From NCBI RefSeq assembly GCF_006517815.1, contig NZ_CP041198.1, positions 1,116,001-1,180,000 of the forward strand: a stretch of DNA of 64,000 bases, given 5' to 3'. Under the pieces are notes generated by a model that saw nothing but the letters and a program-made list of their open reading frames with translations, was not told the DNA's origin and searched no databases. The stretch comes from Pseudarthrobacter sp. NIBRBAC000502770 (GTDB taxonomy: Bacteria > Actinomycetota > Actinomycetes > Actinomycetales > Micrococcaceae). Shown one piece after another: positions 1-64,000 of the stretch (positions within the stretch are counted from its first letter, which is position 1; the number at the start of each line of letters is the position of its first letter). A program made the position numbers and the translations under genes.

Positions 1-992
1 AGGCCGGCGATTTCCTCGGCCACGAAGATGCCCTGCTGGTAGCCGCGGTGTGCCAGCTGAACGCCGGGGACGATGTCGCCGACGGCGTAGACGTTGCCGA
101 CGCCGGTGTGGAGGCGCTCGTTGGTGATGACGAAGCCGCGGTCGATGGTGATGCCCGCTTCCTCATAGCCGAGGTTCGCGGTGACGGGGCCCCGGCCGAC
201 GGCGACCAGCAGCAGGTCGGCTTCGAACGTCTTGCCGTCCACCAGGGTGACCTTGACGCCGTCGTCGTTCTGCTCGACGCCCTGGAAGAACACGCCGGTG
301 GAGAACTTGATGCCGCGCTTCTTGAAGGCACGCTCGAAGTTCTTCACGATCGTGGCGTCCTCATTGGGAACGAGGGAGGGGAGGCCTTCGACGATGGTGA
401 CGTCCACGCCGAACGACTTCCAGACCGAGGCGAACTCGACGCCGATGACGCCGCCGCCCAGGATGATGGCGCTCTTGGGGATGTAATCCATGGTGAGGGC
501 CTGGTCCGACGTGATGACCTTGCCGCCGATTTCCAGGCCGGGCAGGGTGCGGGAGTAGGAGCCGGTTGCCAGGACGATGTTCTTGCCCTTGTAGGCGGTG
601 CCGTTCACGACGACGGTGTCGGTGCCCTGCAGCTTGCCTTCACCCTCGATGACGGTGATGCCCTTGGACTTGATGAGTCCCTGCAGGCCCTTGTACTTGC
701 CGGCGATGATGCCGTCCTTGTACGCGTTGACAGCGTTGATGTCGATGCTGTCCAAGGTGACGTTCACGCCGTACTTGGCGGAGTCACGGGCGTGGTCGGC
801 GAGCTCTGCAGAGTGCAGCAGGGCCTTGGTGGGGATGCAGCCGTTGTGGAGGCAGGTGCCGCCCAGCTTGCCCTTCTCCACGAGGCCGACGGTGAGGCCG
901 AGCTGTACCGCACGCAGGGCCGCAGCGTATCCGCCGCTGCCGCCACCGAGTACCAGGATGTCGAATTCTTGCGCAGTTGCCTGATCGGCCAC
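1..992 (-). CDS. lpdA: Dihydrolipoyl dehydrogenase (3' part lies outside the window)
   Basis: This is the E3 flavoprotein that reoxidises the dihydrolipoyl groups of the pyruvate and 2-oxoglutarate dehydrogenase complexes, passing electrons to NAD+. The reverse strand starts with GTG at 992 after a GAGGGAG ribosome site. The N-terminus has the FAD-binding GGGSGGYAAALRA loop, followed by the redox disulfide motif GGTCLHNGCIPTKAL (C-x4-C). A second dinucleotide loop, GGGVIGVEFAS, follows at about residue 180. About 330 residues are visible and the family is about 460 long, so the dimerisation domain is off the left edge. What is visible has no defect. The next gene on the same strand, pepA, is about 250 bases upstream, so lpdA probably has its own promoter. 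Confidence 0.96.
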   Translation of the reverse strand, partial: MADQATAQEFDILVLGGGSGGYAAALRAVQLGLTVGLVEKGKLGGTCLHNGCIPTKALLHSAELADHARDSAKYGVNVTLDSIDINAVNAYKDGIIAGKYKGLQGLIKSKGITVIEGEGKLQGTDTVVVNGTAYKGKNIVLATGSYSRTLPGLEIGGKVITSDQALTMDYIPKSAIILGGGVIGVEFASVWKSFGVDVTIVEGLPSLVPNEDATIVKNFERAFKKRGIKFSTGVFFQGVEQNDDGVKVTLVDGKTFEADLLLVAVGRGPVTANLGYEEAGITIDRGFVITNERLHTGVGNVYAVGDIVPGVQLAHRGYQQGIFVAEEIAG

Positions 993-1104
993 TAAAACGC
1001 TCCCTCGCGTGAACGATGACGCGTTCAGCGCGCATCATCTGGTCTTGGAACTTGCACTGCCGTGATTATGTCAGCAGGGCAACTCTCTTGCATTTGTGAC
1101 TACC

Positions 1105-1126
1105 GTGGTTCACCTTAGCGAACCAC
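1105..1126. promoter_or_regulatory. Inverted repeat upstream of lpdA
   Basis: GTGGTTC (1105-1111) and GAACCAC (1120-1126) form a perfect 7-bp inverted repeat with an 8-base spacer. It lies about 115 bases upstream of the lpdA start, in the gap after pepA. The geometry fits a dimeric repressor or activator site, but no cognate regulator is visible nearby. It could also be a chance repeat. Confidence 0.3.
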
Positions 1127-1245
1127 CTATCCATGCTCCACCTTGGCACTGCGTTTGTGGAGCGCTTGTGTCCAGTGTCACGCGGCTCTGTGGCACAGGA
1201 ATCACCTGGCCGCAGGGCCGCGTGGCACGGGGGCTGCAGCCGTTC

Positions 1246-2769
1246 TCAGGCGGCGGCCAGGATGTCCTCCACGTAGGCCACCAGGGTCCGGACAGTGCAT
1301 CCGGTGCCCTGCTTGTGCGTGTAGCCGTACGGGCTCCCGTTATTAAAGGACGGTCCCGCGATGTCGATGTGCGCCCAGGGGATCTGTTCGCCTGCCTTGT
1401 CCTTACCCACGAACTCACGCAGGAACACGGCTGCGGTCATCATCCCGCCGTGCCGTTCGCCGATATTGGCCAGGTCCGCCACCTGGGAGTCCAGCGTGGG
1501 GCGCAGTTCCTCCGGCAGGGGCATGGGCCACACCAGCTCGCCCGCACGGTCCGCCGCCTCCTTGAGCGCACCGGTGACGCTGTCCGAACCCATGACGCCG
1601 GCGGTGCGGTTGCCCAGTGCGATCAGCTGCGCGCCGGTCAGGGTGGCCACGTCGATGATGGCGTCGGGGAGTTCGCGGCTGGCAGCGACGATGCCGTCGG
1701 CCATGACCAGACGGCCTTCGGCGTCGGTGTTGAGGACTTCCACGGTCTTGCCGCCGTACATGGTCAGGACGTCGGCGGGGCGTGAGGCGCCGCCGCCGGG
1801 CATGTTCTCGGCAATGCAGAGCCAGGCGGTGGCCTTAACCGGCAGGCCCAGTCCGGCGAGGGCCAGGACGGTGTTGAGGACGACGGCGGCGCCTGCCATG
1901 TCGCTCTTCATGTCACCCATGTTCAGGGCCGGCTTGAGCGAGATCCCGCCGGTGTCGAACGTGATGCCCTTGCCAACGAGCGCGATCTTTGCGGTTGCCT
2001 TGGCGGGGGCGTACTCGACCTTGACCAGGCGGGGCTGGCGCGTGGAGCCCTTGCCCACGCCCATGATGCCGCCGAAGCCTTCCTTTTCCAGGCGCTTCTC
2101 ATCCCACACGGTGACCTTCACGGGCAGGCCCTTGGCCAGGTCCTTGGTTGCCTCTGCGAAGGATTCCGGGTACAGATGGCTGGGCGGCGTGTTGACCAGG
2201 GAGCGGGTCTGGTTCACGGCCCTGGCAACCAGTCCGGCACGCTTGAGGGCGGCTTCGAGCTCTGCGCTGCCAGCGAGTTCGGTGAAGATCATCGCGTTGC
2301 GGACCGGATCCTTGAGCCCGTCCGTTGAGGACCGGAACTCGGTGAAGGAGTAGGCGCCCAGCGCGGCACCCTCGGCGACCGCCGCCACGTCCTGGACGCC
2401 CGCCGTCGGGAATGCCAGGGTGACCGTGGCCAAACCGGCCAGCTGCCGCACGGCCGACCCCGCTGCCCTCCGAAGTGCCTCACCTGTGAGCGCCCCCGCA
2501 GCGGGGACCTTTCCGACGCCGGCCAGGACCAGGATGCCGGCACCGGTCTCGGGCAGGCCCGGCAGGCGGACCAGCTGGTCTGCAGCGCCGGTCACTCCGA
2601 GTGCCTTAAGTGAGTCTGCGAGTGCCTCTGCGGACTTTGCCGTCAGCGGGTTCTCCAGCAGGACGGGGCCGTCAGTTCCCTGCCCCACCCCGATGACCAC
2701 TGCGTCGCTGGGGCTCTTCTTCAGGTCCCGCGAGACGGTACTAAGGTTGACTTCAGTATTCTTGACCAC
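1246..2769 (-). CDS. pepA: Leucyl aminopeptidase (M17, PepA family)
   Basis: A cytosolic dinuclear-zinc aminopeptidase of 507 residues, which removes N-terminal residues from peptides during protein turnover. The C-terminal catalytic half carries the family signature NTDAEGRL and the metal/substrate-binding segment GKGITFDTGGISLKP, both intact. The N-terminal half is the usual less conserved M17 domain. Translation starts at GTG 2769; GAGGA lies about ten bases upstream on the minus strand. It is divergent from the PAC2 gene across a 256-base gap. The length is normal for the family. Confidence 0.96.
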   Translation of the reverse strand: MVKNTEVNLSTVSRDLKKSPSDAVVIGVGQGTDGPVLLENPLTAKSAEALADSLKALGVTGAADQLVRLPGLPETGAGILVLAGVGKVPAAGALTGEALRRAAGSAVRQLAGLATVTLAFPTAGVQDVAAVAEGAALGAYSFTEFRSSTDGLKDPVRNAMIFTELAGSAELEAALKRAGLVARAVNQTRSLVNTPPSHLYPESFAEATKDLAKGLPVKVTVWDEKRLEKEGFGGIMGVGKGSTRQPRLVKVEYAPAKATAKIALVGKGITFDTGGISLKPALNMGDMKSDMAGAAVVLNTVLALAGLGLPVKATAWLCIAENMPGGGASRPADVLTMYGGKTVEVLNTDAEGRLVMADGIVAASRELPDAIIDVATLTGAQLIALGNRTAGVMGSDSVTGALKEAADRAGELVWPMPLPEELRPTLDSQVADLANIGERHGGMMTAAVFLREFVGKDKAGEQIPWAHIDIAGPSFNNGSPYGYTHKQGTGCTVRTLVAYVEDILAAA

Positions 2770-3025
2770 AGGGATGAGTCCTCAATTCTCGAAACGTTCG
2801 GGCAGGGATGCATGTTGGGCGCGCTGCCATAATGGCCCGGATCCGGCCGTTCCGGACGGTCACGGGGTGGGTTCAGGCCCGGCTGGCAGGCCAGTTCCGA
2901 TCGTAGCCCTTCCCCGGCGCAGCATGGGAATTTCCTGAGAGGTGCGCCACACCGGCCCGAGGAATGCCGGGTGCCCGTGCAGCGTTATGAATGATGTCCA
3001 CCCGCACCCCTGAAAGGAACATGCC

Positions 3026-3964
3026 GTGCTTGAACGGATTTCCGGCTCCCTGCTGGACCCCGACGCGCTCTATGCCAGCAACATCGAGCTGTTCCACAGC
3101 CCCGACCTGCAGGGGTTGAACCTGGTCATGGGTTTCACCGGGTTTGCCGACGCCGGCCACGTGGTGAAGCAGATCAATGCGGAACTGCTGGATTCCCTTG
3201 ATGCCCAGCCGGTCGCGGTCTTCGACGCGGACCAGTTGATTGACTACCGGTCCCGGCGGCCGCACCTGAGTTTCGTTGAGGACCACATCGAGGACTACCA
3301 GGAGCCCCGGCTGGCCCTCTACCGCCTGGTGGACGGGCTGGGGAAGCCGTTCCTCCTCCTGGCCGGCTTCGAACCGGACCTGCAGTGGGAACGTTTTGCC
3401 CGTGCCGTGGTGAACATCGTGGAGAAGCTGGACGTCAACCTGGTCACCTGGATCCACTCCATTCCGATGCCCGTGCCGCACACCCGGCCCGTGGGCGTGA
3501 CGGTTCACGGAAACCGGCCTGAGCTGATCGAGGGCATTTCGGTATGGAAGCCCACCGTCGAAGTTCCTGCCGCCGTCGGCCATATCCTGGAGCTGCGCCT
3601 CGTGGAGGCCGGACGCAACGTCGCCGGGTACGTCATCCACGTCCCGCACTACCTGGCTGAAGCTGAATACCCCACCGCCGCCGTCGCCGGCCTGGAATAC
3701 CTGGGCGCTGCGGCGTCCCTCATGCTGCCTACCGACCGGCTCCGCGAATCGGGCCGCGAGGTCAGCCGCCAAATCGCCGAGCAGATCGAGGCCTCCGAGG
3801 AGGTCCAGCAGGTGGTGTCCCGCCTCGAAATCCGCTATGACGAGAAGGCAGACGGCATGGTGCGGCGCTCGCTCCTGGCCAACGAAAACGACGAGCTTCC
3901 CGACGCCGACGACCTCGGTGCCGCCGTGGAGGCTTACCTGGCCAGGGAGAACCCCGGGCAGTAG
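3026..3964 (+). CDS. PAC2 family protein (proteasome assembly chaperone-like)
   Basis: A 312-residue soluble protein of the PAC2 superfamily, named after a eukaryotic proteasome-assembly chaperone. The bacterial members are widespread in actinobacteria and have no firmly assigned function. The N-terminal motif VMGFTGFADAGHVVKQI and the central SIPMPVPHTRP segment are typical. The start is GTG 3026, with AAAGGAAC six bases upstream; an ATG at 3021 is in another frame. No signal peptide or membrane segment is seen. An MFS gene follows after 52 bases but appears to have its own leaderless promoter. Confidence 0.85.
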   Translation: MLERISGSLLDPDALYASNIELFHSPDLQGLNLVMGFTGFADAGHVVKQINAELLDSLDAQPVAVFDADQLIDYRSRRPHLSFVEDHIEDYQEPRLALYRLVDGLGKPFLLLAGFEPDLQWERFARAVVNIVEKLDVNLVTWIHSIPMPVPHTRPVGVTVHGNRPELIEGISVWKPTVEVPAAVGHILELRLVEAGRNVAGYVIHVPHYLAEAEYPTAAVAGLEYLGAAASLMLPTDRLRESGREVSRQIAEQIEASEEVQQVVSRLEIRYDEKADGMVRRSLLANENDELPDADDLGAAVEAYLARENPGQ

Positions 3965-4004
3965 CGCGGCGTCACAGCATCCGCGGGGGCGCCCGCGGGC
4001 CGGG

Positions 4005-4017
4005 CATAATGAAGGAG
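4005..4017 (+). promoter_or_regulatory. Predicted -10 element of a leaderless MFS transcript
   Basis: CATAAT (4005-4010) lies exactly six bases before the GTG start at 4017. No usable ribosome site exists: the GAAGGA between them touches the start codon. No convincing -35 box is seen. Transcription would begin at or next to the start codon, as in actinobacterial leaderless genes. Confidence 0.5.
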
Positions 4018-5363
4018 TGACTGCACCCCGCGCCTGGCTTATCTGGACCATTGGAATTTTCGGGTACCTGGTGGCCGTGGCGCAGCGGACATCGTTTGGT
4101 GTGGTGGGCCTGGAGGCGACCGAGCGGTTCCACGCCACCGCCTCTGCCATCTCCTTCTTTACCGTCCTGCAGCTGCTGGTCTACGCGGGTCTCCAAATCC
4201 CCGTGGGACTGCTGGTGGACAGGTTTGGATCGCGGGCCATGATCGCCGGCGGTGCGGTCCTGATGGGACTCGGACAGCTGCAGCTCGCCTTTGCCGAAAG
4301 TATCCCCGGCGGAGTCCTGGGCCGCGTGCTCGTGGGCGCCGGCGACGCCATGACCTTTATCTCCGTGATCCGGCTCATTCCGCTGTGGTTCGCCCCCGCC
4401 CGCGTGCCCTTGGTCACCCAGCTGACAGGGATGTCCGGGCAGCTGGGGCAGCTGTTCAGTGTCCTGCCTTTCGCGCTGGTGCTGCACCTGTCCGGATGGA
4501 CCCCGGCCTTCCTGATGCTGGCAGGAATGTCCGCTCTCGCCGTCGTACTTGTCGTCCTGATGCTGCAGGACGCGCCGCCGGGCAGCGAACGGCCGCACGC
4601 CCGGCAGGGGCTCAGGGCCACCGGGGCATCACTTGCCCGTGCCTGGCGCCAGCCCGGCACCCGGCTGGGCATGTGGAGCCATTTCACCATCCAGTTTTCG
4701 GGCACAGTCTTTGCCATGACCTGGGGCTATCCGTTCCTGATCTCCGGGCAGGGCCTGGATGCCGGAACCGTTGCCGCCCTGATGGCGCTCTACGTTGCGG
4801 CCGCCATGGCCGTGGGCCCCTTCATTGGACGTTTCGTTTCGCGGCACCCGCTGCGCCGTTCCACCATGGTGCTGCTGATAGCCGGGGGAACCGCCGCTGC
4901 GTGGGCCGCCGTGCTGCTGCTGCCGGGCCGTGCCCCGCTGTGGCTGCTGGCCGGCCTGGTGGTGGTGCTCGCGATTGGCGGCCCGGGGTCCATGATCGGC
5001 TTCGACTTCGCCCGGACCTTCAACCCCGCGCACCGGATCGGCACCGCCACCGGGATCGTCAACGTTGGCGGCTTCATCGCGGCCCTGGTGTCGATCTTCC
5101 TGATCGGCCTGGTGCTCGACGTCCTCTACGCTTCCGGGTTCTCCCAGGGGGTGCTGTACGGCCTGGACCCCTTCCGGCTGGCACTGAGCGTCCAGTTCCT
5201 GGTCCTTGCTTTCGGCGCCGCCGCCATCCTCGCCTCACGGCGGAAGGTGCGCCGCCAGATGGCGGCACAGGGGATCGTGGTGCCGCCGCTGCGCAGCGCG
5301 CTGGCCCGCCAGCGCCGCGAAATCCTGGCGCGCCGCCGCCAGACAACGCCCAGCGACGACTGA
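4017..5363 (+). CDS. MFS transporter
   Basis: A 448-residue major facilitator with about 12 hydrophobic segments. Residues after the first helix (FGVVGLEATERF) and the motif-A-like GLLVDRFGSRAMI loop between helices 2 and 3 are typical of the superfamily. The C-terminal tail is basic (RRKVRRQMAAQ ... RRREILARRRQ), as expected for a cytoplasmic end. The substrate cannot be read from the sequence; overall it resembles the nitrate/sugar-phosphate/aromatic-acid type of MFS proteins. The frame is open upstream to 3837 inside the PAC2 gene, but the first sensible start is GTG 4017, where the hydrophobic protein begins. Confidence 0.88.
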   Translation: MTAPRAWLIWTIGIFGYLVAVAQRTSFGVVGLEATERFHATASAISFFTVLQLLVYAGLQIPVGLLVDRFGSRAMIAGGAVLMGLGQLQLAFAESIPGGVLGRVLVGAGDAMTFISVIRLIPLWFAPARVPLVTQLTGMSGQLGQLFSVLPFALVLHLSGWTPAFLMLAGMSALAVVLVVLMLQDAPPGSERPHARQGLRATGASLARAWRQPGTRLGMWSHFTIQFSGTVFAMTWGYPFLISGQGLDAGTVAALMALYVAAAMAVGPFIGRFVSRHPLRRSTMVLLIAGGTAAAWAAVLLLPGRAPLWLLAGLVVVLAIGGPGSMIGFDFARTFNPAHRIGTATGIVNVGGFIAALVSIFLIGLVLDVLYASGFSQGVLYGLDPFRLALSVQFLVLAFGAAAILASRRKVRRQMAAQGIVVPPLRSALARQRREILARRRQTTPSDD

Positions 5364-5486
5364 CTGCTCCTGCACAGGCCGCGTTTGATGCGGGCTGGAC
5401 CAGCATGGGTCCATGGGCGGCCGGACTTGTCCACATACGGCCGGGACTCCCTTACGCTGTGCCGCGTCCGGACAAAGGCTGGAGCC

Positions 5487-6800
5487 ATGACAGCTTCAGA
5501 ACGATTAACAGTCCGCGGACCGGAAGATATTCTCAGTTTCATTCCACATTCCCTGGGGTACTGGCCTGCCTCCAGCCTGGTGGCCATCACCCTCCACGGC
5601 ACCAGACTCGGCGCCACCCTGCGGCTCGACCTCCCGGGGCCGGGTATCCAAGCAGACCCCGCCGGTTTTGCCGGCGCCGTCCGGAGTTACCTGGAGTCCG
5701 ACCAGGAAGCTGACGGCTCGTTGCTGGCCATCTTCACCAGCGACGCGATGATGGCTCCGCCATCGGCGTACCACCGCCTGGTCCTGGTGGTGCAGTCAGT
5801 CCTGGGGCGGGCCGGGATGCCCGTCCGGGACGCCTGGTTCGTGGGGGAGAAGTACTGGCGTGACGCACTGTGCGCCGATCCTTCATGCTGCCCGCTTCCG
5901 GGGCGCCCGGTGCAGCAGATCCGGGACAGCACGCTGTACACCGAAATGGTGTACAGGGGCAGCAGCGTCGGCCCGGCTCCGGCAGCAGGCGGCGGGCCGG
6001 CAGCGGCCGTCCCCGCCATCCACCTTGCAGCTGTCCTTGAGGCGCAGGCCGGCTGGGAGGAAGCGCTTGGCAGGCGCTCCGGGAGCAGGCAGCAGTTCAA
6101 TGCCGTGCTCGACTTCTGGGAGATGCTGCTGGAGCGGAACGGGTCCGGGCCGTGGATCCCGGACGTTGAGCGGGACGCCTTCCTCAGGGCCACCCTGCTC
6201 TGCCACACCTGGCGTGATGCCGTGCTGGTGATGGCAGCCGCCGGCAGGACCGCCGCGGCGGCCGGGGCCGTCCACTTTGGTGTCTTCGAGGACCCGGCCG
6301 GCGACGGCATTGACGCCTCCGTGGTGCCGTTGCCGCTGTTGCCGCCGGCAGCAGGTGCGCGCCGGAAGCCGAGGGGAGGCCGGGCAGGGGCCGCTGCGGC
6401 AGGGCCCGCGGCGCTCCGTCCACGGGTGCCGCTTCCCGCGCGGGGAACAGGGGTACGCGCCGAATCCGTTCCCGCAGGCTACGGAGAGGTCCTCATGGGC
6501 ATGGCACCCGAGGTTCCCGATTGGGAGGCCCTGGAAGCATTGGACCGGGTCCTTGGGCAGTTGGCTGCCTTGGGCGGGCCTGCGGCCGCGGCAGCCCTGA
6601 CGCTTCGGGGCTGGGTCTCGTGGTGCCGGGGCCGCGGCTCGTACTCGGCTGCCTACCTGGGGCAGGCCCTTGAGCTTGAGCCGGGCTACCGGCTGGCGGA
6701 ACTTCTGCAGGACCTCGTGGGCAGGGGAACCCTTTGCGGCTGGGCTGCGCGGAAAGACGCGGCCTGGCAGAAGTTCCGGGAGGTCCCGGCCGGGGAGTGA
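5487..6800 (+). CDS. DUF4192 domain protein
   Basis: A 437-residue protein of the actinobacterial DUF4192 family, function unknown. The N-terminal segment (VRGPEDILSFIPHSLGYWP) is characteristic. The protein is soluble and Ala/Gly/Arg rich. A low-complexity stretch (GARRKPRGGRAGAAAAGPAA) at about residues 290-320 separates the N-terminal domain from a helical C-terminal part that ends in a tetratricopeptide-like region (GSYSAAYLGQALELEPGYRLAELL). ATG 5487 is preceded by GGAG at 5481-5484. The frame is open further upstream to 5385, but those codons do not resemble family members. It lies between an MFS gene and sigA with no obvious link to either. Confidence 0.85.
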   Translation: MTASERLTVRGPEDILSFIPHSLGYWPASSLVAITLHGTRLGATLRLDLPGPGIQADPAGFAGAVRSYLESDQEADGSLLAIFTSDAMMAPPSAYHRLVLVVQSVLGRAGMPVRDAWFVGEKYWRDALCADPSCCPLPGRPVQQIRDSTLYTEMVYRGSSVGPAPAAGGGPAAAVPAIHLAAVLEAQAGWEEALGRRSGSRQQFNAVLDFWEMLLERNGSGPWIPDVERDAFLRATLLCHTWRDAVLVMAAAGRTAAAAGAVHFGVFEDPAGDGIDASVVPLPLLPPAAGARRKPRGGRAGAAAAGPAALRPRVPLPARGTGVRAESVPAGYGEVLMGMAPEVPDWEALEALDRVLGQLAALGGPAAAAALTLRGWVSWCRGRGSYSAAYLGQALELEPGYRLAELLQDLVGRGTLCGWAARKDAAWQKFREVPAGE

Positions 6801-7146
6801 GCGGAGCCGGGATCCTGCCGGCACGGAGATGTCCACCCATGGAAGGGGCGCGGCCGCCCGGCGCGGCGGCACTGTCAGCGGCACCATGCGGGGGCAGCAG
6901 TAACGGATGGCGGCAGGAGAGGCCGGATCCGGGCAAATCATGAGACAATGGATGCCGAGACCCGGTTGGGTCCGTGTACCGAGTGCTTGTAAGCGTCCCC
7001 GCAAGGGAACATTACAGCCGCTCCGGGAGTTGTCTTAAGTGACTCTGCCGGCCGTGGTGGCGCTTGGTTTTCATCACGGACTTGACAGGGTCATAGTGGT
7101 GTTGCCCGTATGGTGATTCCACAGACCACCGCTAGAAAGGTTTTCT
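6801..7146 (+). other. 346-base gene-free leader region of sigA
   Basis: No credible gene is seen. There is a small hairpin (GACCC 6959-6963, GGGTC 6968-6972) and a TGTAA/TTACA pair at about 6989-7017. A consensus-like TTGACA is at 7082-7087, but the nearest -10-like hexamer, TATGGT (7109-7114), gives an overlong 21-base spacer. A GACAAT at about 6945 could be a second -10. Together these suggest one or more promoters and a long untranslated leader for the primary sigma factor. A ribosome site AAAGG precedes GTG 7147. Confidence 0.45.
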
Positions 7147-8460
7147 GTGACCCCGTCTTCCACGAAGAAGGATTCCGCCGCCCAGGATGTCTTGTCCCCT
7201 GAGGAGAAGCAGGCCGCGACCAATGCCAAACGGGCAGCCACACGTGCTGCCAACAAGGCTTCGGCAGGCGAGGCTGCAGCGGACGGCAAGCGCGAGCCCA
7301 AGAAGCGTGGGCCCAAGCCCGGCGCCAAGGCTGCAGCAGCGGCCGCGGGAAAGTCCGCCGGTGACACCGACCCGGATGAGGTCGAAGAAGTCGAGGAAGA
7401 CCTCGACGACATCGTCATCGACGGTACCGAGGCCCCCGAGGACGCCGACGCTGATCCCGTCAAGGGTGCAGCCGGCAGTGGCAAGGGCTTTGTCTACTCC
7501 GACGCGGACGACGACGACGCCCCGGTGCAGCAGGTCATGTCTGCCGGTGCCACGGCCGACCCCGTCAAGGACTACCTGAAGCAGATCGGCAAGGTGGCAC
7601 TGCTCAACGCGGAGCAGGAAGTGGACCTGGCACTGCGGATCGAAGCCGGGCTGTTCGCAGAGGAGAAGATCGCCGCGGACGACGGATCCATGGACCCGAA
7701 GTACAAGCGCGAACTCGAATTCATCATCCACGACGGCAAGCGCGCCAAGAACCACCTGCTCGAGGCCAACCTCCGCCTGGTGGTCTCGCTCGCCAAGCGC
7801 TACACCGGCCGCGGCATGCTGTTCCTGGACCTCATCCAGGAAGGCAACCTGGGCCTGATCCGCGCTGTCGAAAAGTTCGACTACACCAAGGGCTTCAAGT
7901 TCTCCACGTACGCCACGTGGTGGATCCGCCAGGCCATCACCCGCGCCATGGCGGACCAGGCCCGCACCATCCGTATTCCGGTCCACATGGTCGAGGTCAT
8001 CAACAAGCTCGCCCGTGTGCAGCGCCAGATGCTGCAGGACCTGGGCCGAGAACCCACGCCCGAAGAACTGGCACTGGAACTGGACATGACCCCTGAAAAG
8101 GTTGTCGAAGTCCAGAAGTACGGCCGTGAACCGATCTCGCTGCACACCCCGCTGGGCGAGGATGGCGACTCCGAGTTCGGCGACCTGATCGAGGACTCCG
8201 AGGCCGTTGTCCCCGCCGACGCCGTGAGCTTCACCCTCCTGCAGGAGCAGCTGCACTCGGTGCTGGACACTCTCTCCGAGCGCGAGGCCGGCGTGGTTGC
8301 CATGCGCTTCGGCCTGACCGACGGACAGCCGAAGACTTTAGACGAAATCGGAAAGGTCTACGGCGTGACCCGCGAGCGGATCCGCCAGATCGAATCGAAG
8401 ACCATGTCCAAGCTGCGGCACCCCTCCAGGTCGCAGGTGCTGCGGGACTACCTGGACTAA
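7147..8460 (+). CDS. sigA: Primary RNA polymerase sigma factor (RpoD/SigA/HrdB)
   Basis: The housekeeping sigma-70 of 437 residues. The first ~135 residues are a low-complexity Lys/Ala-rich then acidic extension ([11 protein letters not shown]), typical of actinobacterial SigA. Region 1.2 begins near residue 139 ([13 protein letters not shown]). Region 2 is at about 205-285 (the -10 recognition and melting segment includes [19 protein letters not shown]). Region 3 follows, and region 4 holds the helix-turn-helix [20 protein letters not shown] near the C-terminus. All conserved regions are complete. GTG 7147 is the start. It is followed by a very strong hairpin terminator. The gene sits in its usual actinobacterial neighbourhood. 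Confidence 0.98.
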
Positions 8461-8477
8461 GTCCCCGCAATGGCCAG

Positions 8478-8527
8478 GCAGGGGCCGTCCGGGACCCACT
8501 GAAAAGTGGGTCCCGGACGGCCCCTGC
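8478..8527 (+). terminator. Strong intrinsic terminator of sigA
   Basis: Bases 8478-8500 pair with 8505-8527 in a 23-bp stem with no mismatch, closed by a GAAA tetraloop. It is followed by TGTTTCGCTCTGTTGTCTCC, only moderately U-rich. It starts 17 bases after the sigA stop codon. The stem is unusually long for an intrinsic terminator. Confidence 0.92.
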
Positions 8528-8607
8528 TGTTTCGCTCTGTTGTCTCCTGGTCTGCAGCGCCATGTCCCGTGCGGGCCCGGCCCAGTCCGGCCAGGGGTCC
8601 TTAAACG

Positions 8608-8643
8608 CCTGCGGGACCCCTCCGAATGGAAGAGTCCCGCAGG
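8608..8643 (-). terminator. Terminator of the small DUF7455 gene
   Basis: CCTGCGGGAC (8608-8617) and GTCCCGCAGG (8634-8643) form a 10-bp perfect stem with a 16-base loop, 23 bases beyond the stop codon of the minus-strand gene. In the minus direction the stem is followed by CGTTTAAGG, a weak T-run. Together with the sigA terminator it insulates the two convergent genes. Confidence 0.65.
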
Positions 8644-8665
8644 GTCGTTGTTACCGATGCCTCAT

Positions 8666-8887
8666 CTAGTCGATTTCCACGGCAGCTTTCTCGTGAAGCT
8701 TTCCCGTCTCGTCGTGCCAGTCGGAGCTCAACGGCTTGAGCGTCGCTTCGACTGCACGGGCGTGGTGGCCGCAGAACAACAGCTCCCCGCCGGAGGACTC
8801 GAGTACAACCCGGACATATGCCTGGGCTCCGCAACGATCGCACCGGTCCAGTGCGTTGAGCGTGCGGTCTGCCACTGCTGTTGTCAT
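8666..8887 (-). CDS. DUF7455 small zinc-ribbon-like protein
   Basis: A 73-residue protein of an actinobacterial family with no assigned function. It carries RCDRCG (C-x2-C) at about residue 16 and FCGHHA at about residue 38, an arrangement suggesting one structural zinc. No membrane segment is present. ATG 8887 has an excellent ribosome site (AAGGAGG, five bases away), so the gene is real and probably well translated. The upstream DNA on its strand is unusually AT-rich (TTATATAGATG), consistent with a good -10. It stands alone between sigA and parE. Confidence 0.85.
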   Translation of the reverse strand: MTTAVADRTLNALDRCDRCGAQAYVRVVLESSGGELLFCGHHARAVEATLKPLSSDWHDETGKLHEKAAVEID

Positions 8888-9143
8888 GTCGGCCTCCTTA
8901 GTAGATCAGTACATCTATATAACCAGCATTCGTATCCAATCCATCGCAAGGATGGGGCAAGTTCGCTGTGCGCGTATCCGCAAGGTTCGGTCAAGAACTT
9001 CCCAGTTCCGCCCGCCACCACGGTCCGTGGCGCGCCGCACACCGGGCCGCGGGTGTGGCAGACGGTTCTGCCCGCTGCAGCGGACTACCCTAGAAGGTGC
9101 GGTCCCAGCGCCGCATCGACGTCCCTGAAGGAGTTCATCACCA

Positions 9144-11252
9144 GTGGCACCAAGCTCTGAGTACACCGCCCGGCACCTTTCCGTCCTGGAAGGCCTCGAA
9201 GCCGTCCGCAAGCGCCCGGGCATGTACATCGGCTCCACCGACTCGCGCGGCCTCATGCACTGCCTCTGGGAAATCATCGACAACTCCGTGGACGAGGCCC
9301 TGGCCGGGTTCGGCCACGACATCCGGATCATCCTGCACGCGGACAACTCCGTGGAAATCCACGACGACGGCCGCGGCATCCCCATCGACAAGGAGCCAAA
9401 GACGGGGCTCACCGGCGTCGAAGTGGTGTTCACCAAGCTGCACGCCGGTGGCAAGTTCGGCGGCGGGTCCTACACGGCCTCCGGCGGCCTGCACGGTGTG
9501 GGCGCATCGGTGGTCAACGCCTTGTCCTCGCGCCTGGACGTCGAGGTGGACCGGGGTGGCAAGACCTACAGGATGTCCTTCCGCCGCGGTGAGCCCGGCC
9601 GCTTCAAGGACACCGGGTCCCGCCTGGATCCGGCAGCTCCGTTCACGCCGTTCGTCAACGACTCCGTGCTGGACGTGGTGGGCAAGGCCAAGCGCGGCGT
9701 GACCGGAACCCGGATCCGCTACTGGGCTGACCGGCAGATCTTCACCCCCGATGCCAAGTTCTCTTACGATGACCTGGTTGCCCGCGCACGCCAGACCTCG
9801 TTCCTGGTGCCCGGCCTCAAGCTGACCGTCCGGGACGAGCGCAGGGTCCCCGGGACCCCCGGTGAAGCAGGTCCCTTCGAAGAGGTTTTCCACCACGACG
9901 GCGGCATCTCCGAGTTCGTCGAGTTCCTTGCAGCCGATCCGGCCGTCACGGACGTTTGGCGGCTTCACGGTTCCGGAAAGTTCAAGGAGACGGTCCCGGT
10001 CCTTGATGAGCGCGGACACAGCCAGCTGGCCGAGGTCGAGCGCGACTGCGAGGTGGACGTGGCGCTCCGCTGGGGGATCGGCTACGACAGCTCCGTGCGG
10101 AGCTTCGTGAACATCATCGCCACCCCGAAGGGCGGCACCCACCAGTCCGGGTTCGAACAGGCCCTGATCAAGACCTTCCGGAAAGCCGTGGAGGCCAACG
10201 CCCGGAAGCTCAAGGCCGGCAACGACAAGATTGAAAAGGACGACATCTTCGCCGGCCTGACGGCCGTGCTGACCGTCCGGCTCGCCGAACCGCAGTTCGA
10301 AGGCCAGACCAAGGAAATCCTGGGAACCAGCGCCGTCCGCGCCATCGTGGCCAAGGTGGTGGAGCGCGAAATCTCCGCCAAGCTGTCCTCCAGCAACCGG
10401 AACGACAAAGCCCAGTCGGCGCTGCTGCTGGAGAAGATCGTCAACGAGATGAAGTCCCGCATCTCGGCGCGCGTGCACAAGGAGACCCAGCGGCGCAAGA
10501 ACGCGCTGGAAACTTCCTCCATGCCCACCAAGCTTGCCGATTGCCGGACGGACGACGTCGGGCGTTCCGAACTGTTCATCGTGGAAGGTGACTCCGCGCT
10601 GGGCACGGCCAAGCTGGCCCGTTCCTCGGACTTCCAGGCGCTGCTGCCCATCCGCGGCAAGATCCTGAACGTCCAGAAGGCCTCGGTGGGGGACATGCTC
10701 TCCAACGCCGAGTGTGCCGCCCTGATCCAGGTGGTCGGGGCAGGTTCCGGCCGCAGCTTCGACATCAGCGCCGCCCGCTACGGCAAGGTGATCCTCATGA
10801 CCGACGCCGACGTGGACGGCGCCCACATCCGGACACTGCTCCTGACCCTGTTCTTCCGCTATATGCGTCCCATGATCCTTGAGGGCCGGGTGTTCGCCGC
10901 CGTGCCGCCGCTGCACCGGGTGGAGGTCATCAACGCCGGCCAGAAGGCCAACGAGATGATCTATACCTACTCCGAGGCCGAGCTCCACGTGCTGCTGGCC
11001 CGCCTGGCGAAGGAGGGCAAGCGGTACAAGGAGCCGATCCAGCGGTACAAGGGCCTGGGGGAGATGGACGCCGAGCAGTTGGCCGAGACCACCATGGATC
11101 CGCGGCACCGCACCCTTCGCAAGGTGGGGATCGAGAATGCGCAGCAGGCTGAGGAGATTTTCGACCTGCTGATGGGCTCGGACGTGTCCCCGCGCAAGGA
11201 CTTCATCATTGCCGGCGCCTCCAGCCTGGACCGGGAGCGTATCGACGCCTGA
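9144..11252 (+). CDS. parE: DNA topoisomerase IV subunit B
   Basis: The ATPase subunit of type IIA topoisomerase IV, which decatenates daughter chromosomes together with ParC (21482-24004). The 702 residues begin with the GHKL ATPase domain: the Glu-containing EIIDNSVDEAL, then DDGRGIP and the lid segment GGLHGVGASVVNALS. The transducer domain follows, then TOPRIM with VEGDSALGTAKLAR and the metal-binding DADVDGAHIRTLL. GyrB cannot be excluded by length alone, but pairing with a distant ParC and the usual actinobacterial placement favour ParE. GTG 9144 is preceded by GAAGGAG (9127-9133). A possible -10, TACCCT, is at 9086-9091. Confidence 0.93.
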   Translation: MAPSSEYTARHLSVLEGLEAVRKRPGMYIGSTDSRGLMHCLWEIIDNSVDEALAGFGHDIRIILHADNSVEIHDDGRGIPIDKEPKTGLTGVEVVFTKLHAGGKFGGGSYTASGGLHGVGASVVNALSSRLDVEVDRGGKTYRMSFRRGEPGRFKDTGSRLDPAAPFTPFVNDSVLDVVGKAKRGVTGTRIRYWADRQIFTPDAKFSYDDLVARARQTSFLVPGLKLTVRDERRVPGTPGEAGPFEEVFHHDGGISEFVEFLAADPAVTDVWRLHGSGKFKETVPVLDERGHSQLAEVERDCEVDVALRWGIGYDSSVRSFVNIIATPKGGTHQSGFEQALIKTFRKAVEANARKLKAGNDKIEKDDIFAGLTAVLTVRLAEPQFEGQTKEILGTSAVRAIVAKVVEREISAKLSSSNRNDKAQSALLLEKIVNEMKSRISARVHKETQRRKNALETSSMPTKLADCRTDDVGRSELFIVEGDSALGTAKLARSSDFQALLPIRGKILNVQKASVGDMLSNAECAALIQVVGAGSGRSFDISAARYGKVILMTDADVDGAHIRTLLLTLFFRYMRPMILEGRVFAAVPPLHRVEVINAGQKANEMIYTYSEAELHVLLARLAKEGKRYKEPIQRYKGLGEMDAEQLAETTMDPRHRTLRKVGIENAQQAEEIFDLLMGSDVSPRKDFIIAGASSLDRERIDA

Positions 11253-11309
11253 CAGCCGCCGGTTTTCGCGCGGCTGAACCACCAGGAGGCAGCGCGCGAC
11301 GGCGGCGCG

Positions 11310-12302
11310 TCAGCCGAGCAGTCCGGGTACCACCAGCAGGGCGGTAGGCAGCGCCAGCAGGAGGATGCAGCCGGCCAGGACGGCGCTGCGGACAGCGGCA
11401 GGAAGCTGGGGCTGCGGCGTCAGGAGCCGGCTGACCCGGGAGGCAGCCGTCCGGACCGCATCCGAGCCCGGGCCGCCCGATGCCGCCTCAAGGCCCGAAA
11501 GGGCAAGGCTAGGGGACGACGGCCGGATGTCGCCGCCGCCGGCGTTGCCCGCCGAACCGCTGGCCACAATGGCGATGGCCTTGATGAGCGTCGCCTTGCT
11601 TTCCGTCCGAAGGGCGACGTCGTCGGCCAGCATCTCGATCAGCGAATTCACCGACTCCTGCGCAAGCCGGGTGGTGGGCAGCCAGGGGAGGGCCTGCCGC
11701 CAGGCCGCGAAGGCCCACAGGAGCAGGTGGTGCCGCTGGCTCAGGTGGGCGTTCTCGTGGATGAGGACGGCACGAAGCTCAGCCGGTTCAAGGGCAGCCA
11801 TCAGGCCATCCGACAGTACGGTGACCGAGCGGGCGCCTCCCGGAAGGCAGTAGGCAACGGGGGAATCGTGGCTGATGACCAGCGTGCCGGCGTCCTGGCC
11901 TGACGGGGAAGCCAGGATGGCGAGCAGTTCGCGGTGCCGGCGCCGCTGCCGCTGGATCTTGTAGTACGTCAGCAACAGGGTGAAGACCAAGTGGGCCGTG
12001 AGCAGGGCGGCAGCGGAGAGGGCAAAGATATGCCAGAACCCCAGCGCCGTGGTGGGGGCATTGAAGAGCACCATGCCGGCAAGGGCGCGCAGCCCTGCGA
12101 TGAGGTTGTCACCCACAGGTTCCAGGCCGTAGACCAGCATGGCGCCGATCATGGAGAGACCACCTGCGAGTGCGATCGCCTGCCACAGCAGCATGGCCGT
12201 GAAGGGCGACCTGGCCGGCCATTGTGCCCGTGACAGGAGGATTGGCACCGGCCACGCCAGGCTTATCGCAAGGACCGCCAGCAGGTATGAGGCCCAGAAC
12301 AT
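11310..12302 (-). CDS. M56 family membrane metallopeptidase (BlaR1/MecR1-type)
   Basis: A 330-residue integral membrane zinc protease. Several N-terminal helices (from residue 1, FWASYLLAVLAISLAW) are followed by a cytoplasmic catalytic domain with HENAH, an HExxH motif, at about residue 182, and the downstream zinc ligand in IEMLADDVAL. A final hydrophobic helix closes the protein. Unlike BlaR1 it has no extracellular beta-lactam sensor domain, so the signal is unknown. It lies 6 bases after the BlaI gene on the same strand. In this family the protease inactivates its partner repressor (established for BlaR1/BlaI); that it acts on the adjacent BlaI here is inference. Confidence 0.9.
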   Translation of the reverse strand: MFWASYLLAVLAISLAWPVPILLSRAQWPARSPFTAMLLWQAIALAGGLSMIGAMLVYGLEPVGDNLIAGLRALAGMVLFNAPTTALGFWHIFALSAAALLTAHLVFTLLLTYYKIQRQRRRHRELLAILASPSGQDAGTLVISHDSPVAYCLPGGARSVTVLSDGLMAALEPAELRAVLIHENAHLSQRHHLLLWAFAAWRQALPWLPTTRLAQESVNSLIEMLADDVALRTESKATLIKAIAIVASGSAGNAGGGDIRPSSPSLALSGLEAASGGPGSDAVRTAASRVSRLLTPQPQLPAAVRSAVLAGCILLLALPTALLVVPGLLG

Positions 12303-12308
12303 GGTGTG

Positions 12309-12692
12309 CTAGAGATGACCCAGCAGTTTGCGCAGCGTTTCGGCTTCACCTTCGGAGACAGACCCGATGAAGCGGGCCAGCACTGCCTCGCGGTCCGGGG
12401 CCGACCCAAGGACCTCATGCATGAGTTCGGCGGTGTGGTCTGCACGGCTGGACACTGCCTGGTACCGGTGCGGGCGGGTGCCGCGTTCGCGTTCGACCAG
12501 GCCCTTCTTTTCCAGGCGGGAAAGTACGGTAAGCACCGTGGTGACGGCGAGTTCCTTGCCTTCGTGGCCGGGGCCGCCCTGCGCCGCCGACGTGCGCGCC
12601 AACTGATCCCTCAGGGTATTGGCCGTAGCCGCTTCCTGGCCCGCCCAGAGCAGGTCCATCACTGCCCGTTCCAGTTCACCAAGACTAGCCAT
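12309..12692 (-). CDS. BlaI/MecI/CopY family transcriptional repressor
   Basis: A 127-residue winged-helix repressor. It starts MASLGELERAVMDLLW, the family N-terminus, with the recognition helix in LAVTTVLTVLSRLEKKGLV and a C-terminal dimerisation/cleavage region. ATG 12692 has AAAGGAAAAG upstream, and the open frame beyond it to 12758 is not family-like. It is co-transcribed with the M56 protease and divergent from cydA across 258 bases. That gap contains three matching palindromes, which are likely operators. In Mycobacterium tuberculosis a BlaI homologue regulates genes beyond beta-lactamase, so control of respiration is plausible. Confidence 0.92.
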   Translation of the reverse strand: MASLGELERAVMDLLWAGQEAATANTLRDQLARTSAAQGGPGHEGKELAVTTVLTVLSRLEKKGLVERERGTRPHRYQAVSSRADHTAELMHEVLGSAPDREAVLARFIGSVSEGEAETLRKLLGHL

Positions 12693-12793
12693 GTCACTTT
12701 TCCTTTTATTTCCCCGCACCGTGCGCTGTGCGCCAGGTGACGTCACGCGGTTGTTCAACTACACAACTAAATTTACCCCGAAAACGCCGAACC

Positions 12794-12810
12794 TTCTACA
12801 TCGGGTAGAA
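12794..12810. promoter_or_regulatory. Candidate BlaI operator 1
   Basis: TTCTACATCGGGTAGAA: inverted repeat TTCTAC-N5-GTAGAA, the same core as the two sites near cydA. It lies between the divergent BlaI and cydA starts, about 100 bases upstream of the BlaI ATG and about 87 bases (centre to centre) from site 2. It could serve autoregulation or DNA looping. Confidence 0.7.
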
Positions 12811-12880
12811 CATCTGGCGCGCCGCGCCCAGGTGGGCGATCCTAGGGAGGACGGTTGGTTTTCGTCCGCCGCCGACCATG

Positions 12881-12897
12881 TTCTACACTTTGTAGAA
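12881..12897. promoter_or_regulatory. Candidate BlaI operator 2
   Basis: TTCTACACTTTGTAGAA: 7-bp arms TTCTACA/TGTAGAA around 3 bases. It sits just upstream of TACAGT (12900-12905), a possible cydA -10 element, so binding would block the promoter. Confidence 0.75.
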
Positions 12898-12904
12898 GTT
12901 ACAG

Positions 12905-12921
12905 TTCTACGAAGCGTAGAA
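12905..12921. promoter_or_regulatory. Candidate BlaI operator 3
   Basis: TTCTACGAAGCGTAGAA: 7-bp arms TTCTACG/CGTAGAA around 3 bases. Its centre is 24 bases from that of site 2 and it covers the likely cydA transcription start. The ATG of cydA is 30 bases downstream. Confidence 0.75.
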
Positions 12922-12950
12922 AAATGCATTGGCTAACAGTAGGGACTGCC

Positions 12951-14543
12951 ATGGACGCCTTGGAAATCGCACGCTGGCAATTCGGCATCACCACCGTCTA
13001 CCACTTCATGATGGTGCCGCTGACCATCGGCCTGGGCCTGGTGGTCGCCGTGATCCAGACGGCCTGGTACCGCACCGGCAAGCCGGAGTACCTGCGCATG
13101 ACCAAATTCTGGGGAAAGCTTTTCCTCATCAACTTCATCATGGGCGTTGCCACCGGCATTGTGCAGGAGTTCCAGTTCGGCATGGCCTGGAGCGAGTACA
13201 GCCGCTTCGTCGGTGACGTCTTCGGCGCCCCGCTGGCCCTCGAGGCCCTCCTGGCCTTCTTCGTCGAGTCCACCTTCCTGGGCCTGTGGATCTTCGGGTG
13301 GAAGCAGCTCAAGCCCGCCATCCACCTTGCCTGCCTCTGGGTGGCCGTCATCGGCTCGGCGCTGTCCGCCTACTTCATCATCGTGGCCAACAGCTGGATG
13401 CAGCACCCGGTGGGCGTGGAAATGATCAACGGCCGGCCCGTCATGACCGACGCCTGGGCCGTGTTCACCAACAACACCGCCCTGGTTGCCGTACCGCACA
13501 CCCTGTTCGGCGCCCTCGCCGTGGCGGGCGGCTTCCTCCTGGGCATCGCCTGGTACCACCTGTGGCGGAGGCGGCACGACGGCGTCGACACCGTAGGCGC
13601 CGACGGCCGGATCATCCCCGGCGAAGACGCCAGCATTTCCGGCCGCGACCGGGCCGACTACAAGGTGTGGATCCGGTCCCTGCGCATCGGTGCAGTGGTG
13701 GCCATGATCTCCTTTGCCGGCACCGCCGTCACCGGTGACCTGCAGGGCAAGCTCATGTTCCAGCAGCAGCCCATGAAAATGGCCGCAGCAGAGGCCGCGT
13801 GCCACGACGGCACCGGCTTCTCCGTCCTGAGCGTCGGCAACGTGGGCTCGAAGAACTGCGACGACGTCGTGGCAGTGATCGAGGTCCCCGGCATCCTTTC
13901 CTTCCTGGCCAAGGGTGACTTCACCACCGAGGTGAAGGGCGTCAACAGCCTGCTGCCCGAGTACAAGGAAAAGTACGGAACCACGCTCCCGGACAACCCG
14001 ATCTACGGGGACCGCGCCGGCCAGGAGATCCAGTACGTACCCGTCATGGAAGTCACCTACTGGGGCTTCCGGATGATGATCGGCTTCGGCGGCCTCGCGG
14101 CGCTGGCTGCGCTGGTGGCTCTCTGGATAACCCGCAAGGGGACGGTACCGGAATCCCGGTGGCTGATGCGCCTGGCAGTGTTTGGCATCCTTGCACCCTT
14201 CGGTGCCAACGCCGCCGGCTGGATCTTCACCGAGATGGGCCGCCAGCCGTTCGTCGTGGCACCCAATCCCGACCCGAGCGGCATCGACCAGGTGTTCATG
14301 TTCACCGCCGCCGCCGTATCACCCGGTGTGTCCGCAGGGGAGCTGATCGCCTCGCTGGTGGCCCTGACCGCCGTCTACGCCGTCCTGCTGGTGGTGGAAG
14401 TAAAACTGCTGGTCAAGTACATCCGCGGCGGCGTGGTCTCCGCTATGCCGGAACTCGGCCACGCTCCGGTGGACGAGGATGAAACCCCGGGCCCCGGCGG
14501 CGGCCCCAAGCCCGCCGACGACGTCCTGGCCTTCGCCTACTAG
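12951..14543 (+). CDS. cydA: Cytochrome bd ubiquinol/menaquinol oxidase subunit I
   Basis: A 530-residue membrane subunit of the high-affinity terminal oxidase, which oxidises quinol and reduces O2 without pumping protons. The N-terminal heme-ligand region ITTVYHFMMVPLTIG (His near residue 18) and the C-terminal GWIFTEMGRQPF are diagnostic. About nine hydrophobic segments are present, with the quinol loop between the first and second halves. ATG 12951 follows AGGGA at 12941. The frame is open upstream to 12855 across the palindromes, but that part is not protein-like. First gene of cydA-cydB-cydDC, with three operator-like palindromes upstream. Confidence 0.97.
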   Translation: MDALEIARWQFGITTVYHFMMVPLTIGLGLVVAVIQTAWYRTGKPEYLRMTKFWGKLFLINFIMGVATGIVQEFQFGMAWSEYSRFVGDVFGAPLALEALLAFFVESTFLGLWIFGWKQLKPAIHLACLWVAVIGSALSAYFIIVANSWMQHPVGVEMINGRPVMTDAWAVFTNNTALVAVPHTLFGALAVAGGFLLGIAWYHLWRRRHDGVDTVGADGRIIPGEDASISGRDRADYKVWIRSLRIGAVVAMISFAGTAVTGDLQGKLMFQQQPMKMAAAEAACHDGTGFSVLSVGNVGSKNCDDVVAVIEVPGILSFLAKGDFTTEVKGVNSLLPEYKEKYGTTLPDNPIYGDRAGQEIQYVPVMEVTYWGFRMMIGFGGLAALAALVALWITRKGTVPESRWLMRLAVFGILAPFGANAAGWIFTEMGRQPFVVAPNPDPSGIDQVFMFTAAAVSPGVSAGELIASLVALTAVYAVLLVVEVKLLVKYIRGGVVSAMPELGHAPVDEDETPGPGGGPKPADDVLAFAY

Positions 14544-14558
14544 CAGAGGAAACACACA

Positions 14559-15608
14559 ATGGAACTGCTGCCCACCATCTGGTTCATCGCCATTGCGGTG
14601 CTGTGGACCGGCTACCTCTTCCTCGAAGGTTTCGACCTGGGCGTAGGGATGCTGATGAAGCTCTTCGCCCGCAACAACACCGAACGCCGCGTTCTCCTGA
14701 ACACCATTGGGCCCGTCTGGGACGGCAACGAGGTGTGGCTGCTGACTGCCGGCGGCGCCACCTTCGCGGCCTTTCCGCTTTGGTACGCGTCCTTGTTCTC
14801 CGCGCTCTACCTCCCCCTCCTGGTGGTCCTGCTCGCCCTGATCTTCCGCGCGGTGGCGTTCGAGTACCGCGGCAAGGTGGACACCGACAGCTGGCGGAAC
14901 CGCTGGGACTGGGCCATCGCGCTGGGTTCCTTCTTCGCCGCATTCGGCGTCGGCGCCGCCTTGGCCCTTACCACCACCGGGCTGCCGCTGAACGCCAACG
15001 GTGACCGCGAAGGCGGCCCCATGGCCTGGTTCAGCGGGTACGCCCTCCTTGGCGGCGCGGCAGTGGTGGGCTTCTCGCTCCTCCATGCGCTGGCATTCCT
15101 GGCACTGAAGACGGACGGGGATGTCCGGCACCGTGCCCGCCAGTGGTTCGTGCGGCTCCTGCCGGTCCTGCTGCTGCCCATCGCCGCATGGGCGCTGGCC
15201 ATCCAGTTCATGGACGGGAAGCCCTGGACCTGGGCCGCCGTCGTCCTGGCCGTCGCCGCCGCCATCACTGCCTGGCTGCTGGCCCGGAAGGGCGCTGAAG
15301 GCAGGGCCTTCCTGGCCCTCGGCGGCTTCCTGGTGCTGGGCACGGCATCCATCTTTGGTGCGGTCTTCCCCGTGGTGCTGCCCTCCACGCTGGACAGCGC
15401 CTTCGACCTCACTGTCTCCAACGCATCCTCCTCGGACTACACGCTGGGGCTGATGAGCATCGTGGCGGCATTCGGCCTTCCCCTGGTGATTGCGTACCAG
15501 GCATGGACCTACTGGGTGTTCCGCCGCCGGGTAAGCACCGCGCACATCCCGGAAGCCCACAGCTTCCTCCCGGCGGTCGCTGCCAGGGCCTTCACCACCA
15601 AGGGCTGA
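14559..15608 (+). CDS. cydB: Cytochrome bd oxidase subunit II
   Basis: The partner membrane subunit, 349 residues with eight to nine helices. The N-terminal LFLEGFDLGVGML and the GPVWDGNEVWLL motif near residue 55 are typical of CydB. It starts 15 bases after cydA and ends one base before the cydDC start, so the three form one operon. Length and motifs are normal. Confidence 0.97.
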   Translation: MELLPTIWFIAIAVLWTGYLFLEGFDLGVGMLMKLFARNNTERRVLLNTIGPVWDGNEVWLLTAGGATFAAFPLWYASLFSALYLPLLVVLLALIFRAVAFEYRGKVDTDSWRNRWDWAIALGSFFAAFGVGAALALTTTGLPLNANGDREGGPMAWFSGYALLGGAAVVGFSLLHALAFLALKTDGDVRHRARQWFVRLLPVLLLPIAAWALAIQFMDGKPWTWAAVVLAVAAAITAWLLARKGAEGRAFLALGGFLVLGTASIFGAVFPVVLPSTLDSAFDLTVSNASSSDYTLGLMSIVAAFGLPLVIAYQAWTYWVFRRRVSTAHIPEAHSFLPAVAARAFTTKG

Positions 15609-15609
15609 C

Positions 15610-18600
15610 GTGCGGCCAACATTTCCCGCCGGTCCGTCCACCCGCTCGGCAATCTACTGGCTGGGACTCCTGGCGGCGCTCAAGGCCCTGTCCCTGGTCC
15701 TGATCGGCCAGGCGGTGGCATCGGTCCTGGCCGGACTCGTCGCCGGGAACCCGGCCTGGGGGAGCCAACTGACTGCCGGACTCGCCGGCGTCGTGCTCCG
15801 GTCCCTGACCGTTTGGGGCCAGGCCGTCGCTGCCCGCCGCGCTGCCCTGGGCGTGAAGGAGGAACTGCGCGCCGAACTGCTGGAGCGGGCCCTGCGCACG
15901 GGTGTGCGCGGATCCGGCCCGGGCGACGGCGGGCTGGCGGTCCTTGCCACCCGCGGCCTGGACGCCCTGGACAGCTACTACACCCAGTTCCTTCCCGCAC
16001 TGGTCAACTGCGCCGCCGTTCCGCTGCTGCTGGGGGCCCGGATCCTCTTCGCGGACTGGGTCAGCGCGCTGGTGATCGTGCTGACAGTTCCGCTGATCCC
16101 GGTGTTCATGGTGCTGATCGGCAGGTACACCGAGGACAGCGTGCGGGAAGCCCAGGCCACCCTGGCGCGGCTGTCGGCGCACATGCTGGAGCTGGCCAAG
16201 GGCCTGCCGGTCCTGGTGGGGCTGGGACGTGCCACCGCCCAGCGGAAGGCCCTTGAGGAGATCTCGGAGGAGTACCGCTCCCGCACCATGGGCACCCTTC
16301 GCACTGCTTTCCTGTCCGCCCTGGCCCTGGAGCTCATCGCGACCATCTCGGTGGCAGTGGTGGCCGTCTTCATCGGTGTGCGGCTGGTGCATGGCGACAT
16401 GCCGCTGGAAGCCGGCCTGCTGGCCCTCCTCCTGGCACCTGACTGCTACCTTCCGCTGCGGGAACTCGGCACCGCCCACCACGCCAGCGACGACGGCAGG
16501 GTCGCACTCGCGGAAACGGCCGCCGTGACCAGTGCCGCCGAGCCGGCACCGCTCCCGGCCGCCAAGGCCGGCAGGCCCGGTGCCCCGCTGGAAGTCACCG
16601 GACTGACCGTGACATACGCCGGGCGGTCCGCAACCGCCGTCGGGCCCATGACGTTCACCGCGCCGCTGGACAGGATCACGGCATTGGACGGCCCCAGCGG
16701 CGCCGGCAAGAGCACCGTCCTGGGCGTCCTCGCCGGGATCATCGGCCACGGTGGCGGGACCAGCGTCACCGGCTCCATCAGCGGGCTTGACCGCCGCTCC
16801 GTGGCATGGGTGCCGCAGCACCCGGTCATGGTGGCCGGAACCGTCCTGGACGAGGTACTGCTGTACCTGTCGCCTGACTCCGGGCACGGCCCGGACCGGT
16901 TCGCCGATGAAGATGCCGCCCGCCGCTGCCTGGCACGTGCCGGAGCCGGGCACCTGGCCCCAAAGCACCAGGCGGAACTGAGCCCGGGTGAGCTGCGCCG
17001 CGTCGCACTGGCCCGCGGCCTGGCCAGGATCGAGGCCGGTGCCACCCTCCTGCTGCTCGACGAACCCACCGCGCACCTGGATGACGCGTCGGCCGTGATC
17101 GTGGAGGACGCCATCCGCCGGCTCCGCGGCCAGGTCACGGTGGTCCTGGTGGCCCACAACCAGCGCACGCGGCAGCTGGCGGACCTGCTGGTACCGGTGG
17201 CGCCTGCGGCCCGGACCCACACAACGGCCCGGCAGGACGACGCCGATGCCGCGTTGCTGCCTGCGGCCCCCGCCGGCGTCCCGCATGGAGCCAGCGCTGC
17301 AGACGGGGCGGCCACGGACCGCGCTTCGACGGACAACCCCGTCACGCGGAACCCGGCCGTACGTGCCGCTGAAAAGGCTGCCCCCGGGGCCTTCCGCCTG
17401 CTGGCAGCACTCCTGGCTCCGGTGCGGGGCAAGTTCGCGGCCGCCGCCTTCGTCGGCACCCTGGCGGCCCTCTTCGCCGTCGCGCTTTCCGGCCTGTCCG
17501 GCTGGCTCATCATCCGGGCGAGCGAACAACCGCCCATCCTGTACCTGTTGACCGCCATCGTCGGAGTCCGGTTCTTCGGCATCGGCCGGGCCGTGTCCCG
17601 CTACTGGGAGCGGCTGCTGCTGCACGACGCCGTGTTCGCCGCACTCACCCGGCTCCGCGGCCGGCTCTGGGAGTCGCTGAGCCGGCGTGCCCTCTCGCTG
17701 CGCCGGCTGCTGCAGGGCGGCAACGTTCTGGGTACGGTGATTGACGACGTCGATACCGTCCGGGACCTCCTGCCCCGGGTGGTCCTGCCGCCCGCCACCG
17801 CGCTGGCGGTGTCCGTCCTGGCCGTGGCCGCCACCGGCATCCTGGTACCGGATGCCCTTCCCGCCGTGGCCGGTGCGGCCGTCGGCGGCCTGCTGCTGGC
17901 GCCCGCCGCGGCCTTGTGGGGCGACCGCAAGTCCGCTGCCGCCGAGCAGTCCCTGCGCTCGGGCGTGCTGCGCCGCGTCACCGCTGCCCTCGATGCACGC
18001 GCGGAGCTGCACGCCAACGGCGTGGCACCACGCGTGCTCGAGGCGCTGCTGGCGGAAGACCGGGACGCCACCCGCGCTTCGCGGCGCTCCGCCTGGGCGG
18101 ACGGGCTGGGCCATGCCGTTGCCACAGCAGCCTGTGGGACGGCAGCCCTGGCTGCTGCCTGGCTGGCGGGGCCCGCAGTCCTCGCGGCCCAGGTGGCACC
18201 GGCGGCCGCCGCCGTGGTGGTCCTTCTCCTGCTTGCCCTGGTGGAACCCTACGCGGCGATGACGACGGCGGTGCGCCAGTACCCCGCCCTGCGGTCCGTC
18301 ATGCGCCGGGTGGGGGAGTCCGGCGCCCTGGCGGCCGGCAGCGAACCACGCGGGGGCCTGCAGCCCGTTTCCCGCCGGGACGGGGACACGCCGGGCGTTG
18401 AGCTCCTGGACCTGGCCGCGGAATGGCCGGGCGGCCCCCCGGTCTTCTCCGGCATCACTGCTGTGGCAGTTCCCGGGCGCTGGCTGGCGGTCACCGGACC
18501 GTCCGGCTCCGGCAAATCGACGTTGCTGTCGGTGCTGCTGGGCTTCCTGCCGCCGGCATCCGGACAGGTCCTGGTCACCGGCCGGGCAGCGTGGTGCCCG

Positions 18601-19047
18601 CAGGAGGCCCACCTGTTCGATTCCACGATCAGGGGAAACCTGCTGCTGGGACGGCCGATCGAGGACGGCCCGGCGCCGGCGTCCGACCGCGAGCTGGAGG
18701 CGGTGCTTGCCGCCGTCGGCCTTTCCGCGCTGGTGGGCAGGCTGCCAGCCGGGCTGGACACCCGCATCGGCCCCGGCGGCGCCTTCCTCAGCGGCGGCGA
18801 GCGCCAACGCCTGGCTGTGGCGCGGACCCTGCTGACGGGGGCGGAAGTGATCCTGCTCGATGAGCCCACCGCGCACCTGGACGCGGAGTCCGCGGCCACC
18901 ATGCTGGCGGACCTGCGCGCCGGACTGCGGGACCGCACCGTGGTGCTGGTGACCCACAACCCCGCCGACATCCAGGCCGGTGATGCCCGGCTGGAACTTT
19001 CGGAGCCGGCCGGACAGTCCTGGGGCTCCCTGGCCCCTTCCCGCTAA
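15610..19047 (+). CDS. cydDC: Fused CydD-CydC thiol reductant ABC exporter
   Basis: One 1145-residue chain carries two complete ABC half-transporters that are separate proteins (CydD, CydC) in many bacteria. The exporter supplies reductant needed for assembly of cytochrome bd. Half 1: membrane domain about 10-290, Walker A GPSGAGKST near 361, Walker B LLLLDEPTAHLD near 485. An Ala-rich linker spans about 530-590. Half 2: membrane domain about 600-900, Walker A GPSGSGKST near 962, signature LSGGERQRLAVAR near 1060, Walker B ILLDEPTAHLD. The first signature is the degenerate LSPGELRRVALAR, so the two ATP sites are asymmetric. GTG 15610 starts one base after the cydB stop. Confidence 0.95.
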   Translation: MRPTFPAGPSTRSAIYWLGLLAALKALSLVLIGQAVASVLAGLVAGNPAWGSQLTAGLAGVVLRSLTVWGQAVAARRAALGVKEELRAELLERALRTGVRGSGPGDGGLAVLATRGLDALDSYYTQFLPALVNCAAVPLLLGARILFADWVSALVIVLTVPLIPVFMVLIGRYTEDSVREAQATLARLSAHMLELAKGLPVLVGLGRATAQRKALEEISEEYRSRTMGTLRTAFLSALALELIATISVAVVAVFIGVRLVHGDMPLEAGLLALLLAPDCYLPLRELGTAHHASDDGRVALAETAAVTSAAEPAPLPAAKAGRPGAPLEVTGLTVTYAGRSATAVGPMTFTAPLDRITALDGPSGAGKSTVLGVLAGIIGHGGGTSVTGSISGLDRRSVAWVPQHPVMVAGTVLDEVLLYLSPDSGHGPDRFADEDAARRCLARAGAGHLAPKHQAELSPGELRRVALARGLARIEAGATLLLLDEPTAHLDDASAVIVEDAIRRLRGQVTVVLVAHNQRTRQLADLLVPVAPAARTHTTARQDDADAALLPAAPAGVPHGASAADGAATDRASTDNPVTRNPAVRAAEKAAPGAFRLLAALLAPVRGKFAAAAFVGTLAALFAVALSGLSGWLIIRASEQPPILYLLTAIVGVRFFGIGRAVSRYWERLLLHDAVFAALTRLRGRLWESLSRRALSLRRLLQGGNVLGTVIDDVDTVRDLLPRVVLPPATALAVSVLAVAATGILVPDALPAVAGAAVGGLLLAPAAALWGDRKSAAAEQSLRSGVLRRVTAALDARAELHANGVAPRVLEALLAEDRDATRASRRSAWADGLGHAVATAACGTAALAAAWLAGPAVLAAQVAPAAAAVVVLLLLALVEPYAAMTTAVRQYPALRSVMRRVGESGALAAGSEPRGGLQPVSRRDGDTPGVELLDLAAEWPGGPPVFSGITAVAVPGRWLAVTGPSGSGKSTLLSVLLGFLPPASGQVLVTGRAAWCPQEAHLFDSTIRGNLLLGRPIEDGPAPASDRELEAVLAAVGLSALVGRLPAGLDTRIGPGGAFLSGGERQRLAVARTLLTGAEVILLDEPTAHLDAESAATMLADLRAGLRDRTVVLVTHNPADIQAGDARLELSEPAGQSWGSLAPSR

Positions 19048-19059
19048 GCGCTGCCGGAC

Positions 19060-19093
19060 GCGCTTGGCCGCCGCGGCTCCGGCGGCCAAGCGC
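19060..19093. terminator. Hairpin between convergent cydDC and DinB genes
   Basis: GCGCTTGGCCGCCG (19060-19073) pairs perfectly with CGGCGGCCAAGCGC (19080-19093) around a 6-base loop. It lies 12 bases after the cydDC stop and 7 bases beyond the end of the minus-strand gene. There is no clear U-run. Its place between two convergent genes suggests a bidirectional terminator. Confidence 0.7.
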
Positions 19094-19100
19094 GCTTCGG

Positions 19101-19619
19101 TCAGCCGTCGACGTCGTGCAGGTGGTGGACCACGTCGTGCAGGAAGTACTGCGAGAGCGTCAGGACGGTGAACTCGGAGCCGTTGCTGCGCACGCCCTTG
19201 CGCCCCCAGTCCTCTTCGGGGACGCCGGCGAAGGCTTCGGCGGCCTCGTGTCCCTCCGCTGCCAGCTCCGGACCCACCTCGGACGGGTCGGCGTTGGCGT
19301 AATCCTTCTCGATGGCCGTCCGGTCCTGGTCCCAGTCAGCGAAGCGGGCGTCGTCCTCGGCGAGCATCAGGTTCAGCCTCTGGTTGAACAGGGTAAAGAC
19401 GTCCCGCACATGGCACGCGTACTCCACCGCGGACCAGGTCTGTCCGTTGGGGCGCTCGGCCGCGTCCGGCCGCCGAAGGACGGCCAGCCAGCGGGGAATC
19501 ATGCTTTCGACGCTTCCCGGAACCGTGGCGGGCGTGGCGGTTGGGGCGTGGAAGTTGCACTCCGGGCAGGGCCGGGAGAGGACCCAGGTCCAGTCCTTGT
19601 CATCAGGCACGATAGGCAT
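19101..19619 (-). CDS. DinB family protein
   Basis: A 172-residue four-helix-bundle protein of the DinB/mycothiol-dependent superfamily. These bind a divalent metal through three histidines; candidates here are in EYACHVRDVF (about residue 70) and LHDVVHHLHDVDG (C-terminus). An N-terminal CPECNFHA segment resembles DinB proteins annotated as damage-inducible or as S-transferases. The exact reaction is unknown. ATG 19619 has no ribosome site; TAGACT lies exactly six bases upstream, suggesting a leaderless message. It is divergent from an ABC exporter. Confidence 0.85.
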   Translation of the reverse strand: MPIVPDDKDWTWVLSRPCPECNFHAPTATPATVPGSVESMIPRWLAVLRRPDAAERPNGQTWSAVEYACHVRDVFTLFNQRLNLMLAEDDARFADWDQDRTAIEKDYANADPSEVGPELAAEGHEAAEAFAGVPEEDWGRKGVRSNGSEFTVLTLSQYFLHDVVHHLHDVDG

Positions 19620-19688
19620 GGGAGCAGTCTAAGCTGTGCGGGCCAAAAGACTCTGGGCCGCAGGGAGCGTCCGGGCTAGCGTGGCCGC
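19620..19688. promoter_or_regulatory. Divergent pair of leaderless promoters
   Basis: On the minus strand TAGACT (19626-19631) lies six bases before the DinB ATG. On the plus strand TAGCGT (19677-19682) lies six bases before ATG 19689 of the ABC ATPase. Neither gene has a Shine-Dalgarno at the expected place, and -35 boxes are weak. Both messages would start at the A of the ATG. Confidence 0.6.
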
Positions 19689-20672
19689 ATGAGCCCGGAA
19701 GCGCGCAAGGACGCGCAAAGCATGGTGCAGCTGGCCGGCCTGACGAAGCGGTTCGGCCGGAACACGGCGCTCGACGACGTGACCCTCACCATTGGGTCCG
19801 GCGAGGTGTTCGGCTACCTGGGCCCGAACGGGGCAGGCAAGACGACCACCATCCGGCTGCTGATGGGAATGCTGCGGCCCACATCCGGAACGGCGTCCGT
19901 CCTGGGAATGGATACCTGGCGCGAATCCCGCGACGTCCACCGGGTGGTGGGCTACGTTCCCGGCGAGCCGGCGCTCTACGACCGCCTGACCGGCCACCAG
20001 CACGTGGCCTACTGCGCCCATCTGCGGCACCGGGACGACAGCGGGCGTGCGGCAGAGGTGGCGGACCGGCTGGAACTGGACCTGGGAAAACCGGCCCGCA
20101 CGCTGTCACGCGGTAACCGGCAAAAGCTCGCCATCGTCCTCGCGGTCATGTCCAGGCCGCGGCTGCTCGTGCTGGACGAACCAACCAGCGGGATCGACCC
20201 GCTGGTGCAGCAGGTGTTCCACTCCATCCTGCGCGAGCACACGGCCGGCGGCGGGTCCGCCCTGTTCTCCTCCCATGTCCTGGGCGAGGTGGAGCGCGTC
20301 GCAGACCGGATCGGGGTGGTCCGGGGCGGCAAACTGGTGGCGGTGGAGCGGCTGCAGGACCTGGCCGCCCGCTCCCTGCACCGGGTGCGGGCCAGATTCG
20401 CCGGCGACGTATCCGTGGCCGAGTTTACCGGCGTCCCCGGGGTACGGGACGTGCTGGTGGACGGCCGGACCCTGAGCTGCAACGCCCCGCAATCGGCCCT
20501 GGACGCCCTGCTGAAACGGGTCAGTGCCCGGGAGGTGGAGGACTTCGAATGTTCCGAGGCCCCGCTGGAGGAGACGTTCCTGAGCTATTACGGGATGGAC
20601 CGGGCGGACGGCAGCGCTGCGCCCGGCCCAGCGGAACGCGCGGCCGGAGCGGTGGGGCACCGTGCTGGCTAG
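19689..20672 (+). CDS. ABC transporter ATP-binding protein
   Basis: A 327-residue ATPase of the multidrug/ABC-2 export class. Walker A is GPNGAGKTT near residue 48; the signature is the variant LSRGNRQKLAIV; Walker B is LLVLDEPTSGIDP; the switch His is in LFSSHVLGEVERV. A C-terminal extension of about 100 residues (DUF4162-like) follows. ATG 19689 is favoured by the -10 hexamer six bases before it. An internal ATG at 19722, with AAGGA ten bases upstream, is an alternative that would remove 11 residues. The 3' end overlaps the permease gene by 11 bases. Confidence 0.93.
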   Translation: MSPEARKDAQSMVQLAGLTKRFGRNTALDDVTLTIGSGEVFGYLGPNGAGKTTTIRLLMGMLRPTSGTASVLGMDTWRESRDVHRVVGYVPGEPALYDRLTGHQHVAYCAHLRHRDDSGRAAEVADRLELDLGKPARTLSRGNRQKLAIVLAVMSRPRLLVLDEPTSGIDPLVQQVFHSILREHTAGGGSALFSSHVLGEVERVADRIGVVRGGKLVAVERLQDLAARSLHRVRARFAGDVSVAEFTGVPGVRDVLVDGRTLSCNAPQSALDALLKRVSAREVEDFECSEAPLEETFLSYYGMDRADGSAAPGPAERAAGAVGHRAG

Positions 20673-21462
20673 CGTCCTGCTGAAAACGCTCCGGGACCAG
20701 GGCAGGCTGCTGGTCGCCTGGGCCGTCTCCCTGGCCCTTGTCGTGGCCATGTACGCAGCCGTCTGGCCCTCGGTGAAGTCCCAGCCCTCCATCAGCGCCT
20801 TCATCGAGCAGATGCCGGAGGCCTTCCGTTCCCTCTTTGCCACTTCCAGTGCAGACCTGTCCACCCCCACCGGGTACATCCAGGTGGAGCTGCTGTCCTT
20901 CATGGGTCCCATCGCAGTCCTGATCTACGCCGTCAGCTCCGGTGCGGGAGCCATCGGCGGGGAAGAGGACCGCCACACCATGGACCTGCTGCTCGCCAAC
21001 CCCGTGGGCCGGGGAAGGGTGGTGGTGGACAAGTTCCTCGCCATGGTGGCGGGCACGTTCCTGTTGGCCGCCGTCATGGGTCTGTCCCTGTTGCTTGAAG
21101 GCAACCTGGTGGACCTGGTCCTGCCGGCGGACAAGGTGGCAGCGGCCATGCTGCACCTGGCGCTCCTGGGCGTCGTGTTCGGGGCGCTCGCCCTGGCGTT
21201 GTCAGCGGCGACCGGTCGGACCGGGCTCAGCCGCGGCGTCCCTGCAGTGCTGGCGGTCCTGGCCTACATCGTCAATGCCCTGGCACCCATGGTGGACGTT
21301 TTTGACCGGATCCAGAAGGTCTCGCCGTTCTTCCAGTACATCGCCCACGACCCGCTCCGCAACGGCACCGCCTGGGACAGTGTGCTGGTATCTGCCGTGA
21401 CCATCGCGGTGCTGGTGGCGCTCGCCGTCGCCGGATTCCGGCGCCGGGACGTCGCCGGCTGA
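20662..21462 (+). CDS. ABC-2 type permease
   Basis: A 266-residue membrane protein with about six helices, forming an exporter with the preceding ATPase. After an N-terminal helix (LVAWAVSLALVVAMYAAVW) comes an extracytoplasmic loop of about 50 residues, then GAIGGEEDRHTMDLLLANPVGR, a segment characteristic of ABC-2 permeases that remodel lipids or export drugs. The GTG start at 20662 lies within the ATPase gene, so the two are translationally coupled. The substrate is unknown. Confidence 0.88.
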   Translation: MLASVLLKTLRDQGRLLVAWAVSLALVVAMYAAVWPSVKSQPSISAFIEQMPEAFRSLFATSSADLSTPTGYIQVELLSFMGPIAVLIYAVSSGAGAIGGEEDRHTMDLLLANPVGRGRVVVDKFLAMVAGTFLLAAVMGLSLLLEGNLVDLVLPADKVAAAMLHLALLGVVFGALALALSAATGRTGLSRGVPAVLAVLAYIVNALAPMVDVFDRIQKVSPFFQYIAHDPLRNGTAWDSVLVSAVTIAVLVALAVAGFRRRDVAG

Positions 21463-21481
21463 GCCGGCCACGCCGCCGGCA

Positions 21482-24004
21482 CTACTCCGCGGTGTCGCCG
21501 GCTGCGCCGCCGTCCATCCACGCCATGGCAGGGCCGACTGCTTCGACGGCCTGGGAGAGCGGGACGCCCGAGCCGTCGCGGCGGCCATGCTCCTGGGGCA
21601 GTGACCGCGCCACTCCTGCCGCGGAGGACGCCTTGGCCGGCCCGTGGCCCGCCCAGGCCAGCAGGAGCATGTCCTCGCCCTTGAGGAACCGGTGCGACCG
21701 GACCCCGGCAGTGGCGCGCCCCTTGGCCGGATATTCGGAGAACGCCGTGACTTTGGCCGTGCCCGGGGCAGTGCCCGGCAGGGCGCCGTTGGTCCCGGCG
21801 ATGGTGACCACGACGGCGGCCTCATCCTGGGGCTGTACGGCACCAAAGAAAATCACCTGGTCACCAGCGGCGAGTTTGATTCCGGCCATGCCGCCGGCGG
21901 TGCGGCCCTGGGGGCGGACCACGGCGGCGGGGAACTTCAGCAGCTGGGCCTCCCGGGTGAGGAACACCAGTTCGGTGTCATCGCCGCCGGCGGGAGCGAC
22001 TCCCACCACCACGTCCTTGTCCTTGAGGGTGATGACTTCCCAGTCTTCCCGGTTCAGCGGGTAGTCCGGCTGGACGCGTTTCACCACGCCCTGGGCGGTG
22101 CCGACGGCCAGGACTTCATCCAGCCGCACGAACGCCACCAGGGTTTCACCCTTCACCAGGGTGAGGAACTCCTTGGCAGGGACGCCGCCGGCCAGGTTGG
22201 GCAGGCCGGCCACGGGCGGCAGGACCGGCATGTCCATGACCTGAAGCCGGAGCATCCGGCCCTGCGAGGTGACCGCCGCGATTTCGCCGCGGGCCGACGT
22301 CTTGACCACCGAGGTGTATACGTCGTGCCTGCTCCGGGGACCTGCCTCGGCGAGCGGTTCCTGGTTGCTGGTGCGTGCCACCTGCCCGGACGCGGTGAGG
22401 ATGGCCCAGCAGGGGTCGTCGGCGATTTCCAAGGACAGCGGGGCAGCCTTGCCCTTCTTGGCCCCGGCAAGCTCGGCGGCGGCGACAGTGGGGGACACGG
22501 CCTCGGACTCCAGGAGCACGGTGCGGCGCGGGGTGCCGTGTTCCTCGGCGATCGCGCCGAGTTCGTCGGAGACCACGGTGCGGAGCAGCTCCTCGGAGTC
22601 CAGGATGGCCTGCAGTTCCGCGATGTCGCGGCGGAGTTCGTCCTGTTCTTTTTCCAGTTCGATCCGGGAGTACTTCGTTAGCTGCCGCAGGCGGAGTTCA
22701 AGGATGTAGTTTGCCTGGACCTCGGTAAGGTCGTAGATGGACATCAGCCGCTCACGGGCCGCCGCGGCCTCATCCGAGGACCGGATGATCTGGATGACCT
22801 CGTCGATGTCCACGATGGCGATCAGGAGGCCCTCCACCAGGTGGAGGCGGTCCTTTTTCTTGCCGAGGCGGAAGACGGTCCGGCGGCGGACCACGTTGAT
22901 CCGGTGGTTGACGTAGACGCTCAAAAGGTCCACCAGGCCCAGCGTCTGCGGCTGCCCGTCCACCAGCGTGACGTTGTTGATGCCGAAGGAGTCCTCCATC
23001 GGCGTGTACCGGTAAAGCTGCTGCAGGACCGCGTTCGGGTTGAAGCCGTTCTTCAACTCGATCACCAGGCGCAGCCCGTGCTTGCGGTCTGTCAGGTCCA
23101 CGATGTCGCTGATGCCGGTCAGCTTCTTGGCGTTGACGGCGTCCTTGATCTTCTCGATCACCTTCTCCGGGCCCACCATGTACGGCAGTTCGGTGACCAC
23201 CAGGCCGGTGCGGCGTGCCGAGAGCTGTTCGATCTCCACCTTGGCCCGGGTCTTGAAGGATCCACGCCCGGTGGCGTAGGCGTCGCGGATACCGTCCAGG
23301 CCCACGATCCGGCCGCCGCTGGGCAGGTCCGGGCCCGGGACGAACCGCATGAGGTCCTCCAGGGTGGCGTCGGGGTGCGCAATCAGGTGCCGTGCTGCGG
23401 AGATAACCTCCACCAGGTTGTGCGGGGCCATGTTGGTGGCCATGCCGACGGCGATGCCGGTGGCGCCGTTGACCAGCAGGTTGGGGAAAGCGGCGGGAAG
23501 GACGTCCGGCTGGGTCAGCTGGTTGTCGTAGTTGGGGACGAAGTCCACCACGTCTTCGTCCAGGTGGTTGGTGAGGGTGAGGGCCGCCGCGGCCAGCCGC
23601 GCCTCGGTATACCGCGGTGCTGCCGGGCCGTCGTCGAGCGAGCCGAAGTTGCCGTGCCCGTCGATCAGCGGCAAGCGCAGGGAGAAGTCCTGCGCCATGC
23701 GGACCATGGCGTCGTAGATGGCGGCGTCGCCGTGCGGGTGCAGCTTGCCCATGACCTCGCCCACCACGCGGGCGCTCTTGACGTGGCCGCGGTCAGGGCG
23801 CAGTCCCATGTCGCTCATCATGTACAGGATGCGGCGCTGGACCGGTTTAAGCCCGTCGCGGGCATCCGGCAGGGCCCGGGAGTAGATCACCGAGTACGCG
23901 TACTCCAGGAAGGAGCCCTGCATTTCGGACGTCACGTCGATATCGACGATGTTTTCCGTGTAGCTGTCGTCCACGATGGGTTTTGAACTTTGCCGGCGGG
24001 CCAT
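21482..24004 (-). CDS. parC: DNA topoisomerase IV subunit A
   Basis: The 840-residue DNA-cleaving subunit that partners ParE. The N-terminal domain has [11 protein letters not shown], the quinolone-determining region [17 protein letters not shown] and the catalytic Tyr in [10 protein letters not shown] near residue 130. The C-terminal third is a beta-propeller with repeated segments such as [11 protein letters not shown]. The position equal to E. coli GyrA Ser83 is Ala here, with the acidic residue four positions later (Asp) kept. An Ala at this place is found in some actinobacterial enzymes and affects fluoroquinolone response. ATG 24004 has AAGGATT upstream. Divergent from the acetyltransferase gene. 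Confidence 0.95.
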
Positions 24005-24068
24005 GGGGTTTGGTGAATCCTTCTGCGGTTACTGCGCAGCCTTGGGGTGTGCTGCGATAGTTTTTGGC

Positions 24069-24080
24069 TAGGCTAAGCCT
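24069..24080 (+). promoter_or_regulatory. Leaderless -10 element of the acetyltransferase gene
   Basis: TAGGCT (24069-24074) plus six bases (AAGCCT), then ATG 24081. There is no Shine-Dalgarno. TAGGCTAAGCCTA is also a short palindrome, so a regulator could bind there. Confidence 0.6.
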
Positions 24081-26765
24081 ATGGTGGATCAGCCCGGGGA
24101 CGGCGAATATCCGGAACATTGGGAAGCCGATGTCGTCCTGCGTGACGGCGGGACAGCGCATCTGCGGCCCATCCACCCGTCGGACGCGGACGCCGTCCAG
24201 GCCTTCCATACCGGGCAGTCGCAGAATTCAATCTACATGCGGTTCTTTGCGTTCAAGGCCCGGCTGTCCGCCAAGGAGCTTAAGCGGTTCACCGAGGTGG
24301 ACTACAAGGACCGGGTGGCGTTCGTCATCACCATCGGCGGCGACATCATCGGCATCGGCCGCTATGACCGGCTGAGCGATCCCACCGAGGCAGAGGTCGC
24401 GTTCAACATCGCGGACTCCCACCAGGGGAGGGGTATCGGCTCCATCCTGCTGGAGCACCTTGCCGCCGCAGCGCACGAAAACGGCATCCGGAAGTTCACC
24501 GCCGAGGTCCTGCCGGAGAACCGCAAGATGCTGATGGTCTTCTCCGACGCCGGCTACGACGTCAAGCGCCACTTCGACGACGGCGTCGTCAGCCTCGAGT
24601 TCAACATTGACCCCACCGAAAAATCCCGTGCCGTGATGGAATCCCGTGAGCACCGCGCTGAGGCGAGGAGCGTCCGGGAGTTGCTGGCGCCGTCGTCCGT
24701 TGCCGTGATCGGTGCCAGCCGCCGGTGGGGGACCGTGGGTTACCAGCTGCTGGAGCACATCATCGAGGGCGGTTTCCACGGCCCGGTGTACGCCATCAAT
24801 CCCGAGGCGCTGGAGCTGGCGGGCATGTTGTCCTACGGCAAGCTCTCCGAGGTGCCCCAGCCGGTCCAGCTGGCCATCATCGCGGTGCCCTACGAGGAGG
24901 TCGCCGGCGTGGTGGAGGAGTGTGCGGCGGCCGGCGTCAAGGGTGTGGTGATCGCCTCCGCAGGCTTTACGGACGACGGCGAGCGCGGCCTGCTGCGCCA
25001 GCGCGCCCTGGTGCGGCAGGCCAGGGCCAACGGGATGCGGGTGATCGGGCCGGCCTCGCTGGGCATCGCCAATACCCACCCGGACGTGTCCCTGAACGCC
25101 TCCATGGCCCCGACGATGCCCCTGCGCGGGAGCCTGGGCCTGTTCAGCCAGTCGGCGGCCATCGGCGTCTCGCTGTACGCCGCCTCGAGCCGGCGGAAGC
25201 TGGGCCTGTCCAGCCTCCTCTCGGCAGGCAACCGGGCTGACGTCTCCGGCAACGACATGATGCAGTACTGGGAGGACGACGCCGACACCTCGGCCGTGGG
25301 CCTGTACCTGGAGTCGATCGGCAACCCGCGCAAGTTCTCCCGCATCGCACGGCGGCTGGCACGCACCAAACCGGTCATCGTGGCCAAATCCGACACCATG
25401 GGGCTCCGCCTGCCGCCGGGGCATGCCGTCCGAACCACGCAGGCGCCGGCGGGAGCGCTCGACGCCATGCTGCGCCAGTCCGGGGTGATCCGCGTCGAAA
25501 CCGTTGAACAGCTGGTGGACGTGGCACAGGTGGTATCAGCCCAGCCCCTCCCTGCCGGGCCCGACGTCGCCATCTTCAGCAACTCCCAGGCCCTGGGCAA
25601 CGTGGTGGCGGACAGTGCGGCCGCGCATGGGCTGGGAGTGGCGCAGGTGGTCTCCGGACTCGACCTCGACGCCGGCCAGTCCGTGGCCCTGCCCCTGCTC
25701 CGGAAGGCCCTCCTGGATGCCCTGGCCTCCGACGCCGTGCACGCCGCCGTCGCCGCCCTGCTGCCCGCGCGCGGCCTGACCGTCGACGCCGTGGCCGGAG
25801 TCCTCGCGGAATGCTCCGCAGCAGCCGGGAAACCGGTAGTGGCGGCGTTCACTGGGATCCTGGACCCCACCATCACCGTGGAGGGCCTGGTGGGAACGGA
25901 AGGCTGCACCGTTCCCTGCTTCTCCAATCCCGGTGCAGCCGTGGCCGCCCTCGCTGCCGTGGTCCGCTACGCGGAATGGGCCGCGCGCGACCATGGGCAC
26001 TTCGTGGAACCCGACGGCTGTGACCCCCGCCAGGCGGCGGCTGAACTTGATGGACTGCTGGCGGACGTCAGCGGCGAGCAACTCAAGCAACTGGATCCGG
26101 CGGCGACGACGTCACTGTTGGGCCATTACGGCATTTCCGTCCTGCCCTCGGCACCGTTCACCACCCCGGATGAAGCCGTTGCCGCCGCCGACTCGCTGGG
26201 CTGGCCGGTGGTGCTCAAGACCACCGAGCCCGCCCTCCGGCACAGGCTGGACCTTGGCGGCGTGCGGCTTGGCATCGAGGACGCCGAATCGCTGCGCCTG
26301 AACGTGCTGCAGATGCGGCGTGCGCTCGCCGCCTACGGAAACCCGGCGCTCGAGGTCCAGGCCATGGCCCCGGTGGGCCAGGCGTGCACTTTCCGGGCCA
26401 TCGAGGACCCGCTGCTGGGTCCTGTCATCTCCTTTGGCCTCGCCGGTGACGCCGTGAACCTCCTGGACGACTGGGCCCACCGCGTTCCACCGCTCTCCGC
26501 AGCGGACGTCCACGATTTCATCCGCGCCCCCAGGGCGTCCCGGAAGCTCTTTGGCTACCAGGGCCTGCCTGCCGTCGACGTGCAGGCCCTGGAGGATCTT
26601 GCCGCCCGGCTGGCGTGGATGAAGGACAACCATCCGGAGATTGCGCTGGTGGAATTCAACCCTGTCCTGTGCGGCCCGGCGGGTGCCACCATCCTTGCCG
26701 CCGACGTGCGGATTGGCAACGCCGCGCAGCGCACGGACAGCGCGCGCCGGGCGATGCTGGGCTGA
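24081..26765 (+). CDS. GNAT acetyltransferase fused to acyl-CoA synthetase (ADP-forming)-like domains (Pat-like)
   Basis: An 894-residue protein. Residues about 20-165 form a GNAT domain with the acetyl-CoA loop QGRGIGSILLEHL. From about 195 a CoA-binding Rossmann domain (SVAVIGASRRWGTVGYQ) begins, then a ligase-CoA domain (GLFSQSAAIGVSL), and an ATP-grasp domain at about 660-890 (WPVVLKTTEPALRHR). Protein lysine acetyltransferases such as Salmonella Pat have the same parts in the reverse order. Around the place where active ADP-forming synthetases have the phosphorylated His, this protein reads PPGHAVRTTQAPAG, without the usual SHTG. The synthetase part is therefore probably regulatory. A role in acetylating and silencing AMP-forming acyl-CoA synthetases is inference. 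Confidence 0.85.
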   Translation: MVDQPGDGEYPEHWEADVVLRDGGTAHLRPIHPSDADAVQAFHTGQSQNSIYMRFFAFKARLSAKELKRFTEVDYKDRVAFVITIGGDIIGIGRYDRLSDPTEAEVAFNIADSHQGRGIGSILLEHLAAAAHENGIRKFTAEVLPENRKMLMVFSDAGYDVKRHFDDGVVSLEFNIDPTEKSRAVMESREHRAEARSVRELLAPSSVAVIGASRRWGTVGYQLLEHIIEGGFHGPVYAINPEALELAGMLSYGKLSEVPQPVQLAIIAVPYEEVAGVVEECAAAGVKGVVIASAGFTDDGERGLLRQRALVRQARANGMRVIGPASLGIANTHPDVSLNASMAPTMPLRGSLGLFSQSAAIGVSLYAASSRRKLGLSSLLSAGNRADVSGNDMMQYWEDDADTSAVGLYLESIGNPRKFSRIARRLARTKPVIVAKSDTMGLRLPPGHAVRTTQAPAGALDAMLRQSGVIRVETVEQLVDVAQVVSAQPLPAGPDVAIFSNSQALGNVVADSAAAHGLGVAQVVSGLDLDAGQSVALPLLRKALLDALASDAVHAAVAALLPARGLTVDAVAGVLAECSAAAGKPVVAAFTGILDPTITVEGLVGTEGCTVPCFSNPGAAVAALAAVVRYAEWAARDHGHFVEPDGCDPRQAAAELDGLLADVSGEQLKQLDPAATTSLLGHYGISVLPSAPFTTPDEAVAAADSLGWPVVLKTTEPALRHRLDLGGVRLGIEDAESLRLNVLQMRRALAAYGNPALEVQAMAPVGQACTFRAIEDPLLGPVISFGLAGDAVNLLDDWAHRVPPLSAADVHDFIRAPRASRKLFGYQGLPAVDVQALEDLAARLAWMKDNHPEIALVEFNPVLCGPAGATILAADVRIGNAAQRTDSARRAMLG

Positions 26766-26806
26766 GGCGGTTAGCAAGTGACCGGACGATCTGTGAAAAT
26801 GGGGGC

Positions 26807-27550
26807 ATGAGCTTCCAGCCTTCCGCTTCGGCGCCCGAAACGCCCGGCAACGAAAACCAGGCAGTCCGCCAGCACAGCTCACACAACCACGGAGTCCAGG
26901 GCCAAAGCCTGGAGGACGCGCTGCAAAAGGCCGGCTTCTACCCCCGCCTGGTGTCGGACGTCGTTGACGATGCACTCGACGGACGGGACTGCGTAGCCCA
27001 CCTGGTGCACCTGGAAACCCACTTCGACCGGGCAGAAGTGCGCCGCCACATCACGGTCCTGGTCCTGACCGCGGACATGCTGGTCATCACCCACGTGGAC
27101 GACCAGCAGCTGGACGAGGCAGGGGAGCAGATCGTGGCCCAGATCTCCACCGAGTCCGTTCCCGTTGCCCAGATCCGGTCTGTGGTGCTCAGCTACATGT
27201 ACGCGCAGCCGCAGAACTACAAGCCCTCCGACCCCGTCCGGGAGCTGACGCTGTCCATCGCATGGTCGGGCGGCCAGCGGCTGGACATGGGCCCCGCCAG
27301 CTGCGGTGATCCGCAGTGCGAGGCCGACCATGGCTATACCGGAACCATCGCGCAGGAGGACATCGTGCTGCGCATCAGCGCCGAGGCGGACGGACTGCAG
27401 GCCGTACAGGACGCCAAACTGTTTGCCCGGGCACTGCGTGCGGTCAACACCGGTTCCGCCGCTCCTGTATCGCACGCCCAGTCCATGGGGCCGCGGCCGC
27501 GGTCCGGGGTGTTCGGCAACCGGCTCAGCCGCGGGCACCAGCAGCGCTGA
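26807..27550 (+). CDS. DUF5998 family protein
   Basis: A 247-residue soluble actinobacterial protein of unknown function. It has an N-terminal LEDALQKAGFYPRLVSDVVDDAL helix pair, then a beta-rich domain with VLVLTADMLVITHVDD and VLSYMYAQPQNY. A low-complexity basic tail follows. ATG 26807 follows a G-run (GGGGGC) and a -10-like GAAAAT six bases away; the open frame upstream lies inside the preceding gene. Its stop overlaps the start of the next gene by one base (TGATG). Function may be linked to the phosphodiesterase-like and thymidine kinase genes behind it. Confidence 0.8.
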   Translation: MSFQPSASAPETPGNENQAVRQHSSHNHGVQGQSLEDALQKAGFYPRLVSDVVDDALDGRDCVAHLVHLETHFDRAEVRRHITVLVLTADMLVITHVDDQQLDEAGEQIVAQISTESVPVAQIRSVVLSYMYAQPQNYKPSDPVRELTLSIAWSGGQRLDMGPASCGDPQCEADHGYTGTIAQEDIVLRISAEADGLQAVQDAKLFARALRAVNTGSAAPVSHAQSMGPRPRSGVFGNRLSRGHQQR

Positions 27551-28776
27551 TGCCCGACGACAGCCACCAAGCCGCAGTAACCACTGGACGCATTCCCGAC
27601 CTTCCGCCTGCTCCCGCCTACGGGCACCGCTCCATCGCCGAGGTCCTGACCAGCGCAGCGGCAAGCCTTGGCGTGGACGGATTCACCAACACCCTTGGAC
27701 TCCCGGTGGCCTCACGGGTCTGCGTGGTCCTGGCGGACGGCTTGGGCCGGAACCTCCTCAAGCAGAAATCCGCGCACACACCCTTCCTGCGCTCTGTGCT
27801 GCAGGCCGGGCAGGGCGACGTCCCGGTGTGGCTGGACTCCGCCTTCCCTTCCACCACCGCAGCGGCCCTCTCCAGCTTTGGGACCGGGCTTCCCGCCGGC
27901 CAGCACGGCATGGTGGGCTACGACGTCCTGGACCCCGGCCAGGACAAGGTGGTCAACCTGCTGGGGAACTGGGATCCCGGCGTGGATCCGTCAGCGTGGC
28001 AGCCCTTTCCCACCGTGTTTGAACGGATTGCCGGCCAGGTGGACGTCAGCACCGTCAGCCTCTCCCAGTTCGACGGCTCGCCGATGACCCGGGCCGCCCT
28101 CCGCGGCGGCAGGTTTATTCCAGGGACAACAGCTCACGCCCGGACGGCCGCCGCTGCCGAAGCCATGGCGGCACCCGGCCCGGCCCTCATGTATTTCTAC
28201 GTCAACGACCTGGACAAGGCCGGCCACCGCTACGGCTGCCGCTCGGAACAGTGGGAGCACCAGCTCGAAGAGCTCGATGCCACAGTCAAGCGCCTGAACT
28301 CCACCCTTCCCGCGGGCACCACCATCCTTCTAACGGCAGACCACGGCATGCTCGACGTCGACGAACCGCAGCGGATCGACTTTTCCACCGACCCCGCGCT
28401 GGTGCAGGGCGTCCGCCACACGGCAGGGGAACCACGGATGGTGCACTTGTACCTCGAGGAAACCCACCTGTCGGACGGCGGCGCGGAGCGGCTGCTGGCG
28501 GCCTGGAAGGCGCGGTTCGGCACCCGGATCTGGGCCTTTACCCGCGGGGAGGCCATCGCGGGAGGACTCTTTGGTGCTGACGTCCGGCCCGCTGTTGAGG
28601 GCAGGATTGGTGACGTCATGATCGCGGCGCGGGACGCCGTCGCGCTTTACGACGGACGGCGCATGCGGCCAACTGCCATGGAGGTGGTGGGCCAGCACGG
28701 CTCGCTGACCAAGGCGGAGCGGGAAGTCCCGCTGCTGTGCTTCACTGCTGAAGGAAGGACGCGGCGGCGTGGCTGA
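27550..28776 (+). CDS. Alkaline phosphatase / nucleotide pyrophosphatase superfamily protein
   Basis: A 408-residue enzyme of the type I phosphodiesterase/NPP fold. The metal-binding VVLADGLGRN near residue 60, a Thr-rich nucleophile region AFPSTTAAALSSFGTG near 100, the Asp pair in YVNDLDKAGHRYG and the terminal metal site TADHGMLD near 263 are all present. No signal peptide is seen, so it is probably cytosolic, unlike secreted phosphatases. The substrate is unknown; a nucleotide or phosphodiester is likely from the family. It lies between DUF5998 (1-base overlap) and tdk (8-base overlap), indicating one operon. Confidence 0.85.
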   Translation: MPDDSHQAAVTTGRIPDLPPAPAYGHRSIAEVLTSAAASLGVDGFTNTLGLPVASRVCVVLADGLGRNLLKQKSAHTPFLRSVLQAGQGDVPVWLDSAFPSTTAAALSSFGTGLPAGQHGMVGYDVLDPGQDKVVNLLGNWDPGVDPSAWQPFPTVFERIAGQVDVSTVSLSQFDGSPMTRAALRGGRFIPGTTAHARTAAAAEAMAAPGPALMYFYVNDLDKAGHRYGCRSEQWEHQLEELDATVKRLNSTLPAGTTILLTADHGMLDVDEPQRIDFSTDPALVQGVRHTAGEPRMVHLYLEETHLSDGGAERLLAAWKARFGTRIWAFTRGEAIAGGLFGADVRPAVEGRIGDVMIAARDAVALYDGRRMRPTAMEVVGQHGSLTKAEREVPLLCFTAEGRTRRRG

Positions 28777-29509
28777 GCTCATTTTTTTCTCCGGCACCAT
28801 GGACTGCGGGAAGTCCACCCTGGCCCTGCAGATGGACTACAACCACCGGGCCCGCGGCCGTGGCGGCGTCCGGTTCAGCCGGAATGACCGCGCCGGCGAG
28901 TCCAGGATCTCGAGCCGCCTGGGTTTGGAGACGGATGCCGTGGAGGTCCTGGACAGCACCGACTTCTGGGAGGAAGTCATGCTGCGCCGCACCCGGGGCC
29001 AGCGGGTTGACTACCTGATCTGCGACGAAGCCCAGTTCTATACGCCCGAACAGGTGGAGCAGCTGGCCAAGGTAGTGGACGAGATCGACGTCGATGTCTT
29101 CGCGTTCGGCATCACCGCTGATTTCCGCACCCGGCTGTTCCCCGGTTCCCAGCGCCTGATCGAGCTCGCCGACCGGGTGCAGGTGCTCCAGGTGGAGGCG
29201 CTGTGCTGGTGCGGCCGACGGGCTACGCACAACGCCAGGACGGTCGACGGCGTGATGGTCACCGAAGGTGCGCAGGTGGTGGTGGGCGACGTGGACATGG
29301 TGATGGAAGCTGCTGCCCCTGAGGCCGGGCACGTACCCGTTGTGGGTTACGAGACGTTATGCCGCCGCCATTTCATGCGGCGCGTGACGGCGCACGGAGC
29401 GTCCTTGATGGCACAGCAGGACCAGTTGCTGCCATTCGAGGTCGATGCCTGCCTCTGGCACGGATCGGGCGGGCCGGGCGAGAGCCGCGGGCCGGGGAGT
29501 AGAGATTGA
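28769..29509 (+). CDS. tdk: Thymidine kinase
   Basis: TK1-type (type II) thymidine kinase, 246 residues, for salvage of thymidine to dTMP. The P-loop SGTMDCGKSTLAL is at the N-terminus, the catalytic acidic residue is in ICDEAQFYTPEQVEQL near 90, followed by FGITADFRTRLFPGS. The zinc site uses LCWCGRRATHNAR and a later CRRHF. The C-terminal ~30 residues (Gly/Ser/Arg) extend past the usual fold. GTG 28769 follows AAGGAAGGA at 28751. It is the last gene of its operon and the left border of the accessory block. Confidence 0.95.
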   Translation: MAELIFFSGTMDCGKSTLALQMDYNHRARGRGGVRFSRNDRAGESRISSRLGLETDAVEVLDSTDFWEEVMLRRTRGQRVDYLICDEAQFYTPEQVEQLAKVVDEIDVDVFAFGITADFRTRLFPGSQRLIELADRVQVLQVEALCWCGRRATHNARTVDGVMVTEGAQVVVGDVDMVMEAAAPEAGHVPVVGYETLCRRHFMRRVTAHGASLMAQQDQLLPFEVDACLWHGSGGPGESRGPGSRD

Positions 29510-29570
29510 GAGACTGAAGGGTTCGCTCTCGCGGTGGTTGGTGACGGTGCCCTTTTGTGTGACTCCTGGT

Positions 29571-29595
29571 GTCGCGTAAGGGGATCCCTCACCGG
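29571..29595. repeat. Short palindromic repeat, copy 1
   Basis: GTCGC followed by GTAAGGGGATCCCTCAC (29576-29592), a near-palindrome. Similar units occur at 30003-30023 and 30866-30914. It lies just after tdk and just before the end of the PASTA gene on the other strand. Confidence 0.6.
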
Positions 29596-29600
29596 ACAAC

Positions 29601-29915
29601 TCACGACTCCGTGTCGCCCTCCGCATGAGTTTGCAATGAGGGGGTCGGCCCGCCCGTCTGCTCCGGCACGTCGCTTCGTGCTTGACCGTCCTGAACGAAG
29701 GTGATCTGAACGTGGCTTCCCCGCGATAGGACCGATCCCGCCGGAGGATCTTGGGAGGTCACCCAGAATAGCCCTGGCCACGTGCGCGAGCGAAGGCCTG
29801 GACCATCAGGGTCCCCGGCTGCGAGACCGAACCCAAGGTTCGCCGCAGTCTCCTGTGCGATATGTACAGGCTGCCCAACCAGATCGGGAACATTTAGCAT
29901 CTGGCGTTCGACCAC
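29601..29915 (-). CDS. Small single PASTA-domain protein
   Basis: A 104-residue protein with one PASTA domain at about residues 7-75: NVPDLVGQPVHIAQETA, then FWVTSQDPPAGSVLSRGSHV, the usual two half-motifs. PASTA domains normally occur in tandem outside the membrane on PknB-type kinases or penicillin-binding proteins and bind peptidoglycan. Here no kinase, membrane segment or signal peptide is present. The tail (about 30 residues) is polar and disordered-looking. The GTG start at 29915 has AAAGGAG eight to nine bases upstream, which supports expression. The gene is alone in an accessory block; role unknown. Confidence 0.75.
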   Translation of the reverse strand: MVERQMLNVPDLVGQPVHIAQETAANLGFGLAAGDPDGPGLRSRTWPGLFWVTSQDPPAGSVLSRGSHVQITFVQDGQARSDVPEQTGGPTPSLQTHAEGDTES

Positions 29916-30002
29916 CTCGGCATCTCCTTTGCGCCCGAAAACTGGTACGGCAAACTGAACCGTCTATTCATCAGATTAGCGCCGCCCACGCTGGTCCGGT
30001 GC

Positions 30003-30023
30003 GTCCCGTAAGGGATCCTTCAC
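30003..30023. repeat. Short palindromic repeat, copy 2
   Basis: GTCCC followed by GTAAGGGATCCTTCAC (30008-30023). It has the same layout as copy 1, and lies between the PASTA gene and the next small gene. Confidence 0.6.
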
Positions 30024-30050
30024 TGCAACGCACCTGCGGTGTCGAGGCAG

Positions 30051-30359
30051 CTACTCGCTGTATTCCACATCCGCGAATGCCTTGACCTCTGCCCGAAGTT
30101 GCTCGGCGATAAGTGCGCCTTCAGCCTTCCAGGCCAATTCCTTGGTTCGTGAACTCCAACCGTTCTCATAAAGATTCTCGACATCCCAAGCGTCGTACCA
30201 GGCACGGAGTCGGTCAGTTAGGTTGTCTGACAGTCCGAAGTCTGCGGGCTCCATCGTGTATTTGCTCGGATTGCCGGGGGTGCTGTTCTCCCAAAGTGGC
30301 CACCGGTGCCCGTAGTCAGGGAACAGGCGGATGACTCGACGGGCGGCGTCGTCTGACAT
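30051..30359 (-). CDS. Hypothetical protein, 102 aa
   Basis: Not recognised as a named family. The protein is soluble, acidic and rich in aromatic residues: RRVIRLFPDYGHRWPLWEN near the N-terminus, then LTDRLRAWYDAWDVENLYEN and a helical C-terminus. The composition is that of a real protein, not a frame shadow. ATG 30359 has no ribosome site, but TAGTCT lies exactly six bases upstream, the leaderless arrangement used elsewhere in this window. The same frame is open two codons further to a TTG. It may belong to the accessory block. Confidence 0.7.
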   Translation of the reverse strand: MSDDAARRVIRLFPDYGHRWPLWENSTPGNPSKYTMEPADFGLSDNLTDRLRAWYDAWDVENLYENGWSSRTKELAWKAEGALIAEQLRAEVKAFADVEYSE

Positions 30360-30371
30360 GGCCAAAGACTA
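30360..30371 (-). promoter_or_regulatory. Leaderless -10 element of the 102-aa gene
   Basis: On the minus strand TAGTCT (30366-30371), six bases, then ATG at 30359. No Shine-Dalgarno is present. Confidence 0.5.
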
Positions 30372-30533
30372 GCCCAAAGTGGCCGTCCTAATGTCGGCTC
30401 TCCGGTCTCGATCAGTCTGTCCGTATGCCGATCCCCTACGGACCACCCGGGATTAGTGCAGCGTCCAGAGGTGGCAAGCCTTCGGGATCTTTCGTCGGGG
30501 TGCGACGCTGAGCCTTTCACCCTAGGGCTCACA

Positions 30534-30737
30534 TCATTGCCGACGCGCTTGCCCATAGCTGACTTTCGGGACCGGTTTCGGTGGCGGGAGCACCACGATT
30601 AACAGTGTGGCGAAAGGGCCGATGAAGACGGAAATGAGGAACCATACGATCCTGCTGCGGTTTTTCTGTTCAGCCAACCCGGCATTTATTAAGGCGATGG
30701 CGAACCAAACTGCTCCACCGGTCGAATAGTCATTCAT
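30534..30737 (-). CDS. Small two-helix membrane protein, hypothetical
   Basis: A 67-residue protein from ATG 30737, with two hydrophobic segments (GAVWFAIALINAG and VWFLISVFIGPFATLLIVVL) separated by a short charged loop EQKNRSR, and a proline/basic tail. This looks like a small inner-membrane hairpin protein; no family was recognised. No ribosome site is seen before ATG, and the frame is open to a TTG at 30749. The local DNA is less GC-rich than its surroundings, which fits a horizontally acquired block. Confidence 0.5.
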   Translation of the reverse strand: MNDYSTGGAVWFAIALINAGLAEQKNRSRIVWFLISVFIGPFATLLIVVLPPPKPVPKVSYGQARRQ

Positions 30738-31367
30738 AGAGCTACTCAATCACAGCAGAATCTCTGTGTTCGGATATGCCGGCTCGTCGGTACGCATCAA
30801 ACAGGAGCCTCCGCTCGCTCGCGCCCATCTTGCAGGTACGCGCGGCTGACGTAACGGCCGTCGCTGTCCCGTAAGGGGGCCGCCCGCTAACTGTCCCGTA
30901 AGCCGGTCCCTTACCGCTATGACCTTGCTCTGACGTGCGGTGTTGCAGGCGCGCAGTTTGGGGTGTCCCGTATACCCGGCCCGCAAAAATGCCCGGTGAA
31001 GGTGCCCTAAACGCTACATACCATCGCACTGGTCTGGTCCTCCTCGAGACCCGTTAGCAGTTCCACGATGGACCCGCCGATGTTTGCTTGGGGGCCGCTT
31101 CAAAGGTACCGGGGGAGTCTGTCCCGTCTGCACGCCGGCGGGCCCTGGCTGAGGCGCTCAACATGGTTTCCCTGCTACGGATAGCGGCGCCAGGACCGAT
31201 CTGTCACGGTTGGTATTGATCTAGGGAAGCAGACCCAAAATGCGTAGGGCTGTCCGGCGAAGTCGAAACACAGGGCTACGGTGCCCACCTGACCCCCGTG
31301 ACCCCGTCGGCTGATTTACTCCGATGATGCCCGTGTAATTGTCAGACCCCCTTGTCATGATGGCTTT
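30738..31367. other. 630-base stretch without a convincing gene
   Basis: Open frames here are short and not protein-like. The stretch holds two palindromic GTCCCGTAAG units, a further TGTCCCGTA at 30964-30972 and a TGTCCCGT at about 31110. On the minus strand a 31-codon open segment (31007-31099) without a start codon reads like the tail of a protein and may be a gene remnant. The last 30 bases hold TTGTCA (31339-31344) and CATGAT (31356-31361), probable promoter elements of the HNH gene. Confidence 0.5.
30866..30914. repeat. Short palindromic repeats, copies 3 and 4
   Basis: TGTCCC-GTAAGGGGGCCGCCCGCTAAC (30871-30891 for the palindrome) is followed directly by TGTCCC-GTAAGCCGGTCCCTTAC (30898-30914). 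Both share the TGTCCCGTAAG entry sequence with copy 2. The tandem pair lies in the gene-free stretch. Confidence 0.6.
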
Positions 31368-32837
31368 ATGGGGACAGCAGCGGTGGCCAAGGCTTATGCG
31401 GACATCAGGTCTGCCCTCGCCGTGCTGGACGCGGAGGTTGACGGCCAAGGCTCGTTACCGTTTTCTGCGGGTGACCCTCTGGCTGGTTTGGCGGATGGGT
31501 GCCTGGATGTTCTGGCTGGTGCGCGGGAGGTGGAGGCCGGGTTCGCGGCGTTGAAGGCGAAGGCGGCGGTGAAGTATTCGGAGTCTGCTTGTGCCGTTGC
31601 GGGTCCGGATGTGCCGGTGGTGGCGCAGGAGATGGCGGTCGCGGCGGAGATCGGGTGTGTGTTGGTGTTGGGGCCGCGGGCCGCGGGGTCGTTCCTGGCC
31701 ACCTCCCATGCCTTGACGGCCGGGTTGCCGCTGACGTTGGCGGCGTTGCGGGCCGGGACGGTTTCGTGGCAGCACGCGGTGGTGATGGCCGATGAAACCG
31801 CTGGCCTGGATGCTGCCGGGGCGGCGGCGTTGGAGGCGCATTTCCTGGACCCTGGAGTGCCGGATGGTGCGCGGGGTTGCCCGGTCGGGGAGTTGCCGGC
31901 GCACCGGTTTCGGGCCAAGGCGCGGACATGGCGGGAACGCCACCATGCGGAGTCGATCGAGACGCGCCACGCCAAGGGGGTGGTGGAGCGGCGGGTGGAG
32001 TTCCGGCCGGACCGGGACGGGATGGCCTGGCTTAGCGCGTGCCTGCCCGCGGATCAGGCGGTGGCGGGCTGGAACCGGCTCACCGCCGAGGCCCGGTCAA
32101 TGCAGGGCCCGGACGAGACCCGGACCATGACCCAACTCCGCGCCGACCTGTTCGCGTCCGCGGTTCTGGGCAGCGGGATTCCCGCCAGCACGGACGCCAG
32201 TGGTACCGCGGCCGGCAGCGTTGAAGAAACAGATGTCCTGCCGACATCAATAAGGGCGCAGGTGCTGGTCACCGTTCCCGTGTTCTCGTTGCTGGGCCTG
32301 ACCGGTGAACCGGCAATGCTGGACGGGTACGGGCCGATCCCGGCTTCGATGGCCAGGGACCTGGTTGCGGGCGGGAGTGAGTCGTTCCACCGGGTCCTGG
32401 TGGACCCGCGGGACGGGGCACCGCTGGAAATCGGCAGGACCAGCTACCGCCTCACGAAAGCCATGCGAGCCTGGCTAAGGTTGCGCGACGCCAAATGCCC
32501 GTTCCCCGGCTGCAGCAACCACTCCCTCGACAACGAGGCCGACCACCTCCTCGCCTGGGCCAACGGCGGCACCACCGGAATCAGCAACCTGGGACAACCC
32601 TGCCCGAAACACCACAAACTCCGACACACCACCGGCTGGAAACCCACCCCCGCCACCAAGAACGAACCACCAGGCTGGACCTCACCCACAGGCCGGCACT
32701 ACGCCAGCGAACACCAGGACTGGGAACCACCCCACTGGCCGAAGGGGTGGCCGTCCGGGTTATTGCCCGGGGCCGGCAACAGACTTGGAGAACAGAGCCT
32801 TCTGGAAGATGCCCTCGTCCAGTACCTTGCCGCGTGA
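31368..32837 (+). CDS. DUF222 / HNH endonuclease domain protein
   Basis: A 489-residue protein of the family that often occurs in many copies in actinobacterial genomes (related to the REP13E12 elements of mycobacteria). Residues 1-330 form the helical DUF222 domain. The C-terminal HNH nuclease has CPFPGCSNHSLDNEADHL, then NLGQPCPKHHKLRH near residues 375-425; two C-x4-C/C-x2-H-like metal pairs and the catalytic His are present, so it is probably active. ATG 31368 lies 24 bases after the TTGTCAGACCCCC stretch that commonly precedes these genes. Codon use is extremely GC-rich at 31480-32000. Function and mobility of the family are unproven. Confidence 0.88.
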   Translation: MGTAAVAKAYADIRSALAVLDAEVDGQGSLPFSAGDPLAGLADGCLDVLAGAREVEAGFAALKAKAAVKYSESACAVAGPDVPVVAQEMAVAAEIGCVLVLGPRAAGSFLATSHALTAGLPLTLAALRAGTVSWQHAVVMADETAGLDAAGAAALEAHFLDPGVPDGARGCPVGELPAHRFRAKARTWRERHHAESIETRHAKGVVERRVEFRPDRDGMAWLSACLPADQAVAGWNRLTAEARSMQGPDETRTMTQLRADLFASAVLGSGIPASTDASGTAAGSVEETDVLPTSIRAQVLVTVPVFSLLGLTGEPAMLDGYGPIPASMARDLVAGGSESFHRVLVDPRDGAPLEIGRTSYRLTKAMRAWLRLRDAKCPFPGCSNHSLDNEADHLLAWANGGTTGISNLGQPCPKHHKLRHTTGWKPTPATKNEPPGWTSPTGRHYASEHQDWEPPHWPKGWPSGLLPGAGNRLGEQSLLEDALVQYLAA

Positions 32838-32880
32838 CGCACCCGCTTGCAGCGGGCCGCCGGCTGAGCAGCGCTGACAG

Positions 32881-33489
32881 CTACTGGTGCGTCCGGCGGT
32901 AGCGGATGTGGGTGGCCAGGGGAGAGTGGAGCACCTCAACGGGTTCGAAATCGAAGGACGCAATCCCGTCGAAGATCCGCTCACCTGATCCGAGCAGCAC
33001 TGGTGCGATGTCGAGGGTCAGTTCGTCAACCACCCCAGCCGCCAATGCCTGCCGGACCGTGGATGCCCCTCCTGCAATATCAACGCCCTTGCCGCCGGCC
33101 GCCTCGAGCGCCGCAGCGTACGCCGCCTCGAAGCCGTCGGTGACGAAGTGGAAGGTTGTCCCTCCCTCCATCTGGATCGGATCATGCGGGTAATGGGTAA
33201 GGACGAACACCGGTGCATGGTAGGGCGGCTCGGGGCCCCACCATCCGCTCCATTCCTCGTCCCAGTCCCCGCGGACCGGACCAAACATGTTCCGGCCCAT
33301 CACGTAGGCGCCCCGCGGTCGCATCAGCCAATCAGCCGCGATCCCGTTGGCCTCATTGGCGCGGGGATCGCCGATGTGCCAGCCGTGGAGTTCCAGCCCG
33401 CGCTTGCCCAGCGGGTTCTCGCGGCTTTGGTCGGGCCCGGCGACGAACCCGTCCAGGGACATTGACATGTGGCAGGTGGTGTCCGGCAC
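32881..33489 (-). CDS. Dihydrofolate reductase family protein (RibD C-terminal type)
   Basis: A 202-residue NADPH-dependent reductase-like protein. Residues SMSLDGFVAGPDQSRENPLG at the N-terminus, GAYVMGRNMFGP near 62, GGASTVRQALAAGVVDELTL near 140 and the final PVLLGSGERIFDG are typical of the RibD_C/YwjB-YyaP group, whose physiological substrates are mostly unknown. It is not the housekeeping FolA. The GTG start at 33489 has an excellent GGAGG six bases upstream. It is convergent with the HNH gene (43-base gap) and may be part of the accessory block. Confidence 0.88.
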   Translation of the reverse strand: MPDTTCHMSMSLDGFVAGPDQSRENPLGKRGLELHGWHIGDPRANEANGIAADWLMRPRGAYVMGRNMFGPVRGDWDEEWSGWWGPEPPYHAPVFVLTHYPHDPIQMEGGTTFHFVTDGFEAAYAAALEAAGGKGVDIAGGASTVRQALAAGVVDELTLDIAPVLLGSGERIFDGIASFDFEPVEVLHSPLATHIRYRRTHQ

Positions 33490-33594
33490 AGCGAACCTCC
33501 AGGGTTAAGTGCAGCTTCTGACCGATCGGGTGCGGGGAGCCTAACATGCAGCAGTGGCAGGAACTACCCCCGGGAACGGGACGAAGGAAAGGTC

Positions 33595-34926
33595 CTAATC
33601 GCTCCGTGTGCCGAACACGATTTCGTCCCAGGACGGGACACTGGAACGCTTGGGCCGGGCAGGGCGCTCGGGGGCTTCGGTCTCCGGCAACTGGCCGGTG
33701 GACGGGGACGCATCGTTTTGCTTGGGTGCCGGACGGCGGGGATTGCTGCCCAGCAGCTCATCCAGGCCGGCCCCGCCGGAATTGCCGGATCCGGCAGCAG
33801 GCGCGGAACCGGACGGCTTTTGCGGGGACGCCGCAATGGTGATTTCCCGGGTGTCGGTGCTGACGCCGTCGTGAAGCCGCAGGGCGTCGTCGTTGCCATC
33901 CCGGTGCGGCGGAAGCAGGCTCAGCCGGGACAACATCGACGGCCTCGCATCTCGGCGGCGGATGAACGAATCACCCTGCGCTGCCGGTGTTTCCTGCGGC
34001 CCGTCCTGTGGTTCGGTTTCTTCCGGTTCCGGCTCGGCCGGCGCCTCGGCGACCACCTCGGAAGGCCGCGGGTGGGCAGCCGGTACGCCGTGCGCCAGGA
34101 GCAGCGCCAGGGCGTCGTCCGAATCCTCGTCCACACCCAGCCGCTGGCCGCGCCGTGACCGGAGCATGTCCAGGAGCCCGTCGGATTCCTTCCCGGGGTC
34201 CTGGGCAGGACCCTGGCTGCCGGGAGATGCCTTTGCGCTGTCCGCGTCAGTTTCAAAATCGAACGGGCGGTCGGAAACCGCAGTGAGGCGGCGGGCCGGA
34301 ACGGGGCCATCCAACGGTTCGAGTTCGCTCAACTGCTGGGCCCAGCGGTTGGTGTTCTGAAGCGACTTGCGTCCTGGGCTGAAGGTCCAGAGCGCAGGCG
34401 GCTCTTCTCCAATGCCGGTGGTCCCGCCGGGTTTTGCCTCAAAGTTTGCCGAGACTGTCCAGGTGCCGTCCTGGCGCCGCCAGGAGTCCCATTCCACGGT
34501 GGCGGGGTCGATGCCATGCGCAGAGAGGCGGTGGGCCACCATGTCGTCCAGGGTTGCCGGGTTGTCGCCAAACGCGGACCGGAATGCGTCATGGCCGGGG
34601 GAGGGTGCCGCGACTTCAACCTTCCGTGCCTGCTGTGCAACGTACTCGCGCTCAGCAAGGACCGGGCCCTCGTAGCGCTCCACTTTGGCCAGCGGCATGC
34701 CGGACAGTTCCGCTACGTCGGCAGCGGTGGCGCCGGCGCGGATCCGGGCCTGGATGTCCCGTGGAGACATCGGAACGGCTGGCCGCTCCATCCGCGGTTT
34801 GGCCGTGGACCGGCTGGCCGTCCTGAGGGCTTCATCGATCGGCAGCTGGAACATCTCGCCGCCGGCCCCGCTCAACAGGAGATGCGTCCCGTCGTCGTGC
34901 ACGCCTACAAGCCGTAGATCCTGCAT
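33595..34926 (-). CDS. sepH: Septation protein SepH
   Basis: A 443-residue actinobacterial cell-division protein (formerly DUF3071) known to stimulate FtsZ assembly in Streptomyces and mycobacteria. The N-terminal ~150 residues hold the conserved domain: MQDLRLVGVHDDGTHLLLSG, then the helix-turn-helix-like MSPRDIQARIRAGATAADVA and LAKVERYEGPVLAEREYVA. The middle is long, acidic and disordered. The C-terminus has the conserved short motif RSSVPSWDEIVFGTR. ATG 34926 has GGAGG seven bases away. All key segments are intact. Confidence 0.93.
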   Translation of the reverse strand: MQDLRLVGVHDDGTHLLLSGAGGEMFQLPIDEALRTASRSTAKPRMERPAVPMSPRDIQARIRAGATAADVAELSGMPLAKVERYEGPVLAEREYVAQQARKVEVAAPSPGHDAFRSAFGDNPATLDDMVAHRLSAHGIDPATVEWDSWRRQDGTWTVSANFEAKPGGTTGIGEEPPALWTFSPGRKSLQNTNRWAQQLSELEPLDGPVPARRLTAVSDRPFDFETDADSAKASPGSQGPAQDPGKESDGLLDMLRSRRGQRLGVDEDSDDALALLLAHGVPAAHPRPSEVVAEAPAEPEPEETEPQDGPQETPAAQGDSFIRRRDARPSMLSRLSLLPPHRDGNDDALRLHDGVSTDTREITIAASPQKPSGSAPAAGSGNSGGAGLDELLGSNPRRPAPKQNDASPSTGQLPETEAPERPARPKRSSVPSWDEIVFGTRSD

Positions 34927-35056
34927 ACAAAATCCTCCACCCTGGCATTACTATCAATTGAAACTCTGCCACCCGGCAGCGCTGAATTGGCTCAAGGAAC
35001 AGGGCGCGCCGTGATTTTCCGCCGGATCCGGGCCCGGACGTGGAGTGAAGGCAGCG

Positions 35057-35545
35057 TTATGGCGTGGCCAGGGCGGCCGTCAGCTTGTCCGGATGCCGGG
35101 TGGAAGCCAGCCAGTAGGGGGTTTGGTCGGCAGGGTCCGTGATTTCGATTTTCACCACGGGATCGATCCAGCCGCGGATGCAAAGGTAGGCCACGCCGTT
35201 GAGCCGGGTGCCGCGTTCCGCCGTCGCTTCGCCGGCTTCAAAGTGCTGAACGCTTCCCACGAACCGGCGTTCGATGGTGGCCCGTCCAACCGTGAGGGCA
35301 TCCGCCGTGACGGTAATGGCGGGGGTGGAAAGGACCAGGAGCGCCGTAATGATGGCCAGCAGTATCAATGCCGCTGTGTAGCCCGCCGCCATGCTGATAG
35401 GTGCGAAGACCAGGATGCCTGCTGCGGAAACACCGGCAGCGATGACCCAGATCCAGGCGTTGGGCCACAGCTTCTCCCGGTAGATGACGGGTGCCCCGGC
35501 GGAGGGTGTGCTGGGAACGGACGCGGGCGAGCTTGATTCGGGCAT
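35057..35545 (-). CDS. DUF3093 domain membrane protein
   Basis: A 162-residue protein with two adjacent hydrophobic helices (WIWVIAAGVSAAGILVFAP and YTAALILLAIITALLVLS, residues about 27-75) and a C-terminal soluble PH-like domain (VTADALTVGRATIERRFVG, then TPYWLASTRHPDKL). Function unknown; conserved beside dut in actinobacteria. ATG 35545 is the likely start; the frame is open to 35614 but the extra residues are atypical. Divergent from dut. Confidence 0.85.
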   Translation of the reverse strand: MPESSSPASVPSTPSAGAPVIYREKLWPNAWIWVIAAGVSAAGILVFAPISMAAGYTAALILLAIITALLVLSTPAITVTADALTVGRATIERRFVGSVQHFEAGEATAERGTRLNGVAYLCIRGWIDPVVKIEITDPADQTPYWLASTRHPDKLTAALATP

Positions 35546-35654
35546 AGGCCAAGCTTTCCACCTTTGGCCCGCTATTTCACCTTGGGTGGAGCCGCCGGGA
35601 GGTCCGCCCACCACGGGTTCCTTAGGACTGTTCCGTGGGCGCGGGTTAGAGTGA

Positions 35655-36179
35655 GTGACTGTGACTGATCATCCCGCCACGGTAGACATTGCCCCGGACA
35701 CAGCATTGCCAGCGCCTGCTGTCCCCACTCTCCAGGTCCAGTTGAAAATGCTGGATCCGGACCTGGAAGCGCCGTCCTACGCACATCCGGGTGACGCCGG
35801 CGCGGACCTGCGTGCCCGCGAGGATGTTGTCCTGCTCCCCGGGGAGCGCAAGCTGGTTCCCACCGGCGTCGCGATTGCGCTGCCGGAGGGTTTCGTGGCG
35901 CTGATCCACCCCCGCTCGGGCCTGGCCACCAAGCACGGCCTGACCATTGTCAACGCTCCAGGCACCGTGGACGCGGGCTACCGGGGCGAGATCTCGGTGA
36001 CCCTCCTGAATACCGACTCGTCCCAGCCGATAGAGCTGCGGCGCGGCGATAGAATTGCCCAAATGGTCATCCAGCGGGTTGAGTACGCCCAGTTCATTCC
36101 TGTCAGCGAATTGAGCGGTTCCGTGCGCGGCACGGGCGGCTTCGGGTCCACGGGCGGATTCACCGTTCCTGGGGCCTGA
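35655..36179 (+). CDS. dut: dUTP diphosphatase
   Basis: Trimeric dUTPase of 174 residues that hydrolyses dUTP to dUMP, keeping uracil out of DNA. The five motifs are present in order: [48 protein letters not shown] and the C-terminal [10 protein letters not shown] that closes over the active site. The start is GTG 35655 or GTG 35661; TAGAGT at 35647-35652 is a good -10 and would give a message with almost no leader. It heads a run with DUF3710, an OB-fold protein and DUF3159. Confidence 0.96.
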
Positions 36180-36286
36180 CCCCGCAAACGCATCCGCTGC
36201 CACGCCAGCACGTACGACGGCGGGACCTCCACGGGTCCCACCGGCACCATCCAGAACTGGCACATTTCAGGAATAAGGAGTCACCC

Positions 36287-37000
36287 ATGGTCTTTGGGCT
36301 CGGCAGGAAAGCAAAGAACGAAGAACCGGCGCAGCCGGCTGAAGAACTGACGATTGCAGAGGACGGGGAAGGCGAACCGGGCACCGCTGCCCGCCGCCAG
36401 GACGGCCCCTTCGACGAGGCCGAAATCAGCAGCCGTGACGGCTTCGTTGACCTGGGCGCCCTGCTGATCACCCCGAGCGAGGGCCTCCAGCTCCGCCTTG
36501 AGGTGGAAGAAGCCACCCAGCGGGTGGTGGCAGTCACCCTGGACCTGAACGGCTCCAGCCTCCAGCTTCAGGCCTTCGCCGCCCCCAAGACGGAAACACT
36601 GTGGGACGAGATCCGCGAACAGATTGGCCAGTCGGTGGGCGCGCAGGGCGGACAGGTTGAGGAGGTGGAAGGTGCCTTCGGCACGGAACTGGTGGCCAAG
36701 CTGCCGGCCGGGCTGCCCGATGGCAGCCAGGGCTACCGCGTGGCCCGGTTCATCGGCGTGGACGGACCCCGATGGTTCCTGCGCGGTGTCCTGGGTGGAC
36801 CCGCGGCGCTGGAACGCCCGGCCGCCGAGCCCCTCGAGGCCCTATTCCGGCAGGTCGTGGTGGTCCGCGGAGACAGCCCCATGCCGCCGCGCGACCTCTT
36901 GCAGCTGCGACTGCCCAAGGATGCCTCAACCACTCCTCCGCCCGCCGCGACCACTTTGGAGGAGCCCGAACGTGGTCCCGAAATCACCCAGATCGGCTAA
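36287..37000 (+). CDS. DUF3710 domain protein
   Basis: A 237-residue soluble protein conserved next to dut in actinobacteria; function unknown. A short charged N-terminal region (VFGLGRKAKNEE, then an acidic stretch) leads into the domain at about 45-210, with the motif GYRVARFIGVDGPRWFLRGV near 145 and MPPRDLLQLRLP near 205. ATG 36287 has AAGGAG eight bases upstream. A weak 6-bp hairpin (36222-36239) lies in the gap after dut. Its last 29 bases overlap the next gene. Confidence 0.9.
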   Translation: MVFGLGRKAKNEEPAQPAEELTIAEDGEGEPGTAARRQDGPFDEAEISSRDGFVDLGALLITPSEGLQLRLEVEEATQRVVAVTLDLNGSSLQLQAFAAPKTETLWDEIREQIGQSVGAQGGQVEEVEGAFGTELVAKLPAGLPDGSQGYRVARFIGVDGPRWFLRGVLGGPAALERPAAEPLEALFRQVVVVRGDSPMPPRDLLQLRLPKDASTTPPPAATTLEEPERGPEITQIG

Positions 37001-37352
37001 GTCCCCGGAGAACGGCAGCGCGCAGGCGGGACGCGGAATCACCCCGCTGGGCCAGTTGCCGGACCGGGGCAGGGTCCTGTGCCAGGGGCACATCGAATCC
37101 GTGACATTCGTCCCGGCAGACCGGACGGCCGAATTCAGCGCCATCGTTACGGAGGACGACGCTGTCCGTCCCGCCGGACCAGGGCCGGGCAGGCCCCCGA
37201 GGCTCCGTGTTGTCTGGCTGGGCCGCCGCCGGGTTCCGGGCATCGAAGCCGGTGCGGAAATCCGGGTTGAGGGGATGCTGGCCCGCGGCAAGGACATGCC
37301 CACCATCTTCAACCCCCGCTACGAGATTCTGTCCCGCCAGGAGAACGAATGA
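36972..37352 (+). CDS. OB-fold nucleic acid-binding domain protein
   Basis: A 126-residue protein with a predicted OB fold at about 30-115: GRVLCQGHIESVTFVP, then LRVVWLGRRRVPGIEAGAEIRVEG and the final NPRYEIL. Homologues occupy the same place in other actinobacteria. The start is GTG 36972, inside the DUF3710 gene, supported by GGAGGAG at 36958-36964; this gives a 29-base overlap. The stop overlaps the DUF3159 start by four bases (ATGA). The nucleic acid ligand is unknown. Confidence 0.8.
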   Translation: MVPKSPRSAKSPENGSAQAGRGITPLGQLPDRGRVLCQGHIESVTFVPADRTAEFSAIVTEDDAVRPAGPGPGRPPRLRVVWLGRRRVPGIEAGAEIRVEGMLARGKDMPTIFNPRYEILSRQENE

Positions 37353-38104
37353 CCGAGCACCAGCCCGAACAGCCAACCGGCCCCGAGAACCCCGGCGGGA
37401 CCGGGCAGCAGGGCAGGCCGCAGGGTGCCGGCCCCTCTCCGGTTGCAGGACTGGCCGCCGAGTATGCGGCCAAAGCCGGACTTCACCGCACCCATGACGG
37501 ACAGGTGGACGTCCTCCGGAGCGCCGGGGGAGTGCAGGGCATTGCCGAGAGCATCGTTCCCGGCCTGGTCTTCCTGGTCGCCTTCACCGTCACACGCGAA
37601 CTCAGCCTGTCCCTGGTGGCCGCCCTGGCTTCGGCCGCCATCTTCACCGTTGTCCGGCTGGTGCAGCGGCGTCCGCTGACCCAGGCGCTGGCCGGCGTGG
37701 CCGGCGTCGGTATTTCCGCGTGGCTGGCCAACACCACCGGCAAGGCAGAGGATTTCTACCTTCCCGGTTTCTTCACGAACGGCGCGTACATCCTGGCGAT
37801 GGTTCTCTCCATTGCGGTCAAGTGGCCCGTGGCCGGCCTCCTCTTCGGCTTCATCCGCAACGAGGGCGTGGAGTGGCGCAAGGAACCGGCCCGGGTCAAG
37901 GCCTACCGCCTGGGCACGTGGATCATCGTGGCGGTCCTGGCCCTCCGGCTCATCGTCCAGGTGCCGCTCTACCTCATGGGCACGGACGGGCTGGCCGCAC
38001 TGGCCACCACCCGCCTCATCATGGGCGCACCGTTGTACATCCTGGGCATCTGGGTGGCCTGGCTGGTAACCCGGCCGGAACCCAAAACCGCGCCGGCAGA
38101 CTAA
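37349..38104 (+). CDS. DUF3159 membrane protein
   Basis: A 251-residue integral membrane protein with about six helices. The first ~65 residues are hydrophilic (Pro/Gly/Gln rich). The helices start at GIAESIVPGLVFLVAFTVT and include NGAYILAMVLSIAVKWPVAG. The conserved loop NEGVEWRKEPARVKAYR lies between helices. Function unknown; always near dut and ceo genes in actinobacteria. Its stop codon overlaps by two bases with the stop of the convergent ceoC gene. Confidence 0.9.
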   Translation: MTEHQPEQPTGPENPGGTGQQGRPQGAGPSPVAGLAAEYAAKAGLHRTHDGQVDVLRSAGGVQGIAESIVPGLVFLVAFTVTRELSLSLVAALASAAIFTVVRLVQRRPLTQALAGVAGVGISAWLANTTGKAEDFYLPGFFTNGAYILAMVLSIAVKWPVAGLLFGFIRNEGVEWRKEPARVKAYRLGTWIIVAVLALRLIVQVPLYLMGTDGLAALATTRLIMGAPLYILGIWVAWLVTRPEPKTAPAD

Positions 38105-38859
38105 CCGTCGAAGCCGTCGTCGTCCTGCGCGTGGCCGTGGCCGGCCGCGGCGGCCGGCTCGGCGTCGCCCGCGGCCCGCTCCCCGGTGTCAATGCTGCCC
38201 GGGGCGGAGGAGAGGAGCTCACGCAGCCTGTCCTCGGCCGCGATGGTGGTCACGAAGAAGAGCTCATCCCCGCCGTCGATAACGTCGTCCCGGCTGGGCG
38301 TGATGGGTGCCTGGTCGCGCAGGATCGCCACCAGGGTGGCGTCCTCGGGCCAGTGGATGTCTCCCACCGTCATGCCGATCACGTGGGAATCATGGGGCAC
38401 GGTGAATTCCACCAGTGAAGCCACCCCGGTCTGCAGCGTCAGCAGGCGGACCAGGTCGCCGATCTCCACCGCCTCCTCCACCAGGGCGGTCATCAGCTGG
38501 GGCGTGTTGACGGCCACGTCGACGCCCCAGGAATCGTTGAACATCCAGTCGTTCTTCGGGTTGTTGACCCGGCCCACGGTGCGGCCCACCCCAAACTCTG
38601 TCTTTGCGAGCAGGGACACCACAAGGTTGACCTTGTCGTCGCCTGTTGCGGAGACCACGACGTCGGCGTCCTCCACCTTGGCGCCCTGCAGGGTGGAGAG
38701 TTCGCAGGCGTCGCCCACCAGCCAGTGGGCGCCCCTGAGCCCGCTCCGGCCAATCACCTCGGGCTTGAGGTCGATCAGCAGGATCTCGTGCTTGTGCGCC
38801 AGCAGTTCCCGGGCAATGGATGATCCGACGCTGCCGGCGCCGACGATAACGACTTTCAC
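38101..38859 (-). CDS. ceoC: TrkA-type potassium uptake regulator (CeoC)
   Basis: A 252-residue cytoplasmic RCK protein. The NAD-binding loop GAGSVGSSIARELL is at the N-terminus, with TGDDKVNLVVSLLAKTEFG in the Rossmann domain and an RCK_C domain at about 135-220 (HVIGMTVGDIHWPEDATLVAILR). The tail from about 225 is acidic/His rich and disordered. The ATG overlaps the stop of ceoB (ATGA). Two single-RCK proteins replace the duplicated TrkA of enterobacteria. They probably gate a Trk/Ktr-type channel located elsewhere, or modulate the adjacent importer. Confidence 0.9.
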   Translation of the reverse strand: MKVVIVGAGSVGSSIARELLAHKHEILLIDLKPEVIGRSGLRGAHWLVGDACELSTLQGAKVEDADVVVSATGDDKVNLVVSLLAKTEFGVGRTVGRVNNPKNDWMFNDSWGVDVAVNTPQLMTALVEEAVEIGDLVRLLTLQTGVASLVEFTVPHDSHVIGMTVGDIHWPEDATLVAILRDQAPITPSRDDVIDGGDELFFVTTIAAEDRLRELLSSAPGSIDTGERAAGDAEPAAAAGHGHAQDDDGFDG

Positions 38860-39530
38860 TGGTACTCCTTGGCAGGGGCTTTGGCGAGGATCTGGGCGAT
38901 CTGGGCGCTGCGGTCCACCTGCAGCATGGCGTGCACGGTGTCCCCGTCCTGGTACGCCGTTCCAGCGTCAGGGAGCAGGCCCTCGCCGAAGCGGGTCACA
39001 TAGGCCACCCGGACGTCGGCAGCCTTTTCGATGCTGCTGATCCGGTGTCCAATCCAGCCGGCATCGAGGTCCAGTTCAGCCAGGACCAGCCGCCCGGAAG
39101 GTTCACGGAAATCACCGGCGAGGTGCTGTTCGGGAAGGATGCGGCGCAGCACCTGGTCCGCGCTCCAGCGGACGGCGGCCACCGTGGGGATGCCCAGGCG
39201 CTGGTAGATCTCGGCACGTCCCGGATCGTAGATCCGGGCGACGACGTGCGGGACGTGGAAGGTTTCGCGGGCCACCCGGGTGGCCAGGATGTTTGAGTTA
39301 TCACCGCTGGAGACGGCAGCGAAGGCGTAGGCCTCGCCCACGCCAGCCTGCTTAAGGGTCTCCCGGTCAAAGCCCACACCGGTGACCTTCCGGCCGGTGA
39401 AGCCCTGGCGGAGCCGGCGGAACGCGCGGTCATCCTGGTCGATGATGGCCACGGAATGGCCGGCATCCTCCAGCGTGTGCGCCAGCGTTGCCCCCACCCG
39501 GCCACATCCCATGATCACGAAATGCGCCAC
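38856..39530 (-). CDS. ceoB: TrkA-type potassium uptake regulator (CeoB)
   Basis: A 224-residue RCK protein, first of the ceoB-ceoC pair. It begins with FVIMGCGRVGATLAHTLED (NAD(H) or nucleotide loop), followed by the acidic strand end SVAIIDQDD and an RCK_C domain from about 140. GTG 39530 follows GAGGAGATAC. It is divergent from the KimA-type importer, with 118 bases between the starts. Confidence 0.9.
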   Translation of the reverse strand: MAHFVIMGCGRVGATLAHTLEDAGHSVAIIDQDDRAFRRLRQGFTGRKVTGVGFDRETLKQAGVGEAYAFAAVSSGDNSNILATRVARETFHVPHVVARIYDPGRAEIYQRLGIPTVAAVRWSADQVLRRILPEQHLAGDFREPSGRLVLAELDLDAGWIGHRISSIEKAADVRVAYVTRFGEGLLPDAGTAYQDGDTVHAMLQVDRSAQIAQILAKAPAKEYQ

Positions 39531-39613
39531 CGTATCTCCTCTGTATCTGTGTCAGGATCGTGCAGCTAGAACTCTACCGGCATGGCACCTGTTAGGCCTG
39601 GCAGGCGCCCGTC

Positions 39614-39648
39614 ATGACATCGACCGCGAATCAGACTAGCTTTGTGGG
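39614..39648 (+). promoter_or_regulatory. Leaderless promoter of the KimA-type gene
   Basis: ATGACA (39614-39619, five of six to TTGACA), a 17-base spacer, then TAGCTT (39637-39642) and exactly six bases to GTG 39649. This is the best-formed promoter of the leaderless group. No Shine-Dalgarno precedes the start. Confidence 0.7.
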
Positions 39649-41625
39649 GTGTTGACAATACTGAACGCCGTCAAACGCGTCCTGGTGGGCAGGCCCTTCC
39701 GGAATGACCGCCTGGCCCATACCCTGCTCCCCAAGAAGATCGCCCTCCCGATTTTCGCCTCCGACGCCCTGTCGTCGGTGGCCTACGCACCGGACGAGAT
39801 CCTGCTCACCCTGGCTTTGGCCGGCGTCAGCGCCGTGGCCATCTCGCCCTGGGTTGGCCTGGCCGTCATGGTGGTGCTGCTGACCGTGGTGGCCTCCTAC
39901 CGGCAGAACGTGCACGCCTACCCGTCCGGCGGCGGCGACTACGAGATCGCCAATGTGAACATGGGAAAATACGCCGGCCTGACCGTGGCCTCGGCCCTCC
40001 TGGTGGACTACGTCCTGACGGTTGCCGTGTCCATGTCCTCGGCTGCGGCCTACCTCACCACGGCTGTCCCGTCCCTGCACGGCCAGCAGGCAATCATTGC
40101 CACCATCGGCGTCGTGATCCTTGCCTTGGTGAACCTTCGCGGCATCAAGGAAGCGGGCAGCGTCTTCGCGGTCCCCACGTACATCTTCATGGCCTCGATC
40201 CTGGGCATGACGGCCGTGGGGATGTTCCAGGCCGCCACCGGGCAGTTGGGGCAGGCGCCGTCGGCCGCGTTCACCATCGTCCCGGCCGAGGGCTTCGACC
40301 AGGGCCTGGTGGGCCTGGCCGGTGCGTTCCTGCTGCTGCGGGCCTTCTCCTCCGGCGCCGCGGCGCTCACCGGCGTCGAAGCCATCAGCAACGGCGTCCC
40401 CAACTTCCGGCATCCCAAGAGCAGGAACGCCGCCACCACCCTGCTGCTGCTGGGCATGATCGGCGCCGCCATGCTGGCCGGGATCATCTACCTGGCCAAC
40501 GCCACCAAGGTCCACATCGTCCTGGACCCGGCCAAGGAATTCCTGCTCAATGGGAACCCGCTGCCCGAGGGCTACATCCAGAACCCGGCCATCAGCCAGA
40601 TTGCGCAAACGATCTTCGGCGCCGGCAGCATTCCCTTCTACATCGTGGTGGCCGCCACCGGCGTCATCCTGGTGTTCGCTTCCAACACTGCCTTCAACGG
40701 CTTCCCGGTCCTGGGCTCCATCCTTGCCCAGGACGGCTACCTGCCCCGCCAGCTCCGCACCCGCGGCGACAGGCTCGCGTTCAGCAACGGCGTACTGGCC
40801 CTCGCGGCAGGCGCGCTGATCCTGATCATCTCCTTCGATGCCGACGTCACCAAGCTGATCCAGCTCTACATCGTGGGCGTCTTCATCTCCTTCACCCTCA
40901 GCCAGCTCGGGATGATCCGGCACTGGGGCCGCGAACTGAAGCTGGCCAAGGACAAGGCCGTCCGGCGCAAGATGATCAAGTCGCGGACCATCAACAGCAT
41001 CGGTTTCGGCATGACCGGACTGGTGCTGGTCATCGTCCTGATCACCAAATTCCAGCAGGGCGCCTGGATCGCGCTGCTGGCCATGTTCATCCTCTTCCTG
41101 ATCATGTGGAGCATCCGGGCCCACTACGACAATGTCGCCAAGGAACTCGCGGTGGACGAGGACTCCTCACCGCGCGCCCTGCCCACCAGGGTGCACGCCG
41201 TCCTGCTGGTCTCGCACGTCCGGAAGCCCGTCCTGCGCGCCCTGGCATACGCCCGCGCGTCCCGCCCCTCCCGGCTGGACGCCATCACCGTGGACATCGA
41301 CCCGGACGAGACGGCGCACACCATCGCCGACTGGGAAAAGCTTGAGATCCCGGTGCCGCTGACCGTCCTCGCCAGCCCGTACCGCGAGACCGTCACACCG
41401 ATCATGGACTACGTCAAGCAAATGCGCCTGGACTCCCCGCGGGACCTGGTGGTGGTGTACATCCCCGAGTACGTGGTGGGTAAGTGGTGGGAGCAGCTGG
41501 TGCACAACCAGACAGCCCTCCGCATCAAGACCCGGCTGCACTTCGAACCGGGCGTCATGGTGGCCAGCGTTCCCTGGCAGCTCAAATCCTCCGAAGAAGC
41601 CAAGAACCTCCAGGACGTCCAGTGA
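39649..41625 (+). CDS. APC family permease, KimA-type potassium importer
   Basis: A 658-residue protein with 12 membrane helices (to about residue 490) and a ~150-residue cytoplasmic domain with a universal-stress-like fold (HAVLLVSHVRKPVLRALAYA, then DLVVVYIPEYVVGKWWEQL). The first helix region has ASDALSSVAYAPDEIL and later YPSGGGDYEIA, as in Bacillus subtilis KimA, a high-affinity K+/H+ symporter. Placement beside ceoB/ceoC supports potassium. An amino-acid substrate cannot be fully excluded from the family alone. The 3' end overlaps the next start by four bases (GTGA). Confidence 0.85.
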   Translation: MLTILNAVKRVLVGRPFRNDRLAHTLLPKKIALPIFASDALSSVAYAPDEILLTLALAGVSAVAISPWVGLAVMVVLLTVVASYRQNVHAYPSGGGDYEIANVNMGKYAGLTVASALLVDYVLTVAVSMSSAAAYLTTAVPSLHGQQAIIATIGVVILALVNLRGIKEAGSVFAVPTYIFMASILGMTAVGMFQAATGQLGQAPSAAFTIVPAEGFDQGLVGLAGAFLLLRAFSSGAAALTGVEAISNGVPNFRHPKSRNAATTLLLLGMIGAAMLAGIIYLANATKVHIVLDPAKEFLLNGNPLPEGYIQNPAISQIAQTIFGAGSIPFYIVVAATGVILVFASNTAFNGFPVLGSILAQDGYLPRQLRTRGDRLAFSNGVLALAAGALILIISFDADVTKLIQLYIVGVFISFTLSQLGMIRHWGRELKLAKDKAVRRKMIKSRTINSIGFGMTGLVLVIVLITKFQQGAWIALLAMFILFLIMWSIRAHYDNVAKELAVDEDSSPRALPTRVHAVLLVSHVRKPVLRALAYARASRPSRLDAITVDIDPDETAHTIADWEKLEIPVPLTVLASPYRETVTPIMDYVKQMRLDSPRDLVVVYIPEYVVGKWWEQLVHNQTALRIKTRLHFEPGVMVASVPWQLKSSEEAKNLQDVQ

Positions 41626-43025
41626 GCACCAGAACTTCCCGCGCCATCCGGCCGGCAGCTGCTCCGGCGGAAGGGGACCAGGCCGGCCACACCGGCCAGG
41701 AGGCCGTGCTCGACGTCGGACCGGTGGCCCACGGCGGGCACTGCGTGGCGCGCCATGAGGGCCGCGTGGTCTTTGTCCGGCACGCCGTTCCGGGCGAGAA
41801 GGTCCGGGTCCGGCTGACCGATGCGGGCGACGATGCCAAATTCTGGCGCGCGGACGTCATCGAGGTGCTCGATCCATCCCCCGACCGGGTGGAGCACTTC
41901 TGGCACGTGGCAGATTCCCTGCGTGCCTGGGGCCACGGCCACCCGCCGGTGGGCGGTGCCGAATTCGGGCACATGACCCTGGCCAAACAGCGCAGCCTGA
42001 AGGCGGACGTCCTCGCCGAGCAGCTCACCCGCCTTGCCGGCTTTGAGCAGGTGCCCTCGGTGTGGAACGGTGCCGTGGAACCCGTCGGGGAAGCGGACGA
42101 CGGCGGCACCGGCCTTGGATGGCGCACGCGGGCCAGTTTCTCGGTCACCCCCGGCGGCAGGCTGGGCATGCACGCGCACCGTTCCGACTACATTGTTCCG
42201 GTGCGGGAGATGCCGCTTGCCAGCGAAGCCATCAACGCCCTGCGCCTCTGGGACCTGGACCTGCAGGGCATCGACCGGGTGGAGGTGGCCGCTCCGGCCA
42301 ACGGGTCCCGCCCCCTGGTACTCCTGGCCCCTTCGCCCGGTACCAAGGACAAGCGGCTGCGGGCCATCGCCGCCGCGCTGCCGGCCGAGGCATCGGTGGC
42401 CGCCTTCGATCCGCTGGCCGGCACGGTCGCGCAGCTCCGGGGGCGCACCTGGGTGCAGGAATCCGCCGCCGGCCATGACTACCGGGTGACCGGCGAGGGT
42501 TTCTGGCAGATCCACCGCGACGCGCCCGGGACCCTTGTGGGGGCTGTCACAGAATTCCTGCATCAGGGGGACTACCTCAACCCCGGTGCGGTGGTGGCTG
42601 ATCTCTACGCCGGCGCGGGACTCTTTACCGCCGTACTGGCGGACGCCGTAGGCGGGACGGGATCCGTCCTCTCGGTCGAAGGGGCCCCGGGCACCAGCCG
42701 CGACGCCCGGAAGAACCTGCATTCTGCGCCCCAGGTGGAAGTGGTCCAAGGGCGCGTGGAACGGGTCCTTCGCCAGAAACCGCGGAATTTCGACGCGCTG
42801 GTCCTTGACCCGCCGCGCGCCGGTTCCGGGAAAGCCGTCGTCGGGCAACTCATGGCCGCCCAGCCCCGGGCCATCGCCTACGTGTCCTGCGATCCGGCGT
42901 CGTTCGCACGTGACCTCGGTTACTTCCGCCGCTCCGGGTGGGTACTCGCCGGGCTCCGGGCCTTCGACCTGTACCCCCACACCCACCACCTCGAGACGGT
43001 CGCATTGCTGGCTCCGGCTCCGTGA
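41622..43025 (+). CDS. Class I SAM-dependent RNA methyltransferase (TrmA/RlmD family)
   Basis: A 467-residue uracil-C5 methyltransferase-like protein acting on tRNA or rRNA. An N-terminal TRAM domain (about 28-85) is followed by the family linker. The SAM loop is DLYAGAGLFTAVLAD near 327, LVLDPPRAGSGK is near 395, the catalytic Cys is in AYVSCDPASFARDL near 422, and HHLETVALL ends the protein. The [4Fe-4S] cysteines found in RlmD of E. coli are absent: the matching stretch (VEHFWHVADSLRAWGHGHPP) has none. The substrate base is unknown. GTG 41622 overlaps the stop of the upstream gene. Confidence 0.9.
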   Translation: MSTRTSRAIRPAAAPAEGDQAGHTGQEAVLDVGPVAHGGHCVARHEGRVVFVRHAVPGEKVRVRLTDAGDDAKFWRADVIEVLDPSPDRVEHFWHVADSLRAWGHGHPPVGGAEFGHMTLAKQRSLKADVLAEQLTRLAGFEQVPSVWNGAVEPVGEADDGGTGLGWRTRASFSVTPGGRLGMHAHRSDYIVPVREMPLASEAINALRLWDLDLQGIDRVEVAAPANGSRPLVLLAPSPGTKDKRLRAIAAALPAEASVAAFDPLAGTVAQLRGRTWVQESAAGHDYRVTGEGFWQIHRDAPGTLVGAVTEFLHQGDYLNPGAVVADLYAGAGLFTAVLADAVGGTGSVLSVEGAPGTSRDARKNLHSAPQVEVVQGRVERVLRQKPRNFDALVLDPPRAGSGKAVVGQLMAAQPRAIAYVSCDPASFARDLGYFRRSGWVLAGLRAFDLYPHTHHLETVALLAPAP

Positions 43026-43191
43026 TGCCGCTGCGGTTATCGACTACGATGGCCGTAGTAGTCCCACGTCGCGCCCGAATTCTCGGCCGGCCGTGTGCAA
43101 ATTTTCGGGCCCTGGAGCTACTTAGGGCTTCCTAACTAGCAGGCGGTCAACCGCGCGACAAAGATGAAACTGTTGCGAGAGGAGTCCTGCG

Positions 43192-46005
43192 ATGAGCACT
43201 GTGGACAGCTTCGGTTCAAAAGGCAAACTTAATGTAGCCGGAACCGAATACGAAATTTTCCGGTTGAACTCCGTTGAAGGTGCAGAAAACCTTCCGTTCA
43301 GCCTCAAGGTATTGCTTGAAAACCTGCTGAGGACCGAGGACGGCGCGAACATCACTGCCGATCACGTCCGCGCTTTGGCAGGCTGGGATCCGAATGCGGA
43401 GCCCGATACAGAAATCCAGTTCACGCCGGCGCGCGTGATCATGCAGGACTTCACCGGCGTTCCCTGCGTGGTCGACCTTGCCACCATGCGTGAGGCAGTC
43501 AAGGACCTGGGCGGCGATCCCAAGCGGGTCAACCCCCTGGCCCCCGCCGAGATGGTCATCGACCACTCCGTCCAGATCGACGCCTTCGGCAACTCCGGCG
43601 CACTGGAGCGCAACATGGAGATCGAATACCAGCGCAACGGTGAGCGTTACCAGTTCCTGCGCTGGGGCCAGACCGCGTTTGACGACTTCAAGGTTGTTCC
43701 CCCGGGAACCGGCATTGTGCACCAGGTCAACATCGAGTACCTGGCCCGCACGGTCATGACCCGCGAAGTGGACGGTGCGCTGCGCGCCTACCCCGACACC
43801 TGCGTTGGCACCGACTCGCACACCACCATGGTCAACGGCCTGGGCGTGCTGGGCTGGGGCGTCGGCGGCATCGAAGCCGAGGCAGCGATGCTCGGCCAGC
43901 CCGTCTCCATGCTCATCCCGCGCGTCGTGGGCTTCAAGCTCAGCGGCAGCATCCCCGCCGGCGCCACCGCAACCGACGTGGTGCTGACCATCACCGAAAT
44001 GCTGCGCCAGCACGGCGTGGTGGGCAAGTTCGTCGAGTTCTACGGCGAAGGCGTCGCAGCAGTGCCGCTGGCCAACCGCGCCACCATCGGCAACATGAGC
44101 CCCGAGTTCGGTTCCACCGCCGCCATGTTCCCCATCGACGACGTCACCCTGGACTACCTGCGCCTCACTGGCCGGTCCGACGAGAACGTCGCCCTGGTCG
44201 AGGCCTACGCGAAGGAACAGGGCCTCTGGCACGACCCCTCCCGCGACATCAAGTTCTCCGAGTACCTCGAGCTGGACCTGTCGACCGTCGTTCCGTCGAT
44301 CTCCGGCCCGAAGCGCCCGCAGGACCGCATCATCCTCACCGAATCCAAGGCGCAGTTCCGCGAGGACCTCCGCAACTACGTCAAGGTGGACCTCGCCGAC
44401 GGCAGCCTGGACGAAGCGATCGACGAGAGCTTCCCGGCGTCCGACTCACCCTCGTTCACCGCCACGGCAACCCACCTCACCGAGGAAGCCCCGCACGCCC
44501 ACGGACCGAAGTCCAACGGCCGCCCGACGAAGAAGGTGGCTGTCAAGACCGCTGACGGCCGCGAATTCGAGCTGGACCACGGTGCGGTGTCGATCGCCTC
44601 GATCACCTCCTGCACCAACACGTCCAACCCGTCCGTGATGCTGGCGGCAGCACTGCTGGCCCGCAACGCCGTCGAAAAGGGCCTCGCCGCCAAGCCGTGG
44701 GTCAAGACCTCCGTTGCCCCCGGTTCCAAGGTTGTCACCGACTACTACAACAAGTCGGGCCTGACCCCCTACCTGGAGAAGCTCGGCTTTTACATCGTGG
44801 GCTACGGCTGCGCCACCTGCATCGGCAACTCCGGCCCCCTCGACGCCGAAATCTCGGAGGCCATCCAGGCCAACGACCTCTCCGTCACCGCAGTCCTCTC
44901 CGGCAACCGCAACTTCGAAGGCCGGATCAACCCGGACGTCAAGATGAACTACCTGGCCTCCCCGCCGCTGGTCATCGCGTACGCCCTGGCCGGAACCATG
45001 GACTTCGACTTCGAGAACGACGCACTGGGCCAGGACGAAGCCGGCAACGACGTCTTCCTGAAGGACATCTGGCCCAACCCGGTCGAGGTCCAGCAGGTCA
45101 TCGACTCCTCGATCGACAAGGGCATGTTTGCCCGCGGCTACGAGGGCGTCTTCGACGGCGACGACCGCTGGAAGGCCCTCGACACCCCGGCCGGCGACAC
45201 TTTCGCCTGGGATGAGAAGTCCACCTACGTCCGGAAGCCCCCGTACTTCGACGGCATGAAGGCCCAGCCCGAACCCGTCAAGGACATCTCGGGTGCCCGC
45301 GTGCTCCTGAAGCTCGGCGATTCCGTCACCACCGACCACATCTCCCCGGCCGGTTCCTTCAAGTCCGACACCCCCGCCGGCCAGTACCTGCTGGCCAACG
45401 GCGTGGAGCGCAAGGACTTCAACTCCTACGGCTCCCGCCGTGGCAACCACGAAGTGATGATCCGCGGCACGTTCGCGAACATCCGCATCAAGAACCAGCT
45501 CCTGGACGGCGTTGAGGGTGGCTTCACCCGCGACTTCACCCAGGCCGACGGCCCGCAGGCATACGTCTACGACGCCGCGCAGAACTACCAGGCAGCCGGC
45601 ACCCCGCTGGTGGTCCTGGCCGGCAAGGAATACGGTTCCGGATCATCGCGTGACTGGGCAGCCAAGGGCACCGCCCTGCTGGGCGTCAAGGCCGTCATCG
45701 CCGAGAGCTACGAGCGCATCCACCGCTCCAACCTCATCGGCATGGGTGTCCTGCCGTTGCAGTACCCGGCCGGTGAGAACGCTGCCAGCCTGGGCCTGAC
45801 CGGCACGGAAACCTTCTCGGTTGAGGGCGTCACCGCCCTCAATGAGGGCACCACGCCCAAGACCCTGAAGGTCACCGCCACCGCAGAGGACGGCTCCTCC
45901 AAGTCGTTCGATGCCGTGCTGCGCATCGATACCCCGGGTGAAGCGGACTACTACCGCAACGGCGGCATCCTGCAGTACGTGCTGCGCCAGATCTCCGCGA
46001 ACTAG
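43192..46005 (+). CDS. acnA: Aconitate hydratase
   Basis: The 937-residue TCA-cycle enzyme that interconverts citrate and isocitrate with a [4Fe-4S] cluster. Cluster cysteines are in [13 protein letters not shown] (about residue 474) and [12 protein letters not shown] (about 540 and 543). The swivel domain has [14 protein letters not shown]. Between about 395 and 455 there is a hydrophilic insert ([19 protein letters not shown]) of the kind seen in actinobacterial aconitases. ATG 43192 follows GAGAGGAG. A 166-base gap precedes it, containing ACTAC-N7-GTAGT (43043-43059) as a possible operator. A hairpin terminator follows. Confidence 0.97.
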
Positions 46006-46033
46006 CGGGTTCCAACAGCAGCAACGATCCACC

Positions 46034-46072
46034 CCGAAGCCCCGGCCGGTCACCGACCAGCCGGGGCTTCGG
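46034..46072 (+). terminator. Intrinsic terminator after acnA
   Basis: CCGAAGCCCCGGC (46034-46046) pairs with GCCGGGGCTTCGG (46060-46072): a perfect 13-bp stem with a 13-base loop, followed by CTTTGC. It lies 28 bases after the acnA stop and before dxs. Confidence 0.88.
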
Positions 46073-46134
46073 CTTTGCATTCAAGCCAAGGCGTTAGAGT
46101 TAAACGGCACGTCTACCACCCGAAGGAGGGGTCA

Positions 46135-48108
46135 TTGGGAATCTTGGACACCATCCGGAATCCGCAGGACCTGAACGAGTTGACCGAGGAACAGCTGGAA
46201 CAGCTGGCCTCGGAGATCAGGGATTTCCTGATCACGAACGTCTCCCAGACGGGCGGCCACCTCGGGCCCAACCTCGGCGTCGTGGAACTGACCCTTGCCG
46301 TGCACCGCACCTTCGAATCTCCCCGCGACAGCATCGTCTTTGACACGGGGCACCAGTCCTACGTCCACAAGCTGCTGACCGGACGCCAGGACTTCAGCAC
46401 GCTCCGCCAGGAAGGCGGCCTCTCCGGCTACCCGGACAGGGCGGAATCGGAACACGACATCGTGGAAAGCTCCCATGCGTCGTCATCCCTGTCCTGGGCG
46501 GACGGTATCTCCCGCGCCCGCCAGCTCACGGGGGAAGGTGACCGGCACGTCGTCGCCATCATCGGCGACGGCGCCCTCACCGGCGGGATGGCCTGGGAAG
46601 CCATCAACAACATCGCGGCGGACAAGAAGCGCCGCGTGGTCATCGTCGTCAACGACAACGGCCGCTCCTACGCCCCCACCGTCGGCGGGTTCGCCGACTA
46701 CCTGGCGTCCTTGCGCCCCACCATCGACTCCTTCCGCGCCGCCCCGGCCTACGAAGGCGCGCTCGACTGGTGGAAAAAGAAGCTGCAGGACGGCGGCCCC
46801 GTGGGGCAGTTCACCTACAAGAGCCTGCACGCCATGAAAAAGGGCATCAAGGACTGGTGGGCGCCGCAGGGCATGTTCGAGGACCTCGGCATGAAATACA
46901 TCGGCCCGGTGGACGGCCACAACCTCCAGGCCATGGAGCACGCACTGTCCACCGCCAGGAACTACGGCGGTCCCGTGATCGTCCATGCCATGACGGAGAA
47001 GGGCCACGGCTACGCGCCCGCGCGTGCCCACGAAGCGGACCAATTCCATGCTGTGGGGATCATCGACCCCGAAACCGGCGAGCCCACCGGTACCGGCGGC
47101 GCCCAGTCCTGGACCTCGGTGTTTGCCGACGAGATCTCAGCCATCGCCGACGAACGCGACGACATCGTGGGCATCACCGGAGCCATGCTGATTCCCGTGG
47201 GCCTGCACAAGTTCGCCGCCAAGCACCCCAAGCGCGTCATCGACGTCGGCATCGCGGAACAGCACGCGCTGACCGCCGCCGCAGGCATGGCCTTCGGCGG
47301 CCTGCACCCGGTGGTGGCCGTCTACGCCACGTTCCTGAACCGGGCCTTCGACCAGCTGCTCATGGACGTGGCCCTCCACAAGGCAGGCGTCACCATCGTC
47401 CTCGACCGCGCCGGCGTTACCGGCCCGGATGGCGCCAGCCACCATGGCATGTGGGACATGGCCATGGTCCAGATCGTCCCCGGGCTGCACCTCGCCGCGC
47501 CCCGCGACGCCACCCGGCTCCGGGAGGAACTGCGTGAAGCTGTGGCCATAAACGACGCGCCCAGCGTTGTCCGCTTCTCCAAGGGATCCGTCGGCCCGGC
47601 CGTCGAGGCAGTGGAACGGCTCAGCGACGGCGTGGACATCCTGGCCCGCCGGCCGTCAGGTTCCACCGAGAACGACGTACTGATCGTCAGCGTGGGCGCC
47701 ATGGCCGAACTGGCCCTCGACGTCTCCAACCGGCTCGGCGCGCAGGGCATCAGCACCACCGTGGTGGACCCCCGCTGGGTCCTCCCCGTCCGCCGTTCGA
47801 TCATCGCGTTGGCCTCGCACCACCGCCTGGTCATCTGCATCGAAGACGGCGTCCGCGCGGGCGGCGTCGGCTCCCGCATCCGGCAGGAGATGCGCGCTGC
47901 CGGCGTGGATACGGCACTGAACGAGGTAGGCCTGCCCGTGGAGTTCCTGGACCATGGCACCCGCAACCAAGTGCTGGAGCGGGTTGGGCTGACCGCCCAG
48001 CAGATCACGCACGACGTCGTCGCGCAGGTCCTGGGAACCAAGGTCCCCTTCGCGCGGCCCCTCCCCGGGCAGCAGCACCCCACCACCGGCAGCCTTCCGA
48101 TCCTGTGA
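46135..48108 (+). CDS. dxs: 1-deoxy-D-xylulose-5-phosphate synthase
   Basis: Thiamine-diphosphate enzyme of 657 residues, first step of the MEP isoprenoid pathway (pyruvate plus glyceraldehyde 3-phosphate). It has [14 protein letters not shown] near 70, the ThDP/Mg site [16 protein letters not shown] near 144, and [15 protein letters not shown] near 424. The start is TTG 46135: AAGGAGG lies five bases before it, and translation from there gives the usual [17 protein letters not shown]-terminus. An ATG at 46075 in frame sits in the acnA terminator, so it is not used. A -10-like TAGAGT is at 46095-46100. Confidence 0.96.
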
Positions 48109-48725
48109 GGGACGAAGACGAGCTGAAGTATCCCGGGCCGGCGGGGGAGTCCGGACCAGTCCTGCACACCACCACCACGCGGGTTCCGAATGGTCTGGAG
48201 CCGGGCCAGCTGGTGGTCTCCAGGAACCGGAAATGGAACGGCAAAGCCCACTGGGTGGTCCCCGGGCGGTACCTCGGCGAGGACCGGCACGGATGGTGGA
48301 TCTTCCAGGGAACCAACGAATTCTGCTCCCGCCCAGGCGCTGCGTTCTATACGCGCTCGGACGCTGTCCTGCTGGTGCCACGGCAGGGGGACTGGGTGGC
48401 CACGTTCTACGACTCCGCGCACCCCGGTGGAGTGCGGGTCTACATCGACCTCGCGGTAGGCCATGAGTGGACACACATCCGGCCTGCCGTGACCGAGTTC
48501 CATGTGATCGACATGGATCTGGACGTCATCCGGACCGAGGCCCGCGGCGTCTTCATCGACGACCAGGACGAGTTTGCGGCGCACAGCGTCTCCATGCACT
48601 ACCCCCAGCGGCTGATCGAGGATATCCAGGCTGCCGCGGACGGGCTCTACCATGCCGTGAAGGCACAGCACGCGCCATTCGACGGCACCGACGTCGAATG
48701 GTTTACCAAAGGACGCACCATATGA
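48105..48725 (+). CDS. DUF402 domain protein
   Basis: A 206-residue protein with a DUF402 domain (FAU-1-like). Related proteins bind RNA or hydrolyse nucleoside phosphates. It has [31 protein letters not shown] and [10 protein letters not shown], with acidic residues [11 protein letters not shown] that could bind metal. GTG 48105 overlaps the dxs stop by four bases. The stop overlaps the next ATG (ATGA). Precise activity unknown. Confidence 0.85.
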
Positions 48726-49282
48726 GCGGCATTGTCAGGGTCTACAAGCGCGACGACGACGGCGCCCTGCACTTCAGGGAGGCCTGGTTTGACGAGGAAT
48801 ACTCCCAGTTCGTCATGAACTTCGGTGCCGTGGGGCACCAGAGCAAGACCGAGGAAACCGATGTCCCCGACGCCGCCGCTGCCGACGGCCTCCTGGACGC
48901 CTTCGCAGCCCAGTGCGCCGAGGACGGCTACGCTGAGGTCCCCAACGAGGAGCAGTCCTGGGTGGTGGCCCAGTTCGCCCTCAAGACCAAGGACGGCACC
49001 GACCGTGACCGCCGCCTTGAACAGAAGGCCAAGGACGCCCTCGTCAGCCACCTGGCCTGGCGCGGCCTGGGAACGGTGGAACGCTCCGAATTCACCGACT
49101 ACAAGCTCAGCATCTTCTGCCTGTGCCCGGATGTGAACAAGGCCGTCAGCGCCATCAAGGTCTGCGCCCGCAACGAGGACCTCGACTTCACCAAGCTCAG
49201 CATCGGGGCTGCCCCGTACAGCCAGCCGGACCATTACAAGCTCAAGCATTCCGCCAAGCCCGCCAGCAGCTTCAGCCTCTAG
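48722..49282 (+). CDS. Hypothetical protein conserved in the dxs operon, 186 aa
   Basis: No named family recognised. The 186 residues are soluble, with an N-terminal segment VRVYKRDDDGALHFREAWFDEE, a central helix rich in Glu and Lys (RRLEQKAKDALVSHLAW) and a cysteine-containing stretch SIFCLCPDVNKAVSAIKVCARNE. ATG 48722 has AAAGGA eight bases upstream. It overlaps the DUF402 gene and precedes an aldo/keto reductase by 9 bases, so it is almost certainly expressed with them. Confidence 0.8.
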   Translation: MSGIVRVYKRDDDGALHFREAWFDEEYSQFVMNFGAVGHQSKTEETDVPDAAAADGLLDAFAAQCAEDGYAEVPNEEQSWVVAQFALKTKDGTDRDRRLEQKAKDALVSHLAWRGLGTVERSEFTDYKLSIFCLCPDVNKAVSAIKVCARNEDLDFTKLSIGAAPYSQPDHYKLKHSAKPASSFSL

Positions 49283-49291
49283 GAGACGTTC

Positions 49292-50269
49292 GTGACCAGT
49301 TACCGCCGTGTTGGAAAATCAGGGCTGACGGTCTCCACCGTAGGCCTGGGCTGCAACAACCTGGGCCGCGCCAACACCGCCACCGAGTCGCAGGGCGCAA
49401 CGGACGCCGTCGTGAACGCCGCGATCGACGCCGGCATTACCCTGTTCGACGTCGCAGACAACTACGGCAAGGAACCCGGGCTCAGCGAAACCATGCTCGG
49501 CAAGGCGCTCGGCCGCCGGCGCGGGGACGTCGTCGTCGCCACCAAGTTCGGAATGGACACCCGGGGCGCCAACGGCCCCGACTTCGGTGCCCGCGGCTCC
49601 CGGCGGTACATTATCCAGGCAGCCGAAGCGTCGCTGCGGCGCCTGGACACGGACTGGATCGACCTTTACCAGTTCCACACCCCGGACCCACTGACCCCCA
49701 TCGACGAGACCCTGGCGGCGCTGGACACCCTGGTCCGCGGTGGCAAGGTCCGCTACATCGGCCACTCCAACCGCTCCGGGTGGCAGATCGCCCAGGCTGA
49801 ATACGTGGCCCGCGAACTGGGGACTTCCCGGTTTATTTCCTCGCAGAACCACTACAACCTGCTGGACCGCCGGGCCGAACTGGAAGTGACCCCGGCCGCG
49901 GAGGAGTTCGGCCTGGGCGTCCTGCCCTACTTCCCGCTGGCCAACGGCTTGCTCACCGGCAAGTACTCCCCGGGCTACGCCCCCGAAGGGTCGCGGCTCA
50001 GCCACACCCGCACCAACATGGTGGACGACGCCGACTGGGACCAACTGGGCAGGTACAGCGCCTTCGCGAAAGAACGAGGCCTCACGGAGATCGAGGTGGC
50101 CTTCTCCTGGCTCGCCGCCCAGCCCTCGGTGGCCAGCGTCATCGCCGGCGCCACCCGGCCGGAGCAGGTCCGGCAAAACGCCGAAGCCGCGAACTGGACC
50201 CCCACCCCGGAGGACATCGCCACCCTCGACGACATCTTCCCCGCCGTGCCCAAGGTCGCGCTGTTCTAG
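49292..50269 (+). CDS. Aldo/keto reductase
   Basis: A 325-residue NADPH-dependent oxidoreductase with a TIM barrel. The catalytic tetrad is visible as Asp and Tyr in FDVADNYG (about 52-58), Lys in ATKFG (about 85) and His in LYQFHTPDP (about 130). The C-terminal GATRPEQVRQNAEA is the cofactor-phosphate site. It resembles the YajO/YhdN group; substrate unknown. GTG 49292 follows TAGGAGA. Six bases separate it from the nucleoside hydrolase. Confidence 0.92.
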   Translation: MTSYRRVGKSGLTVSTVGLGCNNLGRANTATESQGATDAVVNAAIDAGITLFDVADNYGKEPGLSETMLGKALGRRRGDVVVATKFGMDTRGANGPDFGARGSRRYIIQAAEASLRRLDTDWIDLYQFHTPDPLTPIDETLAALDTLVRGGKVRYIGHSNRSGWQIAQAEYVARELGTSRFISSQNHYNLLDRRAELEVTPAAEEFGLGVLPYFPLANGLLTGKYSPGYAPEGSRLSHTRTNMVDDADWDQLGRYSAFAKERGLTEIEVAFSWLAAQPSVASVIAGATRPEQVRQNAEAANWTPTPEDIATLDDIFPAVPKVALF

Positions 50270-50275
50270 GCCACG

Positions 50276-51301
50276 ATGCCCGCCTACCTCCTTGATGTCG
50301 ATACCGGCATCGACGACGCCCTTGCCCTTGCCTACCTTGCCGCGCTCCCGGACACGGAGTTCGTGGCGGTCACGGCCACCCCCGGCAACGTCGATGCCGA
50401 CCAGGTGGCCCGGAATACCCTGGCACTGCTGGAGCTGTGCGGCAGGCCGGGCGTCGAGGTGGCCATCGGGGCGCGCGGGCCGCTGTCCATTCCGCTCACC
50501 ACCACACCCGAAACCCATGGGCCGCAGGGGATCGGCTACGCGGTGCTGCCCGGGCCCGCCGGACAGGTCTCGGCGCGGAACGCCGTTGACCTGTGGATCG
50601 AACACGCCCGCGCCAGGCCGGGTGAGCTCACCGCCCTGATCACGGCGCCGCTGACCAACTTCGCCCTGGCACTGCGGCGGGAACCGGAGCTCCCCGACCT
50701 CCTTGCCAAGGTGGTGATCATGGGCGGGAGCTTCTACCACCAGGGCAACACCACCCCCACCGCCGAGTGGAACACCCATGTGGACCCCCATGCGGCCAAG
50801 GAGGTCTACGCCGCGTACCGGGGACGGCAGCCGGAGAAACTACCCATCGTCTGCTCCCTGGACACCACCGAGCGGATGGAACTGCACCCGGCCCACGTTG
50901 AGGCGCTGGCACGGGCGGCAGGCGCCGCGGCTCCGGAACTGGTCCTCCCGGGGGACCCGGAGGGGCTCCGCAGCACCTCCGGCAACACCCTGGTCAGGCA
51001 CCTGTCCGATGCCTTGCGTTTCTATTTCGAGTTCCACCGGCACTACGACCAGGGCTACCTGGCCCACGTCCACGATTTCTTTGCGGCCGGGGTGGCCGCG
51101 GGCACGCTCGAGTACACCGCCCGCCCAGCCACCGTAGACGTCGAAACAGACTCCCCGCTCCTGATGGGAACAACCGTGGCCGACTTCCGCGGACTGTGGG
51201 GAGCACCCCCGAACGCGCGGGTCGTGTCCGGCAACAACCCGGAGCAGGCGTTCCGCGAACTCGTGTCCGCCGTCGGAAGCCTGGCCCGCCGCGTGGGCTG
51301 A
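50276..51301 (+). CDS. Nucleoside hydrolase (inosine-uridine preferring family)
   Basis: A 341-residue enzyme that hydrolyses the N-glycosidic bond of ribonucleosides to base plus ribose. The N-terminal calcium-binding cluster DVDTGIDDALAL and the later PLTNFALALRREPEL and VIMGGSFYHQGN segments match the IunH/URH family. The metal-binding Asp near the C-terminal half lies in TVDVETDSPLL. It is cytosolic. It precedes an ECF transporter, so imported nucleosides are a plausible substrate. Which nucleoside (common, or a modified one such as queuosine) cannot be told from sequence. Confidence 0.92.
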   Translation: MPAYLLDVDTGIDDALALAYLAALPDTEFVAVTATPGNVDADQVARNTLALLELCGRPGVEVAIGARGPLSIPLTTTPETHGPQGIGYAVLPGPAGQVSARNAVDLWIEHARARPGELTALITAPLTNFALALRREPELPDLLAKVVIMGGSFYHQGNTTPTAEWNTHVDPHAAKEVYAAYRGRQPEKLPIVCSLDTTERMELHPAHVEALARAAGAAAPELVLPGDPEGLRSTSGNTLVRHLSDALRFYFEFHRHYDQGYLAHVHDFFAAGVAAGTLEYTARPATVDVETDSPLLMGTTVADFRGLWGAPPNARVVSGNNPEQAFRELVSAVGSLARRVG

Positions 51302-51329
51302 GGAACGCCCCTCCGTGGGCAATCGCCGG

Positions 51330-51450
51330 TAGAATAGGCTCCGGACCGGCCCGGCGCAGTTGCCGCCGGATTCTGCCGAGGTGACATAGGCAGCCCCACT
51401 CCGGCCCGGTACTGCCGGGCCCACCGCCTGCACCCAAAGGAACATTCCCC
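51330..51450 (+). promoter_or_regulatory. Promoter and structured leader of the ECF operon
   Basis: TAGAAT (51330-51335) is a good -10, without a clear -35, just after the nucleoside hydrolase. The predicted ~110-base leader has two hairpins: CTGCC (51373-51377) with GGCAG (51389-51393), and GGCCCGG (51403-51409) with CCGGGCC (51415-51421). AAAGGAAC precedes ATG 51451. Such a leader before a vitamin or nucleoside ECF transporter suggests a riboswitch, but it matches no aptamer that I recognise. Confidence 0.45.
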
Positions 51451-52350
51451 ATGTCATCGCCCTCTTTGACGCTCCCGTCCCAGGAACGCCCCGCGGCACG
51501 CCGCAGGCTGCTGGAGATCCTTGGCGCCCTGGCCATCGCGGCCACCTACGTCTACCTGGTCCTCAACCAGCCGGCAGACATCACCGGCGGCCCGGGAAGC
51601 GCGTCGGCCCTGATCGCCCTCACCGGGTTCCTGGCAGGGGCGGTCCTGCTGATCATTGCCGTGCTGCCCACCCTCCCGGCGTCCACCCTGGTGCTGATCC
51701 CGGTCGCACTGGTCCTGAACATCGTGCTGGGACAATTCGTCGGCAGCACCCTTGTTCCCTTCTACCTCGACGCCATCGGCACCGTGCTGATCGCCGTCCT
51801 GGCCGGGCCGGCCGCCGGTGCCGCCACCGGCGCCCTCAGCAGCATCGTCTGGTCCTTCTTCAACCCCACGGTACTGCCGTTCGCCGCTGGCGCCGCGCTC
51901 ATCGGCTGCCTGGCCGGCCTCGCGGCACGCTACGGCCTCTTCCGCCGGTTCTACCTGGCACCAGTGGCGGGTTTCATCACCGGCATCATTGCCGGTGTGG
52001 TGTCCGCCCCCGTGGCAGCCTTCGTCTTCGGCGGAACGTCGGGCGTGGCCACCGGCGCCATCGTCAGCGCCTTCCGGGCCATGGGGGACACCCTCCTGGC
52101 GGCCATCACCAAGCAGGCACTGCTGTCCGACCCCATGGACAAGGCCATCGTGTTCACCATCGTTGCCATCCTGGTCTACGCGCTGCCCCGCCGGGCGCGC
52201 CAGCAGTTCCCCTTCATCCGGCGCCACCGGGTGCTCGCCGGCGCCAAGCCTGCTTCGACGCCGGAGGGAACCCGGGTGGACGCTTCAGCGCCGGCACCCG
52301 CCCACGGGAATGGGTCCGGGCCGGCCAACGATTCATCACTGAACGGCTGA
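51451..52350 (+). CDS. ECF transporter S component
   Basis: A 299-residue substrate-binding membrane subunit with about six to seven helices between residues 12 and 245, and a hydrophilic Pro/Ala-rich tail. The segment FYLDAIGTVLIAVLAGPAAGAATG (about 108-131) resembles S components whose substrates are small heterocyclic compounds or nucleoside-like molecules. The specificity cannot be assigned. It forms one operon with the T component (10-base gap) and the ATPase, and sits beside a nucleoside hydrolase. Confidence 0.85.
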   Translation: MSSPSLTLPSQERPAARRRLLEILGALAIAATYVYLVLNQPADITGGPGSASALIALTGFLAGAVLLIIAVLPTLPASTLVLIPVALVLNIVLGQFVGSTLVPFYLDAIGTVLIAVLAGPAAGAATGALSSIVWSFFNPTVLPFAAGAALIGCLAGLAARYGLFRRFYLAPVAGFITGIIAGVVSAPVAAFVFGGTSGVATGAIVSAFRAMGDTLLAAITKQALLSDPMDKAIVFTIVAILVYALPRRARQQFPFIRRHRVLAGAKPASTPEGTRVDASAPAPAHGNGSGPANDSSLNG

Positions 52351-52360
52351 CCCGGGCACC

Positions 52361-53155
52361 GTGACGGCACCCCCGGCAGGCAACACGGCAGCACCGGCAA
52401 CGGCGGAGCGGGAGCGGCTCAACCCGCTGACCTCCTTCGCCGTCGCAGGCAGCACGGCAGTCATGACGACGGCGGCGGCAAGCTGGCCGTGGTCCCTCAC
52501 CGTGGTTGCCGCGTGCATTGTCCTGTCACTGGCTGCAGGGACGGCGCACCGCGTGCTGCCGGCGGCGGCGGCGGTCATGGTTCCGCTCGGCGTTTCCCTG
52601 CTGGTCCTGCACGGGCTGTTCTTCCCGGAAGGCAGGACAGTGCTGGCAGCGTGGGGGCCTGCACGCATCACGGCAGAGGGCTTGGACTTTGCCGGGCAAC
52701 GCACCCTGCAACTGGCCGCCGTCGTCATGGCCCTGCTGGTGTTTTCCTTCAGTGTCAGGGTCCCGGACCTGGTGGCGGCGTTGTCCGCCCGGGGCGTACA
52801 GGGCCGGTTCGCTTTCGTGCTGGCATCCACGCTGACCCTGCTTCCGGCCATCGCCGGGCGGGCACGCAGTATCCGGCAGGCCCAGGAATCGCGGGGCTTG
52901 GTCATCTCCCGGAGTTTGGTCTCCAGGGCGGCGGCGTTCCGGCTGCAGGCCATTCCGCTGGTCCTCTCCCTGATTGAGGATGCGGGTACCCGGGCTGCTG
53001 CCCTGGAGGCCCGTGGGCTGGGCAACGCCGGGCCGCGGACCAGTTACCGGATGGTGCCGGATTCCACGCTGCAGCGGGCGGCACGGTCCGTCCTGGTGCT
53101 CCTGGCACTGGCCTCCGTGGTTGTCCGTGTGGTCCTGGCAGGTACCGGTGGCTGA
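52361..53155 (+). CDS. ECF transporter transmembrane T component
   Basis: A 264-residue energy-coupling membrane subunit. Four to five helices are present, and two cytoplasmic Ala-Arg-Gly type motifs contact the ATPases: AQESRGL (about residue 178) and ALEARGL (about 214). GTG 52361 lies 10 bases after the S component stop, and the 3' end overlaps the ATPase gene by 8 bases. Confidence 0.9.
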   Translation: MTAPPAGNTAAPATAERERLNPLTSFAVAGSTAVMTTAAASWPWSLTVVAACIVLSLAAGTAHRVLPAAAAVMVPLGVSLLVLHGLFFPEGRTVLAAWGPARITAEGLDFAGQRTLQLAAVVMALLVFSFSVRVPDLVAALSARGVQGRFAFVLASTLTLLPAIAGRARSIRQAQESRGLVISRSLVSRAAAFRLQAIPLVLSLIEDAGTRAAALEARGLGNAGPRTSYRMVPDSTLQRAARSVLVLLALASVVVRVVLAGTGG

Positions 53156-54749
53156 ACACATGGTCACGGGCGGCTCCGGCGTACCCAACAGTGACGGCAA
53201 AGCCGGCAGTGCGTCCGCTCCCGTCCTGGCTGCCGGCATCAGGGACTTCACCTTCCACGAGGCGCCCGCCCCTGTCCTGCGGGATATCACTGTTTCGTGT
53301 CCACCCGGCTCGTTCACGGCCATCCTCGGCGCATCCGGAAGCGGCAAGTCAACCCTGGGCCGGCTGCTGTCCGGCTGGCTGCCACCGGGTGGGCACGGCA
53401 CGCTGGCAGGCTTCCTCGAATTGGCCGGTACGCGGCTTGAGTTCGACGGCGGACCGGGGGACCCGCGGATTGATCCGGCCCAGTGGGGCCGGCACGTGGG
53501 GTTCGTGCCGCAGGACCCTGCCGCCGTCCTCTCCACAGTCCGGGCCACGGTGGCCGAGGAGCTCGCGTTTGGTTTGGAAAACACCGGCATGGACCGTGCC
53601 GGGATGGAAGCCGCCGTGGAGCGGACCGCCCGCCTGCTCGGACTTGGCAGCCTGCTGGGCCAGGACCCCGCGAGGCTGTCCGGCGGCCAGCTGCGGCGGC
53701 TGGCCATCGGCTGCGCGATCATCCCCGGGCCCCCGGTGCTGGTCATGGACGAGCCCTTCGCCTCCCTGGACGCGGCAGGGACCAACGAGCTGGCGTCCGT
53801 GGTCCGTGAGCTGATCAGGGGTGGGACCGCCGTCGTCATCCTCAGCCAGGCTGTTGACGCGCTGCTGCTGGAAGCCGACACGTGGCTGGTCCTCGCGGAT
53901 GGCAGGCTCGCCGGCGGCGGGCCTCCCGCGGCGATGCGCCCTGGCTCCGGGCTGCTGCCGCCAGCCATCCGGTGGCCCGGCGGCATCCAGGCCACAGGGC
54001 CATCCACCGCCGCAACGTCCAGCCGCCCGGGGCAGGTGCCGCCAGCGAAGCCTGCAGCGCTGGAGTTGCGGGACGTGTCCTTTGGCTACCCGGACGCTCC
54101 AGTATCCCGATTCAGGCGCCGGAGGCGGGAACCTGGCTGCCGGGCGATGGTGCTGGCCGACGTCCACCTGGCAGTCCACCCGGGGGAAATCGTGGCTGTC
54201 ACCGGGCCAAACGGTGCCGGCAAGTCCACCCTGCTGCGGCACTTCAACGGGCTGCTGCGCCCCACTTCAGGGACTGTCCTGGTCCGCGGCAGTGACATTG
54301 CCGGAGCTCCAGTGGGAAAAACAGCAGCCTCCGTGGGCCTGCTGTTCCAGCAGCCCCGCGAGCAGCTGTTCGAACGGACCGTGCTGCGGGAGGTCGGGTT
54401 CGGCCTGGACCGCCTGTGTGGGCCGGCCCAGGCTGCGGAGCGCGCCGGCGCGGCACTCCAGGCTGTTGGCCTGGCGGATGCGGCACGGGAGCATCCGGCC
54501 GAGCTTCCCGCGTCCGCCCAGCGGCTGCTGGCCCTGGCCACCGTCCTGGCCCGCCGGCCCGCCGTCCTGGCGCTGGATGAACCCACCGTTGCGCTGGACG
54601 GGAACGGGCTGGCCCTGCTTGACACTGCCGTGCGCTCGGCAGCGGACTCGGGCGCCGCCGTCGTGCTGGTCACCCATGACCTGGGCTATGCACGCGCGGC
54701 GGCGCACCGCATCCTGGCGCTCGACGGCGGCCGGCTGCACCCCGCCTGA
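53148..54749 (+). CDS. ECF transporter two-domain ATPase (fused EcfA-EcfA')
   Basis: A 533-residue protein with two ABC domains. Domain 1 (about 28-250): Walker A GASGSGKST, signature LSGGQLRRLAIG, Walker B VLVMDEPFASLD. A linker rich in Pro/Ser follows. Domain 2 (about 305-530): Walker A GPNGAGKST, a degenerate signature ELPASAQRLLALA, Walker B VLALDEPTVALD. Only one full signature is present, so one composite ATP site is probably weak. Start GTG 53148 overlaps the T gene by 8 bases; ATG 53160 is an alternative. Convergent with the FadJ-type gene, only 12 bases apart. Confidence 0.92.
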   Translation: MAEHMVTGGSGVPNSDGKAGSASAPVLAAGIRDFTFHEAPAPVLRDITVSCPPGSFTAILGASGSGKSTLGRLLSGWLPPGGHGTLAGFLELAGTRLEFDGGPGDPRIDPAQWGRHVGFVPQDPAAVLSTVRATVAEELAFGLENTGMDRAGMEAAVERTARLLGLGSLLGQDPARLSGGQLRRLAIGCAIIPGPPVLVMDEPFASLDAAGTNELASVVRELIRGGTAVVILSQAVDALLLEADTWLVLADGRLAGGGPPAAMRPGSGLLPPAIRWPGGIQATGPSTAATSSRPGQVPPAKPAALELRDVSFGYPDAPVSRFRRRRREPGCRAMVLADVHLAVHPGEIVAVTGPNGAGKSTLLRHFNGLLRPTSGTVLVRGSDIAGAPVGKTAASVGLLFQQPREQLFERTVLREVGFGLDRLCGPAQAAERAGAALQAVGLADAAREHPAELPASAQRLLALATVLARRPAVLALDEPTVALDGNGLALLDTAVRSAADSGAAVVLVTHDLGYARAAAHRILALDGGRLHPA

Positions 54750-54761
54750 CCGCCGCTGCGC

Positions 54762-56927
54762 CTAGTCCCGGGCCTTGCTCGACGCGATGCCGGGCTGCAG
54801 GAAACGCCTGCCATTGACCCGCTCCGATGCACCCACCCGGTCCAGGTACGGCGTGATGCCGCCCAGGAACATGGGCCAGCCCGCGCCCAGGATCATGCAC
54901 AGGTCGATGTCCTCGGGTCCGGCGACCACGCCTTCGTCCAGCATCAGGCCGATTTCCTCGGCCAGGGCATCCTGGACGCGGTGCAGCACCTGCTCCGCCG
55001 TGGACGGGCTGGAGCCAAAGGACAGCAGCTCAAGCGTGGACTGGGGGATGGTCCGGGAACCGTCAGGGGCGGTATCCCAGAGTGCCTTGACGTTGTTGTC
55101 GATGAGCTTCTTGAGGTTATCGGAGACCGGGAAGCGGTCGCCGAAGGCGGCGTTCAGGGACTCTTGGACATGCTGCGCAACGGGCAGGCCCACCATGGCC
55201 AGCAGCGTGAACGGCGTCATGGGCAGCCCCATGGGCCGCAACGCGGCGTCCGCAACCTCCGCCGGGGTGCCCTCGTCGAAGGCTGCCGTCACTTCGCCCA
55301 TGAGCCTCAGCAGGATGCGGTTGACCACGAACGCGGCCGCATCCTTGACCAGCACACCGGTCTTCTTCAGGGCCTTGGCCAGCTCGAAGGCGGTCGCGAG
55401 CACGGCGTCGTCGGTCCGCGGGGCACGGACAATCTCCAGCAGCGGCATGACGGCCACCGGATTGAAGAAGTGGAAGCCCACCAGGCGCTCCGGGTGCTTG
55501 AGGTCCGCGGCCATCTCCGTCACCGAGAGCGATGACGTGTTGGTGGCCAGGATGCACTCTGGCGACACGATGGCCTCCAGTTCGGCGAAGACCTGCTTCT
55601 TGATGTGCAGTTCCTCGAAGACGGCCTCGATCACGAAGTCGGCGTCCGCGAAGGCTTCCTTTGACACCGAGCCAGTCACCAGCGCCTTGGTGCGGTTGGC
55701 AGCGTCCGGGCTGACGCGCTTCTTCGCCAGGAGTTTGTCCACCTCGCCATGGACGTAGGCCACACCCTTGTCCACCCGGGCCTGGTCGATGTCGGTCAGG
55801 ACCACCGGTACTTTCAGCTGCCGCGCGAAGAGCAGTGCCAGCTGGCCGGCCATCAGGCCCGCGCCCACCACGCCCACCTTGGTGACAGGCCGGGCCAGCT
55901 TTCTGTCCGGAGCGCCGGCGGGCCGCTTGCCGCGCTTCTGCACCAGATCGAGGAACGCGTAGACGGTGGACCGGAACTCATCGGTCTGCATCAGGTCGGC
56001 CAGGGTTTCGCATTCCAGGACCGCGGATTCAGCCGCGGTCATGGTGCGGTTGGCTTCGAGAATGTCCAGGACCTTGGCGGGGGCCGGAGAGGCGTTGGAG
56101 GTCTTGCCCTCCACGAACTTCCGCCCCGCGGCCACGGCGGCGGTCCAGCGGGCGGCAGCCTCCGGTGAGGCGGGGTCGACGGCGTTGGGCCGCTCCGGGA
56201 CCACGTCGCCGGAGATGACTCCCGCGGCCCAGGCCAGCGACTGCTCCAGGAAGTCGGCAGGCTCGAAGACGGCGTCCGCGATTCCCATGCCGAATGCCTG
56301 TGCACCGGTCAGTGTCCGGTTGTTGCTCAGCGGGTTCTCGATCATGACCTTGACCGCGTTTTCCGGACCCACCAGGCGGGGGAGGATGTACACGCCGCCC
56401 CAGCCCGGAACCAGGCCCAGGAAACCTTCCGGCAGGGCCAGGGCGCTGGCCCCCGTGGAGACCGTGCGGTACGTGGACTGCAGCGCGATCTCCAGGCCGC
56501 CGCCCAGTGCGACGCCGTTAATGAAGGCGAAGCTCGGGACGCCCAGGTTGGCAAGGGTGGCGTAGACGTCGTGGCCCAGCTGCGCCATCCACAGTCCGTG
56601 TTCGCGCTTTTCGAGCGACTTCACGGCGGAGAGGTCCGCCCCGGCCACGAGGTAGTGCGGCTTGCCGGTGACGCCCACGCCCACGATTTCGCCGCGGGCT
56701 GCGCGTTCCCGCAGGCCTTCAAGCGCCGTGCCGAGCTCCACGAGGGTGTTGGGGCCAAGGGTGGTGGGCTTGGTGTGGTCCAGGCCGTTGTCGAGGGTGA
56801 CCAGGGCAAAGGTTCCCGGGCTGGGCTTCCCTGAAGTTCCCGGCAGGGCGATGTCCTGGACGTAGGAGTGGGTCACGGTTTCGTTGGGGAAGAGGTCCGC
56901 CAACGTGCGGTAATCTGCGGCGCTCAT
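54762..56927 (-). CDS. 3-hydroxyacyl-CoA dehydrogenase / enoyl-CoA hydratase fusion (FadB/FadJ type)
   Basis: A 721-residue multifunctional beta-oxidation protein. Residues about 15-300 are a crotonase domain with VAGADLSAVK, NGVALGGGLEIAL and LPEGFLGLVPGWGG, keeping both catalytic Glu positions. From about 340 the NAD-binding domain reads VGVVGAGLMAGQLALLFARQ, with the HFFNPV motif near 500 and the C-terminal dimer domain. ATG 56927 overlaps the thiolase stop by four bases and follows AAGGAG. The frame is open upstream inside the thiolase gene but that part is not family-like. Together with the thiolase it forms the trifunctional set for fatty acid degradation. Confidence 0.94.
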   Translation of the reverse strand: MSAADYRTLADLFPNETVTHSYVQDIALPGTSGKPSPGTFALVTLDNGLDHTKPTTLGPNTLVELGTALEGLRERAARGEIVGVGVTGKPHYLVAGADLSAVKSLEKREHGLWMAQLGHDVYATLANLGVPSFAFINGVALGGGLEIALQSTYRTVSTGASALALPEGFLGLVPGWGGVYILPRLVGPENAVKVMIENPLSNNRTLTGAQAFGMGIADAVFEPADFLEQSLAWAAGVISGDVVPERPNAVDPASPEAAARWTAAVAAGRKFVEGKTSNASPAPAKVLDILEANRTMTAAESAVLECETLADLMQTDEFRSTVYAFLDLVQKRGKRPAGAPDRKLARPVTKVGVVGAGLMAGQLALLFARQLKVPVVLTDIDQARVDKGVAYVHGEVDKLLAKKRVSPDAANRTKALVTGSVSKEAFADADFVIEAVFEELHIKKQVFAELEAIVSPECILATNTSSLSVTEMAADLKHPERLVGFHFFNPVAVMPLLEIVRAPRTDDAVLATAFELAKALKKTGVLVKDAAAFVVNRILLRLMGEVTAAFDEGTPAEVADAALRPMGLPMTPFTLLAMVGLPVAQHVQESLNAAFGDRFPVSDNLKKLIDNNVKALWDTAPDGSRTIPQSTLELLSFGSSPSTAEQVLHRVQDALAEEIGLMLDEGVVAGPEDIDLCMILGAGWPMFLGGITPYLDRVGASERVNGRRFLQPGIASSKARD

Positions 56928-58201
56928 GCCATGGCTCCTTCGGAAGCGGTAGCAGCGGTCTCCCCGGCGGGAGTTCCACTGTAGTCGGGGTGGTGCGGGT
57001 TCTCCCAGATCACGGTGCCGCCCATGCCAAGACCCACGCACATGGTGGTGATCCCGTAGCGGACCGATGGGTCTTCCTCGAACTGGCGGGCCAGCTGGAT
57101 CATCAGCCGGACGCCGGAGGACGCCAGGGGGTGGCCTACGGCGATGGCCCCGCCGTAGCGGTTAACCCGGGGGTCGTCGTCGGAGATGCCGTAGTGGTCC
57201 AGGAAACTGAGGACCTGGACGGCGAAGGCCTCGTTGATTTCGAACAGGCCAATGTCATCGATGGTCAGTCCGGCATTCCTCAGGGCTTTTTCGGTGGCCG
57301 GCACAGGTCCGATGCCCATGACCTCCGGCTCCACTCCTGCGTAAGCGTAGCTGACCAGCCTCATCTTGACCGGCAGGCCAAGTTCGGCGGCCGCATCAGC
57401 GGAGGCCAGGACGGCAGCGGTTGCGCCATCGTTCAAGCCGGCGGCGTTTCCGGCCGTGACCCGGCCGTGGGCGCGGAAGGGCGTGCGGAGGCCGGCGAGG
57501 TCGGCCAGGGTGGTGCCGGGCCGGGGCGGTTCGTCCTTGCTGTGGACCGTCCAGCCCTCTCCGGGCCTGCGGGCGGCAACGGGAACGAGGTCCGGCTGGA
57601 TCCGGCCGTCCTGGTAGGCAGCGGCCAGCTTGTCCTGCGAGGCCACGGCGTAGGCGTCCGTGCGTTCCTTGGTGATGGCGGGGAACCGGTCGTGGAGGTT
57701 CTCCGCGGTGTTGCCCATGTTCAGGGCTGCCGGGTCCACCAGCCGTTCGGACATGAACCGGGGGTTTGGATCGGCGCCGGAGCCCATGGGGTGGTGTCCC
57801 ATATGTTCCACTCCGCCGGCAACCACCACGTCGTAGGCGCCGAAGCCGATGCCGCCGGCCGTGGTGGTGACAGCGGTCATCGCGCCGGCGCACATGCGGT
57901 CGATGGCGAAGCCGGGAACAGTCCGTGGAAGGCCGGCCAGGAGTGCGGCGGTCCTGCCGAGGGTAAGGCCCTGGTCACCTGTTTGGGTGGTCGCGGCGAT
58001 GGCCACCTCGTCGATCCGCCCGGCGGGCAGCGACGGGTTGCGGCGCAGCAGGCCGCGGATGCATTTCACGATCAGGTCATCGGCCCGGGTCCCGGCGTAA
58101 ATCCCTTTCTCACCGGCCCTGCCGAAGGGTGTGCGGATGCCGTCCACAAAGACGACGTCGCGGACAGTGCGCGTAGATGCGCCGCTTCCGTGCTGGCTCA
58201 C
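56924..58201 (-). CDS. fadA: Acetyl-CoA C-acyltransferase (thiolase)
   Basis: A 425-residue degradative thiolase that cleaves 3-ketoacyl-CoA. The nucleophilic Cys is in DRMCAGAMTAV near 97, the His residues are in EINEAFA and GGAIAVGHPLASSG, and the second catalytic Cys in TTMCVGLGMGG. GTG 58201 has GGAG seven bases upstream; an open frame extends to 58261 over the leader. The gene is first in the fadA-fadJ operon with a palindrome over its promoter. Confidence 0.95.
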   Translation of the reverse strand: MSQHGSGASTRTVRDVVFVDGIRTPFGRAGEKGIYAGTRADDLIVKCIRGLLRRNPSLPAGRIDEVAIAATTQTGDQGLTLGRTAALLAGLPRTVPGFAIDRMCAGAMTAVTTTAGGIGFGAYDVVVAGGVEHMGHHPMGSGADPNPRFMSERLVDPAALNMGNTAENLHDRFPAITKERTDAYAVASQDKLAAAYQDGRIQPDLVPVAARRPGEGWTVHSKDEPPRPGTTLADLAGLRTPFRAHGRVTAGNAAGLNDGATAAVLASADAAAELGLPVKMRLVSYAYAGVEPEVMGIGPVPATEKALRNAGLTIDDIGLFEINEAFAVQVLSFLDHYGISDDDPRVNRYGGAIAVGHPLASSGVRLMIQLARQFEEDPSVRYGITTMCVGLGMGGTVIWENPHHPDYSGTPAGETAATASEGAMA

Positions 58202-58276
58202 GTGTAACTCCTCATCGAGATGTGGCGCGCCGGGTGCATGCCGGAGTGCGGCAGCAGCCAAGCGTCGGTCACACCG

Positions 58277-58305
58277 ATGTTACTCGTGAGTAACTTAGCC
58301 TGCAA
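58277..58305 (-). promoter_or_regulatory. fadA promoter with overlapping palindromic operator
   Basis: Read on the minus strand: TTGCAG (58300-58305), a 17-base spacer, TAACAT (58277-58282). The palindrome GTTACTCGTGAGTAAC (58279-58294; arms GTTACTC/GAGTAAC around two bases) covers the -10 and most of the spacer. A bound dimer would block RNA polymerase. Palindromes of this size are usual for TetR-type fatty-acid regulators; no such gene is in the window. The leader would be about 70 bases. Confidence 0.75.
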
Positions 58306-58323
58306 GGGCCTGGTCCAGGAAGG

Positions 58324-59658
58324 TTACTGGCCGCCGGCAACTGCGACGGGTTTGGGTTCCTTGGGTGGCAATGGCTGCGGGTTCAGGAAGGCGCTGGAGA
58401 TCAGCGGGGCGGTGAGTTCCACCTGCCACTTGCGCGCACCGAGGGCACGCAGCTCAGCAGCAATCGAGTCCTCGCTGACATCTGCAGGAGGCCGCCACGC
58501 CACCCGCCGCAGGTAATCGGGTGTCAGCAGGTTCTCCAGCGGCAGGTTCAGCTCCTCGGCTTTTGCCTGCAGCAGGGGCCTGGCCGTGCCCAGGCGGGCA
58601 GCCGCCTCCGGATCGCGGTCTGCCCAGACCCTCGGCGGCGGTGGGGCGTTGGTGGCCAGGTGCAGCGGTGGGAGTTCCTGCATGTCCCGTGCAGCGGCGA
58701 TGCAGCGCAGCCAGCGCGGAGCCTCGCGCTGGGCGGCGCGTCCATGGAATCCCTTGGTGCCCAGAAGCTGCGGGACAGTGGCCGGCATCGCCTTCGCGGC
58801 AGCCACCAGGGCCGAATCGGGAATGAGGCGGCCGGGCGCCACGTCGCGTTTTTGCGCCAGGGAGTCGCGTTCCAGCCACAATTCGCGGACCGCAGCCAGT
58901 TGGCGGCGGTCCCGGATCTGGTGCAGGCCGGAGGTTTTCCGCCAGGGGTCCACCCGGGGCGGAGCGATGCCGGCTTCGAGGATGGCGGCAAACTCCTGCT
59001 CGGCATATTCCAGCTTCCCGTCGGCCTGGAGCAGCTCAATGAGTTCCTCACGCAGCTCGGTGAGGACCTCGACGTCCAGGGCGGCGTACCGGAGCCACGG
59101 TTCGGGCAGGGGGCGGGTGGACCAGTCGGCCGCTGAATGCTCCTTGGCAAGCCCGAATCCCAGGAGCTGTTCGATGACCGCCGCCAGCCCCACCCGGGGC
59201 AGCCCGGCCAGGCGCGCGGCGAGTTCGGTATCGAAAAGCTTGTCCGGCCACATCCCGAGTTCGGACAGGCAGGGGAGGTCCTGGCTGGCAGCGTGCAGGA
59301 TCCATTCGACCCCGCGCAGGGCGTCGTTGATGATGTCCAGGTTCCCGAACGGTTCGGGGTCGATCAGCCAGGTCCCTGCGCCCTCGCGCCGGATCTGGAC
59401 CAGGAAGGCGCGCTGGCCGTAGCGGAACCCGGAGGCGCGTTCGGCGTCAACACCGGCCGGCCCGGTGCCGGCGGCGATGGCGGCGGCGCAGCGTTCCAGG
59501 CCGGACTGGGTTTCGATGACCAGGGGAACGCCGTCCCGGGGTGCGTCGAGATCGATGATTTCGGGGATGGGACTGTCAAAGCCCTCCACCGTGATGTGCG
59601 GCGCGGCAGCAGCAGCCGGGACGCCGGCTGTGGTGTTTTCCGGAATGTTTGGGGTCAT
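58324..59658 (-). CDS. Ribonuclease D-like protein with HRDC domain
   Basis: A 444-residue 3'-5' exoribonuclease of the DEDD family. The exonuclease domain (about 45-215) has VDAERASGFRYG (DxE), ILHAASQDLPCL (second Asp) and YAALDVEVLTEL (Tyr-x3-Asp), so all catalytic residues are present. An HRDC domain follows at about 235-310 (VRELWLERDSLAQKRDVAPG). The last part is an actinobacterial extension. ATG 59658 is preceded by GGGGGC; TAAACT lies nine bases before the ATG. In conserved neighbourhood with DUF3000. Confidence 0.9.
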   Translation of the reverse strand: MTPNIPENTTAGVPAAAAAPHITVEGFDSPIPEIIDLDAPRDGVPLVIETQSGLERCAAAIAAGTGPAGVDAERASGFRYGQRAFLVQIRREGAGTWLIDPEPFGNLDIINDALRGVEWILHAASQDLPCLSELGMWPDKLFDTELAARLAGLPRVGLAAVIEQLLGFGLAKEHSAADWSTRPLPEPWLRYAALDVEVLTELREELIELLQADGKLEYAEQEFAAILEAGIAPPRVDPWRKTSGLHQIRDRRQLAAVRELWLERDSLAQKRDVAPGRLIPDSALVAAAKAMPATVPQLLGTKGFHGRAAQREAPRWLRCIAAARDMQELPPLHLATNAPPPPRVWADRDPEAAARLGTARPLLQAKAEELNLPLENLLTPDYLRRVAWRPPADVSEDSIAAELRALGARKWQVELTAPLISSAFLNPQPLPPKEPKPVAVAGGQ

Positions 59659-59670
59659 GATGCCCCCAGT

Positions 59671-60363
59671 TTACCGGGCTGCCCCGAAACCGTTCTGCTG
59701 GCCCCGCCGCCGGGGCGGCAGGGCCGTGACGCCGTCGGGCAGCGGCGGCAGGCCTGCGAACGTGCACACCATGTCGGACCAGGCTTCCAGGTGCGCCTGC
59801 ACATCGGAGGAACCCGGCGTCCAGGAGGCCCGGAGCTCGATGTCGATGGACCCTGGCCGGCCGGCCAGGGTGCCGAAGCTTTCGGACAGGACGCGGGTGG
59901 CCGTGCCACCGGCCGCCCGGTACGGGGCCTTGTGGATTTCCAGCGCTTCCACCAGCCACGTCCATGCCACGGTGCCCAGCATTTGGTCGTTGCCCATTTC
60001 CGGTTCCAGCTCGGCCCGGATGTAGGTCACGATGCGGAACTCGCCGTCCCAGACCGCTGAGCCGTCCGGGTCATGCAGGAGGATGAAACGTCCGGTTGCG
60101 AGTTCGGTCCCGTCCTCGTCCGCAGTTCCGGCCCCGGTTGGACCGCCGGCCGCGGCGAAAGCCAGGGCCGCCGGCCCGTGGACCGGCGTCGAAGGGGCAC
60201 CGGTGCCGGGCGCCATGACTTCAGCGCCCAGCGCGACGGCGAAGGGGGCCAGCCGCGCGGGGGCAGGGATCTCGGCCAGGCGCAGTTCCTTCCGGCACCG
60301 GGCTTTCCTGAGGGTTCCCAAGGCGTGGAGAAAATCCGGGGGAACCTGGTCAAGTGCGTTCAC
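59671..60363 (-). CDS. DUF3000 domain protein
   Basis: A 230-residue soluble protein of an actinobacterial family that usually lies directly upstream of the RNase D gene; function unknown. It has PPDFLHALGTLRKARCRKEL at the N-terminus, then RFILLHDPDGSAVWDGEFRIV and a C-terminal WSDMVCTFAGLPPLPDGV. GTG 60363 has no ribosome site; TAATCT lies exactly six bases upstream. It is 12 bases from the RNase D start and probably co-transcribed. Confidence 0.88.
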   Translation of the reverse strand: MNALDQVPPDFLHALGTLRKARCRKELRLAEIPAPARLAPFAVALGAEVMAPGTGAPSTPVHGPAALAFAAAGGPTGAGTADEDGTELATGRFILLHDPDGSAVWDGEFRIVTYIRAELEPEMGNDQMLGTVAWTWLVEALEIHKAPYRAAGGTATRVLSESFGTLAGRPGSIDIELRASWTPGSSDVQAHLEAWSDMVCTFAGLPPLPDGVTALPPRRRGQQNGFGAAR

Positions 60364-60375
60364 CTTGGCAGATTA
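60364..60375 (-). promoter_or_regulatory. Leaderless -10 element of DUF3000
   Basis: On the minus strand TAATCT (60370-60375), six bases (GCCAAG), then GTG at 60363. No -35 box is evident. Confidence 0.55.
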
Positions 60376-60421
60376 CGGGGCGGGGCGCGGCCGGGGAGGA
60401 AGGCTCGCCGTCAACGGCCGG

Positions 60422-61531
60422 TCACCCTGCCCGTCCGTCCCGGTAATCCCGCAGCTCACGGCGGATGGCAGCGGCGAACGCATCAACATCCTCCTCCGTG
60501 GTGTCAAAGGAGCACATCCAGCGGACCTCCCCTGCTGCCTCATCCCAGTCGTAGAACCTGAAGGAAGTGCGCAGCCTGTCCGCCACGCCGGGCGGAAGGA
60601 TGGCGAAGACGCCGTTGGATTCGGTTTTCTGGGTGGGGCGGACGCCCTCGATGGTGTCGACGGCGGCACGCAGCCGGGCTGCCATGGCGTTCGCGTGCGA
60701 AGCGGAGCGCAGCCAGAGCCCCCCTTCGAGCAGGGCGATGAACTGGGCAGACATGAAACGCATCTTGGACGCCAGCTGCATATTCATCTTGCGGAGGTAG
60801 ACCAGGCCGTGGGCTGCCTCGGGATTGAGGGCCACCACCACTTCGCCGAACAGGAGGCCGTTCTTGGTGCCGCCGAAGGAGAGGATGTCCACACCGGCGT
60901 CCTTGGTGAAGGCCCGCAGGGGAACGCCCAGGTGGGCGGCCGCGTTGGCGAGCCGGGCACCGTCCATGTGCAGCTTCATGCCCTTGGCATGGATGTGGTC
61001 GGCGATGGCGCGCACTTCCTCCGGGGTGTAGCACGTGCCCAGTTCCGTCGTCTGGGTGATGGACACTGCCAGCGGCTGGGCGCGGTGCTCGTCGCCCCAG
61101 CCCCAGGCCTCCCGGTCGATCAGCTCCGGGGTCAGCTTGCCGTCCGGGGTGGGGACCTGCAGCAGCTTCATGCCGCCGATGCGCTCGGGTGCCCCGTTTT
61201 CATCCATGTTGATGTGCGCGGTGGACGCACATACCACGGCGCCCCAGCGGGGGAGCATGGACTGCAGGGACAGGACGTTGGCGCCGGTACCGTTGAAGAC
61301 GGGGAAGCATTCGATGCCCGGGCCGAAGTGGTCCACCATGAGTTCCTGGAGCCGCGCGGTGTAGTCGTCCTCGCCGTAGGACACCTGGTGGCCCTCGTTG
61401 GCGGCGGCCAGGGCTGCCAGCACCTCGGGGTGGACGCCGGAGTAGTTGTCGGAGGCAAAGCCGCGCACGTTCGGATCGTGCAGCCGGAGCGCCGAGCCTG
61501 TTTCTGCTGTGGTGGTCATGGGGTTGTTCAC
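60422..61531 (-). CDS. Threonine aldolase / beta-eliminating lyase family protein
   Basis: A 369-residue PLP enzyme of fold type I that cleaves L-threonine or allo-threonine to glycine and acetaldehyde (low-specificity aldolase family). FASDNYSGVHPEVLAAL is near the N-terminus, NGTGANVLSLQ contacts the cofactor, MDGARLANA holds the PLP-binding Asp, and SFGGTKNGLL has the Schiff-base Lys near residue 220. The start is GTG 61531, supported by TAGACT exactly six bases before it; ATG 61519 is an alternative four codons in. The real substrate is not certain. Confidence 0.9.
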   Translation of the reverse strand: MNNPMTTTAETGSALRLHDPNVRGFASDNYSGVHPEVLAALAAANEGHQVSYGEDDYTARLQELMVDHFGPGIECFPVFNGTGANVLSLQSMLPRWGAVVCASTAHINMDENGAPERIGGMKLLQVPTPDGKLTPELIDREAWGWGDEHRAQPLAVSITQTTELGTCYTPEEVRAIADHIHAKGMKLHMDGARLANAAAHLGVPLRAFTKDAGVDILSFGGTKNGLLFGEVVVALNPEAAHGLVYLRKMNMQLASKMRFMSAQFIALLEGGLWLRSASHANAMAARLRAAVDTIEGVRPTQKTESNGVFAILPPGVADRLRTSFRFYDWDEAAGEVRWMCSFDTTEEDVDAFAAAIRRELRDYRDGRAG

Positions 61532-61543
61532 GCTTTCAGTCTA
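61532..61543 (-). promoter_or_regulatory. Leaderless -10 element of the aldolase gene
   Basis: On the minus strand TAGACT (61538-61543), six bases (GAAAGC), then GTG at 61531. It lies in the 31-base gap after the SDR gene, so the aldolase has its own start site. Confidence 0.6.
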
Positions 61544-61562
61544 GGTACAGTCACGGCCGCGC

Positions 61563-62282
61563 TCAGTCGGCCAGCCTGAGCCGGGCGCCGTTGAGTCCGG
61601 CCGCCGGGGTGTCGAAGAGCCGGACGACGGCGGCAGCCAGGTCAGCCACGTCCGTGGCCCCGGGGAACTTCCGCTCGGGGTGGGCGCGGCGCAGTTCGTC
61701 GTCAACCAGTGCCTTGACCACCAGGATGGTGGCAGCGGCAAGGCTCCCGCCGTCCCCGGAGGCGCGGCGGAAGCCGTCCGCCATGGCAATGGTCCAGGCC
61801 TCCGCGGCCGCCTTGGCTGCCACGTAGCTGGCCACCGCCGCGGTGGGTTTGTCCAGTGCGGTGGAGGACACCATGGCGAACCTGCCGGCAGGCGACGCGG
61901 CGATATCGTCAAAAAAGACGCGTGAGACATTCCGGAGCGTGGTGACCGCCCCGCGTTCCAGGAAGTCCCAGTCTTCGTCGGACTGATCGGCGATGCCCTT
62001 GGCTCCGCGCCAGCCGCCCACCAGGTGGATCACCGCGTCAACCGGCCCGAAGGCTCCGCCGAGCTGCTCCCGGAGCTGCCGGACGCCGTCGAAATCCGCG
62101 AGGTCGCACGTGAAGGGGGCGACGCCGTCGCCCGCCTTCTCCGCCGCCGCCGCGATCCGGGCCTGGTCCGATCCCACGGTGGCCACGCGGTGGCCCGCGG
62201 CAGCGAGGGCACGCGCAACGGCGACGCCGGACGGGCCGCTGCCGCCGGTGACCAGGACGCGGGCAGCGCCGGGGCCGGTCAC
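61563..62282 (-). CDS. SDR family oxidoreductase
   Basis: A 239-residue short-chain dehydrogenase. The cofactor loop is VLVTGGSGPSGVAVARAL at residues about 9-26, CDLADFDGVRQL follows, the active-site Ser is in FAMVSSTAL and the Tyr/Lys pair is replaced by SYVAAKAAAEAW (Y-x3-K), so the catalytic set is complete. Substrate unknown. GTG 62282 overlaps the DUF6421 stop by four bases, which supports this start and co-translation; the longer frame to 62447 lies inside DUF6421. Confidence 0.88.
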   Translation of the reverse strand: MTGPGAARVLVTGGSGPSGVAVARALAAAGHRVATVGSDQARIAAAAEKAGDGVAPFTCDLADFDGVRQLREQLGGAFGPVDAVIHLVGGWRGAKGIADQSDEDWDFLERGAVTTLRNVSRVFFDDIAASPAGRFAMVSSTALDKPTAAVASYVAAKAAAEAWTIAMADGFRRASGDGGSLAAATILVVKALVDDELRRAHPERKFPGATDVADLAAAVVRLFDTPAAGLNGARLRLAD

Positions 62283-63646
62283 AGGGCGGAGTGGCCGGTG
62301 ATGCCGGCGGTCGACTCGATGACGGGGCGCATCTTCTTCTCCAATGCTTCGTAGAACATGGACAACGGGAATTCGTCGTCCAGGACCTGGTCCGTGAGTC
62401 CGCGGGGCGTCCCCGCCAGCGGCAGCGCGTCCGGGCCCTTGGCCCACACGGAGGCCGGGTTGGGGGTGACGGTGGCCGATACCAGCTGGTAGGCCGCCAG
62501 CCAGTGGGCGGTCTTGGGCCGGTCGATGGAGCGCCAGTACAGATCGTCGATGCCGGCTCCGAGGGCGATCACGGCGTCGGCCACCTCATCCCAATCGATG
62601 GTAAGCCGTGTGTCCGTCCAGTGCAGAACGTGCTGCTGGTGCAGCCAGGCGAACAGGAGCTGGCCACCGAGGCCGTCGTAGTTGCGGACGCGGCTGCCGG
62701 TGATGGCAAAGCGGAAAATGCGGTCAAAGATGATGGCGTACTGGACCAGCTTGGCGTGCCGGCGGGCTTCGGGGTCGGCGTCATCGTCTTTTTCGATCCG
62801 GACGGATTCGCGGAAGGCGGTGAGGTCGCAGCGCAGTTCCTCCAGCGAGTACAGGAAATAGGGCATCCGCTGCTTGATCATGAAGGGATCGAAGGGCAGG
62901 TCGCCGCGCATGTGCGTCCGGTCGTGGATCAGGTCCCACATGACGAAGGTCGCTTCGGTGAGGTCCTGGTCAACGAGCAGTTCCGCGGCGCCCGCCGGGA
63001 GTTCCAGGGAGGTGATCTCCGCGGCGGCCTTGAGTACCCGGCGGAACCGGGCAGCTTCCCGGTCGGCAAAGATGGCACCCCACGTGAAAGTGGGGGTCCG
63101 GCTGACAGCCACGGTCTCGGGGAAGAGCACGGCCGAGTTGGTGTCGTAGCCCGGGGTGAAGTCCACGAAGCGGATGGGGACGAACAGTTTGTTGGAGTGC
63201 CCGCCGGCTTCCAGGCCCGCGATGAACTCCGGCCAGATCACCTCCACCAGCACGGCCTCCACCAGCCGGCTGCTGCTGCCGTTCTGGGTGTACATGGGGA
63301 ACACCACCAGGTGCTGCAGGCCGTCGCGGCGCTGCTCCTGTGGCTGGAACGCCAGCAGCGAGGACAGGAAGTCCGGAACGGCGAATCCGCCCGCGGCCCA
63401 TGCCCGGAAATCAGCGCACGCGGCCTCGAGGTAGGCGGCATCGTGCGGAAAGGCAGGGGAGAGGGCCGTGACGGCGTCCACGATGGTTTCCACGTGGCGT
63501 GCAGCTGTCGCGTGGTCGGCCGCCTCGGGAATTGATCCGTCTTGGACCTGGAGTGCCTGGAGGGCGGTGGCTGCGCCTTTGAGCCGCAGCCAGTCCTGGT
63601 TCTGCGCGGAAATACCGGTAACGGCGGTGGTCAGGGTCTCTGTCAT
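62279..63646 (-). CDS. DUF6421 family protein
   Basis: A 455-residue soluble protein of an uncharacterised actinobacterial family. Notable are DLIHDRTHMRGDLPFDPF near residue 235, where closely spaced His/Asp residues could bind metal, and WLHQQHVLHWTDTR near 345. No signal peptide or membrane helix. ATG 63646 follows GAAAGG. It is the first gene of an operon with the SDR enzyme, and two inverted repeats lie just upstream. Function unknown; the SDR partner hints at small-molecule metabolism. Confidence 0.82.
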   Translation of the reverse strand: MTETLTTAVTGISAQNQDWLRLKGAATALQALQVQDGSIPEAADHATAARHVETIVDAVTALSPAFPHDAAYLEAACADFRAWAAGGFAVPDFLSSLLAFQPQEQRRDGLQHLVVFPMYTQNGSSSRLVEAVLVEVIWPEFIAGLEAGGHSNKLFVPIRFVDFTPGYDTNSAVLFPETVAVSRTPTFTWGAIFADREAARFRRVLKAAAEITSLELPAGAAELLVDQDLTEATFVMWDLIHDRTHMRGDLPFDPFMIKQRMPYFLYSLEELRCDLTAFRESVRIEKDDDADPEARRHAKLVQYAIIFDRIFRFAITGSRVRNYDGLGGQLLFAWLHQQHVLHWTDTRLTIDWDEVADAVIALGAGIDDLYWRSIDRPKTAHWLAAYQLVSATVTPNPASVWAKGPDALPLAGTPRGLTDQVLDDEFPLSMFYEALEKKMRPVIESTAGITGHSAL

Positions 63647-63660
63647 CGTCGGCTGCCTTT

Positions 63661-63700
63661 CTGGTTGCTTGCTTCTCTGGCGAGCGTAGCAAGCAACCAG
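63661..63700. promoter_or_regulatory. Perfect 13-bp inverted repeat before DUF6421
   Basis: CTGGTTGCTTGCT (63661-63673) and AGCAAGCAACCAG (63688-63700) with a 14-base spacer, 15 bases from the ATG. The arms contain a repeated TTGCTTGCT. It may be a repressor operator; in RNA it would form a stem near the ribosome site. Confidence 0.6.
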
Positions 63701-63705
63701 TAGGA

Positions 63706-63732
63706 CTTATGCCCGGACGGCCTTTGCATAAG
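63706..63732. promoter_or_regulatory. Second inverted repeat before DUF6421
   Basis: CTTATGC (63706-63712) and GCATAAG (63726-63732), spacer 13. On the minus strand the inner arm gives CATAAG, a possible -10, so a protein bound here could compete with RNA polymerase. It lies only five bases from the first repeat. Confidence 0.5.
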
Positions 63733-63814
63733 CAGAACTTAGCCTAGTGCCGTTGCCTGCTGGATCGAGACCGTGCTTTGGCTGTGGGATCCGTGGATCC
63801 AGGGCTACGCCCCG

Positions 63815-64000
63815 TTAGCCCTGCGCCCCATGGTCTGCCCCCTGGTTTTCCGTCTCATCCTTGGTGACGAGCCGGAGGGAGACGGAGTTAATGCAGTAGC
63901 GCTGGTCCGTGGGGGTGCCGTAACCCTCGCCTTCGAATACGTGGCCCAGGTGCGAGTCGCACGAGGCGCACCGGACTTCGATCCTTTCCATGCCGAGGGT
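63815..64000 (-). CDS. msrB: Peptide-methionine (R)-S-oxide reductase, 3' part
   Basis: The last ~61 residues of MsrB, which repairs methionine-R-sulfoxide in proteins. The zinc motif [14 protein letters not shown] (C-x2-C) and the catalytic Cys in [12 protein letters not shown] are present. The tail ends with a short polar stretch ([13 protein letters not shown]). The start is beyond the right edge of the window. Confidence 0.95.

Follow-up and report, generated by a model that had tools for sequence, protein, structure and literature searches.

A BlaI repressor and a sensor-less BlaR1-like protease beside cydABDC as a probable switch for respiratory and haem genes

What does a BlaI-type repressor, paired with a membrane protease, do next to the genes of a cytochrome bd oxidase? 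The window, as we call the whole 64,000-nucleotide stretch of DNA that was analysed, places blaI (12309..12692, minus strand, ATG at 12692) and a protease gene (11310..12302, minus strand) directly divergent from cydA (12951..14543), cydB (14559..15608) and a gene for a CydDC-type ABC fusion (15610..19047), all three on the plus strand. The blaI ATG and the cydA start at 12951 bound an intergenic gap of 258 bases. The gene calls of an initial annotation of this DNA hold by their domain scores. BlaI, a BlaI/MecI-type winged-helix repressor of 127 aa, scores 74.7 bits against PF03965, above the gathering score of 22.6; cytochrome bd subunits I and II score 510.8 bits (PF01654) and 342.5 bits (PF02322); and the fusion, presumably cydDC, the ABC exporter for bd assembly, contains two ABC_tran stretches and ABC_membrane. 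When 29 loci of the genus were aligned, base conservation set in at about the blaI ATG. Judged by BlaI, the nearest named relatives are Pseudarthrobacter and Arthrobacter, and the best solved-structure match of BlaI is 2g9w (E 2.5e-15), which we take to be Rv1846c of Mycobacterium tuberculosis. In all 78 BlaI loci, blaI is followed on its own strand by an adjoining homologue of the protease.

The gap holds three exact copies of TTCTAC-N5-GTAGAA, as first annotated. Palindrome 1, TTCTACATCGGGTAGAA (12794..12810), is proximal to blaI and is likely its autoregulation site; palindromes 2, TTCTACACTTTGTAGAA (12881..12897), and 3, TTCTACGAAGCGTAGAA (12905..12921), form a pair proximal to cydA, 24 bp apart. 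With up to two mismatches allowed, these three are the only matches in the window, and shuffles of the window (n = 100) gave a mean of 0.23 and at most 2. Since no shuffle reached three, the palindromes are real and not due to chance. The base composition of the window predicts 4e-4 exact matches per 64 kb and 0.03 per genome; the whole genome (4.48 Mb) has 8, as against 1 for the reversed control. Copies with exactly one mismatch number 7, below the 14 of the reversed control, so the motif is sharp. A footprint of the genus (29 of 30 loci, one with a long gap having been dropped) showed invariant arms and a gap between blaI and cydA that is otherwise mostly variable. The consensus of 461 distinct contexts, some of them from closely related genomes, is TTCTAC-(A/G)N3(T/C)-GTAGAA, with A after TAC in 46% and A or T favoured two bases outside the palindrome. 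The BlaI/MecI operator is TACA-N2-TGTA, and the consensus found here is one base wider. The suggestion that palindromes 2 and 3 both fit a TACA/TGTA pattern was half right: palindrome 2 does (TACA-CTT-TGTA), palindrome 3 does not (TACG...CGTA).

Within 700 bp, each of the 80 named Arthrobacter-group loci has one or more exact copies, three in 61 loci, two in 15 and one in 4, and 72 of the 137 neighbouring pairs in these loci are spaced 23-25 bp, a little over two helical turns. The cydA -10 that the initial annotation saw under the pair (TACAGT, 12900-12905) did not stand: conservation of its own bases reaches at most 60-85% in the 29 genus loci, as against the invariant arms, and no promoter was detected by a scan for the sigma-70 consensus, which is a crude test in this group. 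Between palindrome 1 and blaI lies a second conserved block (12758-12780, around TAAATTTACC at 12768-12777), which may be the minus-strand -10 region of blaI.

The host genome carries five further exact copies. One lies between hmp, which encodes flavohaemoglobin (Globin/FAD/NAD), and an NsrR-like Rrf2 gene. Another precedes hemQ (HemQ_actino) in a region with hemE (URO-D), hemY, hemC (Porphobil_deam) and hemD (HEM4). The third is between yceI (YceI) and a cluster of histidine phosphatase, TlpA and ResB (His_Phos_1, AhpC-TSA, ResB); TlpA-ResB clusters serve cytochrome-c maturation. The fourth is just before a pyridoxamine-oxidase-like, flavin-type gene (Pyridox_ox_2), divergent from a permease-like gene, and the fifth is before a gene for a small membrane protein (L009:3570-3959). 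Neighbours were named by Pfam and NCBIfam, except hemY (Amino_oxidase), which was assigned by reading. The pyridoxamine-oxidase-like gene (L006:3567-4000; C2, about 359 kb) appears split over two frames, apparently by a frameshift or an assembly error. The small membrane protein had no family match in Pfam or NCBIfam and recurs behind the palindrome in the host and six other genomes.

If the palindrome is a BlaI site, it should go with BlaI in relatives that keep the gene pair, and it does. Among 149 genomes of the family, at least two exact copies are present in 123 of the 127 with a BlaI orthologue (E<=1e-20) and in none of the 22 without (Fisher p 1.3e-22, from counts that ignore phylogeny); at least one copy is present in 126 of the 127, and a single copy in 6 of the 22. 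At the sequence level, 77 of the 78 blaI loci have an exact copy upstream of blaI, and at the remaining locus a copy with one mismatch lies at cydA. In a set of 59 relatives, all 37 same-genus genomes have 3-9 sites, and of the 22 from other families one has a site (G056), upstream of its blaI. The same holds within genera. In g27, a single site lies in the blaI-cydA gap of each of the two genomes that have BlaI, and the five that lack BlaI have no site. In g35, BlaI is present in two genomes, of which one has an exact site and the second a copy with one mismatch; the five that lack BlaI have none. In g55, which belongs to another family, three of three genomes with BlaI have two exact sites each, and sites were found in none of eight without BlaI (seven) or with only a distant BlaI (one), although the g55 genomes without BlaI carry a different type of cydA, which counts against this contrast. 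A separate cydDC homologue occurs in the two g55 genomes read (G307 and G387), and an exact palindrome of its own precedes its start by 16 bp.

The sites could follow cydA rather than BlaI, but genomes in which the two are dissociated point to BlaI. All seven family genomes with BlaI and no cydA match keep 3-15 sites. Eleven have a full cydA and no BlaI match: ten of these have no exact site and one (G116) has a single one, and no copy with up to two mismatches was found in the cydA upstream regions of ten of them (all but G181). Where blaI and cydA are unlinked, with cydA on another contig (G062, G092, G202 and G166; the second cydA of G202 lay outside this reading), there is one copy at blaI and two at cydA in four of four cases. 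Outside the host's family, in f19, where 11 of the 13 genomes with a BlaI match were read (L101, L298-L307), exact copies lie upstream of blaI in 10 of 11 loci, and L306 has a one-mismatch copy. G581, also outside the host's family, has an exact copy upstream of blaI. In eight more distant BlaI loci (L310-L317), the core is full or has one change in L310, L311, L312 and L315, and is absent from the other four; L315, an f45 locus, reads TACTAC-N5-GTAGTA, a CTAC-N5-GTAG core with altered flanks.

There are exceptions. G041 has a blaI-protease-cydA locus with no recognisable N5 site. G027, one of the 37 same-genus genomes, has three exact sites and no BlaI match in an assembly that is 68% complete. 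G116 and G204 lack BlaI and have one exact site each, that of G116 beside yceI homologues. The four genomes of genus g32 have only a distant BlaI, and in the two of them that were read cydA has an exact site. G147 and g32 were considered as breaks in the BlaI-site link and then dropped, as near copies of the palindrome were found; in G068 of g32 (L153) a 35%-identical blaI, away from cydA, has a two-mismatch copy 62 bp upstream. The link between BlaI and the palindrome, which was first drawn from proximity and motif, has gained strong comparative support, and we regard TTCTAC-N5-GTAGAA as the probable BlaI site.

We then considered which genes lie behind the palindrome elsewhere. Sites away from blaI and cydA were read in 16 of the 149 family genomes, 68 sites in all: 5 in the host, 45 in 12 genera, 13 in G069, 4 in G082 and 1 in G062. 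For G069, which has 15 sites, one is at blaI and C53 was left out. By first gene or operon, genes of haem, cytochromes, oxidase assembly, copper or NO account for 38 of the 68, a raw count that is inflated and should be taken as an upper reading, because at sites between divergent genes the respiratory neighbour was chosen where present (sdhC in L140 and SURF1 in L139, for example). These 38 comprise hemQ (11), flavohaemoglobin (7), cytochrome-c maturation (5), SufR/ABC-ctaA (4, with ctaA downstream of the ABC gene confirmed, as COX15-CtaA, in L136 only), copC (3), hemE (2), ctaC (2), and one each of ctaB, SURF1, sdhC and ctaG-copD. A further 18 precede four recurrent, poorly known families: the small membrane protein (7), a multi-TM protein (5, followed by copC in 3), a PNPOx-like protein (4) and a membrane protein of 115-117 aa (2). 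The other 12 have no obvious respiratory neighbour; they are at isocitrate lyase, CarD/lipoprotein, sucC, ppk2, two universal stress proteins, a Crp-like regulator and five unclear or unrelated genes. The initial annotation, which saw a switch for the bd oxidase, was too narrow: a wider set of haem, respiration and NO genes is marked.

Reference genes were named by Pfam and NCBIfam, and other loci were assigned to these references by tblastn. Of the 45 loci, 12 had no match to the reference proteins (L175, L176, L180, L184, L191, L192, L196, L199, L207-L209 and L217); Pfam named five of these (L192, L196, L199, L208 and L209), L184 was named by reading, and the rest are nameless. No family name was found for the small membrane protein of L175 in Pfam or NCBIfam, for L180 in Pfam, or for the multi-TM protein of L210 in NCBIfam. 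The 115-117-aa membrane proteins (L175:2030-2374, L180:2548-2898 and an ORF at about L334:2551) look alike by eye and immediately follow the palindrome in three genomes, which come from two families, those of L175 and L180 having no Pfam match; it is possible that they are an unrecognised respiratory or haem factor. In G073 the palindrome lies about 130 bp before the gene of the Crp-like regulator, named by reading (L184:2584-3258).

Genus g33 has no close cydA, and six of its genomes have 15, 13, 13, 9, 9 and 3 copies. G069 (L133-L145), the one genome of this genus that was read, has no cydA match and has copies at ctaC, ctaB, SURF1, sdhC, ctaG and haem genes, so the switch there appears to run the haem-copper oxidase branch instead. 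This is an apparent case of regulon takeover or expansion.

How might such a set of genes be opened? The second protein of the pair is a 330-aa membrane zinc protease with HENAH at residues 182-186. The initial annotation called it M56; its score for that family is 22.5 bits, below the cut-off of 31, and its best score is for M48 (37.4 bits, cut-off 20.3), but the transmembrane and protease part of BlaR1 ranks first among the matches to its predicted fold, which has the transmembrane helices and gluzincin HExxH...E of this group. As the annotation had noted, an extracellular sensor domain is lacking: the chain ends at residue 330 with its last helix, with no C-terminal penicillin-binding domain, and 30 aligned homologues span 286-354 aa. 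Residues H182, E183, H186 and E223 are invariant in 30 of 30 homologues. In BlaI, Phe108 is invariant in two alignments (22 of 22 and 34 of 34), and an excerpt of PMC9834060 places the cleavage of S. aureus BlaI at Asn101/Phe102.

Starting from the motif, its conservation, its dependence on BlaI and the adjoining genes, we infer BlaI binding, repression rather than activation, and proteolysis; repression is on this footing because no promoter was placed. BlaI dimers would bind TTCTAC-N5-GTAGAA and repress blaI-protease and cydABDC, as well as unlinked haem, cytochrome, copper and NO-detoxification genes. On a disturbance of respiration or of the haem supply at the membrane, the BlaR1-like protease would cleave BlaI near Phe108, and the regulon would open, releasing the backup oxidase, haem completion (hemQ), cytochrome-c maturation and flavohaemoglobin, and in some genera haem-copper oxidase subunits and assembly factors. 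That BlaI represses a respiratory and haem regulon and that the sensor-less protease relieves this repression is, in our judgement, quite probable. The proteolytic step and its signal are read from the conservation of the gene pair in all 78 loci and from the conserved residues. The signal is the least certain part. We favour, tentatively and with more doubt than confidence, the state of haem or of the respiratory chain, since haem, cytochromes, copper and NO are common to the targets and since M. tuberculosis blaR was scored essential when hemin or haemoglobin was the iron source and non-essential on the other sources in the table (PMC7058343, in part). An excerpt of PMC5148154 calls Rv1845c essential in the wild type generally, which weakens the haem-specific reading.

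As inverted repeats between genes, the palindromes might also be terminators or a mobile repeat. We found no terminator-like site in 12600-13000, spacer and flanks vary over the 461 contexts, and the genome has only 8 copies, with one-mismatch copies no more numerous than in the reversed control; we rejected this explanation as having practically no chance of being true. A different respiratory, NO or haem regulator, NsrR-, Rex- or HrrA-like for example, could own the palindromes, with blaI merely one of its targets. The Rrf2/NsrR-like gene beside hmp fits this idea, as do the exact sites in G027, G116, G204 and g32, which lack a close BlaI, and the resemblance of the targets to those of the haem-responsive HrrSA of Corynebacterium glutamicum (an excerpt of PMC7337898). 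Yet the presence of two or more sites goes with BlaI and not with cydA (a comparison made for cydA, not for hmp or hemQ), an unlinked blaI keeps its site in every case, the diverged BlaI of L153 has a diverged copy upstream, and the f45 locus retains the core with altered flanks. Another owner of the sites is quite unlikely.

The pair could instead answer penicillins, with the respiratory genes as secondary targets. The family names suggest this, and mycobacterial BlaI is described as a blaC repressor in an excerpt of PMC12565901. But a protease that ends at residue 330 has no penicillin sensor, and no beta-lactamase was recognised among the named neighbours of the 68 sites, several neighbours being nameless; classical beta-lactam sensing seems highly improbable. 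Finally, BlaI may bind the palindromes while the protease acts elsewhere, and BlaI be relieved by a ligand or by autoregulation. A protease that passes the M48 but not the M56 cut-off and has no sensor domain would suit this. Its constant place beside blaI, its invariant H182, E183, H186 and E223, the first rank of BlaR1 by fold and the invariant F108 of BlaI argue for a working pair instead, and we think relief without the protease improbable, though the least so of these four alternatives.

The proposed BlaI-protease switch has partial precedents. Staphylococcal operators are TAC-N4-GTA, so the half-sites here are one base further apart. The pair resembles S. aureus BlaR1/BlaI and MecR1/MecI in combining a repressor with a BlaR1-like membrane zinc protease and in the Phe at the likely cleavage position; unlike BlaR1 and MecR1, the host protease lacks the extracellular penicillin-binding sensor, and the neighbouring genes differ. 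It also resembles BlaI/BlaR (Rv1846c/Rv1845c) of M. tuberculosis, presumably the source of the nearest solved structure, with a stated link to cytochrome bd and a BlaR without sensor. According to excerpts of PMC5473688, which cites Sala 2009, M. tuberculosis BlaI binds the cytochrome bd and ATP-synthase promoters, and mycobacterial BlaR has no sensor domain; excerpts of other papers report that BlaI shifts the Rv1303-atp promoter (PMC12565901), support its link to ATP synthase (PMC5874750 and PMC8265638) and place blaI in the IdeR regulon (PMC7924339). On these statements, a link between BlaI and respiration is already known in one genus. The difference, judged by gene targets and descriptions and not by operator motif, is that here blaI-protease is directly divergent from cydABDC with no recognised beta-lactamase neighbour, and that the sites gather mainly at genes for haem, cytochrome-c maturation and copper and at hmp.

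Among the functional analogues that we found, HrrSA of C. glutamicum comes closest. This two-component system activates oxidases and represses haem synthesis, and its targets include hemE, hemY, hemQ, ctaA, ctaB, ctaC, sdhC and cydAB (PMC7337898, in part). The targets overlap, whereas here the regulator is a repressor/protease pair; neither histidine kinase nor response-regulator domains were found in BlaI and the protease at E <= 0.001. A literature search for a BlaI link to cytochrome bd or haem gave, among the matches listed, mycobacteria only and none for Arthrobacter-type bacteria, a weak absence as subscription journals were mostly outside its scope; nor were the operator, the divergent blaI-protease/cydABDC arrangement or the haem-cytochrome-NO set found among the matches listed, and those listed for the motif letters were unrelated. 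What appears new here is the operator, the arrangement and the breadth.

With likely BlaI sites before haem, cytochrome and NO genes in many relatives, the module beside the backup oxidase seems to run respiration in the host. This gives sensor-less actinobacterial BlaI/BlaR pairs, hard to explain so far, a concrete and testable role, in which the choice of terminal oxidase would be set together with the supply of haem and cytochromes. A 12-base operator and a list of genes are thereby defined in soil bacteria amenable to deletions and reporters, and the scattered mycobacterial observations on cytochrome bd, ATP synthase and haem iron can be placed in a common frame.

A bolder reading, which we consider rather unlikely, is that the sensor-less protease itself detects, within the membrane, the status of haem, quinone or the oxidase, and that actinobacterial BlaI/BlaR originally matched haem and cytochrome supply to the respiratory chain, penicillin sensing being a later development or a side branch. 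For such a detector we cite Gln41, which never varies in two sets of homologues (30 of 30 and 34 of 34), and His104, which is constant in the first of these sets (30 of 30). As a universal sensor residue His104 was rejected: it is Tyr in four f19 homologues (L300, L303, L305 and L306) and is replaced by other residues in ten more distant ones, the set L308-L317. Because it is replaced outside the 30 homologues, we keep it only as a lead. The BlaR1-like protease of two f36 genomes (L310 and L311) carries a long His/Cys insert before an AYCVPG motif.
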